NCBI GenBank assembly: GCA_038501195.1
Contig: JBBPUQ010000010.1
Coordinates: 3,871,344-3,935,343 of the forward strand
DNA length: 64,000 bases
Reading direction: 5' to 3'
Source: Nemania diffusa
Lineage: Eukaryota > Ascomycota > Sordariomycetes > Xylariales > Xylariaceae
Shown here: positions 1-64,000 of the stretch, piece after piece
How positions within the stretch are numbered: position 1 is the first letter of the stretch
Layout of the letters: each line of letters starts with the position of its first letter
The notes under the pieces: generated by a model
Told to the model about the DNA's origin: nothing
Database searches by the model: none
What the model saw: only the letters and a program-made list of their open reading frames with translations
Made by a program: the position numbers and the translations under genes

Positions 1-790
1 TAATATATATTTAAAATAAAAAAAAAATTAAAAATTAATTTTAAATTAAATTAAAATTAAATTTTTATATATAAATATAAAATTTATTTTTTAAATAAAA
101 AAAAAAAAACTAATTATAATTATTAAATTTTTAAAATAAAATTAAAAATATATATTAAATATTTAATAAAATATATAATAAAAAATTTATATAAAATTTA
201 AATTTTTTATTTATAAAAAATAATTTTAATAAAAAATATTAAATTTAATAAAAAAGTTTTTTATAATAAAAAATAAAAATATTTTAAAATTAAAATTTTA
301 AAAATATAAATAAATAAAATTAAATTAAATAAATTTAAAAATATTATAATTTTAAAAATTTAAAATTTATAAAAATTTATAATAATAATAAATTAAAAAA
401 TAAATAAAAATATTTTAAATAATTATAATAATAATATTTAATTTATTAATAAACTTTTTAATATTTATTTAAAAAAATAAAATTTAAAAATAAATATAAT
501 TATAATAAAACTAATTAAAAAATTTATTAAAAATTATATATTTTAATTATAAAAACTTTTAATTTTTTAATAAATATTTAAATTTAAAAAATAATAAAAT
601 AATATAAAAATAAAAGTTAAAAAAATAATTTAAAATAAAATAATAATATTTTTAAAAAATAAAATATTTTAAATTTTTTAAATTAATATATAAAATATTA
701 AAAATAAATTAAATAAAATTTTATAATAATATAAATATTAAATTATATTTAAAATATTAAATAAATTATTTTAAATAAAATATAAATATT
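1..790. other. AT-only, RIP-saturated DNA at the left edge
   Basis: This stretch consists almost entirely of A and T, with only a handful of G or C bases in 790. It has no credible open frame and no recognisable motif. The composition matches DNA in which nearly every mutable C:G pair has been converted to T:A, as repeat-induced point mutation does in ascomycete repeats. What it originally was cannot be read. Confidence 0.7.
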
Positions 791-1091
791 ATTAATAAAA
801 CTTTTTATATATATATATATATATAAATTTAAAATAATTTATAAAGTTTAAAATTTATTTTTAAATTTTAAAGTTTTATATTAATTTATATATATATTTT
901 ATAAAAAAAAATATAATTAAAAAAATTATATATAAATTATTTATATATATATATATATAAAACTTATGAATTTTATAAATTTTAATAAATTTTTATATTT
1001 TTTATTTATTTAATTATTTAATAAAAGTTTTAATTTAAATTTTAATTATATATATTTAATATATATATATAAATTTTATTAAATTATTAAT
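791..1091 (+). repeat. R2 repeat, copy A (LTR-like, heavily mutated)
   Basis: About 301 bp beginning ATTAATAAAACTTTTT, homologous over its full length and in the same orientation to 6,351-6,652. Differences between the two are mostly C/T and G/A, and this copy is the more AT-rich. Two direct repeats of equal length about 5.3 kb apart suggest the long terminal repeats of one retrotransposon, but no coding motif survives between them, so the LTR reading is an inference. Confidence 0.6.
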
Positions 1092-4000
1092 TTTATATTA
1101 AAGATTTTTTTTTTTATATAATAATTTTAATTTTAATATTAATTAATTTTTAATTATTTTTTTTACTATTTAATTAATTTATATATATTTTTATTTATAT
1201 AATTAATTTATTTATATTAATTAATTTTTTTAATATTTAATTAAATATTTTTTTTATATAAATATTTATTAAATTATTTTTATTATTAATTTATTATATT
1301 TTTATAATTTTATAATTTTTATATATTTTTTAAAATAATATAATATTAATTATAAATTGCTTTTTTTATATAATTTTTAATTTAATTAAATATTTATATA
1401 AAATTTTAAAATTAATATATATAATTAATAATATAATTAATAATTTTATTATATAAATAATTTTTTAAAAAGTTATATTTAATATAATAATATAATTAAA
1501 TTTATTAATTATATTATATAATTTATTTATTAATATATTATATATAATTTATTTATATTTAATTAAATTTTAATAAATAATATTATTTTTAATTATAAAA
1601 ATATTTTTTATATAGTTTTTATTAATTAATATAATTATAAATTTAATTTAAAAACTTAAATTTTTATTGTTTATAAATATTTTATTAATAAAAATAAAAA
1701 TTTTTATATAATTAAAATTTAAAAATATATAATATAGTTTTTATTATATATTATTAATTTGCTATTATATTTATATATTTAATATTTTAATATTATTTTT
1801 TAATAGTTTTTAAATTTATATAACAATTAATAAATTATATAATATTTTTAATTAATATATTAATATAATATATATATTTTAAATTTATTAAATAATATAT
1901 TATTAAAAATAATTTTTTATATAAAAATTAATAATATATAATTGTTTAATTTATTTTTATTAAATAAAAATTTTTTTTTATTTATTTATTTAAATTATAT
2001 TTTTATTAAATTTAATAAAATATTTAAATATTAATTTTATTTTTAATTTTATATAAAATAATAGCTTAATTTTTTTTTATATAAAAACTTTTTAAATATA
2101 ATATTAAAAATATTATTTATTTAAAGTTTTATAATTATAAATTTATTAAGTTTTATTTTTAATATATAATAAATATAAATTATATATAAATATTTTTATA
2201 TTTAATTTTAAATAATAATATTTATAATAAATTTTATATTAATATAATAGTTATATAATTTAAAATATAATATTTATTAAATATTTATTTTTTAATTTTT
2301 TTAATAAATAAATATAAATTCTTTGATTTAATTTATTATATAATTATATATATATTTAAAAAATATTTTATAGTTTTATATATATATTATAATTTTAAAT
2401 TAATAATAATTTTAAAGTTATAATAAACTATTAATTTATATATTAAATTATTAATATTTATATATAAATTTAAACTTTGTTATTATTTTTATAATTTTAT
2501 ATAATTAATTTAAACTTTTTATATAGTTTAATTATTTTATTTTTAATTTTTTATATAAATTTAATTTAAAAATCTTTTATTTAATTATATTAATTTAAGT
2601 TATATTATATAAATTAAAATATATTTTAAATTATTAATATATTTATTTTAATTATATTTAATTATTTAAAAAATATATTAAATATAATAATTATTTTATT
2701 TTATTTTAATTATATAATTAAAATATAATTATTAATTTTTTTTAATATAAAATATTAGTTATTAATAAATATAAATAACTTTTTTAATTTATTTTTATAT
2801 TAAAATTATAGCTATTTAATAATTTAAAAAAAATTATATAAAAAATTATTTTTTTTATATAATAAATTAAATATAATTTTTTATTAATAATATAATTTAA
2901 TTTATATATAACAAAATTTAGCTAATTTATTTATTATATTAATTATAATATTATAATTTTTAATTATAAAAATTTTATATAGTTTTATTTAGCTTTTATA
3001 TTTTTTTTATATTATAATTTTATTTTAAATTAATAAAAAAAATATTTTATATAATAATATTAATTTATTTTTAATTTATATAACTTAGTTAATATTAACT
3101 TTTATATAAATATTTTTTAATATTTTTATAATTTTTTATATAGCTTTTATTTTTTAAATAATTTTTAACAAAAAAAATAAATTACTATTAATTTTAAAAT
3201 AAATTTTAAAAACTAATAAAATAAATATAAAACTATTTAATTTAGTTATATTATTTAAAACTTTTATAATTATTTATAATATTGTTTTTTTATTTATATA
3301 ATAATTAATTTTTTTATATAAAATATTAAATATATAATAAAATAATATATATATTTATTTGACTTTTTTAATAATTTAATATGCTTTAATAAATATTTTT
3401 TTATATAAAATTCTAATTAATTATATATTATTATAAAATTTTTTAAACAAAAAATTTATATCAAAGTTATATATAATATAATTAAATAGTTTTTAATATA
3501 TTAAAATTTAATATTAATATAATATATTTTAAATATTATATATATTTAAAAACTTTAAAAATTTAGCTATTTAAAACAAAATATTTATATTAATTATATA
3601 TAAAATTAATTATTTGTTAATTTAAATAATATTAATAATAATTTTATAATTAAAATTATATTTATTTTTTAATAAAAATTTAAATTTTTTTAAAATTTAG
3701 TTATATAATTAATAATAATAATAAAACTTTTTAATTTTTTAAAATATTAAAATATTAATATTATTATTTTAGTTTTTTATAATAATTTTATAAATTTTTT
3801 TATATAAAAATATTTAAATTAATAATATAACTTTTAAAGTTTTTATTTTATAAAATAATTTATAATTTTTAATTAATTAATATTAAAAAATAAATATTTT
3901 TATTTTTATATAATTAATATTATTATATTATTTTATTATATAATTATATTTTATATATTATTAAAATAAATATATAATCGATTTATATTTTATAATAACA

Positions 4001-6012
4001 ATAAAAATAAAGTTAATATATTTAAAATATAAAATTTAATTAATTTAATCGATATTAAAATTATTATAATATTTATAACTTTAAAACTTTTAATATTATT
4101 AAATTAAATTGCTATATTATTTAAAGTTTAATTTATTAATATAAAAAAGTTTTTTTATATAAAAGTTTTAGTTTAAACTTTTTTAATAGTTAAAATTTTA
4201 ATTATATTAATATTTTATAAAATATTTTAATATTTTATATTATATTAATTATTTAAATAGAAATTATTTAATATTAATATTTAGTTTTAAATATATATTT
4301 AAATTTTTTTTATTATATAATAAAAATATATTAAATTTATTAAAAATTAAACTGTTTTATTTTAAATTTTAAAATTTAAATTATTATTAAATTTATTATT
4401 ATATAAAAAATTTTTATTATTTTTATAATTTAATATAAATATATTATATTTTTTATATAATAAAATTTTTTATTTTAAAATATTATATATAATAAAATAT
4501 TGCTTTTTTATTTTTGATTTTTTTTATTAGTTATAATTAATAAATTAATAACTAAACTTTTTATAAATAAAATATTTTTTGTTATTTTTATTATTTTTAT
4601 TATATAATTGTTATAATTTTTAATAAAAAATTTTTTTAAAGCTATAATTATATAATTGTTTTAACTATTTAATATTATATTATTTGTTAATAAAATAAAT
4701 ATTTGTTATATAATAGTAATTTATTTTTTAATTTAAAAAAATTTATAATATTATTTATAAATTAAAAAATAAAGCTTTATATATAAATTTTTAACTAATT
4801 AAAACAAATTTAAACTTAAATATATTAAAATATATTTATATAATTGCTATATAAAATAGTATTTTTTTATAATAGCTAAATTTTAAAATATATTATATAA
4901 ATTAAAACTTATTAATTATAGTTTTTAATATTTTAAATATTATTTTTATTAAATTATTTTATTTTATTTATATAAAAATAATAATAATTTAATCGATTTA
5001 ATATTAATTATAATTAATTATTATATTAAAATAATTATTAAATATTATATAAATTTTGTTTTATTTATATATTAAATTAATATAATTAAAATAATATTAT
5101 TTAATTTTTTTTTAATATAAAAAAAAATATTATATAATATTGTTTTTTAATAATTTTAAGTTAATAATATATTAAAATAAAAATTTAAGCTTTATTATAT
5201 AATATATTATATAATTTATTATTATAGTTTTAATTAAATTATTATATTTTAATAAATATAATAAATTAAACTATTATAAATAATTTAAATAAAAAAAAGT
5301 TTATATAATTAATTTTTATATATAAATAAAAATATAAAATATATAATATAAATTTTTAAATTTCTATTTATATAAAAAAATTAAATATTTAATTATTAAT
5401 ATTAAATACTATATAATATATTAATATTATTAGCTTTAATATAGTTAGTTATAATATTAAAAGATTTATTTATATAACTATTAATTTTAATATATTTGCT
5501 AGTATAAATATTGAAGCTATTTATATAAATATATTATTATTTGATTTTTTTTCGTTGTTTTTTGCTGAATTTTTTAAAAATATATATAAATCAATTATTT
5601 AATATTTTTTTATATACTTTGATATTTTTGTTATATTCAACTATTATAATAAATATTTATTTAAATATATAACTAATATTTATAAATATAAATTTTGTTC
5701 AACTATTAAAATTTATTATAAATATTTATATAAATTATTTGTTTTTGATTTTTAATCATATATATTTTTTTAAATATTATATAAAATATATTGATAATTA
5801 TATTAAAATAATTATATTATTTAAATCAATTATAATATTTTAATATTTAAAGTCAGTTTTGCTTTTTTATTTAAAAATGTTGATACTGCTTTTTTTAGTT
5901 ATATTTTTATATAAAAATAAATATAATTTTTTATTTAAAAATTTAAAATAGTTATTTTTAGCTGTTACAGCTGCAGCTGCTATAGCTAATTTTGTTACAA
6001 ATCTTAATATAG

Positions 6013-6051
<39 letters not shown>

Positions 6052-6350
6052 AAGTTAAAAAATAAATAAATAAATAAAATAATTAAAAAATTAAATATAT
6101 AAAATAGCTTATAATTTTATTGATTTTTATATAAAAATAACTAAATTATTATATAAAAAATCACTTTAATTTTGCAATATTTAAACTTTTTTTATTTAAT
6201 AGTTAATTTAACTCTTTTTTTTTTAATCGATATAAATAGTAGTTTATTTTTTATACAAAAAATAAAAAATTAAATATAAAAGCTATTTTATAACTAAACT
6301 TTGTTTTTATATTTTGTTAATTTATAATTATATTTTATAATTATTAATTA
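1092..6350. pseudogene. Interior of a probable RIP-destroyed retroelement
   Basis: No open frame survives. From about 1.1 to 5.4 kb the sequence is nearly pure A/T. From about 5.5 to 6.05 kb more G and C persist, including a GCTGTTACAGCTGCAGCTGC stretch, and a run of 30 A residues lies at 6,017-6,046. The flanking R2 copies suggest an LTR element, whereas the poly(A) run would fit the 3' end of a non-LTR element inserted there. No protein family can be identified. Confidence 0.4.
6017..6046 (+). repeat. Poly(A) tract, 30 A
   Basis: An uninterrupted run of 30 A follows a segment visibly richer in G and C than its surroundings. It could be the tail of a retroposed element or a simple homopolymer in AT-rich DNA; no target duplication was identified. 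Confidence 0.8.
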
Positions 6351-6652
6351 ATATTAATAAAACTTTTTTTATATATATATATAAAAAAATTCAAAGTAAT
6401 TTATAAAGTTTAAAGTTTATTTTTAAGTTTTAAAGTTTTATATTAATTTATATATATATTTTACAAAAAAAAATACAATTAAAAAAGTTATATATAAGTT
6501 ATTTATATATATATATATATATAATTTATAAGTTTTATAAATTTTAGTAAATTTTTATATTTTTTATTTATTTAGTTATTTAATAAAGATTTTAATTTAA
6601 GTTTTAGTTATATATACTTAGTATATATATATAAATCTTATTAAATCATTGA
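6351..6652 (+). repeat. R2 repeat, copy B (LTR-like)
   Basis: About 302 bp, direct copy of 791-1,091, with more G and C retained (for example AAATCTTATTAAATCATTGA where copy A has only A and T). Reverse-complement relatives occur at 23,443-23,720 and 24,541-24,695, so R2 is a dispersed family. The differences are dominated by transitions, as expected of RIP. Confidence 0.65.
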
Positions 6653-9600
6653 TTTAATAAATATATATATAAAATAAATTTATTAGTTTTATATATAAAT
6701 AAATATATTTAAAAAATAATATTTAAAAAATTAAAAAATAATAATAAAAATTATATAATTTTTATAACTATATTTTATAAAAAAAATAAAATATATTTTT
6801 AAAAAATAATTTTTAATAATTTTTTTTAAAAATTTTTATATTTAATTAATTAAAAATTTTATATTAAAAAAATTAAAAATATAAAATATTATATATAATA
6901 TTTATAACAATAATAAATTAAAAAAAAACTATATATTTAAATATAATATTTTAAAAATTTTATATTTATAAAAATAATTTTTTAAAATTATTATTTAAAA
7001 GCTAAAAAAACTTTTTTAAATATTTAATTAATAAATTATTTAAAACTAATGTTTATAATAAATATAAATAACTAAAAAATAATAAAACATTTAAAATTAT
7101 TTTTATATAAAATATAAAAAACAATTTATTTTTATTAAAGTAAATATTTATATATAAATTTAATAAAAATAGTTTTTTAAATATATATAAAATATATTTA
7201 ATTATTAAAAATAACTTTTAAAAAAAAATATATTTTAATTAATTTATATAATTATATTTATAATTAAAATATTTAAATTTATAATAATATTAATAGCAAT
7301 TTTTAATTTTAAAATTAAATAATTTAATATAATTAAAATATTTTTTAATATATTAAAAATTAATAAAACTTTTATAAATATATAATTTTTAAAAAACTTT
7401 AATTAAAATAACTTAATTAATAAATTTAATAAAATATTATATAGTTTAAAAAACTTTTTATTACTATAATATAAAAAATTTATTAAAATATTTAAAGTTA
7501 ATATAATAATAATTGTAAAAAAAAAATTTTATTTATTTTATATTTAAAAATATATAATATTTATTATATTTTATATAAATAATTTTTTTAATTTTATATT
7601 ATAAAACTTATAAAAAAAAAGCAAAAAAAATTATTTTAAATATTAAAAAAACTTATAAATTTAAAAATTAAAATAATTTAAAATTATTTTTAAAAAATAA
7701 TTATATTAATATATAATAAATATATTAATAAAATTATAATATATTATAAATTTAATAATTAAAATTAAGTTTTTATAATATTGCTTTTAATAAAAAAATT
7801 TAAAAAATATTTAAAAAATATAATAAAAGTAAAAATTAAATTATATTAAAAACTGATTAAATTAATTTTATATATAGCAATATTTTTAAAACTAAATATT
7901 ATATATATAATAATATAATTTTTAAAATTTTTAATTAATTTTAGTTTTATATATTATAAAACTATTTATTAAATAATTTAATATTTATATATAATATATT
8001 TTTTCGAAATTATATATAAAATATAAAACTATAAAACTTAAACTTTTTTAATAATAAAAAATGCTTTATTTATAAATAATTATAAAATTTATTACTTTTT
8101 ATATAAATATATTATATTATTATTTAAAAGTATAATTTTATAAAAACTTATTTATTAAAATATTATATTTATTTTTATTATAAAAATAAAAATAAATATA
8201 ATTAAACTTATTATAAAAAAAATAATAACTTTTAAAAAGCTATTTTATAATTTTATTTTAAAACTAAATAAAATATAAACAATTTATTTAAATAATATAT
8301 AAATAATTAAATTAATAATAAATAAAAATAAAAAAATAAATATTAAACTTAAATATATAAATATATAAAATATATAATTATATTAAAAATATTTTAAAAA
8401 AAGCTTTAAAATAATATATTTTTTTATTAATTAAATATTTGCTAATAAATTAATTAAAAATTTATTATAAATTTAATTTAAATATTTTTAAGTTTTTATT
8501 AATTTTAAAAATATAAATTATATTTATAATATAAGTTTAAAAAATAAATAAAAAAAACTTTTTAATTATTTATTAATTTATAATAATTAAAATAATTAAA
8601 AAAAAAAAAAAAAAAAAATTAAAATAAATTATATTAATTTTTATTTATTAATATTTTTAAAAAAAATATATAAAATATAAAAAAAAAAAAAATATAAAAA
8701 TATATAATATAATTATATAATAAAATATTAATAATATTAATAATATAAATAAAAAAGTTATTAATAATAAAAATATTAATAATATTAAAAAAAAAAAAAA
8801 TAAAACAGTTAAAAAAATAGTTAAAATATAAAAAGCAAATAAAAATTTAAACATATAAATAATTTAATAAAAAATATAAAAAATAAATATAAATATAAAT
8901 AATAAAAAAATAATAATAATAAACTTTTTTTTATTTATTTTAAAAACAATTTAAAAAATATTATAAAAATAAAAAAATTTTTATATAAAAACTATTAATT
9001 AAAAATTATTATAATAATTTTAAAAAATATTAAAATAAAATTGATAATTTAAAAAATTTTAAATTAAATAGTTATTATAAAATAATAAATAAATAATACT
9101 ATATAATTTATATTATATTTATATTTATTAATATAATATTTTAAATATATATAAATATAAAAAATATATATATAAATATATATATATATTTTAAAAAATA
9201 TTTATAATAATGTTAATTATAATTAATTATATTAAAATATATATTATTTTTATATTTAATAAAAATAACATTTATATAATAGTAATATAAAATTATATGT
9301 TTTTTTTTTTAAGCATAATATAAATAATAATATTTATTAAAATATAAATATAAACAAATGTTTAATAAACTATAAAGTTTAAAATATTATATTAAAAAAA
9401 AAAAAGCAAAAAAATTATTGTTATTATTATTATTAATAATAATAAAAATATAAAAAATATAAATAATAAAACAAATAATAACATTTGTATTAATAGTATA
9501 AAAATTTTAATAATTATTAGTTAAAACTAAAAGCAAAAAAAACAAAAAATATTTAAATATGTTTTTTTTTTTTAAAAAAAAAAACTAAAAAAAAAAGTTT

Positions 9601-10454
9601 TTGAAAAAAAATTAAAAATAATAATAAAAAAAAATAAAACTGCTTTTTAAAAATATTAATATATAATTAATATTTTATAATATAAAATTAAAAAATTATT
9701 TATTATATTAAAATATTATAATAAAATAATATTATTTAAAGTTTTAATTAATATAAAAACTTTTATAATTAATTTAAAAGTTTTATAAAATATATATTAA
9801 TAATAATAACAATATTTATAACTATAAATTAATTTTAAGTTTATTTATATAAAAAAAAAGTTTAAAAATTATAACTTATAAATAAATAAAAATAAAAAAA
9901 AAAAAAAAAAAATAAAAAAAATTAATTATTTTATTAGTTAATTAAGTATATAATAATTAAATAATTTTAAAAATATATTTATAAATTTAAAAAAATAACA
10001 TAAAAAAAAAAAAAAAAAATTAAAATTGTTTTATAATTAATTTATATTAAAAATATTAAAATATTAAAAATAAATTTATTTTATATATAAAAAAAAAATA
10101 TATTTTTTTTGCAATTGCTAATTTAAATTTATTAAATATATTATATATTTAATTAAACAATAAAATTGCAATTAATAAATATATATAAATATAATTTTAT
10201 TATTTAATAATTTTATAATTAAAATATAAAAAATATATTAATATAATAATATATTAAAAAAAATATATTTTTAGTTTTTCTTTTATAAAAATTAATTATT
10301 TAAAATATATAAAACTATTAAAATTGTTTAAAATATATTTTTATAAAAATTTTAAAATATAAAATTGAAAAAATTATTATTTATTTTTTTTATTAATATA
10401 TATAAAAAAAAAACAACTAAACAATTTAAAACAATTTAATTAAAAAATATATAA
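6653..10454. other. Near AT-only region without genes
   Basis: Almost pure A/T with isolated G and C, several homopolymer A runs (for example near 8,600, 9,900 and 10,000) and a short ATT/AAT trinucleotide run near 9,420-9,445. The few open frames here are composed of Phe, Ile, Leu, Tyr, Lys and Asn only, as chance frames in AT-only DNA are, and none is accepted. Confidence 0.65.
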
Positions 10455-10841
10455 TAATATAAATAAATTTAATAAAACAAACTTAAAAAGTTAAATTATA
10501 AAATTTATTTAAATAAATTTATTTAATAAAAAAACTTAAAAAAAAACTTTTATAAAAGTTTTTTTATTATTTATAATATTATTTATTAAAATTATTATTT
10601 ATTATAAACATTTATTATTATAAATAAACAAAAACAATTTTAAAATTAAAACTTAAATATAAAATATTAAACTTGATTTTAATATTTACTAAAAATATAT
10701 ATATATATATAAAGTTTAAAAATTAAAAAGTTAAAGTAACTAGAATATTAAGTAAATTTTACTTCAATATATTTTTTAAAATCGTTTTAGTTATATTGGT
10801 TCAATTCTATTTGCTAAGCTTGATCGTACTTTTATATATAA
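10455..10841 (+). repeat. R1 repeat, left copy (387 bp)
   Basis: Homologous in direct orientation and without evident length change to 23,057-23,442. The differences are almost all C-to-T or G-to-A. The left copy reads CAAACTTAAAAAGTTAAATT where the right reads CGAGCTTAAAAAGTCGGGTT, and TTATTATTTAT where the right has CCACTGCTTAC. Some positions are mutated in the right copy instead, so both were hit. It lies immediately downstream of the fusion gene's stop codon and marks the left edge of the GC-balanced island. It is probably a small mobile element. Confidence 0.75.
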
Positions 10842-10917
10842 CAAAACTTATATGTTTAATGCCCTTTTATAATCAGAACATATTATATAATCTACGTATA
10901 AACAATGAAAAAACAGT
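10842..10917. other. 3' flank of the fusion gene, isochore boundary
   Basis: About 75 bp in which composition changes abruptly from AT-only repeat to balanced coding DNA. The gene's TGA (complement of 10,918-10,920) is followed on the minus strand by AT-rich sequence that must hold the transcript's 3' end. No unambiguous polyadenylation signal could be chosen among many AT-rich candidates. Confidence 0.5.
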
Positions 10918-13900
10918 TCAGAATGTTGGCGCAATGTGTGCCCGTTCCTCCAATCCCTTCAGCCTAAATGTGCGCAGCGAATTTGTGCTAGCAGCCGAGA
11001 CGTGCCCTCGTGTGCCCGAAACAGATCTGGCTCGACTGACCAAGGTACCAGCTACGGACCTAGACGATGGAACGATGTTGTCCGATGACCCCGCCGTGTT
11101 ACTTCGTGTGCGCGAGTTGAGTTGCCCCATGAAAGTACCGAGCGCCATCTGCGCATTTGACTGTCGTTGCGGTGGGAGGTGACCCAAAGGCGGTGTGGGC
11201 GGATTTCCCCTGACTACGGGGTAATACACGCTCCCGGTGGGCGAACCGGAGCGCAAACCGTGTCTTGAGCTGGAGCGATGACGTTGTTGCTGCTGGAGCT
11301 TGCTGAGAAGCATCTCGGCAGACGGAGACGCGGCTGACGTGTGTGCGCGCGACCGGCTGGAGGCCCGGCTTTGGGGCGGGCTAGGAACCCTGCTGTTCAT
11401 CACATCTATTCCTAATGTGCCTTCGAGGCTTTGATTGGACGTCATGGCGAGCTGGGAGATCGCTTGCGATGTCTGTCTCAGCTCGTCAAAGCTCATCGCC
11501 GATGCAGGTAGTTTGCTCAGCCTCCTAATCGCTTTGTTGTTCCTCTCGACGAAGCTGCTCATGACTTTCAGAGCATTCGCGTTCTCTCGGGTGGCCAAGG
11601 CACTGGCATCCCCAGTACTTCTACCCCGGGTCTGGTGCACTGCGTTAAGATTTGTTGGGGCTTGGGACCGCGTGCTGTGATACGGTACCGCTTGTTGATT
11701 GGAGACTAAGCTGGCTTGCACTTGTGACATGACTCTCTCGAAGCCAACGTTCTGATTCTCATTGCTGCGGGACACATAGGGCGCCGAAGATTGCCCGTTT
11801 TGCAGCACATCCGTTTCCATCTTATGTGATAAAACAAAAAAGCTGCCATCGCCGATCATGCGGCGAACGAGCGTCCACCTCGTCCGAGCTGGATTGCTTT
11901 CGAGTTCGGGATGGTATATCGACTGCTGTGCTAATTGGGCGTAGAAGACGCCAAGCCGTCGAGACATTCGATCGAGAATCTGAAGAAGAAAGGTGCAGAG
12001 CGCATTGAGCCTGTGACCCTCAAAATCGGCATCGGCTCCCTCATTAGGTAAGGAATATGTTGTGGCGATGTTATCGAAAGCATCCATGCCGTTACAGGCT
12101 TCTTGGCGTATATCCTCTAGTAACTCGATATCCAACTCTACGCTCTTCGATGCGTATGCAAATACACCACGATCCTGAAAGCGCAACGAGCTCTCCTTAT
12201 CGGATATCAACTGGCCAACTAGAGCCAGCTCCTTGGTACAGGTGACGGCATCGATACCAGTCTTCGCCCGAACTATTGCGCCCAGGATGTCAGGAACCTG
12301 GATCTGAGCACTTGGATGGCTTGAATTGGCCAAACTGAACGATAGCTTCAGGACGATTTCCTGTAACTTGGGTCCGAAAAGAGCAGCAAATCCTCCCTGT
12401 AAGAGACGGCTTTGGTAAGCGTAGAAGGTCCGCACAGCAAGCGTGCTTGGAAGATTCTCTTGTAGCCAGATATTGTTGCTACCGGCCGGATCGTGCGATG
12501 ATGAGGAGTCTGACGATGCACCCATGATCTCGTACATTTCAAATTGGTGAGCCACTAATGTCTCGACAGTCGATCGTAGATACGCCGCCCATGAAGCGTA
12601 TAATGGGGTTATCTCGTCGTGATCGCTCTGAAAATCAGGTTCCGGGGAAAGGTGCCCTACAAAGTATTTCGTGAGTAGACTTGCGACCTCTGGGTTATTC
12701 GTGTGTGCGAGATTATCAAATGATTTGGTGCAATCAACACCGGCGTTTGACTTGATAATCATCGTTCCTCCGGGGTGCATAGGACAGAAATCCGTAACGT
12801 CATATACGCTACCGTGAACTCCTATCCACATCTTAGAGCCGGGTCGATGACCAGTATGTAGGGCAAGCTGTGACATGGCAATGGTGGGCAGGTTGCATGG
12901 CAGTGGCTTCGGAGTCATAAACACATCAAGCATGAATCTACGCTCCGCAAAGGCTCTATCGACGATAAGGTCGACCTTCTCCATCGTGGCTGTGCAATGG
13001 GTATAGACAGCCTTACGAACACCATTGATAACTGAATCAAATACTGACACGGAACCACAGACGTACAGGTACCCGCCAAGACCTCCCTGCTTCTTAGACA
13101 TGACAAGTTCCGAAATGGTAGCACCTTGTTCCTGTATAAGAACATCGATATAACGGGGAGGAGTAGGCCGCTCAACAAGGTCATGGAGATAGGGGTCATG
13201 GGCAAGACCTCGTGTGTCTCGCGAGAAGGCGAGATGAACTTCCATGAAACCGGCATTCACATACTCGCGCAGCTCTTCCTCAAAACAAAACTTTTCTCGC
13301 GATTGTACACCAAGATAGAGGTAATTTTTACCTCCTGAGAGGCCCCCTTTGGCGAAGCGAGACTGCCAAAAGCTCCGAAATGGCGCGATACCGCTACCAC
13401 CGGCAAAAAAGGCACATGGGGCCATCGTGTCTAGAGGAAGTTGAAAGGCAGCTGGGCGCGACACGCCAAAGATAATCTCCTCATCATCCATCATCTCGGA
13501 GGACGGCCATGGGTTTAGGAACCCACTGGACACACCTGCACGGGAGATGTCTTCGTGTCCCGAGAAAGTAGAGCAAAGCTTGTATTCCGCTCTTGAAACT
13601 GCAAGGTCCACGGTGCTTGGGAGGAGTTCTTCAGTGTAGCTTGCGATGGAATATGTGCGCGGGACTTCTAGGGTAATCAAGTCACTCAGCCAGGTGATGC
13701 TGTCGAGATTAAATGTCTTGTCCCAAATCTGAGGTGGAGTGTCCATCAAAGCGCTTTGGAGGAGATCACCTAGGGACCCGCGTACAGGCCACTCGTTTGT
13801 GCCCAACACTTGCAAGACTGTATTAGAGGAAGCACGTAGTAGGCTATGGATCTTCAAAGCAAGTTCTTTGGTGATCGGTGCAAGGTGTCCGCGACGAAGG

Positions 13901-16134
13901 ATATCCTTGACCGTAAGCTTCTGTGGCTTTGTCCGTCTCACAGATGCCAAATGCCGCTCAAATCGCAACCAAGGTCCTTTGACTTCGACTTCACTGTCGA
14001 TCAGGTTCTCTAGTCCAAGGGCAGCAGCTACTTTGGCGCACTCCTCCCAGCTGTTGAGCGGCATGACAGCCAGGCGATCACCAGGCATAAAGGTGACACC
14101 CGATTCTTGGAGATCGAGAGTTACTAGGGCGATGGTTCGACTTGGGTCGGAGTCGACAAATGATCGACTAAGAACTCGAGAAATGTACCGGCACTCTTCG
14201 AAACTTCCGCGCATTTGATGTGGCTCTACATCTAGCGCACCACCTAAGGGTCTGTTAGCGATGGGTCTCCAACTGCATGACAATGCCAATACCTACGATA
14301 TGGCTCAAGGCGCTCCTTCATGGCTTCAGAAAATTGCTTATGTGTCTCCTCCCAAGGTCTGCCTTGATCAGCTGCCCCCGAGGCGCCATTGGTCTCTGTT
14401 CGGCCTGTTTTTCCAGCTATTTCTAGTATCCCGAATACTTTATATCTGTGAACTCCCATAAAGCCCCGTTCACCCGTGTATGCTTCAATGATACCATCCA
14501 TCACACCTAACAGACGCGGATCGCCAGACTGTTCGACAAACTCCGGAACGCGGTAATGATACTCGATGGATGCGATAAATGCACGAAGATTCGATGGGAG
14601 CCATGCTCGAAGATGAACCCCCTCGGCGCCTAGAAAACTGTTGTACTTTTTCCGCCCAAGAAACGCATCCATAACCAAGTAAGGAGGGAATTGTAATCCG
14701 CTTGAGGCAGGACAACGGGTCGATAAAGGGGCAGAGAACTTGGCCCAACGTACCCATTTTTGGGCAGATACATAGTTTTCTCCAGCATTGGGGTTTGTCG
14801 AAATAGAATGAAAGGCGTTAGGCATTCGTTCCAAAATCTCCTTCAGCCGGATCATCTCCGTTAGAAGACCTTCGATATTCTTATTCATCACATGCTCTTG
14901 ACACGCAGCAATAGCATCAGGTCCGTGCTGGAACGAAGCTGATGTGTCCGCCACCCCTTTAAGAAATGCAATCTCTGCTTGTTCGCCGAACATTGGCCAA
15001 CGGAGCTCCGTATTATCGAAACGGGCCACGTAGGGGTAGATTGAAGTGGTATCCTTTATCTTCATGTTGTAGGACGACTGGTCGACAAAGGTCAAGTGCG
15101 GTAAAGCCCTCCCCATTCGCCGGGAAATTTGATAGTATGGTAAGGCAATACTGAGAGGGATGCCAACTAGCTCTTCTCCCAGATCGTCACCCATGGGGCA
15201 GTTTGGTCTTGTCCTCTTCGAATGGTTGGTAGTGACACCGTCATTTCCGTCATATTTGTCATGAAAACGGTAGATATGACAGAGTAAGCCGAGAGCCACT
15301 ATCGCTGCCCATAATGCCTGATTTGGGATATTTTCCTCGGTGCCCTCGACAAGAAGCAAAGCTGCGACGGACTCACGGACTCGCCCGCGAGCCACACAGC
15401 CAGGCATTCGCTCGCATAGATCTGACCACACACGCCCAGGAGTTTTTGCTAACACTCCTGCCGATTCGTCGTAGTCTGGGGGACAGAAGCCGTGTTCTCT
15501 ACTGAGATACCCGTCGATCCAACCCGTTCTCGGACCAATCTCTTCAGCTCTCGCCACTACAACACTCTCGGTTAGTAATTCCCGGTTTGAGCACGATCTA
15601 AATGGTTTCGAGGCACCTGATTTCGCCTGAAAAGAGTCCTATTCCACTCTGCGAGTAACTAGAACGGGAAGAAAATAACTGCCAGAATGACTTACTAACT
15701 TGCCTTGCTGGCGCACCCAACGCAATTGCAAGAAGGTCTTGTTCATTTGCATTGAAAGCATCTATCTCTGCTTGACTCTTTGCAGCCTGTATTATTTGTG
15801 GCGTGGGTATATTTGAGTAGAGCAACTGATTAATGGATTTCCGTTCCCTGCTTTATCATTAGTTTTCTTCCCATCTTCATGAATGTTAGGAGAGAAGAGG
15901 AAGTAGCCCTTACCGCATCCGCAGCCATTCTTCAGAATCTACTGCTTGTGGAATCTACAAGAGTTAGTTAATCACTACAGTGCTACTTTGATTGTCACGT
16001 ACATCAAATGCTTCGCGCAGGTTGCCCGGCTGACTAAAGCCAGAGAAGGAACATCCTCGAGGTCCTACTCGATTATTACCCGCTGGGCAGGTCCCCCGTA
16101 CGGAGGCAGAAGCTGGGCAAGATCGTTCAGACAT
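10918..16134 (-). CDS. IDO-type heme dioxygenase / NADPH-FAD reductase / cytochrome b5 fusion, 1,636 aa, 5 exons
   Basis: Exons (minus strand): 16,134-16,003; 15,954-15,914; 15,847-15,696; 15,556-14,297; 14,243-10,918. They sum to 4,911 nt with consistent phases. Residues 1-114 are an unrecognised extension. Residues 115-529 are an IDO-superfamily domain, with the expected proximal heme His478 in GFMGVHRYKVFG followed by KTGRTETNG. Residues 545-972 are a P450-reductase-type FAD/NADPH module: RTYS 724-727, GVSS 765-768, GGSGIAPFRSF 810-820, AFSRD 867-871 (NADPH 2'-phosphate type), CGS 924-926 and RFMLDVF ending at 970. Residues 985-1,061 are cytochrome b5 with heme ligands His1018 (HPGG) and His1042, the canonical 24 apart. 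Residues 1,068-1,335 look helical and 1,338-1,636 are Ser/Arg/Gln-rich. No FMN domain, signal peptide or membrane anchor is seen, so it is probably cytosolic. Inferred role: NADPH electrons pass via FAD to b5 and reduce the dioxygenase heme. The exact first exon is the least certain part, and the substrate is unknown. Confidence 0.8.
14244..14296 (-). other. Intron 4 (53 nt): joins the IDO and reductase frames
   Basis: On the minus strand it runs from GTAGGT through the branch site GCTAAC to CCTTAG. The IDO frame terminates at exactly this TAG, and the reductase frame has no ATG until 14,214. Splicing joins the C of the preceding exon to GT of the next, giving CGT (Arg529) and continuing in the reductase frame. 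Signals, length, branch-to-acceptor spacing of about 10 nt and phase all agree. Confidence 0.85.
15557..15695 (-). other. Intron 3 (139 nt) of the fusion gene
   Basis: Donor GTAAGT, branch sequence TTACTAAC and acceptor TTGTAG. The unspliced upstream frame runs into a stop at 15,598-15,600. Splicing joins A to TG, creating Met109 in ARQVMARAEEIG. Somewhat long for a filamentous-fungal intron, but both splice signals are strong and the phase fits. Confidence 0.8.
15848..15913 (-). other. Intron 2 (66 nt) of the fusion gene
   Basis: Donor GTAAGG, candidate branch sites CCTAAC and ACTAAT, acceptor AAAGCAG. It joins CG to G (Arg58) and gives the continuous reading SEEWLRMRERKSINQLLYSN. An alternative acceptor at 15,826 (ATCAG) would fit only a shorter model starting at the ATG at 15,928. 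Confidence 0.7.
15955..16002 (-). other. Intron 1 (48 nt) of the fusion gene
   Basis: Donor GTACGT, branch AACTAAC and acceptor TTGTAG. It is phase 0, joining GAT to ATT (Asp44-Ile45). Without removal the frame stops inside the AACTAAC branch sequence. The branch-to-acceptor distance is short (about 8 nt) but within what fungal introns use. Confidence 0.65.
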
Positions 16135-18220
16135 ATTTTCGAGGCTTTTGATTTGATATAAAATATAAAGAGAATGTGTCGTTGAACTACAGCTGACGAT
16201 TAAGAAGGCCACCAGGGCAGATCACAAAGTACCGCTAGGGTGTAAAAAGAAAAAGAGAGAGATTATCTCTGCCACCACCTATAGAATAGTTAGGCTGAAG
16301 ATATTGTCTTCGAACCCAGGCTATGGATGCTAGGGTAAAGCTATCGAAAATAGGAGACTGGAGCTTTGTTTCGGCCATAATTAGAATCCACGACTTGACA
16401 AGGCATTTCCTCCGATGGTTTGGCAGAGCCGCAGTTAGTGTTAGGTAATGTTTGTCTGGAGATTGACCGATTCTCATCTTAATCAATGCTGGCGACTAGG
16501 AAGGCTTGTTTGCCAAGTTGCACTGGTTGCAACGAAACATTGCCAAGGCGCAGGTATGTAATTACGCCAGGCAATGGAGTAAGTCGCCTTGTCCGGGTGG
16601 TGCTTGGCATTGTAATAAGGCGAAAAATATTGGGTTCTGCCAAGTGATGTGGTCCATTCTGGCACGTTGAAAATAGCCTATCGTGGTATCATATCTAGTG
16701 AACCCAGTGAAGTTGCGACATAGCGACAGTAGTGGGCTCGCGCGATAAAAGATCGATGACCGATTCCTAATAGTAGTGTATAATAACATAAGATTCTCTA
16801 TTAATCGTGTGGTTGGATCTACACACGGATATAATAACAGCAACAAGCTTTAATAGCCACCACCATCAAGATTAGCCTAGGACGAGTTAGTAGACTAAAG
16901 TCTGACGAGATTGCAAAGGTTTTTGAGAATAGTAAATACTAGGATATGCTAAAACAACTGTATTTAGCTTAGCTTCATATCCGTGCCAAGTCTAGCTAAT
17001 TAGCTACCTATCTAATAATTACATATTTACTCCCTAGGCTGGGAACAGGGTGCTGACAGAGTCTATAATCGAGTGATTTGGTCGAACTTACATATAGGCA
17101 GCTCTGTTCTCGTCTCATAGCTCTTAAGTTCATCAGGTAAAGAAAGCAACATGGCGACGATCAGGAGTTACGCTGTATAGCCATGTGGGTCTAAGGTATT
17201 AGTGCGTCACGTATGGAGATTAGTGGCCGCGCGTTTCCTATTGCCCAAATATTTTAAAACCCGTCCTATAATAGTGTGACGGATCCCAAGGGGCTGGAAT
17301 AGACTAGAAACTATGTGTAAGTGGGTATGTTACCTAATCATCCTAGTATACCCAGTGTTTCATTACTCTCCTTGCCAAGTACAGACTTTCTCCCACATCC
17401 CGATAGTTTTTATCTGTTAAAACACCCTATAATGAGCAATGTGGTTAGACTCAAGTAAGTGATATAGAAGCCATTTTTCCATCTCCAATTCTATCTGTGA
17501 ATGTGTAGAAAGCTGAAGAACTTACTGGCCTGTAGGGACTAATAATTGGGTTTAGAATAGACGAAATAAAGAGATGGTAAAAAGCCGGAGGCGTAGATAA
17601 ATGAGAAGATGTAGCATGGTGGCAATGTGTTTACACCATTGAGTGTCCCAGGTGTGTCAACCGGCAACGGCTATAGATTAAATAGCCGAGAAGTCCACCT
17701 ATCAACACGGTTTTAAATTTAACATAAAAGTCACAAGGCCTGGTTATCACCAGACCTATAATAGGCTATAGAGACTGGACTTGACCAGGCGCAATAGCGA
17801 GTCACTGGCGAAACAGGACCAAAATACTAGCTGTACGAGAGGTAGGCTACCAAGAGGTAACCAGAAGAGAGGTTGATAACTTGGAGAGGTTAGGAAACAG
17901 GTCTTTGACCCTGCTAGCTTATAAGTTCATTTAAGTAGCCTGGCTGGCTAAATAATTTGGCAAAAGGCCTTTTACTTAAGCTTTTTTTTTATAGCTAAGT
18001 TGTAGGTACACTGAGAAAAAGGAAAGAGAAAGGGTAAGGCTACGGTGTACTTCTTGACCAGTAAAGAGAGAGCATCTGACATTTTAACTAAAGCGTGTAT
18101 TCTGTTTCCATCAGGCAAATTCATCAGAAAAAGTGAGAAAAAGGGAAAAAAAAAAAGGGCCTATCGAAGGCGCACGCCACACGCCAACGGACGGGAGGGT
18201 TCATCTATCAAATGGCGCTT
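16135..18220. other. 2.1-kb intergenic region: promoter side of the fusion gene, 3' side of the VWA gene
   Basis: GC-intermediate DNA with no open frame longer than about 95 codons and none with recognisable motifs. A TATA-like stretch (minus strand, 16,156-16,170) lies only 22-36 nt before the chosen ATG, which would leave almost no leader, so the true promoter may be further upstream. The middle part (about 16.8-18.0 kb) is rich in CTAG/TAG/TTA words and stop codons, as in an old, mildly mutated non-coding sequence. A purine-rich tract lies at 18,133-18,160. No tRNA or RNA gene was seen. Confidence 0.5.
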
Positions 18221-19183
18221 CTAAGCCTTCTCCTTTCTCTTCCTGTCCAGATCGTCCATGTACTCGTCGTAGGTTGGAGGGTTGTCACCACTGGCCGGGT
18301 TGTAGTCCAACGCGTGCTCTTTAAGGTAGTCGAGGACGTTGTCGAGCGTCTCGTTACGCGCACCGCCAATGAGCTTCATGTGCGTCAGAGGCGACTCCCA
18401 GCCGCCCATCTCCATGACCTGCTTTATTGTGGTGCAGTCGAAGATATCGCACTCGAAATGAGCGTCTGTCCCGCGGTATTTATACGTAGTGGCTTCGTCA
18501 AAGCCATCGTAAGCGTGAATGACTTTGCTGTTGCTGGTGACAAGGCAGAACTGCACGCCTAGCTTATCGCGCACTTCCGCACATTTTGTGATTTCCTTGA
18601 TCTGGGCAGCAGCGTCCATAACGAGATTCTTGAGGGGCTCCAGGTTTACTGTCCCATCGTCTAAGACGGTTATATTGTCGTCAACGCCGTCGAGAAACCA
18701 GACCAAGGTCAGTGCCTTGGCACTGGGGTCCTTCGTGACTTTGTTCACGTAGGCGCTCAGAGCGGCTTCCAGCGTTTCGGCTAGAGGGGTGCTGCCGCCG
18801 GACCTGAACCCATCAACAAACTGATTGATGCTCTCGCGGTCATTGAAGCCCGTGTTATGGCGCTTTGGTCCCATACCAGCGAACCTGCTGGCATTGCTTG
18901 TGATAAGCCACTGTTCGATTTCATCGTCGTGGTTCAGGGCTTCTGCGCCAATGGCCTTGACTCCTTTTCGGATCTCGGCAAGACGACGCATGTTGGGATC
19001 CGATGCCGGTAATTCGCCATCTAAAGTCCAGTCGAAACAGGTGGAGCCGGAAAGGTCGCTTCCAATCTGGACGTCGGAACCCTCGATGGTTTTTCGGAAC
19101 TCCCCTTGCATAAGGCGCCAGATAGCGACAGGAATCTGATACCTGCCGTGCCGGACAAAATCCGAGGATGCGGCGGAAGCCAT
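18221..19183 (-). CDS. VWA (von Willebrand factor A-like) domain protein, 320 aa
   Basis: Single-exon frame from ATG at 19,183 (MASAASSDFVRHGRYQIPVA) to TAG at 18,221. The metal-ion-dependent adhesion site is complete: DLSGS with Asp43, Ser45 and Ser47, Thr132 in GGSTPLAETL, and Asp165 in LVWFLDG. VWA domains of this kind bind Mg2+ and mediate protein-protein contacts. No signal peptide or membrane segment is visible, so an intracellular protein is likely. The C-terminus is charged (DEYMDDLDRKRKEKA). This ATG is preferred over upstream in-frame codons because the preceding 180 nt are pyrimidine-rich and leader-like and a TATAAAG lies about 190 nt upstream. The fold assignment is solid; the biological role is unknown. 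It is separated by 2.1 kb from the fusion gene and need not be functionally linked. Confidence 0.8.
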   Translation of the reverse strand: MASAASSDFVRHGRYQIPVAIWRLMQGEFRKTIEGSDVQIGSDLSGSTCFDWTLDGELPASDPNMRRLAEIRKGVKAIGAEALNHDDEIEQWLITSNASRFAGMGPKRHNTGFNDRESINQFVDGFRSGGSTPLAETLEAALSAYVNKVTKDPSAKALTLVWFLDGVDDNITVLDDGTVNLEPLKNLVMDAAAQIKEITKCAEVRDKLGVQFCLVTSNSKVIHAYDGFDEATTYKYRGTDAHFECDIFDCTTIKQVMEMGGWESPLTHMKLIGGARNETLDNVLDYLKEHALDYNPASGDNPPTYDEYMDDLDRKRKEKA

Positions 19184-19369
19184 TGCGTCTGAGTGAAAAG
19201 ATTCGGATTGCGTGAGTAGAAAAGGAGTATAATAAGAAGGATGGAGGGTGCAGAGCGACGAGAAATATGAAAATTTGCTAATGAAGAGTCCTAGGACGAA
19301 GATTGGAGTGTGCTGCGAAGTGTTGGATGTTGATGCTTCAAACTGGAGTGAACGCGAGACTGACGCCGG

Positions 19370-19376
19370 CTTTATA
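19370..19376 (-). promoter_or_regulatory. TATA box of the VWA gene
   Basis: TATAAAG on the minus strand, about 187-193 nt upstream of the chosen ATG. It is followed by a CT-rich leader typical of filamentous-fungal transcription starts, which leaves a 5' UTR of roughly 100-160 nt. Confidence 0.55.
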
Positions 19377-19417
19377 GACATCTGAGCAAGGCTTAGCCGG
19401 ACGAGGCACACATACGC

Positions 19418-19443
19418 TGTTTATTTGTTTATTTGTTTATTTT
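19418..19443 (+). repeat. Short TTTATTTG microsatellite
   Basis: About three tandem copies of an 8-bp unit (TTTATTTG) upstream of the VWA gene promoter. It may simply be a local slippage repeat. Confidence 0.6.
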
Positions 19444-19802
19444 TTAACTGTTTAACATCGTGTGCAAAACGATACGCGTCTTTCCGCTGACCTCTCTAGG
19501 GGATTATAAACGTAATAAGCTTTTATGTAATATATAATAATGTTATTTTGTGCAGCGAACGATTAATATTTTAAAAGTTGTAGTTTTTATAACTAGATTT
19601 TTTTAAACCTGGTTTAATTTATATATGTTTTTACGCTTTTTTCAAGTTCGGCTGAAGTTAAAATATATTCTTTTTCGCTTGATTGTTTTATATAGCTTTG
19701 AAATCTCTAAAAGTGATTGTCATGGCGCTGGCTAGTGGTCTAGAGTCCGTTGTATATTGCACGGCTCGTTTTGTAAATCTCGTTTTGTAGATATATATCA
19801 TA

Positions 19803-20270
19803 CAGGGTTGTGATTTAATACCTTAGTAATTAGAACTAATTTAGTATTACTAGATTAATATTTACTTTAGTACTAATTTTTAAAGTATTAAGCTAGTATT
19901 AGTACTATTTCGAAAATATTAATATTAATTTAGTAATACTAAGTTAATATTTAATATAATACTAAATATTAAAATATTCACTTATATAAGCTATAAACGT
20001 TTATATATAGGAATAATTACTTAGGAAAATCAAGTGGTCTATGCGTAGCTGTGGCTTTATAGCTGTGGCTTTATAATACAAGCAGTTAAAATAGCGGCTA
20101 AGCAGTAAGTTTTAATATTTAATATTTAGTACTAATATTTCTTAGTATTTTAATATAATATTAATACTAACTAGTACTAAACTAAGTTAGTCTTAGTACT
20201 AGGTAGTACTAAACTAAGTTAGTATTAGTACTAACTAATACTAAATTAGTATTACTAAATCACAACCCTG
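19803..20270. mobile_element. hAT-type MITE, 468 bp, with intact ends and target duplication
   Basis: Terminal inverted repeats begin CAGGGTTGTGATTTA and are perfect for 15 bp, with looser complementarity further in. They are flanked by a perfect 8-bp direct duplication ATATCATA at 19,795-19,802 and 20,271-20,278. An 8-bp duplication with CAGGG-type ends is the signature of hAT-superfamily elements. There is no coding capacity, so it would be mobilised by an autonomous relative elsewhere. The interior is rich in TAGTACTAA/TAGTATTAG words and contains a 14-bp tandem duplication (AGCTGTGGCTTTAT twice, near 20,046-20,074). Intact ends and target duplication argue for a fairly recent insertion. 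Confidence 0.9.
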
Positions 20271-20278
20271 ATATCATA

Positions 20279-21839
20279 TACACTGAATTTAGTCATATTA
20301 AGTACCTAAGATAAATACCTTGGACCCCAACTTGCTGCTTTAGGCATATTGGGGGAACCTATTATATGCTCGCTGTCTATCGAGGGAATTGCCCACCGAA
20401 CTCTCAATCGACATTCCGCGATCGATCAACAAGAGTCCCACAGTCTTATCGCGCTGGCAATATCGAGGACTGGGTTTCGAAATGTGCCGCGGAACAAGCT
20501 ATACGTCTCAAAGAAACTTCTCAAGTAGATACACACGATGTTCCTAGCCCATTCGTCTTCTATTGCGCCACCTCCCACTAGGAAACGAGCTATCGTCTAT
20601 CGGCGTGGCAGATCGTGTGACGTTGTTTAGCTACACAATCCAATCAACTACTTGTGACCAAGTCACTGTCAACGAGAGGTCAGAAAATATAAAGGCAACG
20701 TGACGATCAGTTGCCTTTGTGTGACAAGGGCTAATAAGCTAGGGCTTGGTACTGAAACGAAGCGTGCAATATACACACAACGCACCCTAGAGGACTGGCC
20801 ACGGCCATCCCAATCACTTCTTGAGATTTGAGGCAGTAAAAAGTCTAGTTTAGTAAGGCAGTTGAATAATATTAGAGTAGCAAACTACTGTAAATGCTGC
20901 GCAACGACCTAGTCGGTCGATGCCAAAGGCATCAATACCGCGCATGGCCCGTATCTGTGCTCCCTTGTAGAGAAATATCTCCTTGCTAGCTAATAAATAG
21001 AAAAAGATTAGCAGTGTCGCACACACTGTCTCAGCGAGTAATTATCTTTGGTCTCATAAGGTCTATGGTCTTTCCCTCCTTTCAGTCAGAGAAAACCAGT
21101 CATATTTATCTCCAAAGAGTCAGTCTTGCAACCTAGTGTGTTGGTACAGTTCGGCGTCTTTGCAGGGCGTCCTACAGGTGGCTGAAGGTCCTGGTGGCCT
21201 TCTTCCTCCAATAGCCTCGCGCAGGCTGCAGGTTTTATAACAGGTCAGAGCGTACAATTTCTAGGGTGTTGATTGATCTTATAATGGACCCGTATGACAC
21301 TTTGTTACTCCCACATGCCTAGAATTTAATACGTGGTCTTTGCCAGCATCTTCGTAACTCTATACCAGCAATTCGACCTTCATTGCTGAACAGCTCTTAG
21401 AACAAGCGATTTACTGAATCCGAATGCATGTCTGCACACACAAGCCCACCGTCCACTGCGAATGGCAATAGCATAGCTTCCACTGCGTGGAACTACGACC
21501 GGCGAACAACAACATATGTGCCGGGCAGGTACATTCACCCTGCAAAGCTTGGGGCTATGTTGAAAGCTCAAGTTGGGGGGAATTAGACAGTTGTGGTCAG
21601 TATTGTGTATTGCGGTCTGGGTTTCCGTTGCTGACGTATATTAGATGAGCAAGGACAGCTACGAAAGGAGTGCAAGGTATAAGATCTCATATGCTGACAT
21701 ACAGCCATGTTATTAAGACGAGCAAAGTGTTTACGACTGCTAGTATAGGGGTGTTCAAGTAGGCTTTTAAAGCCCAACCCAACGCCAAGGGCCCAATCAC
21801 CTATGTAGAGTAGCTAGAGCTCATAAGCATTTAATAAAA
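20279..21839. other. GC-balanced DNA without a supported gene; right edge of the island
   Basis: About 1.56 kb of ordinary composition. A 71-codon ATG frame at 20,366-20,581 (plus) and two minus-strand frames of about 64 codons near 21.4-21.8 kb show no recognisable motif and no clear codon signal. The composition changes sharply to AT-only at about 21,830-21,850. Confidence 0.5.
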
Positions 21840-23056
21840 TTTAAGTTAAGTTGTTATATAAAATTTAAAACTTATAAATATTTAATTAAAAAAATAAATT
21901 ATGTTTAAAAAATTAAAATAACTAGTGTTTAAAAAATAACTAAATTTTTTTTTTTTTAAAAGTTTGTATATATATTTTTATAATAATTTATATAAATTAT
22001 AAATTTTAATATTTATTTTATTAATTATAAATTATAATATATATATTTTATTATAATATATTTTATAATTTTTATTAATTTAAAAAAATTATAATTTTTA
22101 AAATAATTTATTTTAAAATAATTATATTAAAAAAGTTATTTTAAAAAAAATTTAATTAAATTTTATAATTTTATTTGTTATATATATAAAAAATATAAAA
22201 ATTAATTAAGTAATTTTATTAATTAAAAACTTTTAAAAAAAAAAAAAGCTAAATTATATATATATATTATAAAATATATAAATAGTTAAAATTATAAATA
22301 AAGTTATAAATAAAGTTATAAAGTTTAATTAAAGTTTTTTTAAAATAAACTTTATAAAATTATAATTTATATTATAATTATAAAAAATATAAAAACTTTA
22401 ATTAAAAAAAGAAAAAACTAAATTATATATATATATTATATAAAATATATAAATATATAAAATTATAAATAAAGTTATAAATAAAATTATTAAATTTAAT
22501 TAAAGCTTTTTTAAAATAAATTTTATAAAATAAATTTTTTAAAATAAATTATTTTAAAAATTATATTATAATAAAATATATAAGTTTTAATTTATAATTA
22601 ATAAAATAAATATAAAAATTAATAATTTATATAAATTATTATATTATTTTTTTTAAAAATTAAAAATTTAATATAAATTAAATTAAAATTAATTAAATAT
22701 AATATTTAAATTTAAATTTAATATTTAAATTAAATATTTTATTATTATTTTTATATGTTTTAATAAATTTATTTATAATTATTATTTTTATTTAATTTTA
22801 TAATTTAATTAATAGTTTTAATTTAATAAATTTATTTAAATAATATTAATTTAATATAATAAATATATTTTTAAAGTTTTTTATAAAATATTAAATATTA
22901 TTAAAATTATATTTTTTTTATAAAGTTTAATATTATAATTTTTTAATTTTAATAAAACTTTTAAATATTAATATTTAATTTATTTTAATTTTTAATTTAT
23001 TATAAATTTTTATTAAATTAATAACTTAACAAAACTTATATATATATATTATATAA
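21840..23056. other. AT-only DNA with an inverted repeat and a 169-bp tandem duplication
   Basis: About 21,960-22,070 is repeated in inverted orientation at about 22,550-22,650. Between them a segment starting AAATTATATATATATA is duplicated in tandem (22,251 and 22,420, period 169). This is compatible with a RIP-mutated palindromic or MITE-like element. No open frame is present. At its right end (about 23,022-23,056) lies the beginning of R2 copy C, interrupted by R1. Confidence 0.45.
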
Positions 23057-23442
23057 CAATATAAGTAAGTTTAATAAAGCGAGCTTAAAAAGTCGGGTTA
23101 TAAAATCTATTTAAGTAAATTTATTTAATAAAAACGCTTAAAAAACAGCTTTTATAAAAGTTTTTCCACTGCTTACAACATTATTTGTTAAAATTACTAC
23201 TTATTGCAAATACTTATTATTATAAGCAAGTAAAAACAATTATAAAATTGAAGCTTAGGTATAAAGTACTATATCCGATTTTAGTGTTTACTAAAAATAT
23301 ATATATATATATAAAGCTTAAAAATTAAAAAGCTAAAGTAACTAGAATATTTAGCAAGCTTTATTTTAATATATCTTTTAAAATCGTTTTAGTTATACCA
23401 GTTCAATTTTATTTACTAAGCTCGATTATATTTTTATATATA
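23057..23442 (+). repeat. R1 repeat, right copy (386 bp), nested in R2
   Basis: Direct copy of 10,455-10,841, with more G and C kept. It interrupts an R2 copy: R2-like terminal sequence (AACAAAACTTATATATAT) lies just before it, and the remainder of R2 resumes just after it. This indicates that R1 inserted into R2 and is itself mobile. A target duplication cannot be delimited inside the TA repeats. Confidence 0.7.
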
Positions 23443-23720
23443 ATATATTAAATATATATAACTAAAACTTAAACTAAAACTTTTATTAAATAACTAAATA
23501 AATAAAAAATACAAAGATTTATTAAAATTTATAAAAGTTATAAGTTTTATATATATATATATATAAATAATTTATATATAATTTTTTTAGTTATATTTTC
23601 TTTTATAAAAAATATATATAAATTAATATAAAACTTTAAAATTTAAAAACAAACTTTAAACTTTATAAATTATTTTAAATCTTTTTATATATATATATAT
23701 AAAGTTTTATTAATATTAAT
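23443..23720 (-). repeat. R2 repeat, copy C (inverted, interrupted by R1)
   Basis: Reverse-complement match to 6,351-6,652: ATATATAACTAAAACTTAAA through the TA-rich middle to AAAGTTTTATTAATATTAAT. The outer ~30 bp of this copy lie at 23,022-23,056 on the other side of the R1 insertion. Confidence 0.6.
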
Positions 23721-24540
23721 TAATAATTATTAAATATAATTATAAATTAATAAAATAAAAAAACGAAATTAATGCTATTTATTAAAAGTAGCTTTTATAT
23801 TTAATTTTTAAACTTTTTATATAATAAAAAAAAAAATAATAATTTTTATTATAAAAATAAAAAATATATTAACTTTAATTATTATATAAACAAAAACTTA
23901 ATATATTATAATAATAAAACGTTATATAATATATTAATTTTATTTTTATATAATTAAATAATTAAATAGTAAATAAAATTATAAATAATTAAAAATTAAA
24001 AGTAATTATTTTATATAATTAATTAAAATAAATTTTAATAATTAAACTATATATAAATTTTTTTATATTAATTGTTTATTTAAAATAAAACTATTTATTA
24101 TATTTAAATAAAAAAGAAATATTTAATTTTAAAAATTATTTTTAAATAAAAAATTTACAAAATTAATTACTTTATATAAAAAAAAAAAGAAATATATATA
24201 TATTATATAAACAATTTTAGTTTTAATATTTATATTAATAAATATATTAAAACTTTTAATTATATATATAAATTATTTAATATTATAACTAGTTATATTA
24301 AAACTAACAATATTAATATATATTATAATATTTAATATAAATAATTAAATATTTTTTTTTTTATATAAATAAAAACTTAAAAACTTATATTTATTTTTAA
24401 AATTTTTATTATATATTTTATATTTCTTTTTATATATAAAAATTAATTATATAAACTTTTTTTTATTTAAATTATTTACAATAATTTAATTAAAATAATT
24501 TAATTTATTATATTTATTAAAATATAGCAATTTTGTTAAA
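23721..24540. other. AT-rich spacer between inverted R2 copies
   Basis: The first ~80 bp continue the match to the DNA just outside R2 copy B (reverse complement of about 6,240-6,350), so the repeated unit extends beyond the 300-bp core. The rest is AT-rich without open frames. Together with copies C and D it may be a deleted minus-strand relative of the 0.8-6.65 kb element. Confidence 0.4.
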
Positions 24541-24695
24541 TTAATAATTTAATAAAACTTATATATATATATTAAATATATATAACTAAAACTTAAATTA
24601 AAACTTTTATTAAATAATTAAATAAATAAAAAATATAAAAACTTATTAAAATTTATAAAATTTATAAGTTTTATATATATATATATATAAATAAC
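24541..24695 (-). repeat. R2 repeat, copy D (partial, inverted)
   Basis: About 155 bp matching the first half of R2 in reverse complement (TTTAATAAAACTTATATATA to TTTATAAGTTTTATATATAT). It breaks off at about 24,695, where a different, less mutated sequence begins, so it is truncated by a later insertion or a deletion. Confidence 0.6.
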
Positions 24696-27600
24696 TAGTA
24701 AATATTTTTGTGTTTTTATTTTTATATCTCTGGATCTAATTTTGATGTTTTTATTTTTACGTTTTTAGATTTGTTTTATGTTTTATTTTGCAGGCTTGGA
24801 TTAGCTGTACTGTTTTTGCTTCTGTTTTTTTGGACCTGCATTAGTTCTTTTGTTAATTAATTGCTTTGTTTGTTATAGCTGAAGTTTTTTGCTAAGCTTT
24901 TGTTTTTAAACTTGTTCAAAATTGTTTTTTAGCTAACGCTGCTATTTCAAACTTTTAGTTGTTATATTAAGCAGTTTTTTTTAAATTTAGCTTAAATTGT
25001 TTTAAACTAGATTTTTTGTTTTTATAAATGTTAAGCTTTTTTTTTTAAATTTATTTATAATTAAAATTTATATTAAGCTATTTTTTTAAAACTTATATTA
25101 TTTTAGTTTAGTTTTTTTTTATTACTTGTTATATTATATCTTTTTTTTAAAACTTATTAATTAAATTTATTAATTTATAAAATATAAAAAAGTTTTTTTA
25201 TAGTTGTATTAGTTGTGATTTATTATATAATAGCTAATATAATTAAGTTTATATTTTAATTTAATTGTAAAAACTACAAAATATAAAATCTATATATTAA
25301 ATATAATAAATAATATATTTTAGCTATTTTAGTTAATATATTATATAGCTAGTAAATAAGTTTATTTGCTAAAGTTTTTTTAAAGTTATTTTAAACATTT
25401 TAAATATTACGTTATTTATATTAAAAACAAGTGTATATTAGTTAATTATATAATATTTACTTAAAATATTAAAGCTTGCTTTTTAATTTTATTAAAAAAG
25501 CTATAAAATATAAAATTTGCATACTATAAACATTTAATTATAAGTTATAGCTATTTTAATTAATATATTAAATAATTAGCTAGTTTATTTGCTAAAGTTT
25601 TTTTAAGATTTTTTAAAATATTTTAAATATTAAACAATTGTATTTAAAGCAAATATATATTAATAAACTATATAATTTTTACTTAATTATTTATATAAAT
25701 ATAAAATAAATAAATTATATTATAATTATATTAAAGCTATAAATTTATATTATTATTTTTTTATTTTAATTTTTAAAATTTAGTGTTTTATTAAATTATA
25801 GCATTTAAATATATTATACAATATTATATATATAGTTTTTTAATATATTAATTTTTTATTTAGATTTGTTTAAAATTAATTTAGCTTAAGTTATATTTTA
25901 AAAATTATTTATTATTTAAAATTTATATTAAACTTTTTTTTTTAAACTTGTTTTAATTTAGTTTAGTTTTTTTTTATTTTAGTTTATATTAAATTACTTT
26001 TTTAATAATGTTTAATGCAGCAATAAAATATAAATATATTAATTTAGTAGTTATATTAAATAATATTTAGTTATAAAATATTTTATATTAATTAGTTATT
26101 TATATATATTATATATATATAAACTTAAATTATATTTTAATAATTATTTTATTGTTTCAATTAAATAAAATAACTTTTATAGTATAAACAAGTTTTTTAT
26201 ATTTGTATAAAAAGCAAATATATATTTATTAATTATATAATATTTATAATTTTTAAGCTTATATATTGATTTAATTATAAAAGCTACAAAATATAAAATT
26301 TATATATTAAATATATTTAATAGCAAGTTTTAGCTATTTTAGTTAATATATTAAATATATTAATAATTAATAGTTATATTTACTAAAGTTTTTTCAAAGT
26401 TGTTTTAAATATTAAAAATATTAAATATTGTTTTAAAAGTTTTAAAAATATTACAAACTTTGTTATTTAATATTAATATTTTAAAAAAAACTTTTAATAA
26501 TTAATTACAAAAATAAATATATACTATATTTTATAATATTTAAAAAATAACAATAATATATTAAAAGCTAACTGTTATATTATGCAAAATTTATAAAGCT
26601 TGCTGCTATAAATTTATATATTTAAATAAAAAGTAAGCTATTACTGCTAAAAATATAACTTTAACTAATAATTTCAATAAAATTAAATTTAATATTAAAT
26701 TTATATATTATATTTTTTAAATTATATTTGTTAAAAAAAGCAAAAGTGTTAATAATAAAACTATTTATTTTATTAGCTTTTTTTTATATTATATTAATAA
26801 TAAAAATAACGACTTATTAAATAAAACAAATATTAATATTAGTATTATATTTAAAACTTTTAATAGTTGTTTTATTATTTAAGTTATAAAAACTGTTTTA
26901 TTTTTATTTATTTTTAAAAATAAATTTATTTAATATAAATTAATTTAGTTAATTTTTTATATTATTAATTCTTTAGATGTTATTAATAATAAACTATTTT
27001 AAAAGTTGTACTAAAACTTATTAAAAAAAATACGCAATAAAAAAGCTATAGTATAATATTAAGCTGTTTTAAGTTTAAAAAAACTAGTTAATAACTAAAT
27101 AAAAAGTATAAAGAATTTTAATAATAGTAATAATACTATTAAAACTAGTTTATTTAAAAAGTTTTTAAAAGTTTTATAAAATGATTTAACTATTAAAATC
27201 TAACGTTTTTTTTTTGTTAATTTGTTTATTTTATTTAATATATTATTTTATTTTTTTAAAAAAGCAAAAAACTAAAATACTGCAACTTGTTATATTATTT
27301 ATTTTTATTTGTTATTTATATTTAGCAATTTTTATTATTTATTTTTTTTTATAAAAAAAAAGCTTTTATAATAAAAGCTTAAAAATAAAAACAAAAATAT
27401 ATGTAAAACTGCTAAAAAATTATTTTAGAATTAATAGATTAAAAATTGTACAAATATAAATCAAACTAAAAAAAATAAAATATTTATTAAATTAGTAGTT
27501 TTAATTTTAAATAGCTTTTTTAAGCTTTTAAAATATATTAATGTTATAAATTTAAATATAAAAAATAGTATAGCTTTAAAAGCAATAAAAAAGTTTTAAA

Positions 27601-30600
27601 AAAAACATTTAAATTATAAAACTGCTATAAAATTTAACAACAAATTTTAAAAAATACTAAGTACTAAGTTTGTTTTTATAACTTATAGTTTTAATAAATT
27701 CTATTAAATTAAAAAAAATAAAAAATATAAAACTTTAATCGAAAAAAAGTTTTTTAAAATTATAAAAATCCTTTATTTTTTTAAATAGTATTATAATGTT
27801 TTAATTAAAACTATTTAACAAATTAATAATTAAAACATAAAAAAAAACAAAAAAAAAAATATAATTGAACAAAAGTTTATTGTTAAATAATTATTTTATA
27901 TTGTTTTAATTTTAAACTATTTAAATAAAATTAATAAATAGAAAATATTTATATTATTATAACAAACATTATTTATTTTTAAGTTATTAAATTAAATAAT
28001 TAAACTTATTATTAACATGTTATAAAATATTTACGCTTTTAATGTTACAAAAAAAAAAAAGTTTTATAATATAGTTTTTAAAACTATTGCTAATGTTTAC
28101 AATATAATTGTTAATAAAAGCGCTATTAGCAATAATAACAGTAACAAAAGTTTTTATTTAATTTGTTTAAAAATTAATAGTACTAATATTTTTACTAAAA
28201 AAAAAGCAGCTAAAAATAAAAAAATAAACAAAAAAAAAAGCAAAAAAAAGCTATTAAAAAAATTATAATTAATATAAAATATTTATATATTATACAATAT
28301 ATATTTTTTAACATAGAAAAAAATCTGCAATAAAACAACTACTTTATATTAATATTTAATAATTTTGTAGTTTTAACTATTTAAAATTATAAAACTTCTG
28401 TTTAAAAATATAGCTTAATTTGTTTAAAACTTTATATTTTTTTCAATAAATCGTTTGTTAAAAAAAACCTAACTTTTTTTATATATTTTTTTAATAAAAG
28501 CTATATAGTTTTTTAAATTATAACTTTTTAAATTTTAACTAATATTTTAAATATATATAGTGCTTAATTATTATTTATAAATTTAATATTTTTAAAAGTT
28601 TATATAAAAGTATTACAATTTAAATCTTAATATTTTAAAGTTTAAAAAACTACTATAATAACTATTTTTAAACTTTTATTAAATTATATAGTTATAAACT
28701 ATAAAACTTTTAATAAATTATTAAAAATATTTATTGTTATTTATTTTAACTTTTTAATAATTAAAAACTAAAATATTTATTAAATTTTGAATTATTTTTT
28801 ATTTATATTTTATTATTTATAAGTTAAAAATTAAAATTTTTTATACTTAATAATTTTTAATACTTTATATACTTTTTATAATATTTGCAAAAGTATTAAT
28901 AATAATGAAATAAACATTGATAATAAAATAGCTAGTTTAATTATTATTAAAATATATTTTATTAATTAAACAAATTTATAAAAATGTTATATATTTAGTA
29001 TTTTTATAAACTTAAATTAAAAAAATATAAATAAAAATATATATTTAAATTTTGTAATAAATATTTTAAAAAAATTTAATAGCAGCTTTAATAATATATA
29101 TATTTAAACAATTTTTTTTTTATTTTATTTTATTTTATTTATTTTTTTTTAAAAACAAAAAAAACTAGTATAAAAAACAAAACTAATAAATATATAAAAA
29201 AAAAAAAACAGATTGTTGTATTTTTATTAAAAAAACTATATATTTTTTTTGTTTTAATTAAAAAAAATCTTTGTATTTTTTATAAAAATATTTTTATAAA
29301 TATTAATAACAACTTATTTTTTAATATAACAAGCTATAATATATTATATAAAATTTATATTAGTTTTAATAAAATTGTTAATATATTTATTAAAAAAAAC
29401 AAAATGTTAAAATATAATTATATTGTTTTAGTTATATATAATATTATTACTATTGCTATTATTATAATTAATAAAACAATTATTAATAATAATAAAAATA
29501 ATGCTACAATTATATTTAAGCAATATAAAAAAAAGTATAAAAGTATTAAAAAATATTAAAAAAAAAAAAAGTATTAAAATAAAAGTGAAAAAAATAGCAA
29601 TATAATATTTTTATATTAATATTTTTGCATTTATAAATATATATAATACTTTATTTTTTAGTTTTAAATTTATTATATTATTTTTGTATTTTTAAACTTT
29701 ATATTAATTTTTTAATTAATTATATTTTTTACTATAGTTTATTTTTTTATTTTATTTAAGTTTTATTTTTTTTATTTTATTAATTTATTACTTTTTTTTT
29801 TATATTTTATTTTTTAACTACTACTTTTTTTTTTAATTAATTATATTAAGCTTTTTTTTTTTAATTTAGTTTAAATTATTTTAATTTAATTTATATTTTA
29901 AAACTTGTTTATTATTTTGTTTAATTAAATTAAAAAAAATTATATTTGCTTTATTAACTTTATTATATTATATTTTAACAGTTTTTTTATTATTTATATT
30001 TTTATAACAATTTAATATATTTAAAAGCTTTTTAATTATTAATAGTAAGTTTATTTAATATATTATAGCTATATTTTATATTGTTATAACAATATTGTTT
30101 GTTGTTTTTATTTAGTTTTTAAATATGTTTGTTTAAATATTTAGTAGTTATTAGCTTTAAAATAAAAACTGTATATATAAACTAATATATTTTATAAATA
30201 TTTAAATATTTAATATTATATATAATTTAATAAAATATAAATTATATCAAAACTATTAAAATAATATAACGCTATAAAAAATAAATTGATTAAGTTATTA
30301 AAGTTTAATTAATTTTTGTTTTATTTAAATTTTTTAATTAAAAATAGTATTTTTATTATATAAATATATATTTAGTAGCTATTTTTTAAAAGATTTTTTA
30401 TATTTAAAATATACTATTGTTTAGTTACAATTTTTGCTATTATGTTTTTATATCTATAAAAGTAGCTAAAATAGCTATAACTTTTTTTTTAAAATATATA
30501 ATATATATAAATAAATATTGCACAATTTATTTTAATATATAAACTAATATTTATATAGTTTATATGTTAAAATAATTAGTTGTTAATATATATTATGCTT

Positions 30601-30676
30601 ATTTAACAGTTTAAAACTTTTTTTAAACTAGTTTATATAAAAATATTTTATTTAGTTTTATTATTGCTTTGTTTAC

Positions 30677-30707
<31 letters not shown>

Positions 30708-33700
30708 ACTTGATTTTTTTATATTGTTTTTGTTAGCTTAATAATGCTTAAAATATAAGCTAATTATAAAACACTACAATTTCGCTTTTTAAGTTTTTAA
30801 AGTATTTTTACTTTTTTTTTTAAAATTATAAGTATATAAAAAACCTTTTTATTACTTTTTAATACTTTTGTTTTTTTTAAATACTAATTACAATTGCTGC
30901 TTTTTTTTATTATAACTTGTTTTATTTTAATATAAATATACTAGTACTTTTTTTTTTGTTGTTTTGTTATTAATTATTTAGTTACTGCTTTTTTTTATAA
31001 AATATATTAATAACAACATATTATATTAGCTAATTTTAAATTTATTTATTTACTTAAGTAAACTTATAGTAATATTTGCAGCTTTATTTTAATAATATAC
31101 TACTTTTTTTTTTTATATATTTATTTATTAATTAATATAATTTGCAAATTTAAATTATTTTTAGCTATATATAAAATTAACTTATTTATTTAAATATTAT
31201 ATTAGTATTATTATTTACTTTAAAAAATTATATACTCAATATATGCTACAGCTATAAATACTTAAAGCAAATGTTGCATATATTTATATATTTATTTTTT
31301 ATTCAACTTTATATTTCTTTTGTTAAATATTATATTATTTTTACTTTGTACTAACATTGTTTAAAATATTACATTTTTTTAATATACTAGTTATAAAATG
31401 CTTTACAATTTTATATATATTAATTAAAATTATTGTTTAATATTTTTATAGTTTTATATTATATTTTTTTTTTTATAAATTATAAGCAGTTATATTGTTT
31501 AGTTTTATATACTAAACTTTTTAATATATTAAATGTATTAATGTTTAACTTAAACTAATAGCTAGTATTTTGTAAACTTTTACAGATTTTTTGCTACTTA
31601 ATAAAATACTAAATACTTTTTAAAGTAGCTAACTTAAACTATATAGTTTATTTTTTTAACTTTATATGCTTTTTTATATTAGTTAAACTTAGTTTATTAT
31701 TACTTTTTATTTTATTGCAAACTTGTATATGTTATATTTTTACAAAAAACTTTACTGTTGCAAATAAGCTAAAAAACTACTTTTTGAGCTTTTTTAACTA
31801 GTATTAATTTAAGTTCCGATTTAATTATATTAGAAGTTTTAATTTATAACTAATAAACTTTTAGTTTAAATTTAAAAAAAAAAGTTAAAAAAACTATTAA
31901 AAACTTTTTATAGCTTTTTTATTTCAAGTTTAATACTAAATACTAAACTAAAAATAATTTAGCTAATATCGAAACATTATTTAAAAAATTACTTATTATT
32001 TTTATACTTTATAAACTATTTTTTATAAAAGTTTATTTTTAGTATTAACTTAGTTTTTATAAAACAATAAATAAACTTGTTAATACTTAGTTTTAGCAAC
32101 TGTAAAAGCTATTAAACTATTAACAAATAAATAAATCTAAACTAACTAGCAAAAAAAATTAAAATCTTTTTTATAGCATGTTTAGTTTTACTTTTTATTT
32201 TTAGTACACTTTTATAATACTAAAATTATTTAGAATTAACTTTACTTTTAAAATTAAACTAGGTATAAAGTTACTAAACAACAAACTAAAAACAGAGCTA
32301 AAACTAGTAGTTTTTTTTAGTATAAAAGTTATATTTTACTTTAGTTTTTTTTTAAACTAGTTTAAAATTTCTGTTAAATATATACTTTTTTATATTTTTA
32401 ATTTGTTTTTTATAAAAATCTGCTATATTGTAATATTTATATATTTACTTTTATATAACTAATAAACTTTTTTTATATATAACTACTATTTAAAATTTAC
32501 AATTATATAAAACTTAAGTGTTAAAACAGTTTAAATTTAGTTTTGCTTTATTAAACTAAACTTTTTATATAAACTAGCTATATTAAAACTATTAATTAAT
32601 ATTAGTTAACGATATAATTAAATACTTTAGTAAACTTAACAATAAATATATAAATATTATGTTTTTAAATCAGTATACGCTTTTTTTTTTAAAAAGAGCT
32701 TTATTAACTATTTACAATCAAAGTTATATATTGAAATTAAAACAGATCGTAAAAAAAAAAACGCGATTATTTACAACTAAATAAAATAAACTAATATTTA
32801 TATTAATATTGTTTAATAAAATAATAATTTTTAAAAAAAAAATAAAGCTAAAAAAAATAATAAAACTAAAAAAAAAAATAAAGCTAAAAAAAATAAATTA
32901 GCTAAAAAAAATAATAAAGCTAAAAAAAATAATAAAACTAAAAAAAATAATAAGTTTAAAAAAAATAATAAATATAAAAAAGCTAATAAATATAAAAAAA
33001 CTAATAAATGTAAAAAAAATATTAATTTTAATTAAAAATTTACTTTTTTTTATTAGTTTGTTTATTTATTGCTAGTAAAATATACTATTATAGTATAAAT
33101 AATAAATACTTTTTTATATATATATTTTGTTAGTTTGGTTTTTTATATTTTAAAATAACAAATATAGTTTATTTACAAACTAAAATAATAAAATAAATTA
33201 ACTAGATCTTTTTTTAGTACTAGCATAAAATTATTTAAATATATATTAAAACTTATAAATTTTTATATTTTTGTATTAATATTTAACAAAAGTTCTTTTT
33301 AATATATTTTTAATTTATATATAGTAACTAAATATATTATAAATTATTTAACTAGTTATAAAATTGTAGCTATAATATTAGTTATACTATTAGATTTTTT
33401 ATTTAGTAGTTTTTTAAACTTGCTTATTAATTATTTGTTTTTTTTAGAAATAAAAACATGTTTATTTAAGTATTAAAACAAAATATGTAATATATATATA
33501 ATACAATCTAAAAAACTGTTTATAGCTATTTCGATTATTTTTAAAAATATAAAACAGTAAAACTAGTAATTTAAAAAAACAATCAAACAATATTAATGTA
33601 AAAAAACTACTGTAAATTATACACAGCAATTTAATTAATTAATACTAAAAGCATAAAATACTACAGATTGTTTATATTTGTATTTTATAATAAAAAATTA

Positions 33701-33900
33701 TTTTTTTGCTAGCTAATAAATAAAAAATAAAAATTTAAAGCTATAATAACTAAATTAACAAAACTTTTTATAACTATATTTTTTTTACTGTTTTATTATA
33801 TTAAAATATTTTGTTATATTATAATAATTTTTTAGCAAAGTTATAAAATTTAACTTTAAAAAGTTTAAATAAACTTATTTATATATAATATTTTTTAAAC
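24696..33900. pseudogene. RIP-mutated transposon block
   Basis: About 9.2 kb of AT-rich DNA in which G and C persist mostly in AGCT/GCT/ACT/TGT words. The first ~300 bp (24,700-25,000) keep the most GC. Scattered Lys-rich frame remnants end in stops, for example 28,190-28,268, which on the plus strand reads as Lys/Ala/Asn-rich then TAA. These resemble the basic C-termini seen in many transposases, but no catalytic motif can be read. No live gene is present. Confidence 0.5.
32820..33020 (+). repeat. Degenerate 15-18-bp tandem repeat (GCTAAAAAAAATAATAAA type)
   Basis: About a dozen imperfect units of GCTAAAAAAAATAATAAA with C/T exchanges (GCTAAA versus ACTAAA or GTTTAA). Read on the plus strand the units encode Lys/Ala/Asn-rich peptides with stops, as expected of a mutated Lys-rich coding repeat. 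Confidence 0.6.
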
Positions 33901-34152
33901 TATACTTAGTTAACATTATTAAATATTTTTTAAGTTTATTAAATTAACATTATAAATTTAATAATATAATATTATATTTTAAAATTTATAATTTATAATT
34001 TAAATATATAATATATAAATTTTATTTTTTAATATATAAATTTTTTTAATAATATTATAATAATAAATTTAAATTTTTAATTTTTAATTTAAAATAAAAA
34101 TTATTATTAAAACTTTATTATATAATATTATTAAATAATAAATTTAATTATT

Positions 34153-34570
34153 AAATTATAAATTATAAATTATAAATTATAAATTATAAATTATAAATTA
34201 TAAATTATAAATTATAAATTATAAATTATAAATTATAAATTATAAATTATAAATTATAAATTATAAATTATAAATTATAAATTATAAATTATAAATTATA
34301 AATTATAAATTATAAATTATAAATTATAAATTATAAATTATAAATTATAAATTATAAATTATAAATTATAAATTATAAATTATAAATTATAAATTATAAA
34401 TTATAAATTATAAATTATAAATTATAAATTATAAATTATAAATTATAAATTATAAATTATAAATTATAAATTATAAATTATAAATTATAAATTATAAATT
34501 ATAAATTATAAATTATAAATTATAAATTATAAATTATAAATTATAAATTATAAATTATAAATTATAAATT
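34153..34570 (+). repeat. Perfect heptanucleotide satellite (AAATTAT)n, about 60 copies
   Basis: 418 bp of uninterrupted AAATTAT units. One substitution at 34,571 is followed by two more partial units. The array contains no G or C. Its perfection contrasts with the degenerate surroundings and implies recent expansion by slippage or unequal exchange. Confidence 0.95.
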
Positions 34571-34585
34571 TTAAATTATAAATTA

Positions 34586-37500
34586 ATAAATTTAATTTTA
34601 AAATTTTTATATAAAAAGTTTTTAATATAATAAATAACTTTATATAATAATATATATATATATTTATAAATTATTAATAATAAAATAATAATAAAAATAA
34701 AAAAAATATATATATTTTATTTATTTTATTATTTTTTTTAATATAACATTATAATATAAATTTATATATTTTATTATATTATTATATTTATTTTTTTAAT
34801 TTAAATATTTAAATTATATTTAAATTATTTTTATAAAAAAATATATTAATTTATATATTATAACTTTAGTTTTTTTTTTTTTTTTTTTAAAATTTTATAA
34901 AATGTAATTTTTTATAAATAAAACATATAATATAACTATATTAAAACAATATAAATAACATAACTATTTAAAAGTTAAATTATTTAAGTTATTAAAACTT
35001 ATTTTTTTTTTTTTTTATTTAAAATAGTTAGCTTATACTAGTATTAAAAATAGTTAGTACACTTTTTATATAATTTTTTTTAAAGGTTTGTTATACTTAA
35101 ATATATGTTTATATTATTTATTTACTATTTTTTTACCCTGCAAATTTTTAAAAGTGATTTTTATAACTATAGTTAGTTTTTTAAAATATACAATATATAT
35201 ATATTATATACTTTGTTTTAATATACTAATACTTTTTAATATTACTTATATAAATAATTAAGCAGTATATATTAAAACAAAGTATATAACATATATATAC
35301 TATATATATTAAAGAATTTATTACTGTTATATTAATTTTACTTAAAAATTTAAAGCTTAAAAAAACAGTAAATAAATAACGCAACTATATATTAAAAAGT
35401 AGCAGATTTTAAAAAAGCTATTTAAAAACATAACTATTTATATATATTACTAGTTTTAACTAACTATATTAAATAAAGTAAAAAAAAACTAAAACTTAAT
35501 AAGTTATTTATACTTTTTTAATATAAAAGTTTAGTACATTAATACTATTTGCTTGGTTTATTAAATTACTTGTTTTTGTTAATGTTTATAATTTATTTTT
35601 TAAAGTACATAATATATATATTGTACGCTTTGTTTTAGTATTAAAACTTTTTTTCTGCTATTAGTACATATTAATTAAATTACTTACTCGTACTTTTAAA
35701 TATTTTATATAAATATTTGTTATTAATATTAATTAATAAAAAAGCAGCTAATTAAATTTATACTTAAGTTTTAGCTTGTTAACAAAAACTAAATAATTAT
35801 ATAAGTTTCAATTTAACTAGAACTTTTTATTTATTAAACTGTTTTTTTATAATTTAAACATTTGTTTTTTAAATTTATTTATTTCTATATTTTTTTTAAT
35901 TTATTTATTAACTTTTGTTTATTGCTTTAAAATATCAAACTAATATTTTATTATTAAATATTTTAATATATTTATTTCTGTTTTAACTGTTTTTAATTTA
36001 ATATATTTTTATTTTAATTTAATAATATTAAAAATTTTAAATCTTAGTTAAATACTAAATTCTATTGTTTTTTTTTTTATTTTGTTAAATATAGTTACAC
36101 TTTTTTCTAAAAATATAAAGCTAATAAAATTACATTTATACAAAATAATCCTTTTTTTGTTTTTATTTTTTTTATTTAAGTTAAAGCTAAACTTATTAAG
36201 TTTTAGCTGTTTATTAAAATTTTAATTTTTTGCTTTGTTTTTACTTGTTTTATAAACAGTACTTGTTTTTACTTTTAAAAAGCTGCTTAGTTGTTTTTTT
36301 TGTTTGAAATTTACAATATAACTAAGTTTATATATAAAAATCTAAAAAAAACTAATAAAAAACATAAACTAGTTTAACTTATAACATGTTTTTTAAACTT
36401 TTTTTTATATTATATAATATATAGCTACAATAAATAAAAATAAAGTTACTAGTTTAAATAACTTTGCTACTTTTATATATATATTTTTAAAGCGCTTATA
36501 ATAGCTTTTTATAATAAAACCTATTATTTTCTAAAATTTATATTTGTTTTTTAAACGAAGTTTAACTAAAACAAAAATGTTTTAAACTTTAAATTTACTA
36601 TAAAGTTCGCATTAGTTTATAATTTGTTTTAATATTATATTATATTGCGCTTTAAAAACTTTAGCATTTTATAGCATTTTTTTTAATACTACAACTTAAA
36701 AAATATATTTATTAAAGCTTTTATTATAGTTTGATTTAAATTTAATTTTAATTATTACATTGTAAAATTGTTCAAATATTTTATATAAACAGTATAATCT
36801 GTTTATTTTTTTTATAAAATATAAAACGTTTTTAAAGCGTAAAACATTTGTTAGTTTTACAAATTAGCTAGTTTTGCAGTAATTTATAGCTTTTAAATAT
36901 AATTAAGCTAGTTTTAAATATTGCAAGCTTTTTAGTTTTTTTAGTAAATAATTTGTTTAAGCGAAATAAATATAAGCAATAGTACTAAAAATATTATTTT
37001 TTATATAATTAACAAAAAACAAAATGTAGTTTTTAAGTTTTATTTTTTGCTTAAGCTGCAGCAACTTTATTTATTTGTAAATTATAAATAAATAGTTTTG
37101 TTTTAATAAAATAAAACTTTAGTTTTAAATAATAAAAAAATTATTGCTATTTAAATTGCTGTTAGAATATATAAATAAAATATTGTAGTTACTATTTGCA
37201 AAAAATACTACAACATTTTGTAAATAGCAAAATATAAATATATTTATAGTTTCTATAACGTAAATATTTCTTAAATATAAAAATAGATTTTGACTTATTA
37301 TATACAGTTTTTCGATTATTATATAGCTACTTAACTTATTTATTAGCTTTTTAAGTTTTAGTACTTAAATAAAAATTTATAAAAGTTTATTATTTATAGC
37401 GCTAGCAGTTAAAAACTGTTAATATTTAATATTATATAGCTTATAATAACTATAAAATATAAAGGTTTTATTTATATAGCTAAAAATAAAAGCGCTTTTT

Positions 37501-40500
37501 TTAACTATAATATATGCTTTTTTATAGAATATATATAAAAACTAAACATGCTATATTTAAAATATACTTATAACAAACAGCTCTTTAGTATATATAAAAC
37601 TATTATTAATTATTTTAGCTATTATATTTGTAATATTGTTTTTATTAATAAATTTATTTAATAAATATATAGCTGTTACAAAGTTTTTTATAGCTTTGTT
37701 ATAGTTTATTAGCTAGTTTTTTTATATATTTAAAAAAACAGCGTTTAAAACATTTAAAAAACTTAAAATTGTAATAGTTTGTTTGTTTAGTATAACTACT
37801 ATAAAACAAAATAATTTAATAATTTTAAAAAATTTAAATTTAAACTTAAATTTTTTTTAAAATAGTTAAAAATAAACTTGATTAAATATTAAGTTAAACT
37901 ATATAGCTAATACATTTTTACTTTTTTTTAAACAGAATTAAAACATTAATAAAACTTGCTTATTTAATAAATAAAAAAGCTTTGTAATATATTTTATTAA
38001 CATAAAAGCGATTTTTTTAACTTTATTAGTAAAATATTAATTGTTTTATATAATATTTTCGATTTTTTTTACTTTTTAATTAATCGAACTGTTTATAAAT
38101 AGTCAAGTAGTTAAAAAGCATTAGCTAAATTTTACAATATATTTAGCTATAATTTTAATATATATAATATTGCTTATTAATTTATAAATTTAATTATAGT
38201 TAAAGTTGTAAATAAACAAAAAAAAGTAAGCTCTATGTTTTTTTAATTAAAAATTTTTAAAAGTTAAAAACTTAAAATAACGCTTGTTTACTTAAATGCT
38301 ATTTTTTATTATATAAAATATTTTGTTTAATACAGTATTGTTTTAAGTATTTTATAATAAGCAAAAAAGCTTGCTTTTTATTTGCTTATTTATAAACTCG
38401 ATTTGCAAAAAATAGTTTATATACAATAAAAATTTGCACAAAATTCGGTTTAACAGTTTAATAGTTAAAATATTTAAATATATTGTTAAAAATATAACAA
38501 TTATTTTTTTAATTAAAAAATAGTTAGTTAATATTTTAATTTCAAAATAGTAGCTTATAGCATTTTTATTTTTAAAAAGTGCTATTAAATTATAAAATTT
38601 CTATAAATATAAATTTAAATTATTTTTTGCTTTTATTTTTAAATATTTTAAATTAACAATATAAACAAAAAAGTTTTTTGTTTAATTTTTGCTTTTTATA
38701 CTTTAGTATAATAAATTAGCTAATTTATAAAAAAACTTAAAACTTAAGTTTATTTTATTAAAATATTTTTAAAAAATATATATTTTAAGCTAATATTATA
38801 TATTATATAAAAAATTTATTTTATTATTTATAACAAAAAGTACGCTATTTTTGCTTGTTATATTTTCGTTTATAATTTTTTAAAAAAAAAAGTTTTTTAT
38901 TAAAACTATATATAAATAATTAACAATATTATTTAATATTTATACATTAAAACTCTATAATACATTTTTTATTATTTTTTATTTAACTATGTTTATTTTT
39001 AATTTTATAAATATAATTTTATAAGTTGTTTATTATTTAATATAAATAAATTAGCTTTTTTTTTAAAAATAAACTTTGTTGTTTTTAAACTATATTATAT
39101 TATAGCAAATAGCTATAGCTTGTTTTTATTTGCTAAATTTGTTTTATTAGTTTTATTTTGTTTAACTTTATTTGCTATTTTACTTTTTTTTAAAAATTAT
39201 AAACAAGCTTTAAAATAAAATAAGCAGAAAAAACATAAACTTGTTAATATTAAATACTACAATTTTTATAAAGTTGTAGAAAAAAATATATGTTTTATAT
39301 ATTTAGCAAACTTTTGTATTATTAATAGCTTTTTTGTATATATAGTTCAGTTTAATTCGATTAAAATTAAAAATTGTATAAAAAAATAAAATTTTTAAAC
39401 TTGTATAAAATAAATCTATATAAAAAAACAAATTGTTATTATATGTATTATTTACTGTTTTTATTGCTATAAATTTATTTGTTTAAAAAAATAAACTAAA
39501 CTATAATTTTGCAAATTTAATTATAAATTTAGCAAAATAACTATATTTATTAAATATATAGATTTTTTACAGCAGCTTTAAGTGTTGTAACTTAATTTTG
39601 ATTTTATACATTTGTTTGTTTATATTAACATTTATTTCTTTATTTTAAAATAACTTATTTAAAAAAAAAAAAAATTAAACTGTAGCTGATATATTTTGCT
39701 AATTAATACAAGTACATATAACTTTGCTATAGCGCTTAAAACAGTTAAATAAATTAAATGTTGTTGTACTAAGCAGTAAAACAGACATTTTAATATATAA
39801 GTTATTTTAGTTTTTCTAGTTATTTTTAAAATTATGTGTTTTTATAGCTAGTGATTTATTGCAGCTGCTTATATTGCTTTTAGTAGCAAAAAATATAAAA
39901 AATATAAAAAGTGTTATATAATTTATTGTAATAGCTGTACTAGCAAGCAGTAAAATTTAAACTTTTATAGCTTATATGTTATTTTAAAACTATTAGAACT
40001 ATAATTACAGAAGTTAACATAGCAGTTTTTATTTATAAAGTTATATAAAACACTTACTAATTACAAAAGTTAATTAATTGTTACAAACTTTATTACATTT
40101 GTAATATAGCAAAATAATTAGTTACTATTTATTATATATATATTTTAAAACTAATAAAAATAAAAATTATAAATATAAAGTTGTAATTGCTAATAATAAA
40201 AAATAGCACTATTTTCGTTGTTATATATATACTTATAGCATAACTAGAGATAAAAAAAAAACCAAAAGAATTAAAGAAAAAAAAACATAAAAAAAAAAAA
40301 GAAAAAAAACGAAATGTTTCTATATACTTTTTTTAAAAACTTTTGTTTATAATATATAATTAAATAAAATAGCTAAATTATTATGCAAAATATAAAAAAA
40401 GAAGCTATTTTTTTTATTAAAAGTATATAGTAAATAAAAAAATATTCTGTAATAATATTTTAGTTAAAAATTACTAGAAATACTAAAACAGTTATATTTT

Positions 40501-41690
40501 ACTAATTATTAAAGTGTTACTTTTTATAATAAAAACAGTGTATACTTAATACAAAGTTTATTAATAAAGTAGCTATAGTACTATTGTTTGAAATTTATAA
40601 CATATATTTATTAATTTAATAAGTACTTATATATAAAAGTTTAAATTTAAATAAAATCCTAGTTAAAAAAACGCTTTAAAAACATATAAAACGCTTTAGT
40701 TTGGTTTTTTAGCTTCTAAAAACTTATGCTTTAGTTTAATTTTTTTTTAATTGTAACAAGTGATTAATTTAACTTATATGTTTATAGCTGCTATTATTAC
40801 ATAAAATTATTTATAAAAAATATAGATATTTTTAACTACTTATTAATAAAACTATTAAAGCTAGATTTATAAAGCTGCATTTAGTTTTTAATTATTTAAA
40901 AACACACTTTAGTATACTATATAAAATCAAGTTAAACTATATATAAAATAGCTAAGTTATTAAATATTTACTAAAATATATAATTGTTATATAGCAAAAA
41001 ACTTTAAGTTACACTATTTATAAATAAAGTTTATTAAATAATAGTTTTTTGATTTAATATATATAAACTGATTGCAAAAATATACTTATTTAATTAACTT
41101 AACAGATAAAAAAATAAGTAATTTTAAAAAATAATTGTATATTTTTTAAAATTGTTAACTGCTATAAAGCAGTATAACTGCAGAATAACTTTTTAAACTT
41201 TATATTTTTAAACTTTTTTTATATTAAAAAAAACATTAGATTTAATTAAAGTTAACTAATTAATATATTTTTTTTATAACTGTATTACTTGCGCTAGTTT
41301 AATAGTTAAAAAGCTTATTTTAAGCTATATATATAAATGTAGTTTTAATTATTACTACTTATGCTACATGTTTAAATTTCTTTGTACTTTAGCTAGTTTG
41401 CTATATTCTTTTAAGCAAATAACAAGCACTTTATATAAAGTTTTTTAAGCACTTTTAAAAAAGCAAAAAAGAATTAAACATTTTGTTTTTTTAACTTTAG
41501 ATTTTATAAACTAGTTAATTTTTTAAATTAAATCTGCTTTGATTTAATTAAAACTTTTATACTACTGTAGCAATAATATTAAATAGACCTATTTATATAA
41601 CTAGAAATTTTAAAAGTTGTTTTAAACTGTTGTTTATTAATTTAAACTTATAGTATACAAGCTTATTTAAAAAAAGTAAAATTAATTTAT
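34586..41690. pseudogene. RIP-mutated transposon block
   Basis: About 7.1 kb of AT-rich DNA with residual G/C and no surviving frame. About 34.6-34.9 kb is AT-only. Near 35,200-35,300 a TATACTTTGTTTTAATATACT segment recurs inverted (TATATTAAAACAAAGTATAT), and a third related copy lies near 35,615-35,640. The remainder has the same word usage as the 24.7-33.9 kb block. No coding motif can be read. Confidence 0.45.
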
Positions 41691-42240
41691 TTTATTATAA
41701 TATAAATATTATTAACATTATTAAATGTTTTATATATTTTTTAATATATAATTTATAATTATTTATTAATATATATATATTATTAATTTTTTATTATATT
41801 AATAAATAAATATTTTTAAAGTTATTTTATTATTAATATAATTATTTATTATTAATAAATTAATTTATTAATTTATTAATAAAAATATAAAAAATTAATT
41901 TTTATAAATTTTTTAATATTAATTATTATAAATTATTATATAATTTATTTAAAACTTTAATATAATATTTTTTATTTATATTATAATATAAAAAAAATAA
42001 AAATAAAAATAATAATTTATAAAATAATATTAATTTATTATATAAAATAATTATAATATATATAAAAAAATAATTTTATATTTTAATTTTTAATATTTAT
42101 AATAATAAAATATTATTTATATATTTTAATATTATTAAATTATAATAAAAAATAAACAATGTTGTTAATATTTTTATAATATTAATAATATATATTATAT
42201 ATAATATAAAATAAAAAAAAATAATTATATATATATTGTT
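41691..42240. other. AT-only spacer
   Basis: About 550 bp virtually without G or C, separating two blocks of less mutated transposon DNA. Nothing else is visible in it. Confidence 0.5.
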
Positions 42241-42380
42241 AAGATTTAAAAGCTAAGATTTAAAAAAGTACTAGTATATTTATATATATTGTAATAAGTT
42301 ATAAGTTAAAGTTAACTTTAAATACTTGTTTAACTTAGTTAAAATTTTGTTTTATTTTTTTTATATTAACTATATATATT

Positions 42381-42880
42381 TAATTAAAACACTAGATATT
42401 ATATTGCACTCTTTGTACTTTTTTACTTTTTTATTATATACTTAATTAAAACACTAAATATTATATCATACTTTTTGCGCTTTTTTATTCTTTTATTATA
42501 TATTTAATAAAAACACTAAATATTATGTTGCATTTTTTGCTTTTTTTTACTTTTTAATTATATATTTAATAAAAACACTAAATATTGTATTGTATTTTTT
42601 GCTTTTTTTTACTTTTTGATTATATATTTAATAAAAACAACAGATTTAGTGTTGCATTTTTTGTGCTTTTTTATTTTTTAACTATATATTTAATAAAAAT
42701 ATTAGATATTGTATTATATTTTTTGCTTTTTTTTATTTTTTAATTATATATTTAATAAAAACAACAGATTTAGTGTTGTATTTTCTGTGCTTTTTTATTT
42801 TTTAACTATATACTTAATAAAAACATGAGATATTATATTGTATTTTTTGTTTTTTTTTATTTTTTTACTATTTATTTAAT
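42381..42880 (+). repeat. 62-bp minisatellite, 8 copies
   Basis: The phrase TAATAAAAAC (or TAATTAAAAC) begins at 42,381, 42,443, 42,505, 42,567, 42,629, 42,691, 42,753, 42,815 and 42,877, exactly 62 bp apart. Units also share a TTGTATTTTTTGCTTTTTTT-like half. They differ by substitutions only, mostly C/T and G/A, so length has been conserved while point mutations accumulated. Confidence 0.95.
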
Positions 42881-45800
42881 TAAATATTAAATAATATATT
42901 TAATATATAAACTAGTTACTATTTAATAATACAGTTATATATTTATAACAATAAGCTAATATATTATTAAATAATAAATAGTTATAAATTTATTTATTTG
43001 TATATGTTAGATTTATTATATATATATAAACTTTTAATTATAATAGCTTTTATATTTAATTAAATAAGTTGTTAAACTTTTTTAAAATATATTATAAATT
43101 TATAGCACTAATAATTAATATTTAATTAACTATTAATAACTATTATTTGTTATTATTTTTTATTTTTTTATATTTAATTATATATATTAAAAACAAAATA
43201 TTTAATATATAGTTATTTTGTTATTTAAATAGTTTATTAAAAAACGGAATATTTAATATATAGTTATTTTAATACTTAAATATTTTTAGCTTTAACTAAA
43301 AAATTAAAAAATAAAATATTTTATATTTATTTATTTTTTTACTTTATTTTTTTTTACTTTTTTATTTTTTATAATTTTTTTTTTTAAAAATGTTTACTTT
43401 TTTTTTTTTTACATTTTTTTTTACTAAAAGTGCTTGCTCGTTTTTTTAAATATTCTGTTTTTTAGGTTTTTTTTTATTACATGCTTTATTTTTTGCTATA
43501 TATATATATTAATATATTTATAAAATAGCTAAGTTATTATTAATTTTTTATAAAAAAAAAGACTTTTTTTATAATAGAAATATATAAAAGCTTTTTGCTG
43601 CTTATTTAAACAACTTTTAGCTAACTTAGTACTTTTTTTATAATAAAACTAAAGTTTTACTAGTTAAAATATTATTAACTGTAAAAATAACACAAGTATA
43701 GATTATTTATAACTATAACGAAGTAAAAAATGTATAAATATATAATATTAAAGTCTATAATATAACTTGTTATAAATTATAAAATAAGTTTTTTATTTAT
43801 TAACTTTATTTTATAAATATAAATATATTTTATTTTTTTATTAATATATATAGTATATAATTTTTTTTTATATATTTTATTTATATAGAGTTAAAAAATA
43901 AAATATTTAGTTTTTTATATATTTTATTTTTTAATTATTATTATTTTTTATTTTTAACTTTTTTATAGTATTAGCTATATTAAAACTATGTTATAACTAT
44001 TGCAATATTTATATAAATGTAAAAATATCTAAAGTTGCTATACTTTTAAACTTTATAAACAATAAATTACAGCTGTTAATAAATATTAATAAAATTTATA
44101 ATATAATAGTTTAGTAAACAATAAACAATATATTTAGCTTTTTTGATATAAATATTAAATTAATTAATAAAAATTATTTATTATTTATTATTAGTTATAT
44201 AATAGTAATAATAGCAAAAAACTTACTTTTTATATTTTTTAATTATTTTTGTATTTATAGCAGTAATAGCTGCTTTATAATTTTTAGCTTTGTTATAAAA
44301 AACTAGTACTAAGTATTAGCTATAATAATTTATTACTAGTTTTATTAATATAAACTAAGTAGTAATTTTTATTATAAGCAGTAATATATAAACAAAAACA
44401 TTATTATTTTTTTTATTATTATTAATAAAGTTGTATATATTATTTCTAAAGTAAATATTAATAAATTTACTGTTAATAATATAGCTAAAAATATATTAGC
44501 TAGTTCTAAGTTTATAGCTAAAACAAATATAGCTATTAAATTGCAGTATATAAAACAAAAAAGCTGCAAAAAATATTATATAGTAAACTATTTAAAAAAA
44601 CTAATAAATAATGCTTTTATTAATTTTTATAAGTTTTAAAGTTTTTAAAAAAAACAGAAAATTTTGTTTTAATTGTTTATTATTTAAAAGTAAATATTGT
44701 TATTATTTATAATAAAAAGTTTATAAAAATTACTATATTTATATATTATAAACTGTAAATATATTTATAATTAAACAAAAGCTTTAGTTAGCTAAAATAT
44801 TATTAGTAATTTTAAATTATTAATATAAAATAAAAAAAGCGCTAAAATTAAAACAATTGTTTTTATTAACAATAAAAATAAACTAAAAGATTTAGTTAAA
44901 TAAAATATAGTTTAGCAAACTTTTAAAGTTATAAAAAATAAGCTTGAAAATAAAACTAATAATAATAATGCTGCTTTAGCTACAAAAGCAATTAAAAAAG
45001 CAAAAACTTAAAAGTAAAAATATGTCGCTATTAATTAATTAGTAACTAGTAGCTTTGTAAAAAAGTCGTTTTTAGTTTAAAATGCTATTTATTATTTTAA
45101 AATTAATTAAAAAAATATAAAAATAGTTTTAAATAATAAAGCTATTTATTAACTTTATTAACTTGTTAATAAATGTAGTTTTATTTTATTTAAAAAATAA
45201 AATATTTAGTTATTTAAATATATTTTGTTTTTTAATTTTGTAGCTTATTATTAATTTTTTTTTTTTAATAGATATAGTAAAGCTTTTAAACAAAATATTA
45301 ATATTTCTATATTTTGTTTTTTTTATAAATAAATATAAAACTAATAAAACTATTATTTATAATAAAACAATAGTTTATTATATTTTAAAAATAAAAGTTA
45401 AACAAGTGAAAAATTTATTAAAATATTATTTTTATTTAGTTTTTACTATGTTTTTTATAACAGTTTAAACTTTTTAACATTTACAAAAGTTTTTTAAAAA
45501 TATACTTAAGATTTTTTTTGTATATAAAAAAAACAAAGCTAAATATAACTATATAAAAAAAAGTTAAGTTTTAAATTAACAAAATTTAAAAAAAATAATA
45601 ACAACTATTAATAAAAAAGATTATAAAATAAACAATTTTTTTTAAAAACGGGATATTTTGCTTGCATTTATAAATATTTTGTTTTTAATACTTTTATTAA
45701 GTTTGTTTATATTAACTATTTTTAAACTAGCTAAATAGTTATTATAATATTTATACAAACTTTTTTTAATTGCTATATTATAAAAATTTTGCAGCTTATT

Positions 45801-46865
45801 AAAAACTTTATTTAGTTAAAGTAAAAAAAATTTAGCTTATTTAATAATGATAATTTTATTGAGCTTAAGTTTGAAACAAGTTTAATAAAGCAGATTTTAA
45901 TAAAAAGAAGTTTTAAAAAGTAAATAAAACTAAAAAAAAAAAAAAAAATCGATATTATTTTTATTTTGAAATAATACTGCTTTAGTTTATTAGTTATTAA
46001 TAAAACTTATATAGCTAAAAACTTTTAAAATATTATATATTAAATAGTTGTTTTTATTTAATGCAACATTATTTTGTTTTGTTTAATAATGTTATTAATA
46101 AATTATTTTTATAATATATTGAAATATTTTTGTTTAAAGTTTTTAAAACTATTAAAAATTTTATGTTTACTATTTTGTTACAATAAATTAAAACTATATA
46201 AAAATATATTGAACTTTTATAATTTGTTTAGTTATATTTTATATATTAATATAAACAGTATTAAGCATTTGTTTATATGACTTTTTTGCAAGCTTTTTTT
46301 TAAAAAATTAAAAAATTCTAATGTTTTATTATTTAAACTTAAGTTTATTTTAGCTTATTTTAAAAACAGCTATTACTAGTAAACATTTTTGCTTGCGTTT
46401 TTTTAAATAATTATAAAACAATATAATTAAAGCTTCGATTTTTATTATATTATAATAAATACTATTTATTAATAAATTTTTTTGCATTAAAACATAAGTA
46501 CAAAAATTATAAACTTTAATAAAAACTAGATTTTTTTTAATAATAATATTTTTAATACAAAGTTTATTATAATATAAGTTGCTTTAAATACTATTAAATA
46601 AAATATATATAATTTTTAGTTTAAATGTTACTAAAAATATTTATATATAATATTTAAAAATTTTATAAATAAAAAATCTACAAAAAAAAAAAAATAAAAT
46701 TATATTTAAAATAAAGAAAATTTTGCTATATTTAATCTTAAAGTTTAAAAAAAGTTTAATATTTTAGTTTTAAATTTAAATAACGAAAAAATATTGCGTT
46801 TTAAAAACAACTGAGCTTTATATTTAAAAAAAAAAAAGAAGTAAAAATGTAGAACTTTTTTATAA
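42881..46865. pseudogene. RIP-mutated transposon block
   Basis: AT-rich DNA with residual G/C and no live gene. Small open frames near 44.4 kb (minus) and 46.1 kb (plus) are built of Leu, Ile, Phe, Tyr, Asn and Lys and have no motif. Copies of the palindromic motif described elsewhere occur near 43,240, 43,890 and 45,190. Confidence 0.45.
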
Positions 46866-46990
46866 AACAATAGTTGTAACAAAAACAACAATAGCTAAAA
46901 TAACAAAAATAGCAAAAATAGCAGAAGTAACAAAAATAGTAAAAATAGCAAAAACGATATATTTAACAAAAATAGCAATTTTAATAAAAA
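46866..46990 (+). repeat. Short imperfect tandem repeat AACAAAAATAGC (about 12 bp)
   Basis: About nine imperfect units of a 12-bp word (AACAAAAATAGC, AGCAAAAATAGC, AGTAAAAATAGC). The period is a multiple of three, so it may be the remnant of a low-complexity coding segment. Confidence 0.65.
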
Positions 46991-48359
46991 AAAGCAACTA
47001 GTACTACTTTTTGTTATAATAAACATTTAAAAAATTTACAAACTAATTATAAATATTAATAATAATAATATTAACTATATTTTTAAAAAAATAAAAAAAA
47101 ATTACTACATTGCTTTTTTTATTAACTATATTAGTTAATTTTAATATATAATTAAATAAAGTTTATTTATAGCTTATTTTATTATTTAAATTTTTAACTA
47201 TATATATAAACTTAAAAATAAAAAAAGTTTGTTGTTTTAAGCAATTATTATAATAAATTTGCTATAGTTATAGCAATAAGTTGTTTTTTATTATATTTTA
47301 TTTTACTGCAATATATTAAAAAAAAAATTAAAAACAAAATATTTAATATATTTAAATATTTTGTTTTTTAATTAAAAAAGCAAATATATTATAGCTATAT
47401 AGCTAAAAAATAAAATATTTAACATATTTAAATATTTTGTTTTTAAACTAAATAAACAAATATATTATAGCTATAAAACTAAAAAACAAAATATATTATT
47501 TAGCTATATATTTTATTTTTTAATAAAAGTTCTATTTAGTTTTAATATTTACTACATAAGCTATTTTGTTTATTTAATAATATTAACTATTTAATAATAA
47601 AAAATTATATATTTTGTTTAATTTATTTGATTTAAATGTTTTTATAATTATATTTTATTATATAACTAAAAAACAAATTAATATTATATTTATATTTAAT
47701 AATTTTATATTAATTATAAATATTTTAATTTATAATATATATATTATAAAAATAAATATTAATTTATATTTTTATTGTTATTATAACTTTGTTTTTTTGA
47801 TTTTATAAAATATAAATAATTTAAACTAAATTTTAAGTAAACTTATTAAAATTAAACAAAAACGCTTTATAAACTAAATAATTATTATTATATTTAAAAC
47901 TATATTTAAATAATATAAAACAATTATATAGTAGAAATTTTTTTGCTAATTTGCTGTAAAAAATAAAATCAACAAAAAAATTCGCAGAAAAATAAACATT
48001 TTAATTATATATAAAATTATTTGTTGCTTTTATAACTAATTTATTACTTGTTATATTTTAAAAGTTTTTGCTTTTTTAGTTTTTATTAGCAGAAAATATA
48101 TAGTTAAAATTATTAATATATTGTTTTTTATAGCTTGCTTTATATTTAATAACTTAGTAAATTATTACTATTTAAATAATTGTAGTAAATTTAACTTTAT
48201 TATAAATATTATATAACTTGTTGCTAATTTTAACGATTTTAATTTTATATTGTTTATTATAATTTTAAAGCTAGTTTTTTTAATAGATTGCTTTAAATAA
48301 AACTTGAGCAATTGTAAATTTGAAAAAGTATTACAAAAAGTTTTTATTACTATTTAAAA
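46991..48359. pseudogene. RIP-mutated transposon block with palindromic motifs
   Basis: AT-rich DNA without a live gene. Three copies of a palindromic unit (ACAAAATATTT with AAATATTTTGT arms) follow each other at about 47,330-47,370, 47,405-47,445 and 47,480-47,522, separated by a shared AAATATATTATAGCTATA segment. Confidence 0.45.
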
Positions 48360-48557
48360 AACAAAAGCTAAATTTAAAAAAAATGTAAACTTTAAAAAAA
48401 AAAAAATCGAAAAAGCAAAACTAATATAAAAAAAAGCAAATACTAAAATCGAAAAAGCTAAAAAAAAAGCTAAAACAAAAGTAAAAAAAGCTAAAAAAAA
48501 AGCAAAAACAAAAACAGAAAAAAAAGCTGCTAAAAAAGCCGAAAAAAAAGCTAAATA
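48360..48557 (+). pseudogene. Lys/Ala-rich coding remnant (possible transposase C-terminus)
   Basis: The plus strand reads as a Lys-Ala-Glu-rich frame. It ends KTKTEKKAAKKAEKKAK followed by TAA at about 48,555, with earlier in-frame stops. It has more GC words (GCTGCTAAAAAAGCCGAA) than its surroundings. Basic, Ala/Glu-rich C-termini occur in fungal pogo/Fot1-type transposases and in many coiled-coil proteins, so assignment to a transposase is only a suggestion. No catalytic motif survives upstream. Confidence 0.35.
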
Positions 48558-48950
48558 AGCAGTTATAGCTAAAAAAAAAAAAAGAAAAAACAAAAATTTA
48601 AATAATTTGCTTTGTTTACAAATAAAAGTTCAATAAAAGTTAAACAAAAAATAATATTATTTTAATTAAAATAGTTATTAGTTTTTAATAAAAAATAAAT
48701 CTAAATAATTATATAATATATTGTTATATTTTTAATATAATTAAGCTTTAATTATATATATTAAAAAATATATAAATATATTTAAAATATACAATATATT
48801 AACTGCTAATAATATTTAAATAAAAAAAAACAACTTTGTAAAATATATAGTAATTTATTTTTTTATAATAACTTTTATTTATTTAACAAAGCATTTACAA
48901 GTTTATAAAAATTTAATTAATATATAAAAGCTAAATTTTAATATAAAAGC

Positions 48951-49294
48951 TTATTTAGATTTAACTATATAATTATACTTTTTTAAAAAATAAAAAAAAA
49001 GCAAGTTTTAATATATAGCTAATTAAAGCGGTTTAAAATATAGCTTTTAAATATTTTACTATTGCTATCTACTAAAAATTTATATTTTTTTATTAAAAAC
49101 TTATTTCTTTTGTTATAAAAACTTATTTAAATTTAGTTATATAATTATACTTTTTTAAAAAATAAAAAAAAAGCAAGTTTTAATATATAGCTAATTAAAA
49201 TAATTTAAAATATAGCTTCTAAATATTTTATTATTACTATTTGTTAAAAATTTATATTTTTTTATTAAAAACTTATTTTTTTTGTTATAAAAAA
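48951..49294 (+). repeat. 172-bp tandem duplication
   Basis: Two adjacent copies, each containing TTAATATATAGCTAATTAAA and a TTTTTTTATTAAAAACTTAT segment. The shared word AATTATACTTTTTTAAAAAA is 172 bp apart (48,971 and 49,143). They differ by transitions (for example AAAGCGGTTT versus AAAATAATTT). Confidence 0.85.
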
Positions 49295-51111
49295 ATATTT
49301 TAATAAGCTATATTATATTTTTTAGTATTAACAAAAAAAATTGAGCTAATATATTAAACTTTTATTTAATTTTAATAACTTTTTTGATTTTAAATATTTT
49401 AATATATATTATATATTTATTAAAACTAAAAAATAATATAGTATTAATAAGTTGCTATATTTTATATAATATACTTTTTAAAAGTAAACTTTTTGTTGTA
49501 ACACTTTTTTTAGATTTTTTTTTAAATCAATTGTTTAAAATATTCCAAATATTTTAAATGTTATATATAGCTACATTATAAAAAAATATATATTTATTAA
49601 ATATTACAGTTTTTTTGTTTAGTTAATATTTATTTTATTAGTTTTTTAAGTTAATTATTTTAATATTTATTTTAACTTTTTTTTTAGTTTTTTTTTAAAT
49701 TAATATATTTAAAATATTTTTTATTAAAAAAACAACTTTAATTTTATTTTTAAATAAATATTTAATTTTAAACTTATATAAAATAAAATTATTAAAGTTA
49801 ATATATAAATAAAGCTTATATTTGCTTTATTTCTTTTTTATTTTATTTTTATTAGTTTGTTATTTATAGTATTATATAATATTTTACTATTAAAATTATA
49901 ACTTTAGATTTTATTTTATATTTATATTATTTATGCTAATTTATATTTACTACTAGTTTTTTTTGCGCTAATATTTTTATATAGCTTTAAAATAACAAAT
50001 ATTATTACTTAAAAGCTTGTTTGCTTTTTTAGCACATTTATTATTACAGCAATTTAACATTTTAAATTATACAATATATTATAAACTAATTAAACTTAAA
50101 ACAGATTTCTTTTTAAGTTATATTTTATATATAAATATTTAGTTTAATTATAAATATTAATTCTTTAATTATATATTATATTTTAATAAATAGCAAATAT
50201 AGTTTTTAAAAAGCTATTGAACTTATTATTTGAAAATAAAATAGCAAACTATAAAATAAACAGTATTTAAAACTATTAAGCTTTTATAACTAATAACAAT
50301 TTTTTAAATATAGCTTTGTTTATATTAATTTTTAATACAATATTTTTAGTAAATATTAAAATAGCTAAAATTAATAAAATTAACAAAGTAAAAAAAAAAC
50401 AATCGAAAAAAAAAATAAATAAAATTACTGTTATATTTATATTTTTATTTAAAGCATTAAATAAAAAAAATAAAAATAACAATAAAATAATACTTAAAGC
50501 AAACATATTTTTTACAAAGCTAAAAATTTTGCTAAAACATTTTAATAAAAATGTTTTAATTTTTAATTTAAACGCTGATTTTATAAACATTAATGTTTTA
50601 ATAAAACGTTTTAATTTAATATTAAGCTTAAAACTGATTATTAATATATAAAATATAACTACTGTAAATAATATATTAATAGTTTCGTTTTTTTATAATT
50701 TTAGCTAATTTGCTAATATATTTAAGCTTAAAATTAAAACAACACAAAAAAAAAAAAAACATATTTTTTATACAAAAAAACATTTTTATAATAAACTTTA
50801 TTGTATTTTTTGCTAAAGTATTTTATAAGCGAAAAAAAAATGTTGCAAAAAAGCTTGCAATTAAAAAAGCTAAAACAAAAAATACAAATAAAGTTATAAC
50901 AAACTTATTAATAATAATTAATAATATTAATGTTTTAACAAAGTTATATTAAAATATAATATTTTAAAAATTATAACTAATTTTTAAAATATTAAGCTAA
51001 TATAAATTATATTTTAAATATATTATAGTTTATATTTTTTTTTATATATATAAATATATTTTTTATTACTTATTTAAAAAACAAAATATATATATTATTT
51101 TTTTAGCTTTT

Positions 51112-51326
51112 TTTACAACTTTTTTTTTTATTTTTTTTATTACTTTTTTATAACTATTTTTTTTATTTTTTTTATAGCTTTTTTATAACTATTTCTTTTA
51201 TTTTTTTTATAACTTTTTTATAGCTATTTTTTTTATTTTTTTTATAACTTTTATATAATTACTTTTTTTATTTTTTTTATAACTTTTATACAACTACTTT
51301 TTTTATTTTTTTTATAACTTTTTTTT
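51112..51326 (+). repeat. 35-bp tandem repeat, 6 copies
   Basis: TTATTTTTTTTATAAC-type units whose ATA(A/G)C word recurs at 51,139, 51,174, 51,209, 51,244, 51,279 and 51,314, exactly every 35 bp. The sequence is almost pure T with AAC/AGC interruptions; differences between units are mainly C/T and G/A. Confidence 0.9.
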
Positions 51327-53340
51327 AAAAGCTGCATTTTTTACTACTTATTTCAGCTTTTTTATTTTAATGCTTTTTTTTTAAATATTTTATTTTTAAA
51401 CTTTACTTTTTTACTTTAATTATATAAATTCTTTATATATTTATTAATATATTGTTTGTTATAAATAAAAAAACTTCTAAAAAAAAATACAACAGAAAAT
51501 ACTAAAATTTTGTTACTTAAAAAATATAATATTATTTAAATAAACAAAGTAATTACAACAAATAAAACTTTTATAATATTATTAAAAAAAAAAATTTTAA
51601 TATTTTCGATTAGTTTTATAAATTTAAAAAAGTAATTATTTATAAAATATTATTAAATTATATTAATAAAAACAATAATAATAAAATAAGCTTTATAAAA
51701 AAAACTGCTTATATTTTTAGCATTTTTTACTTTTTAATTAATTAAAAAAACAATTTAAATATTAAAGCAGCATATATATATTTTGTTATTACAAAATATT
51801 ATAAATGTTACTTTTATATAAATAATAAATAATTTAAACTAAAAAACAAATATAATATTTTTAAGAAATAAAATATTTAAGCTAGCAAATATTTTATTTT
51901 TTAAAGCTTTATTTATAACTAAATGTTTTATTAATATATTAATAACTATTGATTTTTTAAAACTAATATATAAATTTTTTTGTAACAAAGCTTTAGTAAA
52001 ATTTACTAAAACTAAAAAATAGTTTATTTATATTTTTTAAATTAAAACAGTTTTTATAACTATTATATTTTTTATAAATATTAAAAATAATATACTTGTT
52101 TAAAAATTAAAAGCAAATATTATTTTTATTAATATTAAAAATTTAATTTTTTAATATATAATAACGTTAATTATAATACTTTATATATTTATAAAAACAA
52201 ACTTTTAACAATTTAACAAAATAAATTATAAAATGTTATTTTATAATTTAGTTTTTATTTTTAAACATTTAATAAAAAATTAGAACTAAGTATTATATAT
52301 TTACTCAATATTTATTTATTTTTGAACTATTAATATAAAATATACTTTTTTTAAAATAAACTTTTTGTTTTAAAAAGCTATTAATATAAAGTTAAAATAT
52401 AAATTAACTTTATTAAATATAAAAATATATTAAAAAATTTAAAACATATAAAACTTAGTTTTGTTATAAATATAAATAGTTATAAATATGTTTAAGTTTT
52501 TTAATATAATTATTAAAAACTATAAATTAGCATATAAAAAATACAAAAAAAATTTCAACTTTTATAAAAAGTTTATAAAAATAATAAATTTTATATTATA
52601 TGTTTTAAATTTAACTATAATATTATTACTAAATAATATTATTTAGTAAATATTAAATTTAATAAATAAAAAAATTATTAGTTTTAAACTAATATTTATA
52701 AATTAAATTAATATTAATTTAAAAAAAAACTTTAAACTAAAAACAAATAATATTAATATAAATAAAATTTAAATATTAAATTTTACAAATATAATATATT
52801 ATTTTAAAAAAGTACAAACTATATTTTTTATTATATATTGTTTAAATTTTAAATTTAACAAAACTAATTTATATAAATATTTGTAATAGTTAAATAATAT
52901 TTTATAGAAATATTTTAATATAGCAACTAATACAAATAACAAAACATTGCTTTTTTATAACTATACTACAATATAGATTATATTTACTACAAATATAAAT
53001 ATTGAACTATTTAAATTATTAAAGCTATAAAAATTTAATAGTAAAATTATTAAGTTTAAAAGTTTATTTATTAAAGCTATAGCAGCTAAAAAACTGTTTT
53101 ATAAATATAATAATATTAATACTTTATTTTTTTTTAATATTTTTTATATTAATAAATATATTTAGTTACTAGTTTTTTGCTATAACTATTTATATTTTTT
53201 GTTTAATTAGTTTGTTATATTAAACAAGTTTTTATATGTTTTATTTACTAATAATAAACTAAAAAAAAAAGTTATATATTATGTTATAATAACGTTTTTT
53301 TTTTTTGTTTAATAGTAAATAATATTTTATATATAATTTT

Positions 53341-53490
53341 AGCTTTTAAAAAACGAAATATTTATAAGTTGTAAATATTTTGTTTTTTAGCTTTTAAAAA
53401 GCAGAATATTTACAAGTTATAAATATTTTTTTTTTTAACTTTTAAAAAACAGAATATTTACTAGTTATAAATATTCTATTTTTTAGTTTT
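53341..53490 (+). repeat. 48-bp tandem repeat of a palindromic unit, 3 copies
   Basis: AGCTTTTAAAAAACGAAATA-type units start at 53,341, 53,389 and 53,437, exactly 48 bp apart, with a fourth start at 53,485. Each unit contains complementary arms (AAAAACAGAATATTTA and TAAATATTCTATTTTTT). Confidence 0.85.
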
Positions 53491-54585
53491 TTTTTTTTTG
53501 CTTTTTTTTTTTATTTATAATGTACTAACTTTTATTTATAAAATATATAGCTTGTATTTTTAGTATAACTAATTTGCTCGTTTATAATATTTATTTTAAT
53601 ATTTACTAAAAAAACATTAATATATATATATTAAATTTTAATTAATTTTATACTACTACTAAAATTATTATTGTAAATATTACTTATTTTAGCTAATTTT
53701 TGTTATAAAAAAAAACTTTATATTATTATAACATTTTTTTCAGTTTTTTAGATTTTTTAAATCTGCTATTTTATACTATATTTAGTTTTAGCAGCAAAAC
53801 TTTAAATTTTAAAATTTACTAAAATTTTTTTATTATTATTAATACTTTAAATAATATTAATTATAGCTATACAATTTAGTTATATTACAAAAATATATTA
53901 CAAAGTTATAATACTTTTTTTGCTTATTTAAAATTTGTTACTAAAATAAAAAATGCTTTAAATATAACAGTAAATTTATATTTTTAATTTATATAAAATA
54001 TTTTTTTAAACAGCTACTGCTATTATATAATTATTAGTATTAATTTTATATTAAATTACTTTTTATATGTTAATATAGCACTAAATAGTAAGTTTATTAA
54101 ATAAAAAAACTTTAATTAAATGTTAAATATCAACTTGCTATTATTTACAATATATATTAATTATAAAAAGTTCGACATTTTTAATATAAAGTTATATAAC
54201 TAACAAACATTTAAATAACTAATAAATTAGCTAAACTTTGTTAAATCGTTGCTATTTTTTTTAATAGTTTAAATTTAAACTAATAATAAAATTATACTTA
54301 ATTAAACATTTAAAAAGTAATTAACAAACTAAAACTAAAGCAAATATAATAAAAGTTAATATAAAGCTTAAAATAAAGCGTTTTTAAAACAAAAAAACTT
54401 TAAATATAAAAATAGCAGCTATTACAAAAAAATTAAAAGCTAAATTATTAACTTAAACAAAAATTCAACAAATAACAAACTGTAGTTAAAAACCTAGATA
54501 TATAATATAAACGATTTAACAAATAATAAAAAAAATACTAAAGAAAATACTAAAAAAGATTTTATACTGCTAAAAAAACATAGCT
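53491..54585. pseudogene. RIP-mutated transposon DNA
   Basis: AT-rich, no open frame. Residual words such as AGCTAA, TGCTAT and GCAGCAAAAC are scattered. Nothing more specific is visible. Confidence 0.4.
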
Positions 54586-54990
54586 AAATTATTAAACCAA
54601 ATATAGATTTAATAAATATTAACAAATATTCTGCAGTATTAGCAAAAAATAGTTAAATTATTAAACAAAACATAAATTTAATAAATATTGATAAAAATTT
54701 TATAATATTAGCAAGAAATAGTTAAATTATTAAACTAAGTATAAAATTTATAAATATAAATAAAAATTCTGTTATATTAGCAATATATAATTAAATTATT
54801 AAGCTAAGCGTATAATTAATAGAAATAAATAAAAATTCTGTTATATTAGCAGTATATAATTAAATTATTAAGCTAAGTGTACAACTAATAAAAATAAATA
54901 AAAATTTTATATTATTAGTAGTATATAATTAAACTATTAAAAACAGTATATAATAAATAAAAATAAATAAACATTTTATAAACTATATAA
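54586..54990 (+). repeat. 69-bp tandem repeat, 6 copies
   Basis: AAATTATTAAAC-type words start at 54,586, 54,655, 54,724, 54,793, 54,862 and 54,931, exactly 69 bp apart, each followed by AATAAAAATTCTGTTATATT-like sequence. 69 bp is 23 codons, so a former protein-coding repeat is possible, although every frame now holds stops. The last copy is the most diverged. Confidence 0.95.
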
Positions 54991-57900
54991 TATTAACAAG
55001 CTTTTTAAAAAAAAGCTTTTAAATAAAACAAGTATTTTTAATTAATGTTTTAGCTATTTTGTTAAAAGTTTAAAAATAAGCACTTTTAATTAACGTTTTG
55101 CCTGTTTTAACAAAAGCCCCGGTTTTAAAAAAAAGTATTAAAAAAAAGCACTTTTTTAAAAATAGTACTTTTAAAATAATTTCTGCAAAAGTACTAAAAA
55201 AAAAAAAAAAATTGTAGTTTATAAAATTAGTTGAATTTAGATTTTTATAACTAAATTAAATAATAATAAAAATCGAAACAATCGAATATTATAAATTTAA
55301 ATGTTTGTTTAAAAACCGGTTTAAAAAATAAAATATATAAAATTAATTATATATTTTGTTTTATAAAAACTTATATAGCTAAATAAAATAAAAAAATTAA
55401 TTATTTAAAGCTAATTTAAAAAATAAAATATTTGAATTAATTATATATTTTGTTTTTTAAAAGCTTATTTAGCTAGCTAATACAAAAAAATTAGTTTTTA
55501 AAAACTAGCTATATTTTATAGCTTTTTTTAAAGTTTAAATAATATAACTGTTACATTAAGTTAAAATTATACTATAAATAAAAGCAAAACTATATTTTTT
55601 TTTTTTTTTACTATAAGTTTTAAAAAAGTTTATTTATTTTAAAAATAAATAATTATTAATATTATTAATATTATTAATATAGTTACTATTATTAATATAG
55701 TTAATATTATTAATAACTAATATAAAACTAATACTATTTCTGCTTTTTATATTATATTGTTTAACATGTTTTTTTTACTTAATAAACTTTAAAAAAAGCT
55801 TTTTTTGCTTTTTTACAAAATTTATAATTATATTAAAGCTATATTTATTGCTTGTACTTATAGCATACATTAGTTAGTTTATAATTGTATTTAATAAATT
55901 AGGCTATATAAATATATTAATAAACAAAAACAGCAGTTTTATAGTATAAAAATATATACTAAAGCAATAATATAATTAATTTTTATATAAAATAAAGCAA
56001 ACTATTAAAAATATAAAAAACTATTTAAAACATATATAAAAGTTACTGTTGCAACTTTTTACTATTAAATATTTTAATAAAACAGTAAAACTAATATATT
56101 TTTTAGATTTATATAGTATTATTTGTTAAATAGTATAACGTTAATATATTGTAAAGTATATATTAAATATTTGTAGCTTAAACTAGTTTTTAGTTAATAA
56201 CAAATAAATAGCTACTGTAAATAAAAACGCCCAGTTTAAAAAAGTTAATACATTATAATTTAAATAATTTTTTATACAACAAGTTAAAAAGCTAAAGCAG
56301 TAATAAAAAATACTAAAAAAATCAAATCATTAATTATTATTACATTTTAACAATTATAAATACAAAAATTTTATATATTTAAAATTAAATATAATAAAAA
56401 TATAAGTTCTAGTATAAGTTTTGTAGTAGTTAGTTCAATTGTTTTATAATATGTAATAAAAGTTCTAATAGTTAAATGTAGTATTTTAAGCAGTTTAAAC
56501 TTTAATATATTAACAAATAAAAGTTTTAGCTTTTTAAGCTACAATTTTAGTTTAGCTGCTTAGTATTAACTATATATATAATAACTAAAAGTAGCACTTA
56601 TATTTATTAAATTTGTTATTAGCTACATTTATTTTAAACTGCTACTGCTACATTAAAATAAGTAGCAATAATATATTACTATTAAATAATATATCGCTTT
56701 TTTTAAATAAAACAGTAACTTCTTTTTTTTTTAGTGCTAAAAATACTTTAATATAAAGTTTATATAAATTAAAAAATATAAAAACATAAAAGTAATTGCT
56801 GTTAAAATTTAATAAGCTTTTATATAAAGCAGTTTTAACAGTAGTATTAAAAAAGTTTAGTTATTTAAATAATTTTTTATAAGTTTTAAAAAAGTCGAAA
56901 TTATATATATAAGTAACAGCTTATAGTATTAGTTTATATATTTTATTATATAGTTTGTATATTTTGTTATATTATTTAAGCAATATTGCATATATTAATA
57001 TTTATATTATATTTATTTATAACATAGTTTTAAATAAAGCATTAGCTTTAACAATGTTTTATATAGCACTTTATAAATATAGCTATTTATTGCTATAAAA
57101 TAGTTTTAAAAATAATAAATATATTTTATTTAAAATAATATTATTAAACTAAAATATATATTATTAGAATATATTATTTAATAATTATACTATATTATAT
57201 TTATATATAATATTTTCAATTTTAAACTTATAGCATTATTATTTTTGTTTGTTAAAAAAACAAATACTAAACTTTTGTTTTTATATCTAAAAGTATTAAA
57301 AGAATATATTATTAATATAAATAAGCTAAAACAAACTTAAAAATAGCTAATTAATATATAAGTACTTAATATATAATTTTATTAAAAACTAATTAGTAAA
57401 TAAATTAGTATTAAATAAAGCAAATATAACAAGTTTTTTAATAAGTTCAATAAAACAAGTAATATATATTAGTATTAAAATATTAAAATTTTTAGTTAAA
57501 ACAAAAAAGCAAAAATTATATTTTATATAGTTTGTTAAAAGAAATAATTAATATGTTTATATAAACATAAACTATTAAAAATTAATAGCTATAAAATGTA
57601 ACTATAAAATGTAGCATTTGCAGCAAAAGTTGTAATTAAACAGCAGTATTTACAACAATACAAAAAATAATAAAACATATAGCTAGCTTTTATAGTTTTA
57701 AAAAGCTTAAAAAATATACTTTATATTTATAAGCTACTTAAAAGTAAATATACTAGCTTAAAAACAGTAAAAAGTTTGTATAAAATTAAAACTTAATATA
57801 AGCAGTTTAAACTATAGCATATTAAACAGAAATTAGTTTTTATTTAATGTTTAAAAATACTATTTATAAATGTTATAAACTTTTAATTAATATAGCAAAA

Positions 57901-59127
57901 AAAGCTTTTTAGCAAATTTTTTTACTATATTTAGCAAACTTATATTTTAAAATAAATTTTGTAAATATAAATACACTACAAACTTTTTAAATATATAGTT
58001 AATTATTTGTTTTATATAAGTTAAATATTTTAACTTATAAAACAATATAAATAATAAAGCTAAAACATTAGCTTAGTTTTTAAATTTAATAATATATAAT
58101 ATATTATAAAACTTAAAATTTATTTAAATTGTTTTAAAGTTTAATAAATCAAAGTTAATAATTAACAAATATTTGCAGTAAAAGTTACAAATTGCTTTTT
58201 TTAAAATATTGTTTATAATAACATCTTTTATATTATGTTTTTATAAAATAATAATCGAACTAATAAAATAATACAACTTGTACTTATTGCATAACTATTT
58301 TAAATACTTTTAAAATTTAATAGTATATTTATATAGTATATAATATTACAAATAGATTTAATACTTTTATATATAAACTTAAACTTTAGTTTATAATATA
58401 CTAGCTTTTGTTTATATTTAAACAAATAATATAAAATATTAGTTTATAACAGTATATAAGCAAAAATATTTAAGCATTAATAGTATACAGTTGTTAACAA
58501 ATAAAAACTACATATTAAAAAACAAATAAACAATATATTGCTTAAAAATAAGCAGTACATTTAAAAAAAACAAATATATATAATTAAATTTACTAGTATT
58601 ATAAACACCGAATTATATATTATATATTGTATAAAATATAACAAACTAAAAAATACAATATAAGTTCTGTAATAATATAATATAAAAAAAAAAAATATAA
58701 AACAAATAAAATATATATTTTAAAAACATTTTTAAAAACTAAAGCTAAATAATATAACTATTAATATTGTAACTTTTTTTAATTAAAAGTTATATTTACA
58801 ATATAAAAAAAATATTTTCAGTTAATTAAAACAAAAGTTTAAGCTTGTTATAATTTAATAGTAAATATTAAAACAATATTTTCTAATATATTAACTTTTT
58901 TTAAAATACTGTTTTATTTATTAAATTGTTATTTGCTAAAGTATTATTAAATATAGCTAAGTTATTATTAGTAATATATTTAGTTAACTAAAATAAAATA
59001 TTGCTTTTTTTATATTTATTACTATTTAATATAGCTGTTAGTACTACTTTTAATACATATTTAGTAAAAGTATATAAAAAAAATTTATAACTAAAATATT
59101 GAATAAACTTAAAAAAAAATTAAAAAA
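54991..59127. pseudogene. RIP-mutated transposon block
   Basis: About 4.1 kb without a live gene. A few GC-richer words survive (CCCCGG near 55,116, ACCGGTTT near 55,315). Palindromic-motif copies lie at about 55,325-55,365 and 55,420-55,460, and an ATT/AAT-rich run at about 55,655-55,720. Confidence 0.45.
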
Positions 59128-59310
59128 AAAGCTTAAAAAATAGAATATTTACAAAAATTAAATATTTTATTTTTTAAAAGCTTTTAAATTATATAGTTTA
59201 TTTTTTAAAAGCTTTTAAATTAAATATTTTATTTTTTAAAAGCTTTAAATTAAATAATCTGTTTTTTAAAAATTTTCGAATTAAATATTTTATTTTTTAA
59301 AAGCTTTTCA
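59128..59310 (+). repeat. About 31-bp tandem repeat (TTTTTTAAAAGCTTTTAAAT type)
   Basis: AAAAGCTTTT words recur at 59,176, 59,207, 59,238, about 59,268 and 59,299 (spacing 30-31 bp), each preceded by AAATATTTTATTTTTT. The units share the half-palindrome found in the 48-bp array at 53.35 kb. Confidence 0.8.
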
Positions 59311-60360
59311 GAAATAGTAAGTAGCTTAATCAACAAATAAAAAAAACAAAAAGTAAAATCAGTTAAAAAACATATTATAGTTATACACTTTTTAATATAT
59401 TACTGTTAATTAATATTAAACAAAGTTATATTTTTATTTTAAAAAAATAAAAAACTGCTATTTTAGTTAATTATATAAAAAAACTAAATTAAAAGCTGCT
59501 TTTATTAATTAAGTAATAAACAACAAACTTTTTAAAATATTAATATTTTTAGTAAAATAGCTATTAATAATAGTAGCTTAAAATTTAAATATTGTTTTAC
59601 TAATTGTTAAATAGTCAAATTTAAAGTTAAATAAATTCAGTTTATTAAATATAGCGCTATTTAAATCTTTAACTACAGCTTTATTATTATTTATTAAAAA
59701 AGTAATAAAGCTTATTTTGCTTTAGTTATTATTATAAAAAAAGTTTAAAACTTTTAAACTATATTAAAAAACAATATAATTTAAGTTATTAAAAACAGCA
59801 TTTAATATATAGTACAATTAAAAAAGTAAACGTTAATTATTTTTTAACGTTTTAATTATATTAGCACTATTAAAAAAAAAAATAATATAGCAGTAAAACA
59901 AAATATCGATTTAAAAGTTAATAAATTAAATAGTTAAATTGTTATAAATTATTGTTAAAAATAATAAAAATTTATAGCTTTAAAATTTAATTGTATATTA
60001 ATGTTATAACTACACTAAAGATTCGATTAAAATAAAAAATAAAGCAGTTAAGTTAAAAAATAAACTAATTAAATTAAGTTGTAAGTTATTTTAAATAAAG
60101 TGTTGTTTAAAAAGCTGTATTAACAACAAAATAAAAAAAAAACAGAACTAGCTATTTAACTAAAAAGCTTTCTGTAGCAGTATTTTTTGCTTTTATGTTT
60201 ACGCTTTGTTTTGTTTTTTTTAGCTATATTTAATATTTAATAAAAGCATTGTTTTTATAATTGCATTAACAATAAAATAGTGTATAAAATATAAAACTAG
60301 TAGCGTTGTTTTTGTAATAGTATTAATAATAAAATAGTAATTAAAAGTATAAAATTAATA
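59311..60360. pseudogene. RIP-mutated transposon DNA
   Basis: AT-rich with residual G/C, no open frame. It is the last stretch with appreciable G/C before the AT-only subtelomere. Confidence 0.4.
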
Positions 60361-63300
60361 ATATTGTATAATATTTATAATAATAATTATAAAAAAAAAT
60401 ATAAAAATAAAATTAAAGTTTATTTTATAAAAAATATATAAATTAATAAATAAATAAAATATAATTAAAATAATAAAATAAATTATTTAGTTTTTTTTAT
60501 TATATTTATTTTAAAAATATATATATTTATTTTATATATTTTAATTTTAAAATAATAAAATATAATTATAAATTTAAATATAAATATATATATTATAATA
60601 AATATATTAAAATAAAATATTAATATTATATTTTAATAAGTTTTTTTATTTAAATTTATAATAATAAAAAAAATAAAATAAATTTTTTTAAAAATTAATT
60701 TTTTTTTTAATATTATAATAAAATAATAAAACATTTAATAATTATTTTTTTTATATTTATTATATATTATAATTTATTTTATATTTATATTTAAATAAAT
60801 CTTTTTAATTTAAATTTATAATAATAAAAAATATAAATTAATATATTTTATAATATTTTAATAAAATATTAAAAAATTAAATATTTATTTTTTTTATATT
60901 TATAATTTATTTTATATTTATTATTTAATATAATAAATTTAATTTAATGTTTATATTATAAATATTATTTAATTTAAAATTAAAATAAAATTTATAATAA
61001 TAATATTTATATTAAAAAAATTAAAAAAATAAATTTTAAATAATATATATAATATATATAATATAAATAAATATATAAAATTTATAATATATATATAAAA
61101 TATAAAATATATAAAATATATAAAATAAATATAATATATATAATATATAAAATATATAAAATATATAAAATATTTAAAATATATATATATAATTTTATTT
61201 AAAATATAATTATTTATTTTTAAAATTAATTTATTTTATTTATAATAATAATTTATTTATATAAATTTATTATAATATTAATATATATTTTTTAAATTAA
61301 ATTAATTTTTATATATTAAAATATTATTTATTTAATAATATAATTAAAATTTATTATTAAAATTTTATATATTATATATAAATATTTAATAATTAATTTA
61401 TAATTTTTTATTTATTTATTATATTATTTAAATTATTAATATAAAATATTTTTGATTTATATATATAAATATTATAATAATAATATAATATTAAATTAAT
61501 TTAATTAATATTTTAATTAATATTATTAATTTTAAATTTAATATAATTTATTATTATTTTTAATTAATTTCATAAATATTTAATATTAATATTATTTTTT
61601 TTATTAATTATATTTTAATTTATATTATTTTTATAAAAATAAAATAAATCTTTATAATTTAAAAATATTTATATAAAAAATTATTATTATAAATATAATA
61701 ATAATATAATTTTATTTATTGATATTTTATTTAAAAAATATTTTTAATTATTATAATAATTTTAAATTTTTTATATTTATAATATTTAAATTTATATTAA
61801 ATAATTAAAAAAATATTTTATTTATATAATTAATATTTTATATTATAATTTATTATATAATTATAATTATTATAAATATTAAATTATATATTATATTTAA
61901 ATTTAATTTATAATTAAAATTATTATATTATTTTATAATTTAAAATTAAAATTATTTATAAAAAAATTAAATATTAATTATTAAATATATTTAAAAAATA
62001 TAATTTTAAATAATTTTTATTTTTATATATATTTAATATTTATAATTTATAATTTAAAATATATAAAAATTTAAATTTAATAATTAAATAAATATTTTTA
62101 AAATTATTAATTAATTATAAATTAAAAATATAAAATTAATATAATTAATATTTATAATTTATAATTATAAAATTATAATAAATAAAATTTTAAATATAAT
62201 AAATTAAATAAATTATATAATAAATAAAATAAATATTATATTATAAAAAATATAAAATATTTAAAATTTTTAAAATTATAAAATTATAAAAATTTTATTA
62301 TATTATAAAAAATATTTAAATATAATTTAATATAAATTTTAAAATATAAATATAATATTATTATAATATTATTAAATTTTTTATTTTAATTAAATATTAT
62401 TTATTATTATATATATTAAATATATAATTATAATTATATATTTTAATTTTAATTTTTTAATTTTTTTAATTTTTTTATAATAAATATATTTTAATTTTTA
62501 AATTTATATAATTTAAAATTTTATTTAAATTTTAAAAAAATTTATTTAATATATTAATTTTATTATATATTTTATATTATTTTATTAAATAATATTTATT
62601 TTTAAAATAAATTAATTAAATTAATTAAATTATATTAAAAATATAATTATATATATATATAAATAATTAAATATTTTATAAATATTATTTTTAATATATT
62701 ATTTTAATTATATATTATATAAAATTATAAAATTTAATTAATTATATTTATTATATTAATTTAATTAATTTTATTATTTTAAATAAAAATATATTATATA
62801 TAATATTATTTATAATTTTATAAAATTTATTAATTTTTTATTTATATATATATAATTATATAAATTATATTAAATTAATTATAAATTTATATATATAAAT
62901 ATAAAAAAACAATAAATTTTAAATTTTTTATTTTAAATAATTTTAAATTAATAATAATTTAAATAAAAAATTTTTTTATTATTAATTATAAAATAAAAAT
63001 ATTTTAATTTATTTAAATTTAATTAATTAATTATTATAATTATTTATTAAATTTTATTAAATTTATAAATTAATTTATAAATATATTTAAATTTATTTAT
63101 ATTATTTAATATATTTAAATTTTATTAATTTTATATATATATTTTTAATTTTATAATATTATTAATTTTATTAAATAATTAAATTATATAATATAATTAA
63201 AATTTAAAATATTAATATTAAAATTAAATTATTAAAATAAAATTATTATAATAATAATATTTAAATAAATAAATAAAATATAAATTAATAAAAAAAATTA

Positions 63301-63856
63301 ATAAAAATATTAATATTTATTTATTATATAATATATTATAATTTTATTAATAAAAATTATTAATTTATTTATTTTATTTATATAATTTAAAATATATAAT
63401 TTAATATAATTTATATATATATATATATATATATAAATATATTTAATTAAAATTATAATAAATTAATTAAATAAATATAAAATAAAAAAATTTATTAAAA
63501 TTTTTAAAATTAATAAATTTTATATAAATATATATATAAATAATTTATATATATTTTATTTAATAATATTTTATATTTTAATATATATATATATATTAAT
63601 ATAAAATTTTAAAATTTTAAAATAAAATTTAAATATTTTAAATTATAATTATAAATTTATAAAATTAAAAATTAAAAATTAATTTATATTAAAAATAATT
63701 TTTATAATATATATTTTATTTTTTTATATAAAATATAAATAATAATTTTTATTAAATAATTAAAAATATATTAAAAAAATTATTAAATAAAATTAAATTT
63801 AAATATAATAAATATAAAAAATTTTTTAATATTTTTTTAATTAAATTTATATAAAA
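60361..63856. other. AT-only subtelomeric region
   Basis: About 3.5 kb made almost solely of A and T; from about 61.7 kb to the telomere only a few G or C bases occur. It includes short TA-dinucleotide runs (for example near 63,410-63,435) and an imperfect TATAAAATA-type run at 61,030-61,185. No telomere-linked helicase or other subtelomeric gene is visible. Confidence 0.75.
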
Positions 63857-64000
63857 TTAGGGTTATTAGGGTTAGGGTTAGGGTTAGGGTTAGGGTTAGG
63901 GTTAGGGTTAGGGTTAGGGTTAGGGTTAGGGTTAGGGTTAGGGTTAGGGTTAGGGTTAGGGTTAGGGTTAGGGTTAGGGTTAGGGTTAGGGTTAGGGTTA
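63857..64000 (+). repeat. Telomere, (TTAGGG)n
   Basis: One TTAGGG, then TTA, then about 22.5 uninterrupted TTAGGG units to the last base. The G-rich strand runs 5' to 3' towards position 64,000, so that is the physical chromosome end. TTAGGG is the usual telomere repeat of filamentous ascomycetes and is the only simple repeat here containing GGG. Confidence 0.99.

Follow-up and report, generated by a model that had tools for sequence, protein, structure and literature searches.

A predicted fusion of an IDO-type heme domain with an FAD/NADPH reductase and cytochrome b5 in filamentous ascomycetes and actinobacteria

The fungus Nemania diffusa carries a gene predicted to encode, in a single polypeptide, a heme domain of the indoleamine 2,3-dioxygenase (IDO) family, an FAD/NADPH reductase module and a cytochrome b5 domain. 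The gene lies in a 64,000-nucleotide window, by which we mean the whole stretch of DNA that was analyzed, where a minus-strand coding region at 10,918-16,134 resolves into five predicted exons that together read through, without a stop codon, to a product of 1,636 residues. In this product, Pfam identifies IDO (E value, 1.7e-10), FAD_binding_1 (1.6e-8), NAD_binding_1 (1.7e-7) and Cyt-b5 (1.9e-15), in that order. The predicted architecture is widespread in filamentous ascomycetes, beyond one genome, and its occurrence as a single frame in actinobacteria is new in this analysis. A sequence-only reading of the locus had proposed a self-sufficient fusion; the one-protein architecture holds, and the fusion is not peculiar to one genome. 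The features of the locus, in the direction of transcription, are as follows.

10918..16134, minus strand: full coding sequence from the ATG (16134-16132) to the stop codon (10920-10918), 1,636 aa, five predicted exons
16003..16134, minus strand: predicted exon 1; the N-terminus agrees with P0001 (Nemania diffusa)
16002-15955, minus strand: intron 1, 48 nt, GT..AG
15914..15954, minus strand: predicted exon 2
15913-15848, minus strand: intron 2, 66 nt, GT..AG
15696..15847, minus strand: predicted exon 3
15557..15695, minus strand: intron 3, 139 nt, GTAAGT...ACTAACCGAGAGTGTTGTAG
14297..15556, minus strand: exon 4, with the heme domain of IDO fold at about residues 109-528
14448..14450, minus strand: H478 codon, the predicted proximal ligand of the heme, in the motif G..G.HR.K
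14244..14296, minus strand: intron 4, at the IDO/reductase join, 53 nt, GTAGGT...GCTAACAGACCCTTAG
10918..14243, minus strand: exon 5, encoding the reductase, the b5, the C-terminal domain and the tail
12919..14208, minus strand: FAD/NADPH module of the CPR/SiR/NOS type, no FMN domain, about residues 541-970
12649..12870, minus strand: cytochrome b5 domain, with H1018 and H1042 as ligands, Pfam E value 1.9e-15
11827..12615, minus strand: C-terminal domain, helical and conserved, at about residues 1,072-1,334
10921..11826, minus strand: variable C-terminal tail, predicted to be disordered, pLDDT mostly below 50

Two long frames are visible at the locus: one at 14,244-15,557, which matches Pfam IDO, and one at 10,918-14,289, which matches Cyt-b5, FAD_binding_1 and NAD_binding_1. 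The four predicted introns that unite them with the upstream exons all have GT..AG ends and a CTAAC- or CTAAT-type site close to the 3' end, features that the sequence-only reading had reported and that we recovered, as we did the length of its four-intron, single-product model. The predicted product and P0001 of Nemania diffusa are identical at 1,615 of 1,636 positions, without gaps. An alternative acceptor for intron 3, which would give a model of 1,658 aa, was ruled out, since homologues read QVMARAEE at the join. Splicing of the gene in Nemania is a prediction from sequence.

The gene sits within an island of 36-56% GC that covers about 11-22 kb of the window, in a host genome of 55.6 Mb. 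Extremely AT-rich blocks (0.1-16% GC per kb) flank this island at window positions 1-10,900 and 22,000-63,850. The right end of the window is the end of contig C10, where an array of 23 TTAGGG units (63,857-64,000) marks the telomere; the fusion gene is therefore subtelomeric, about 48 kb inward. A neighboring minus-strand frame of 396 aa (18,221-19,411) had no Pfam match at 1e-3.

A search among 5.8 billion proteins, with a query that included about 23 intron-derived residues, returned 314 homologues of the product. Among the best 120 of the 314, which were listed, 116 carry all four Pfam domains, and P0005, P0006, P0051 and P0106 each lack one of the four. The IDO/reductase junction is spanned in all 120. 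The listed homologues come from genera that include Xylaria, Daldinia, Colletotrichum, Fusarium, Podospora, Pyricularia and Verticillium, and a second search added Bimuria and Didymella; the genera span Sordariomycetes and Dothideomycetes. Many of the homologues carry names that say little or point the wrong way, among them "cytochrome b5-like," "sulfite reductase flavoprotein alpha" and "nitric-oxide synthase, salivary gland." Five records of the family (P0075, P0083, P0086, P0108 and P0129) are named "nitric-oxide synthase, salivary gland" or "brain," probably because of the reductase part.

Shorter proteins were sought with a profile search limited to 244-775 aa, which yielded 127 proteins. 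The 120 of these that were listed look like pieces of the fusion, as judged by names, domains, lengths and contigs, with only candidates sharing most words scored, and no separate standalone IDO family was recognized among these best 120 of 127. A few gene models split the fusion: Colletotrichum spaethianum has an IDO-only protein of 293 aa (P0194) and a reductase-b5 protein of 1,257 aa (P0129), both placed on contigs 693,361 bases long. A reductase-b5 query returned 357 proteins, and 30 of the 120 listed were new. In 29 of the 30 the Pfam list has no IDO, and 26 come from lgn, jgi or ena; 22 of the 30 nevertheless span the IDO/reductase junction.

When one genome per prokaryote species was scanned with a fungal IDO profile, 2 of 15 pattern matches were confirmed, in Acrocarpospora catenulata and Streptomyces sp. 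NEAU-Y11. Each encodes the whole fusion in a single intronless frame (1,132 and 1,188 residues, respectively), with the four Pfam families in the fungal order, a stronger IDO match than that of the Nemania product (E values of 2.3e-36 and 9.4e-34) and IDO profile scores of 125.9 and 117.3 bits. A gene-model artifact at the join is strongly disfavored by these single intronless frames. Genome searches with the Acrocarpospora protein (E value of 1e-60 or better) found the fusion in 19 of the 345 genomes from its order, which NCBI gives as Streptosporangiales, and in 3 of 396 genomes drawn from the phylum, G001 being counted in both samples; members of the family occur in 4 of 394 genomes from the family of the Streptomyces genome, with G002 counted, and 2 of the 4 have a short form only. 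Our comparison set comprised 18 of the 24 full-length bacterial loci, six close ones being left out, together with 3 short ones. The Nemania protein is 25-27% identical to the 18 bacterial fusions over 1,064-1,169 aligned positions. The fusion matches no defense system in PADLOC, and 91 plasmid records match it, none covering 80% of the query; the best 20 of the 91 match the reductase part only.

Many of the bacterial proteins have an additional domain and a recurrent partner. By tblastn comparison with the FHA domain of L049, 13 of the 18 full-length fusions (L041-L054 and L056, except L052 and L053) begin with an FHA domain, and the assignment was checked by Pfam on L042 and L049. A CBS-domain gene lies directly upstream on the same strand at 15 of the 18 loci, with Pfam checks on L043 and L052; at L053 it overlaps the start of the fusion frame, and that of L052 has a weak, sub-cutoff response-regulator match. 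It is the one neighbor of the bacterial fusion seen to recur widely, and most of the other neighbors are unannotated. When the frames in the window were scanned with Pfam, no FHA or CBS family appeared, nor is either in the Pfam lists of the listed fungal homologues. In bacteria, the FHA domain and the CBS partner may place the fusion under the control of phosphorylation and nucleotide state.

Three actinobacterial loci encode a short form of 644-690 aa without the reductase, at the following positions within each locus.

8676-10658: short form L055, IDO, b5 and the C-terminal part
598-2670: short form L058, IDO, b5 and the C-terminal part
1396-3330: short form L059, IDO, b5 and the C-terminal part

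L058 and L059 adjoin homologous genes, and the neighbor of L058 is an AraC-type regulator by Pfam. The short form suggests that IDO, b5 and the C-terminal domain form the core of the family and that electrons reach the IDO heme directly from b5. The short forms group, with weak support, with the bacterial side of the IDO tree. In an unrooted tree of 37 full-length rows, fungi fall on one side and bacteria on the other (100/100), with several long bacterial branches. With L001 and an IDO1 stretch as the outgroup, the whole fusion family forms one clade (100/100), with its IDO domains apart from canonical IDO, represented by two rows only; support inside this clade is weak, with 80/25 for the bacterial side. 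One exchange between bacteria and fungi, in either direction, would be the simplest reading of these trees.

The heme domain of the Nemania product scores 40.7 bits against the IDO profile (PF01231; cutoff, 26), and comparison of its predicted structure returned the IDO fold. The AlphaFold model used had a mean pLDDT of 58.9 and about 23 intron-derived residues at one end of the folded piece, and the fold-comparison rows mostly start at model residue 49 or later, with a few at 19 or 23. The assignment is based on Pfam, PDB-profile and fold comparisons and not on hhalign, in which ten fungal IDO domains gave no signal against the canonical IDO of the host (probability, 0.4%), both profiles being thin. 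The heme-ligand motif GFMGVHRYKVFG, singled out in the sequence-only reading as an IDO-family heme-ligand region, is present in the domain, and its histidine, H478, is invariant in the alignments, in all 110 fungal homologues of 1,500-1,720 aa among the 120 listed and in all 40 fungal and bacterial rows.

In IDO1, F226, R231 and the GTGGT loop bind L-tryptophan. At the place of IDO1 S167, the 19 fungal rows have C (14) or V (5), and the 18 full-length bacterial rows have T (14), Q (2), P (1) or F (1). R378 is present in 19 of 19 fungal rows near the place of IDO1 R231, in a register that is unsure, since the alignments differ, and the matching place holds L, V or I in the 18 full-length bacterial rows. 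The flanking V377 and W379 are invariant in all 40 rows. The GTGGT motif of L001, a host IDO, had no counterpart in the fusion-family alignment that we made, and equivalents of F226, R231 and the GTGGT loop were not seen in the aligned bacterial rows. The tryptophan-holding residues of IDO1 thus do not appear to be clearly kept in the fusion family, and the variation at the S167 and R378 places across fungal and bacterial rows makes tryptophan a doubtful substrate; with R378 near the R231 place, tryptophan binding could still occur in the fungi. Elsewhere in its genome, the host has two strong IDO genes (L001 and L002/L003). A diverged IDO-like paralogue, L004, lies at G000:C5:1796417-1797190.

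The reductase module contains the CPR-type FAD/NADPH motifs that had been claimed for it: R724-x-Y-S727, GGSG at 810-813, S869-R870, C924, D968 and F970. The RxYS, Cys and Asp residues characterize the FAD/NADPH modules of diflavin reductases (CPR, NOS reductase and SiR-FP). The complete catalytic set is kept in fungi; among the 18 bacterial rows, two lack R870, expected for NADPH, and one lacks D968. The IDO domain occupies the N-terminal place that the FMN domain has in diflavin reductases, and neither a flavodoxin (FMN) family nor a P450, NOS oxygenase or globin family was found in the Pfam scans or in the Pfam lists of the 120 listed homologues. With NCBIfam, exon 5 gave only sub-cutoff matches to sulfite reductase and related flavoproteins, and exon 4 gave none. 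The best match of the reductase part in a search of solved structures was NOS; the exon 5 comparison rows span mostly residues 8-442 and are silent on the b5 and C-terminal parts. The b5 domain was likewise confirmed, with H1018 (in HPGG) and H1042 spaced by 24 residues in 110 of 110 fungal homologues. Because the reductase has no detectable FMN domain, b5 would replace that domain as the one-electron carrier. The AlphaFold model of exon 5 has a mean pLDDT of 60.2, with the b5 region mostly below 50, and at this level, as at that of the IDO piece, the models give no relative placing of the domains.

Downstream of b5 lies a helical C-terminal domain that was absent from the sequence-only description. 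It is conserved in fungi and alignable in both the full-length bacterial and the reductase-less forms. No known family was found for it, and the best PDB sequence match (E value, 0.04) was taken as chance. The tail that follows consists largely of gaps and variable positions when the fungal proteins are aligned, and it is absent from the bacterial rows shown.

We somewhat favor a model in which NADPH would reduce the FAD of the reductase module, the FAD would pass single electrons to the b5 heme in place of an FMN domain, and the b5 heme would in turn reduce the O2-binding, IDO-type heme. That heme would spend electrons and O2 at each turnover on a small, probably aromatic substrate, other than L-tryptophan held in the usual IDO manner. 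Both the direction of electron flow and the monooxygenase-like use of electrons at each turnover are argued from the architecture: a dioxygenase needs no net electrons, yet here an NADPH reductase is covalently attached. What the sequences show is the domain order, conserved in fungi and actinobacteria, with its conserved cofactor residues and no detectable FMN domain. The proposal of the sequence-only reading that the protein supplies its own electrons is the most natural reading of an intact FAD/NADPH module and b5 beside the heme. Its label "dioxygenase" fits the family and is unproven for the reaction: a single reduction of ferric heme would hardly call for a covalently attached reductase, and the tryptophan residues of IDO1 are not clearly kept, which makes an NADPH-spending oxygenase at least equally likely. 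The parallel drawn with CYP505 holds for the idea of heme and reductase in one chain and fails at the FMN domain, which CYP505 and CPR possess and for which Pfam gave no flavodoxin match here. Partners of the CPR or b5 type do not guarantee turnover, since PrnB, a member of the IDO/TDO superfamily, gave no product with either (PMC11791213). A broader proposal is more tentative, and we give it somewhat less than even confidence: that the IDO fold serves across kingdoms as a P450-like, NADPH-consuming oxygenase, which FHA and CBS parts would switch in many bacterial members and of which an IDO-b5 sister would work with a borrowed reductase.

The join itself could be false, with two adjacent genes, one for IDO and one for reductase-b5, connected across a spurious intron, as the split models of C. 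spaethianum and the 29 new reductase-b5 matches without IDO in the Pfam list might indicate. This is barely credible when all 120 listed fungal homologues and 22 of the 30 new matches span the junction, when E523 and R524, immediately ahead of the join, recur in 39 and in all 40, respectively, of the 40 fungal and bacterial rows, and when no ATG precedes residue 26 in the open frame of the reductase; for bacteria, where the homologues are one frame without an intron, it is refuted. A different objection accepts the fusion and regards it as a primed tryptophan dioxygenase, cleaving L-tryptophan or a relative, in which the reductase and b5 would only bring the heme out of its ferric state, at the start and again whenever it has autoxidized. 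The IDO fold and proximal histidine agree with this, as does the fungal R378, which could anchor a carboxylate, and cytochrome b5 has been suggested as a physiological IDO reductant (PMC4191572). However, two strong IDO genes and a diverged one are already present in the host, the S167 and R378 places vary, GTGGT has no counterpart in the alignment, and a permanent reductase would seem to exceed what priming needs. We consider priming unlikely, if well short of negligible, and favor an NADPH-consuming oxygenase over it because the proximal histidine is invariant while the tryptophan-binding residues are not clearly kept.

The union of a heme domain with an FNR-type reductase in one chain also recalls flavohemoglobin, and the protein might be an analogue of it on the IDO fold, either dioxygenating NO with O2 to nitrate or otherwise handling NO and O2. 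The FHA and CBS parts of the bacterial loci would suit such a role, and b5 can support NO dioxygenation by globins (PMC3820574, a review). The same text describes IDO-like oxy myoglobin as incapable of high-fidelity NO dioxygenation, and the gene context says little, with the CBS gene as the one neighbor seen to recur widely and most of the others unannotated, so that we rate an NO-directed function as improbable. Finally, the IDO heme might report O2, NO or redox state without catalysis, the C-terminal domain relaying the signal. The frequency of the FHA domain (13 of 18 bacterial loci) and the CBS partner (15 of 18) and a conserved helical domain without an assigned role could be read in this way; the complete set of reductase catalytic residues in fungi argues instead for electron turnover, and neither FHA nor CBS families occur in the window frames or the listed fungal homologues by Pfam, which leaves a sensor highly improbable.

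The NADPH-consuming oxygenase that we favor can be placed among known systems. With IDO1, IDO2 and the fungal IDO alpha, beta and gamma, the fusion shares the Pfam IDO family; it differs in its distal and substrate residues, which are not clearly kept, and in the fused reductase, b5 and C-terminal domain. CYP102/BM3 and CYP505 have a Cys-ligated P450 where the fusion has a predicted His-ligated IDO heme domain, and in the fusion no FMN domain is detectable and b5 follows the reductase. The host also encodes L010 and L012, in which a flavodoxin-like frame stands ahead of FAD/NADPH parts, preceded in L012 by a P450-like heme-binding motif; from these motifs we presume both to be self-sufficient P450s of the CYP505 type. 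Nitric oxide synthase resembles the fusion in combining a heme domain with an NOS/CPR-type reductase, whereas the fusion lacks NOS oxygenase and FMN domains by Pfam. Nitrate reductase also includes a b5 domain. We know of no helical C-terminal domain of this kind in flavohemoglobin or trHb-nitrate reductase fusions. These last two likewise unite an O2-binding heme domain and an FNR-type module in one chain, theirs being a globin and that of the fusion an IDO fold (PMC3820574). In Neurospora crassa, knockouts of four NOS-like genes are reported to have left NO level, growth and conidiation unchanged (PMC4948021). The wider IDO/TDO superfamily has members with other reactions, which, in the passages of PMC11791213 consulted, are not described as reductase fusions. 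Among the matches listed from the open-access PMC literature, in titles and the starts of abstracts, there was no published report of the fusion.

We infer that the fusion belongs with the self-sufficient heme oxygenases, its scaffold being that of IDO and FMN being absent. The reductant of IDO in living cells is still debated: CPR, with or without b5, serves as an in vitro donor of IDO1, and a 2026 preprint describes the in vivo operation of the IDO reducing systems as unclear (PMC13142367 for both statements). Here these donor types and an IDO-type heme are in one polypeptide, with a join kept in fungi and actinobacteria, which makes the electron path testable in a single purified protein. 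If electrons are indeed spent at each turnover, the fusion would parallel P450-BM3, with histidine as the heme ligand, would be of use in biocatalysis and would account for fungal genes now labeled "sulfite reductase" or "nitric oxide synthase, salivary gland."
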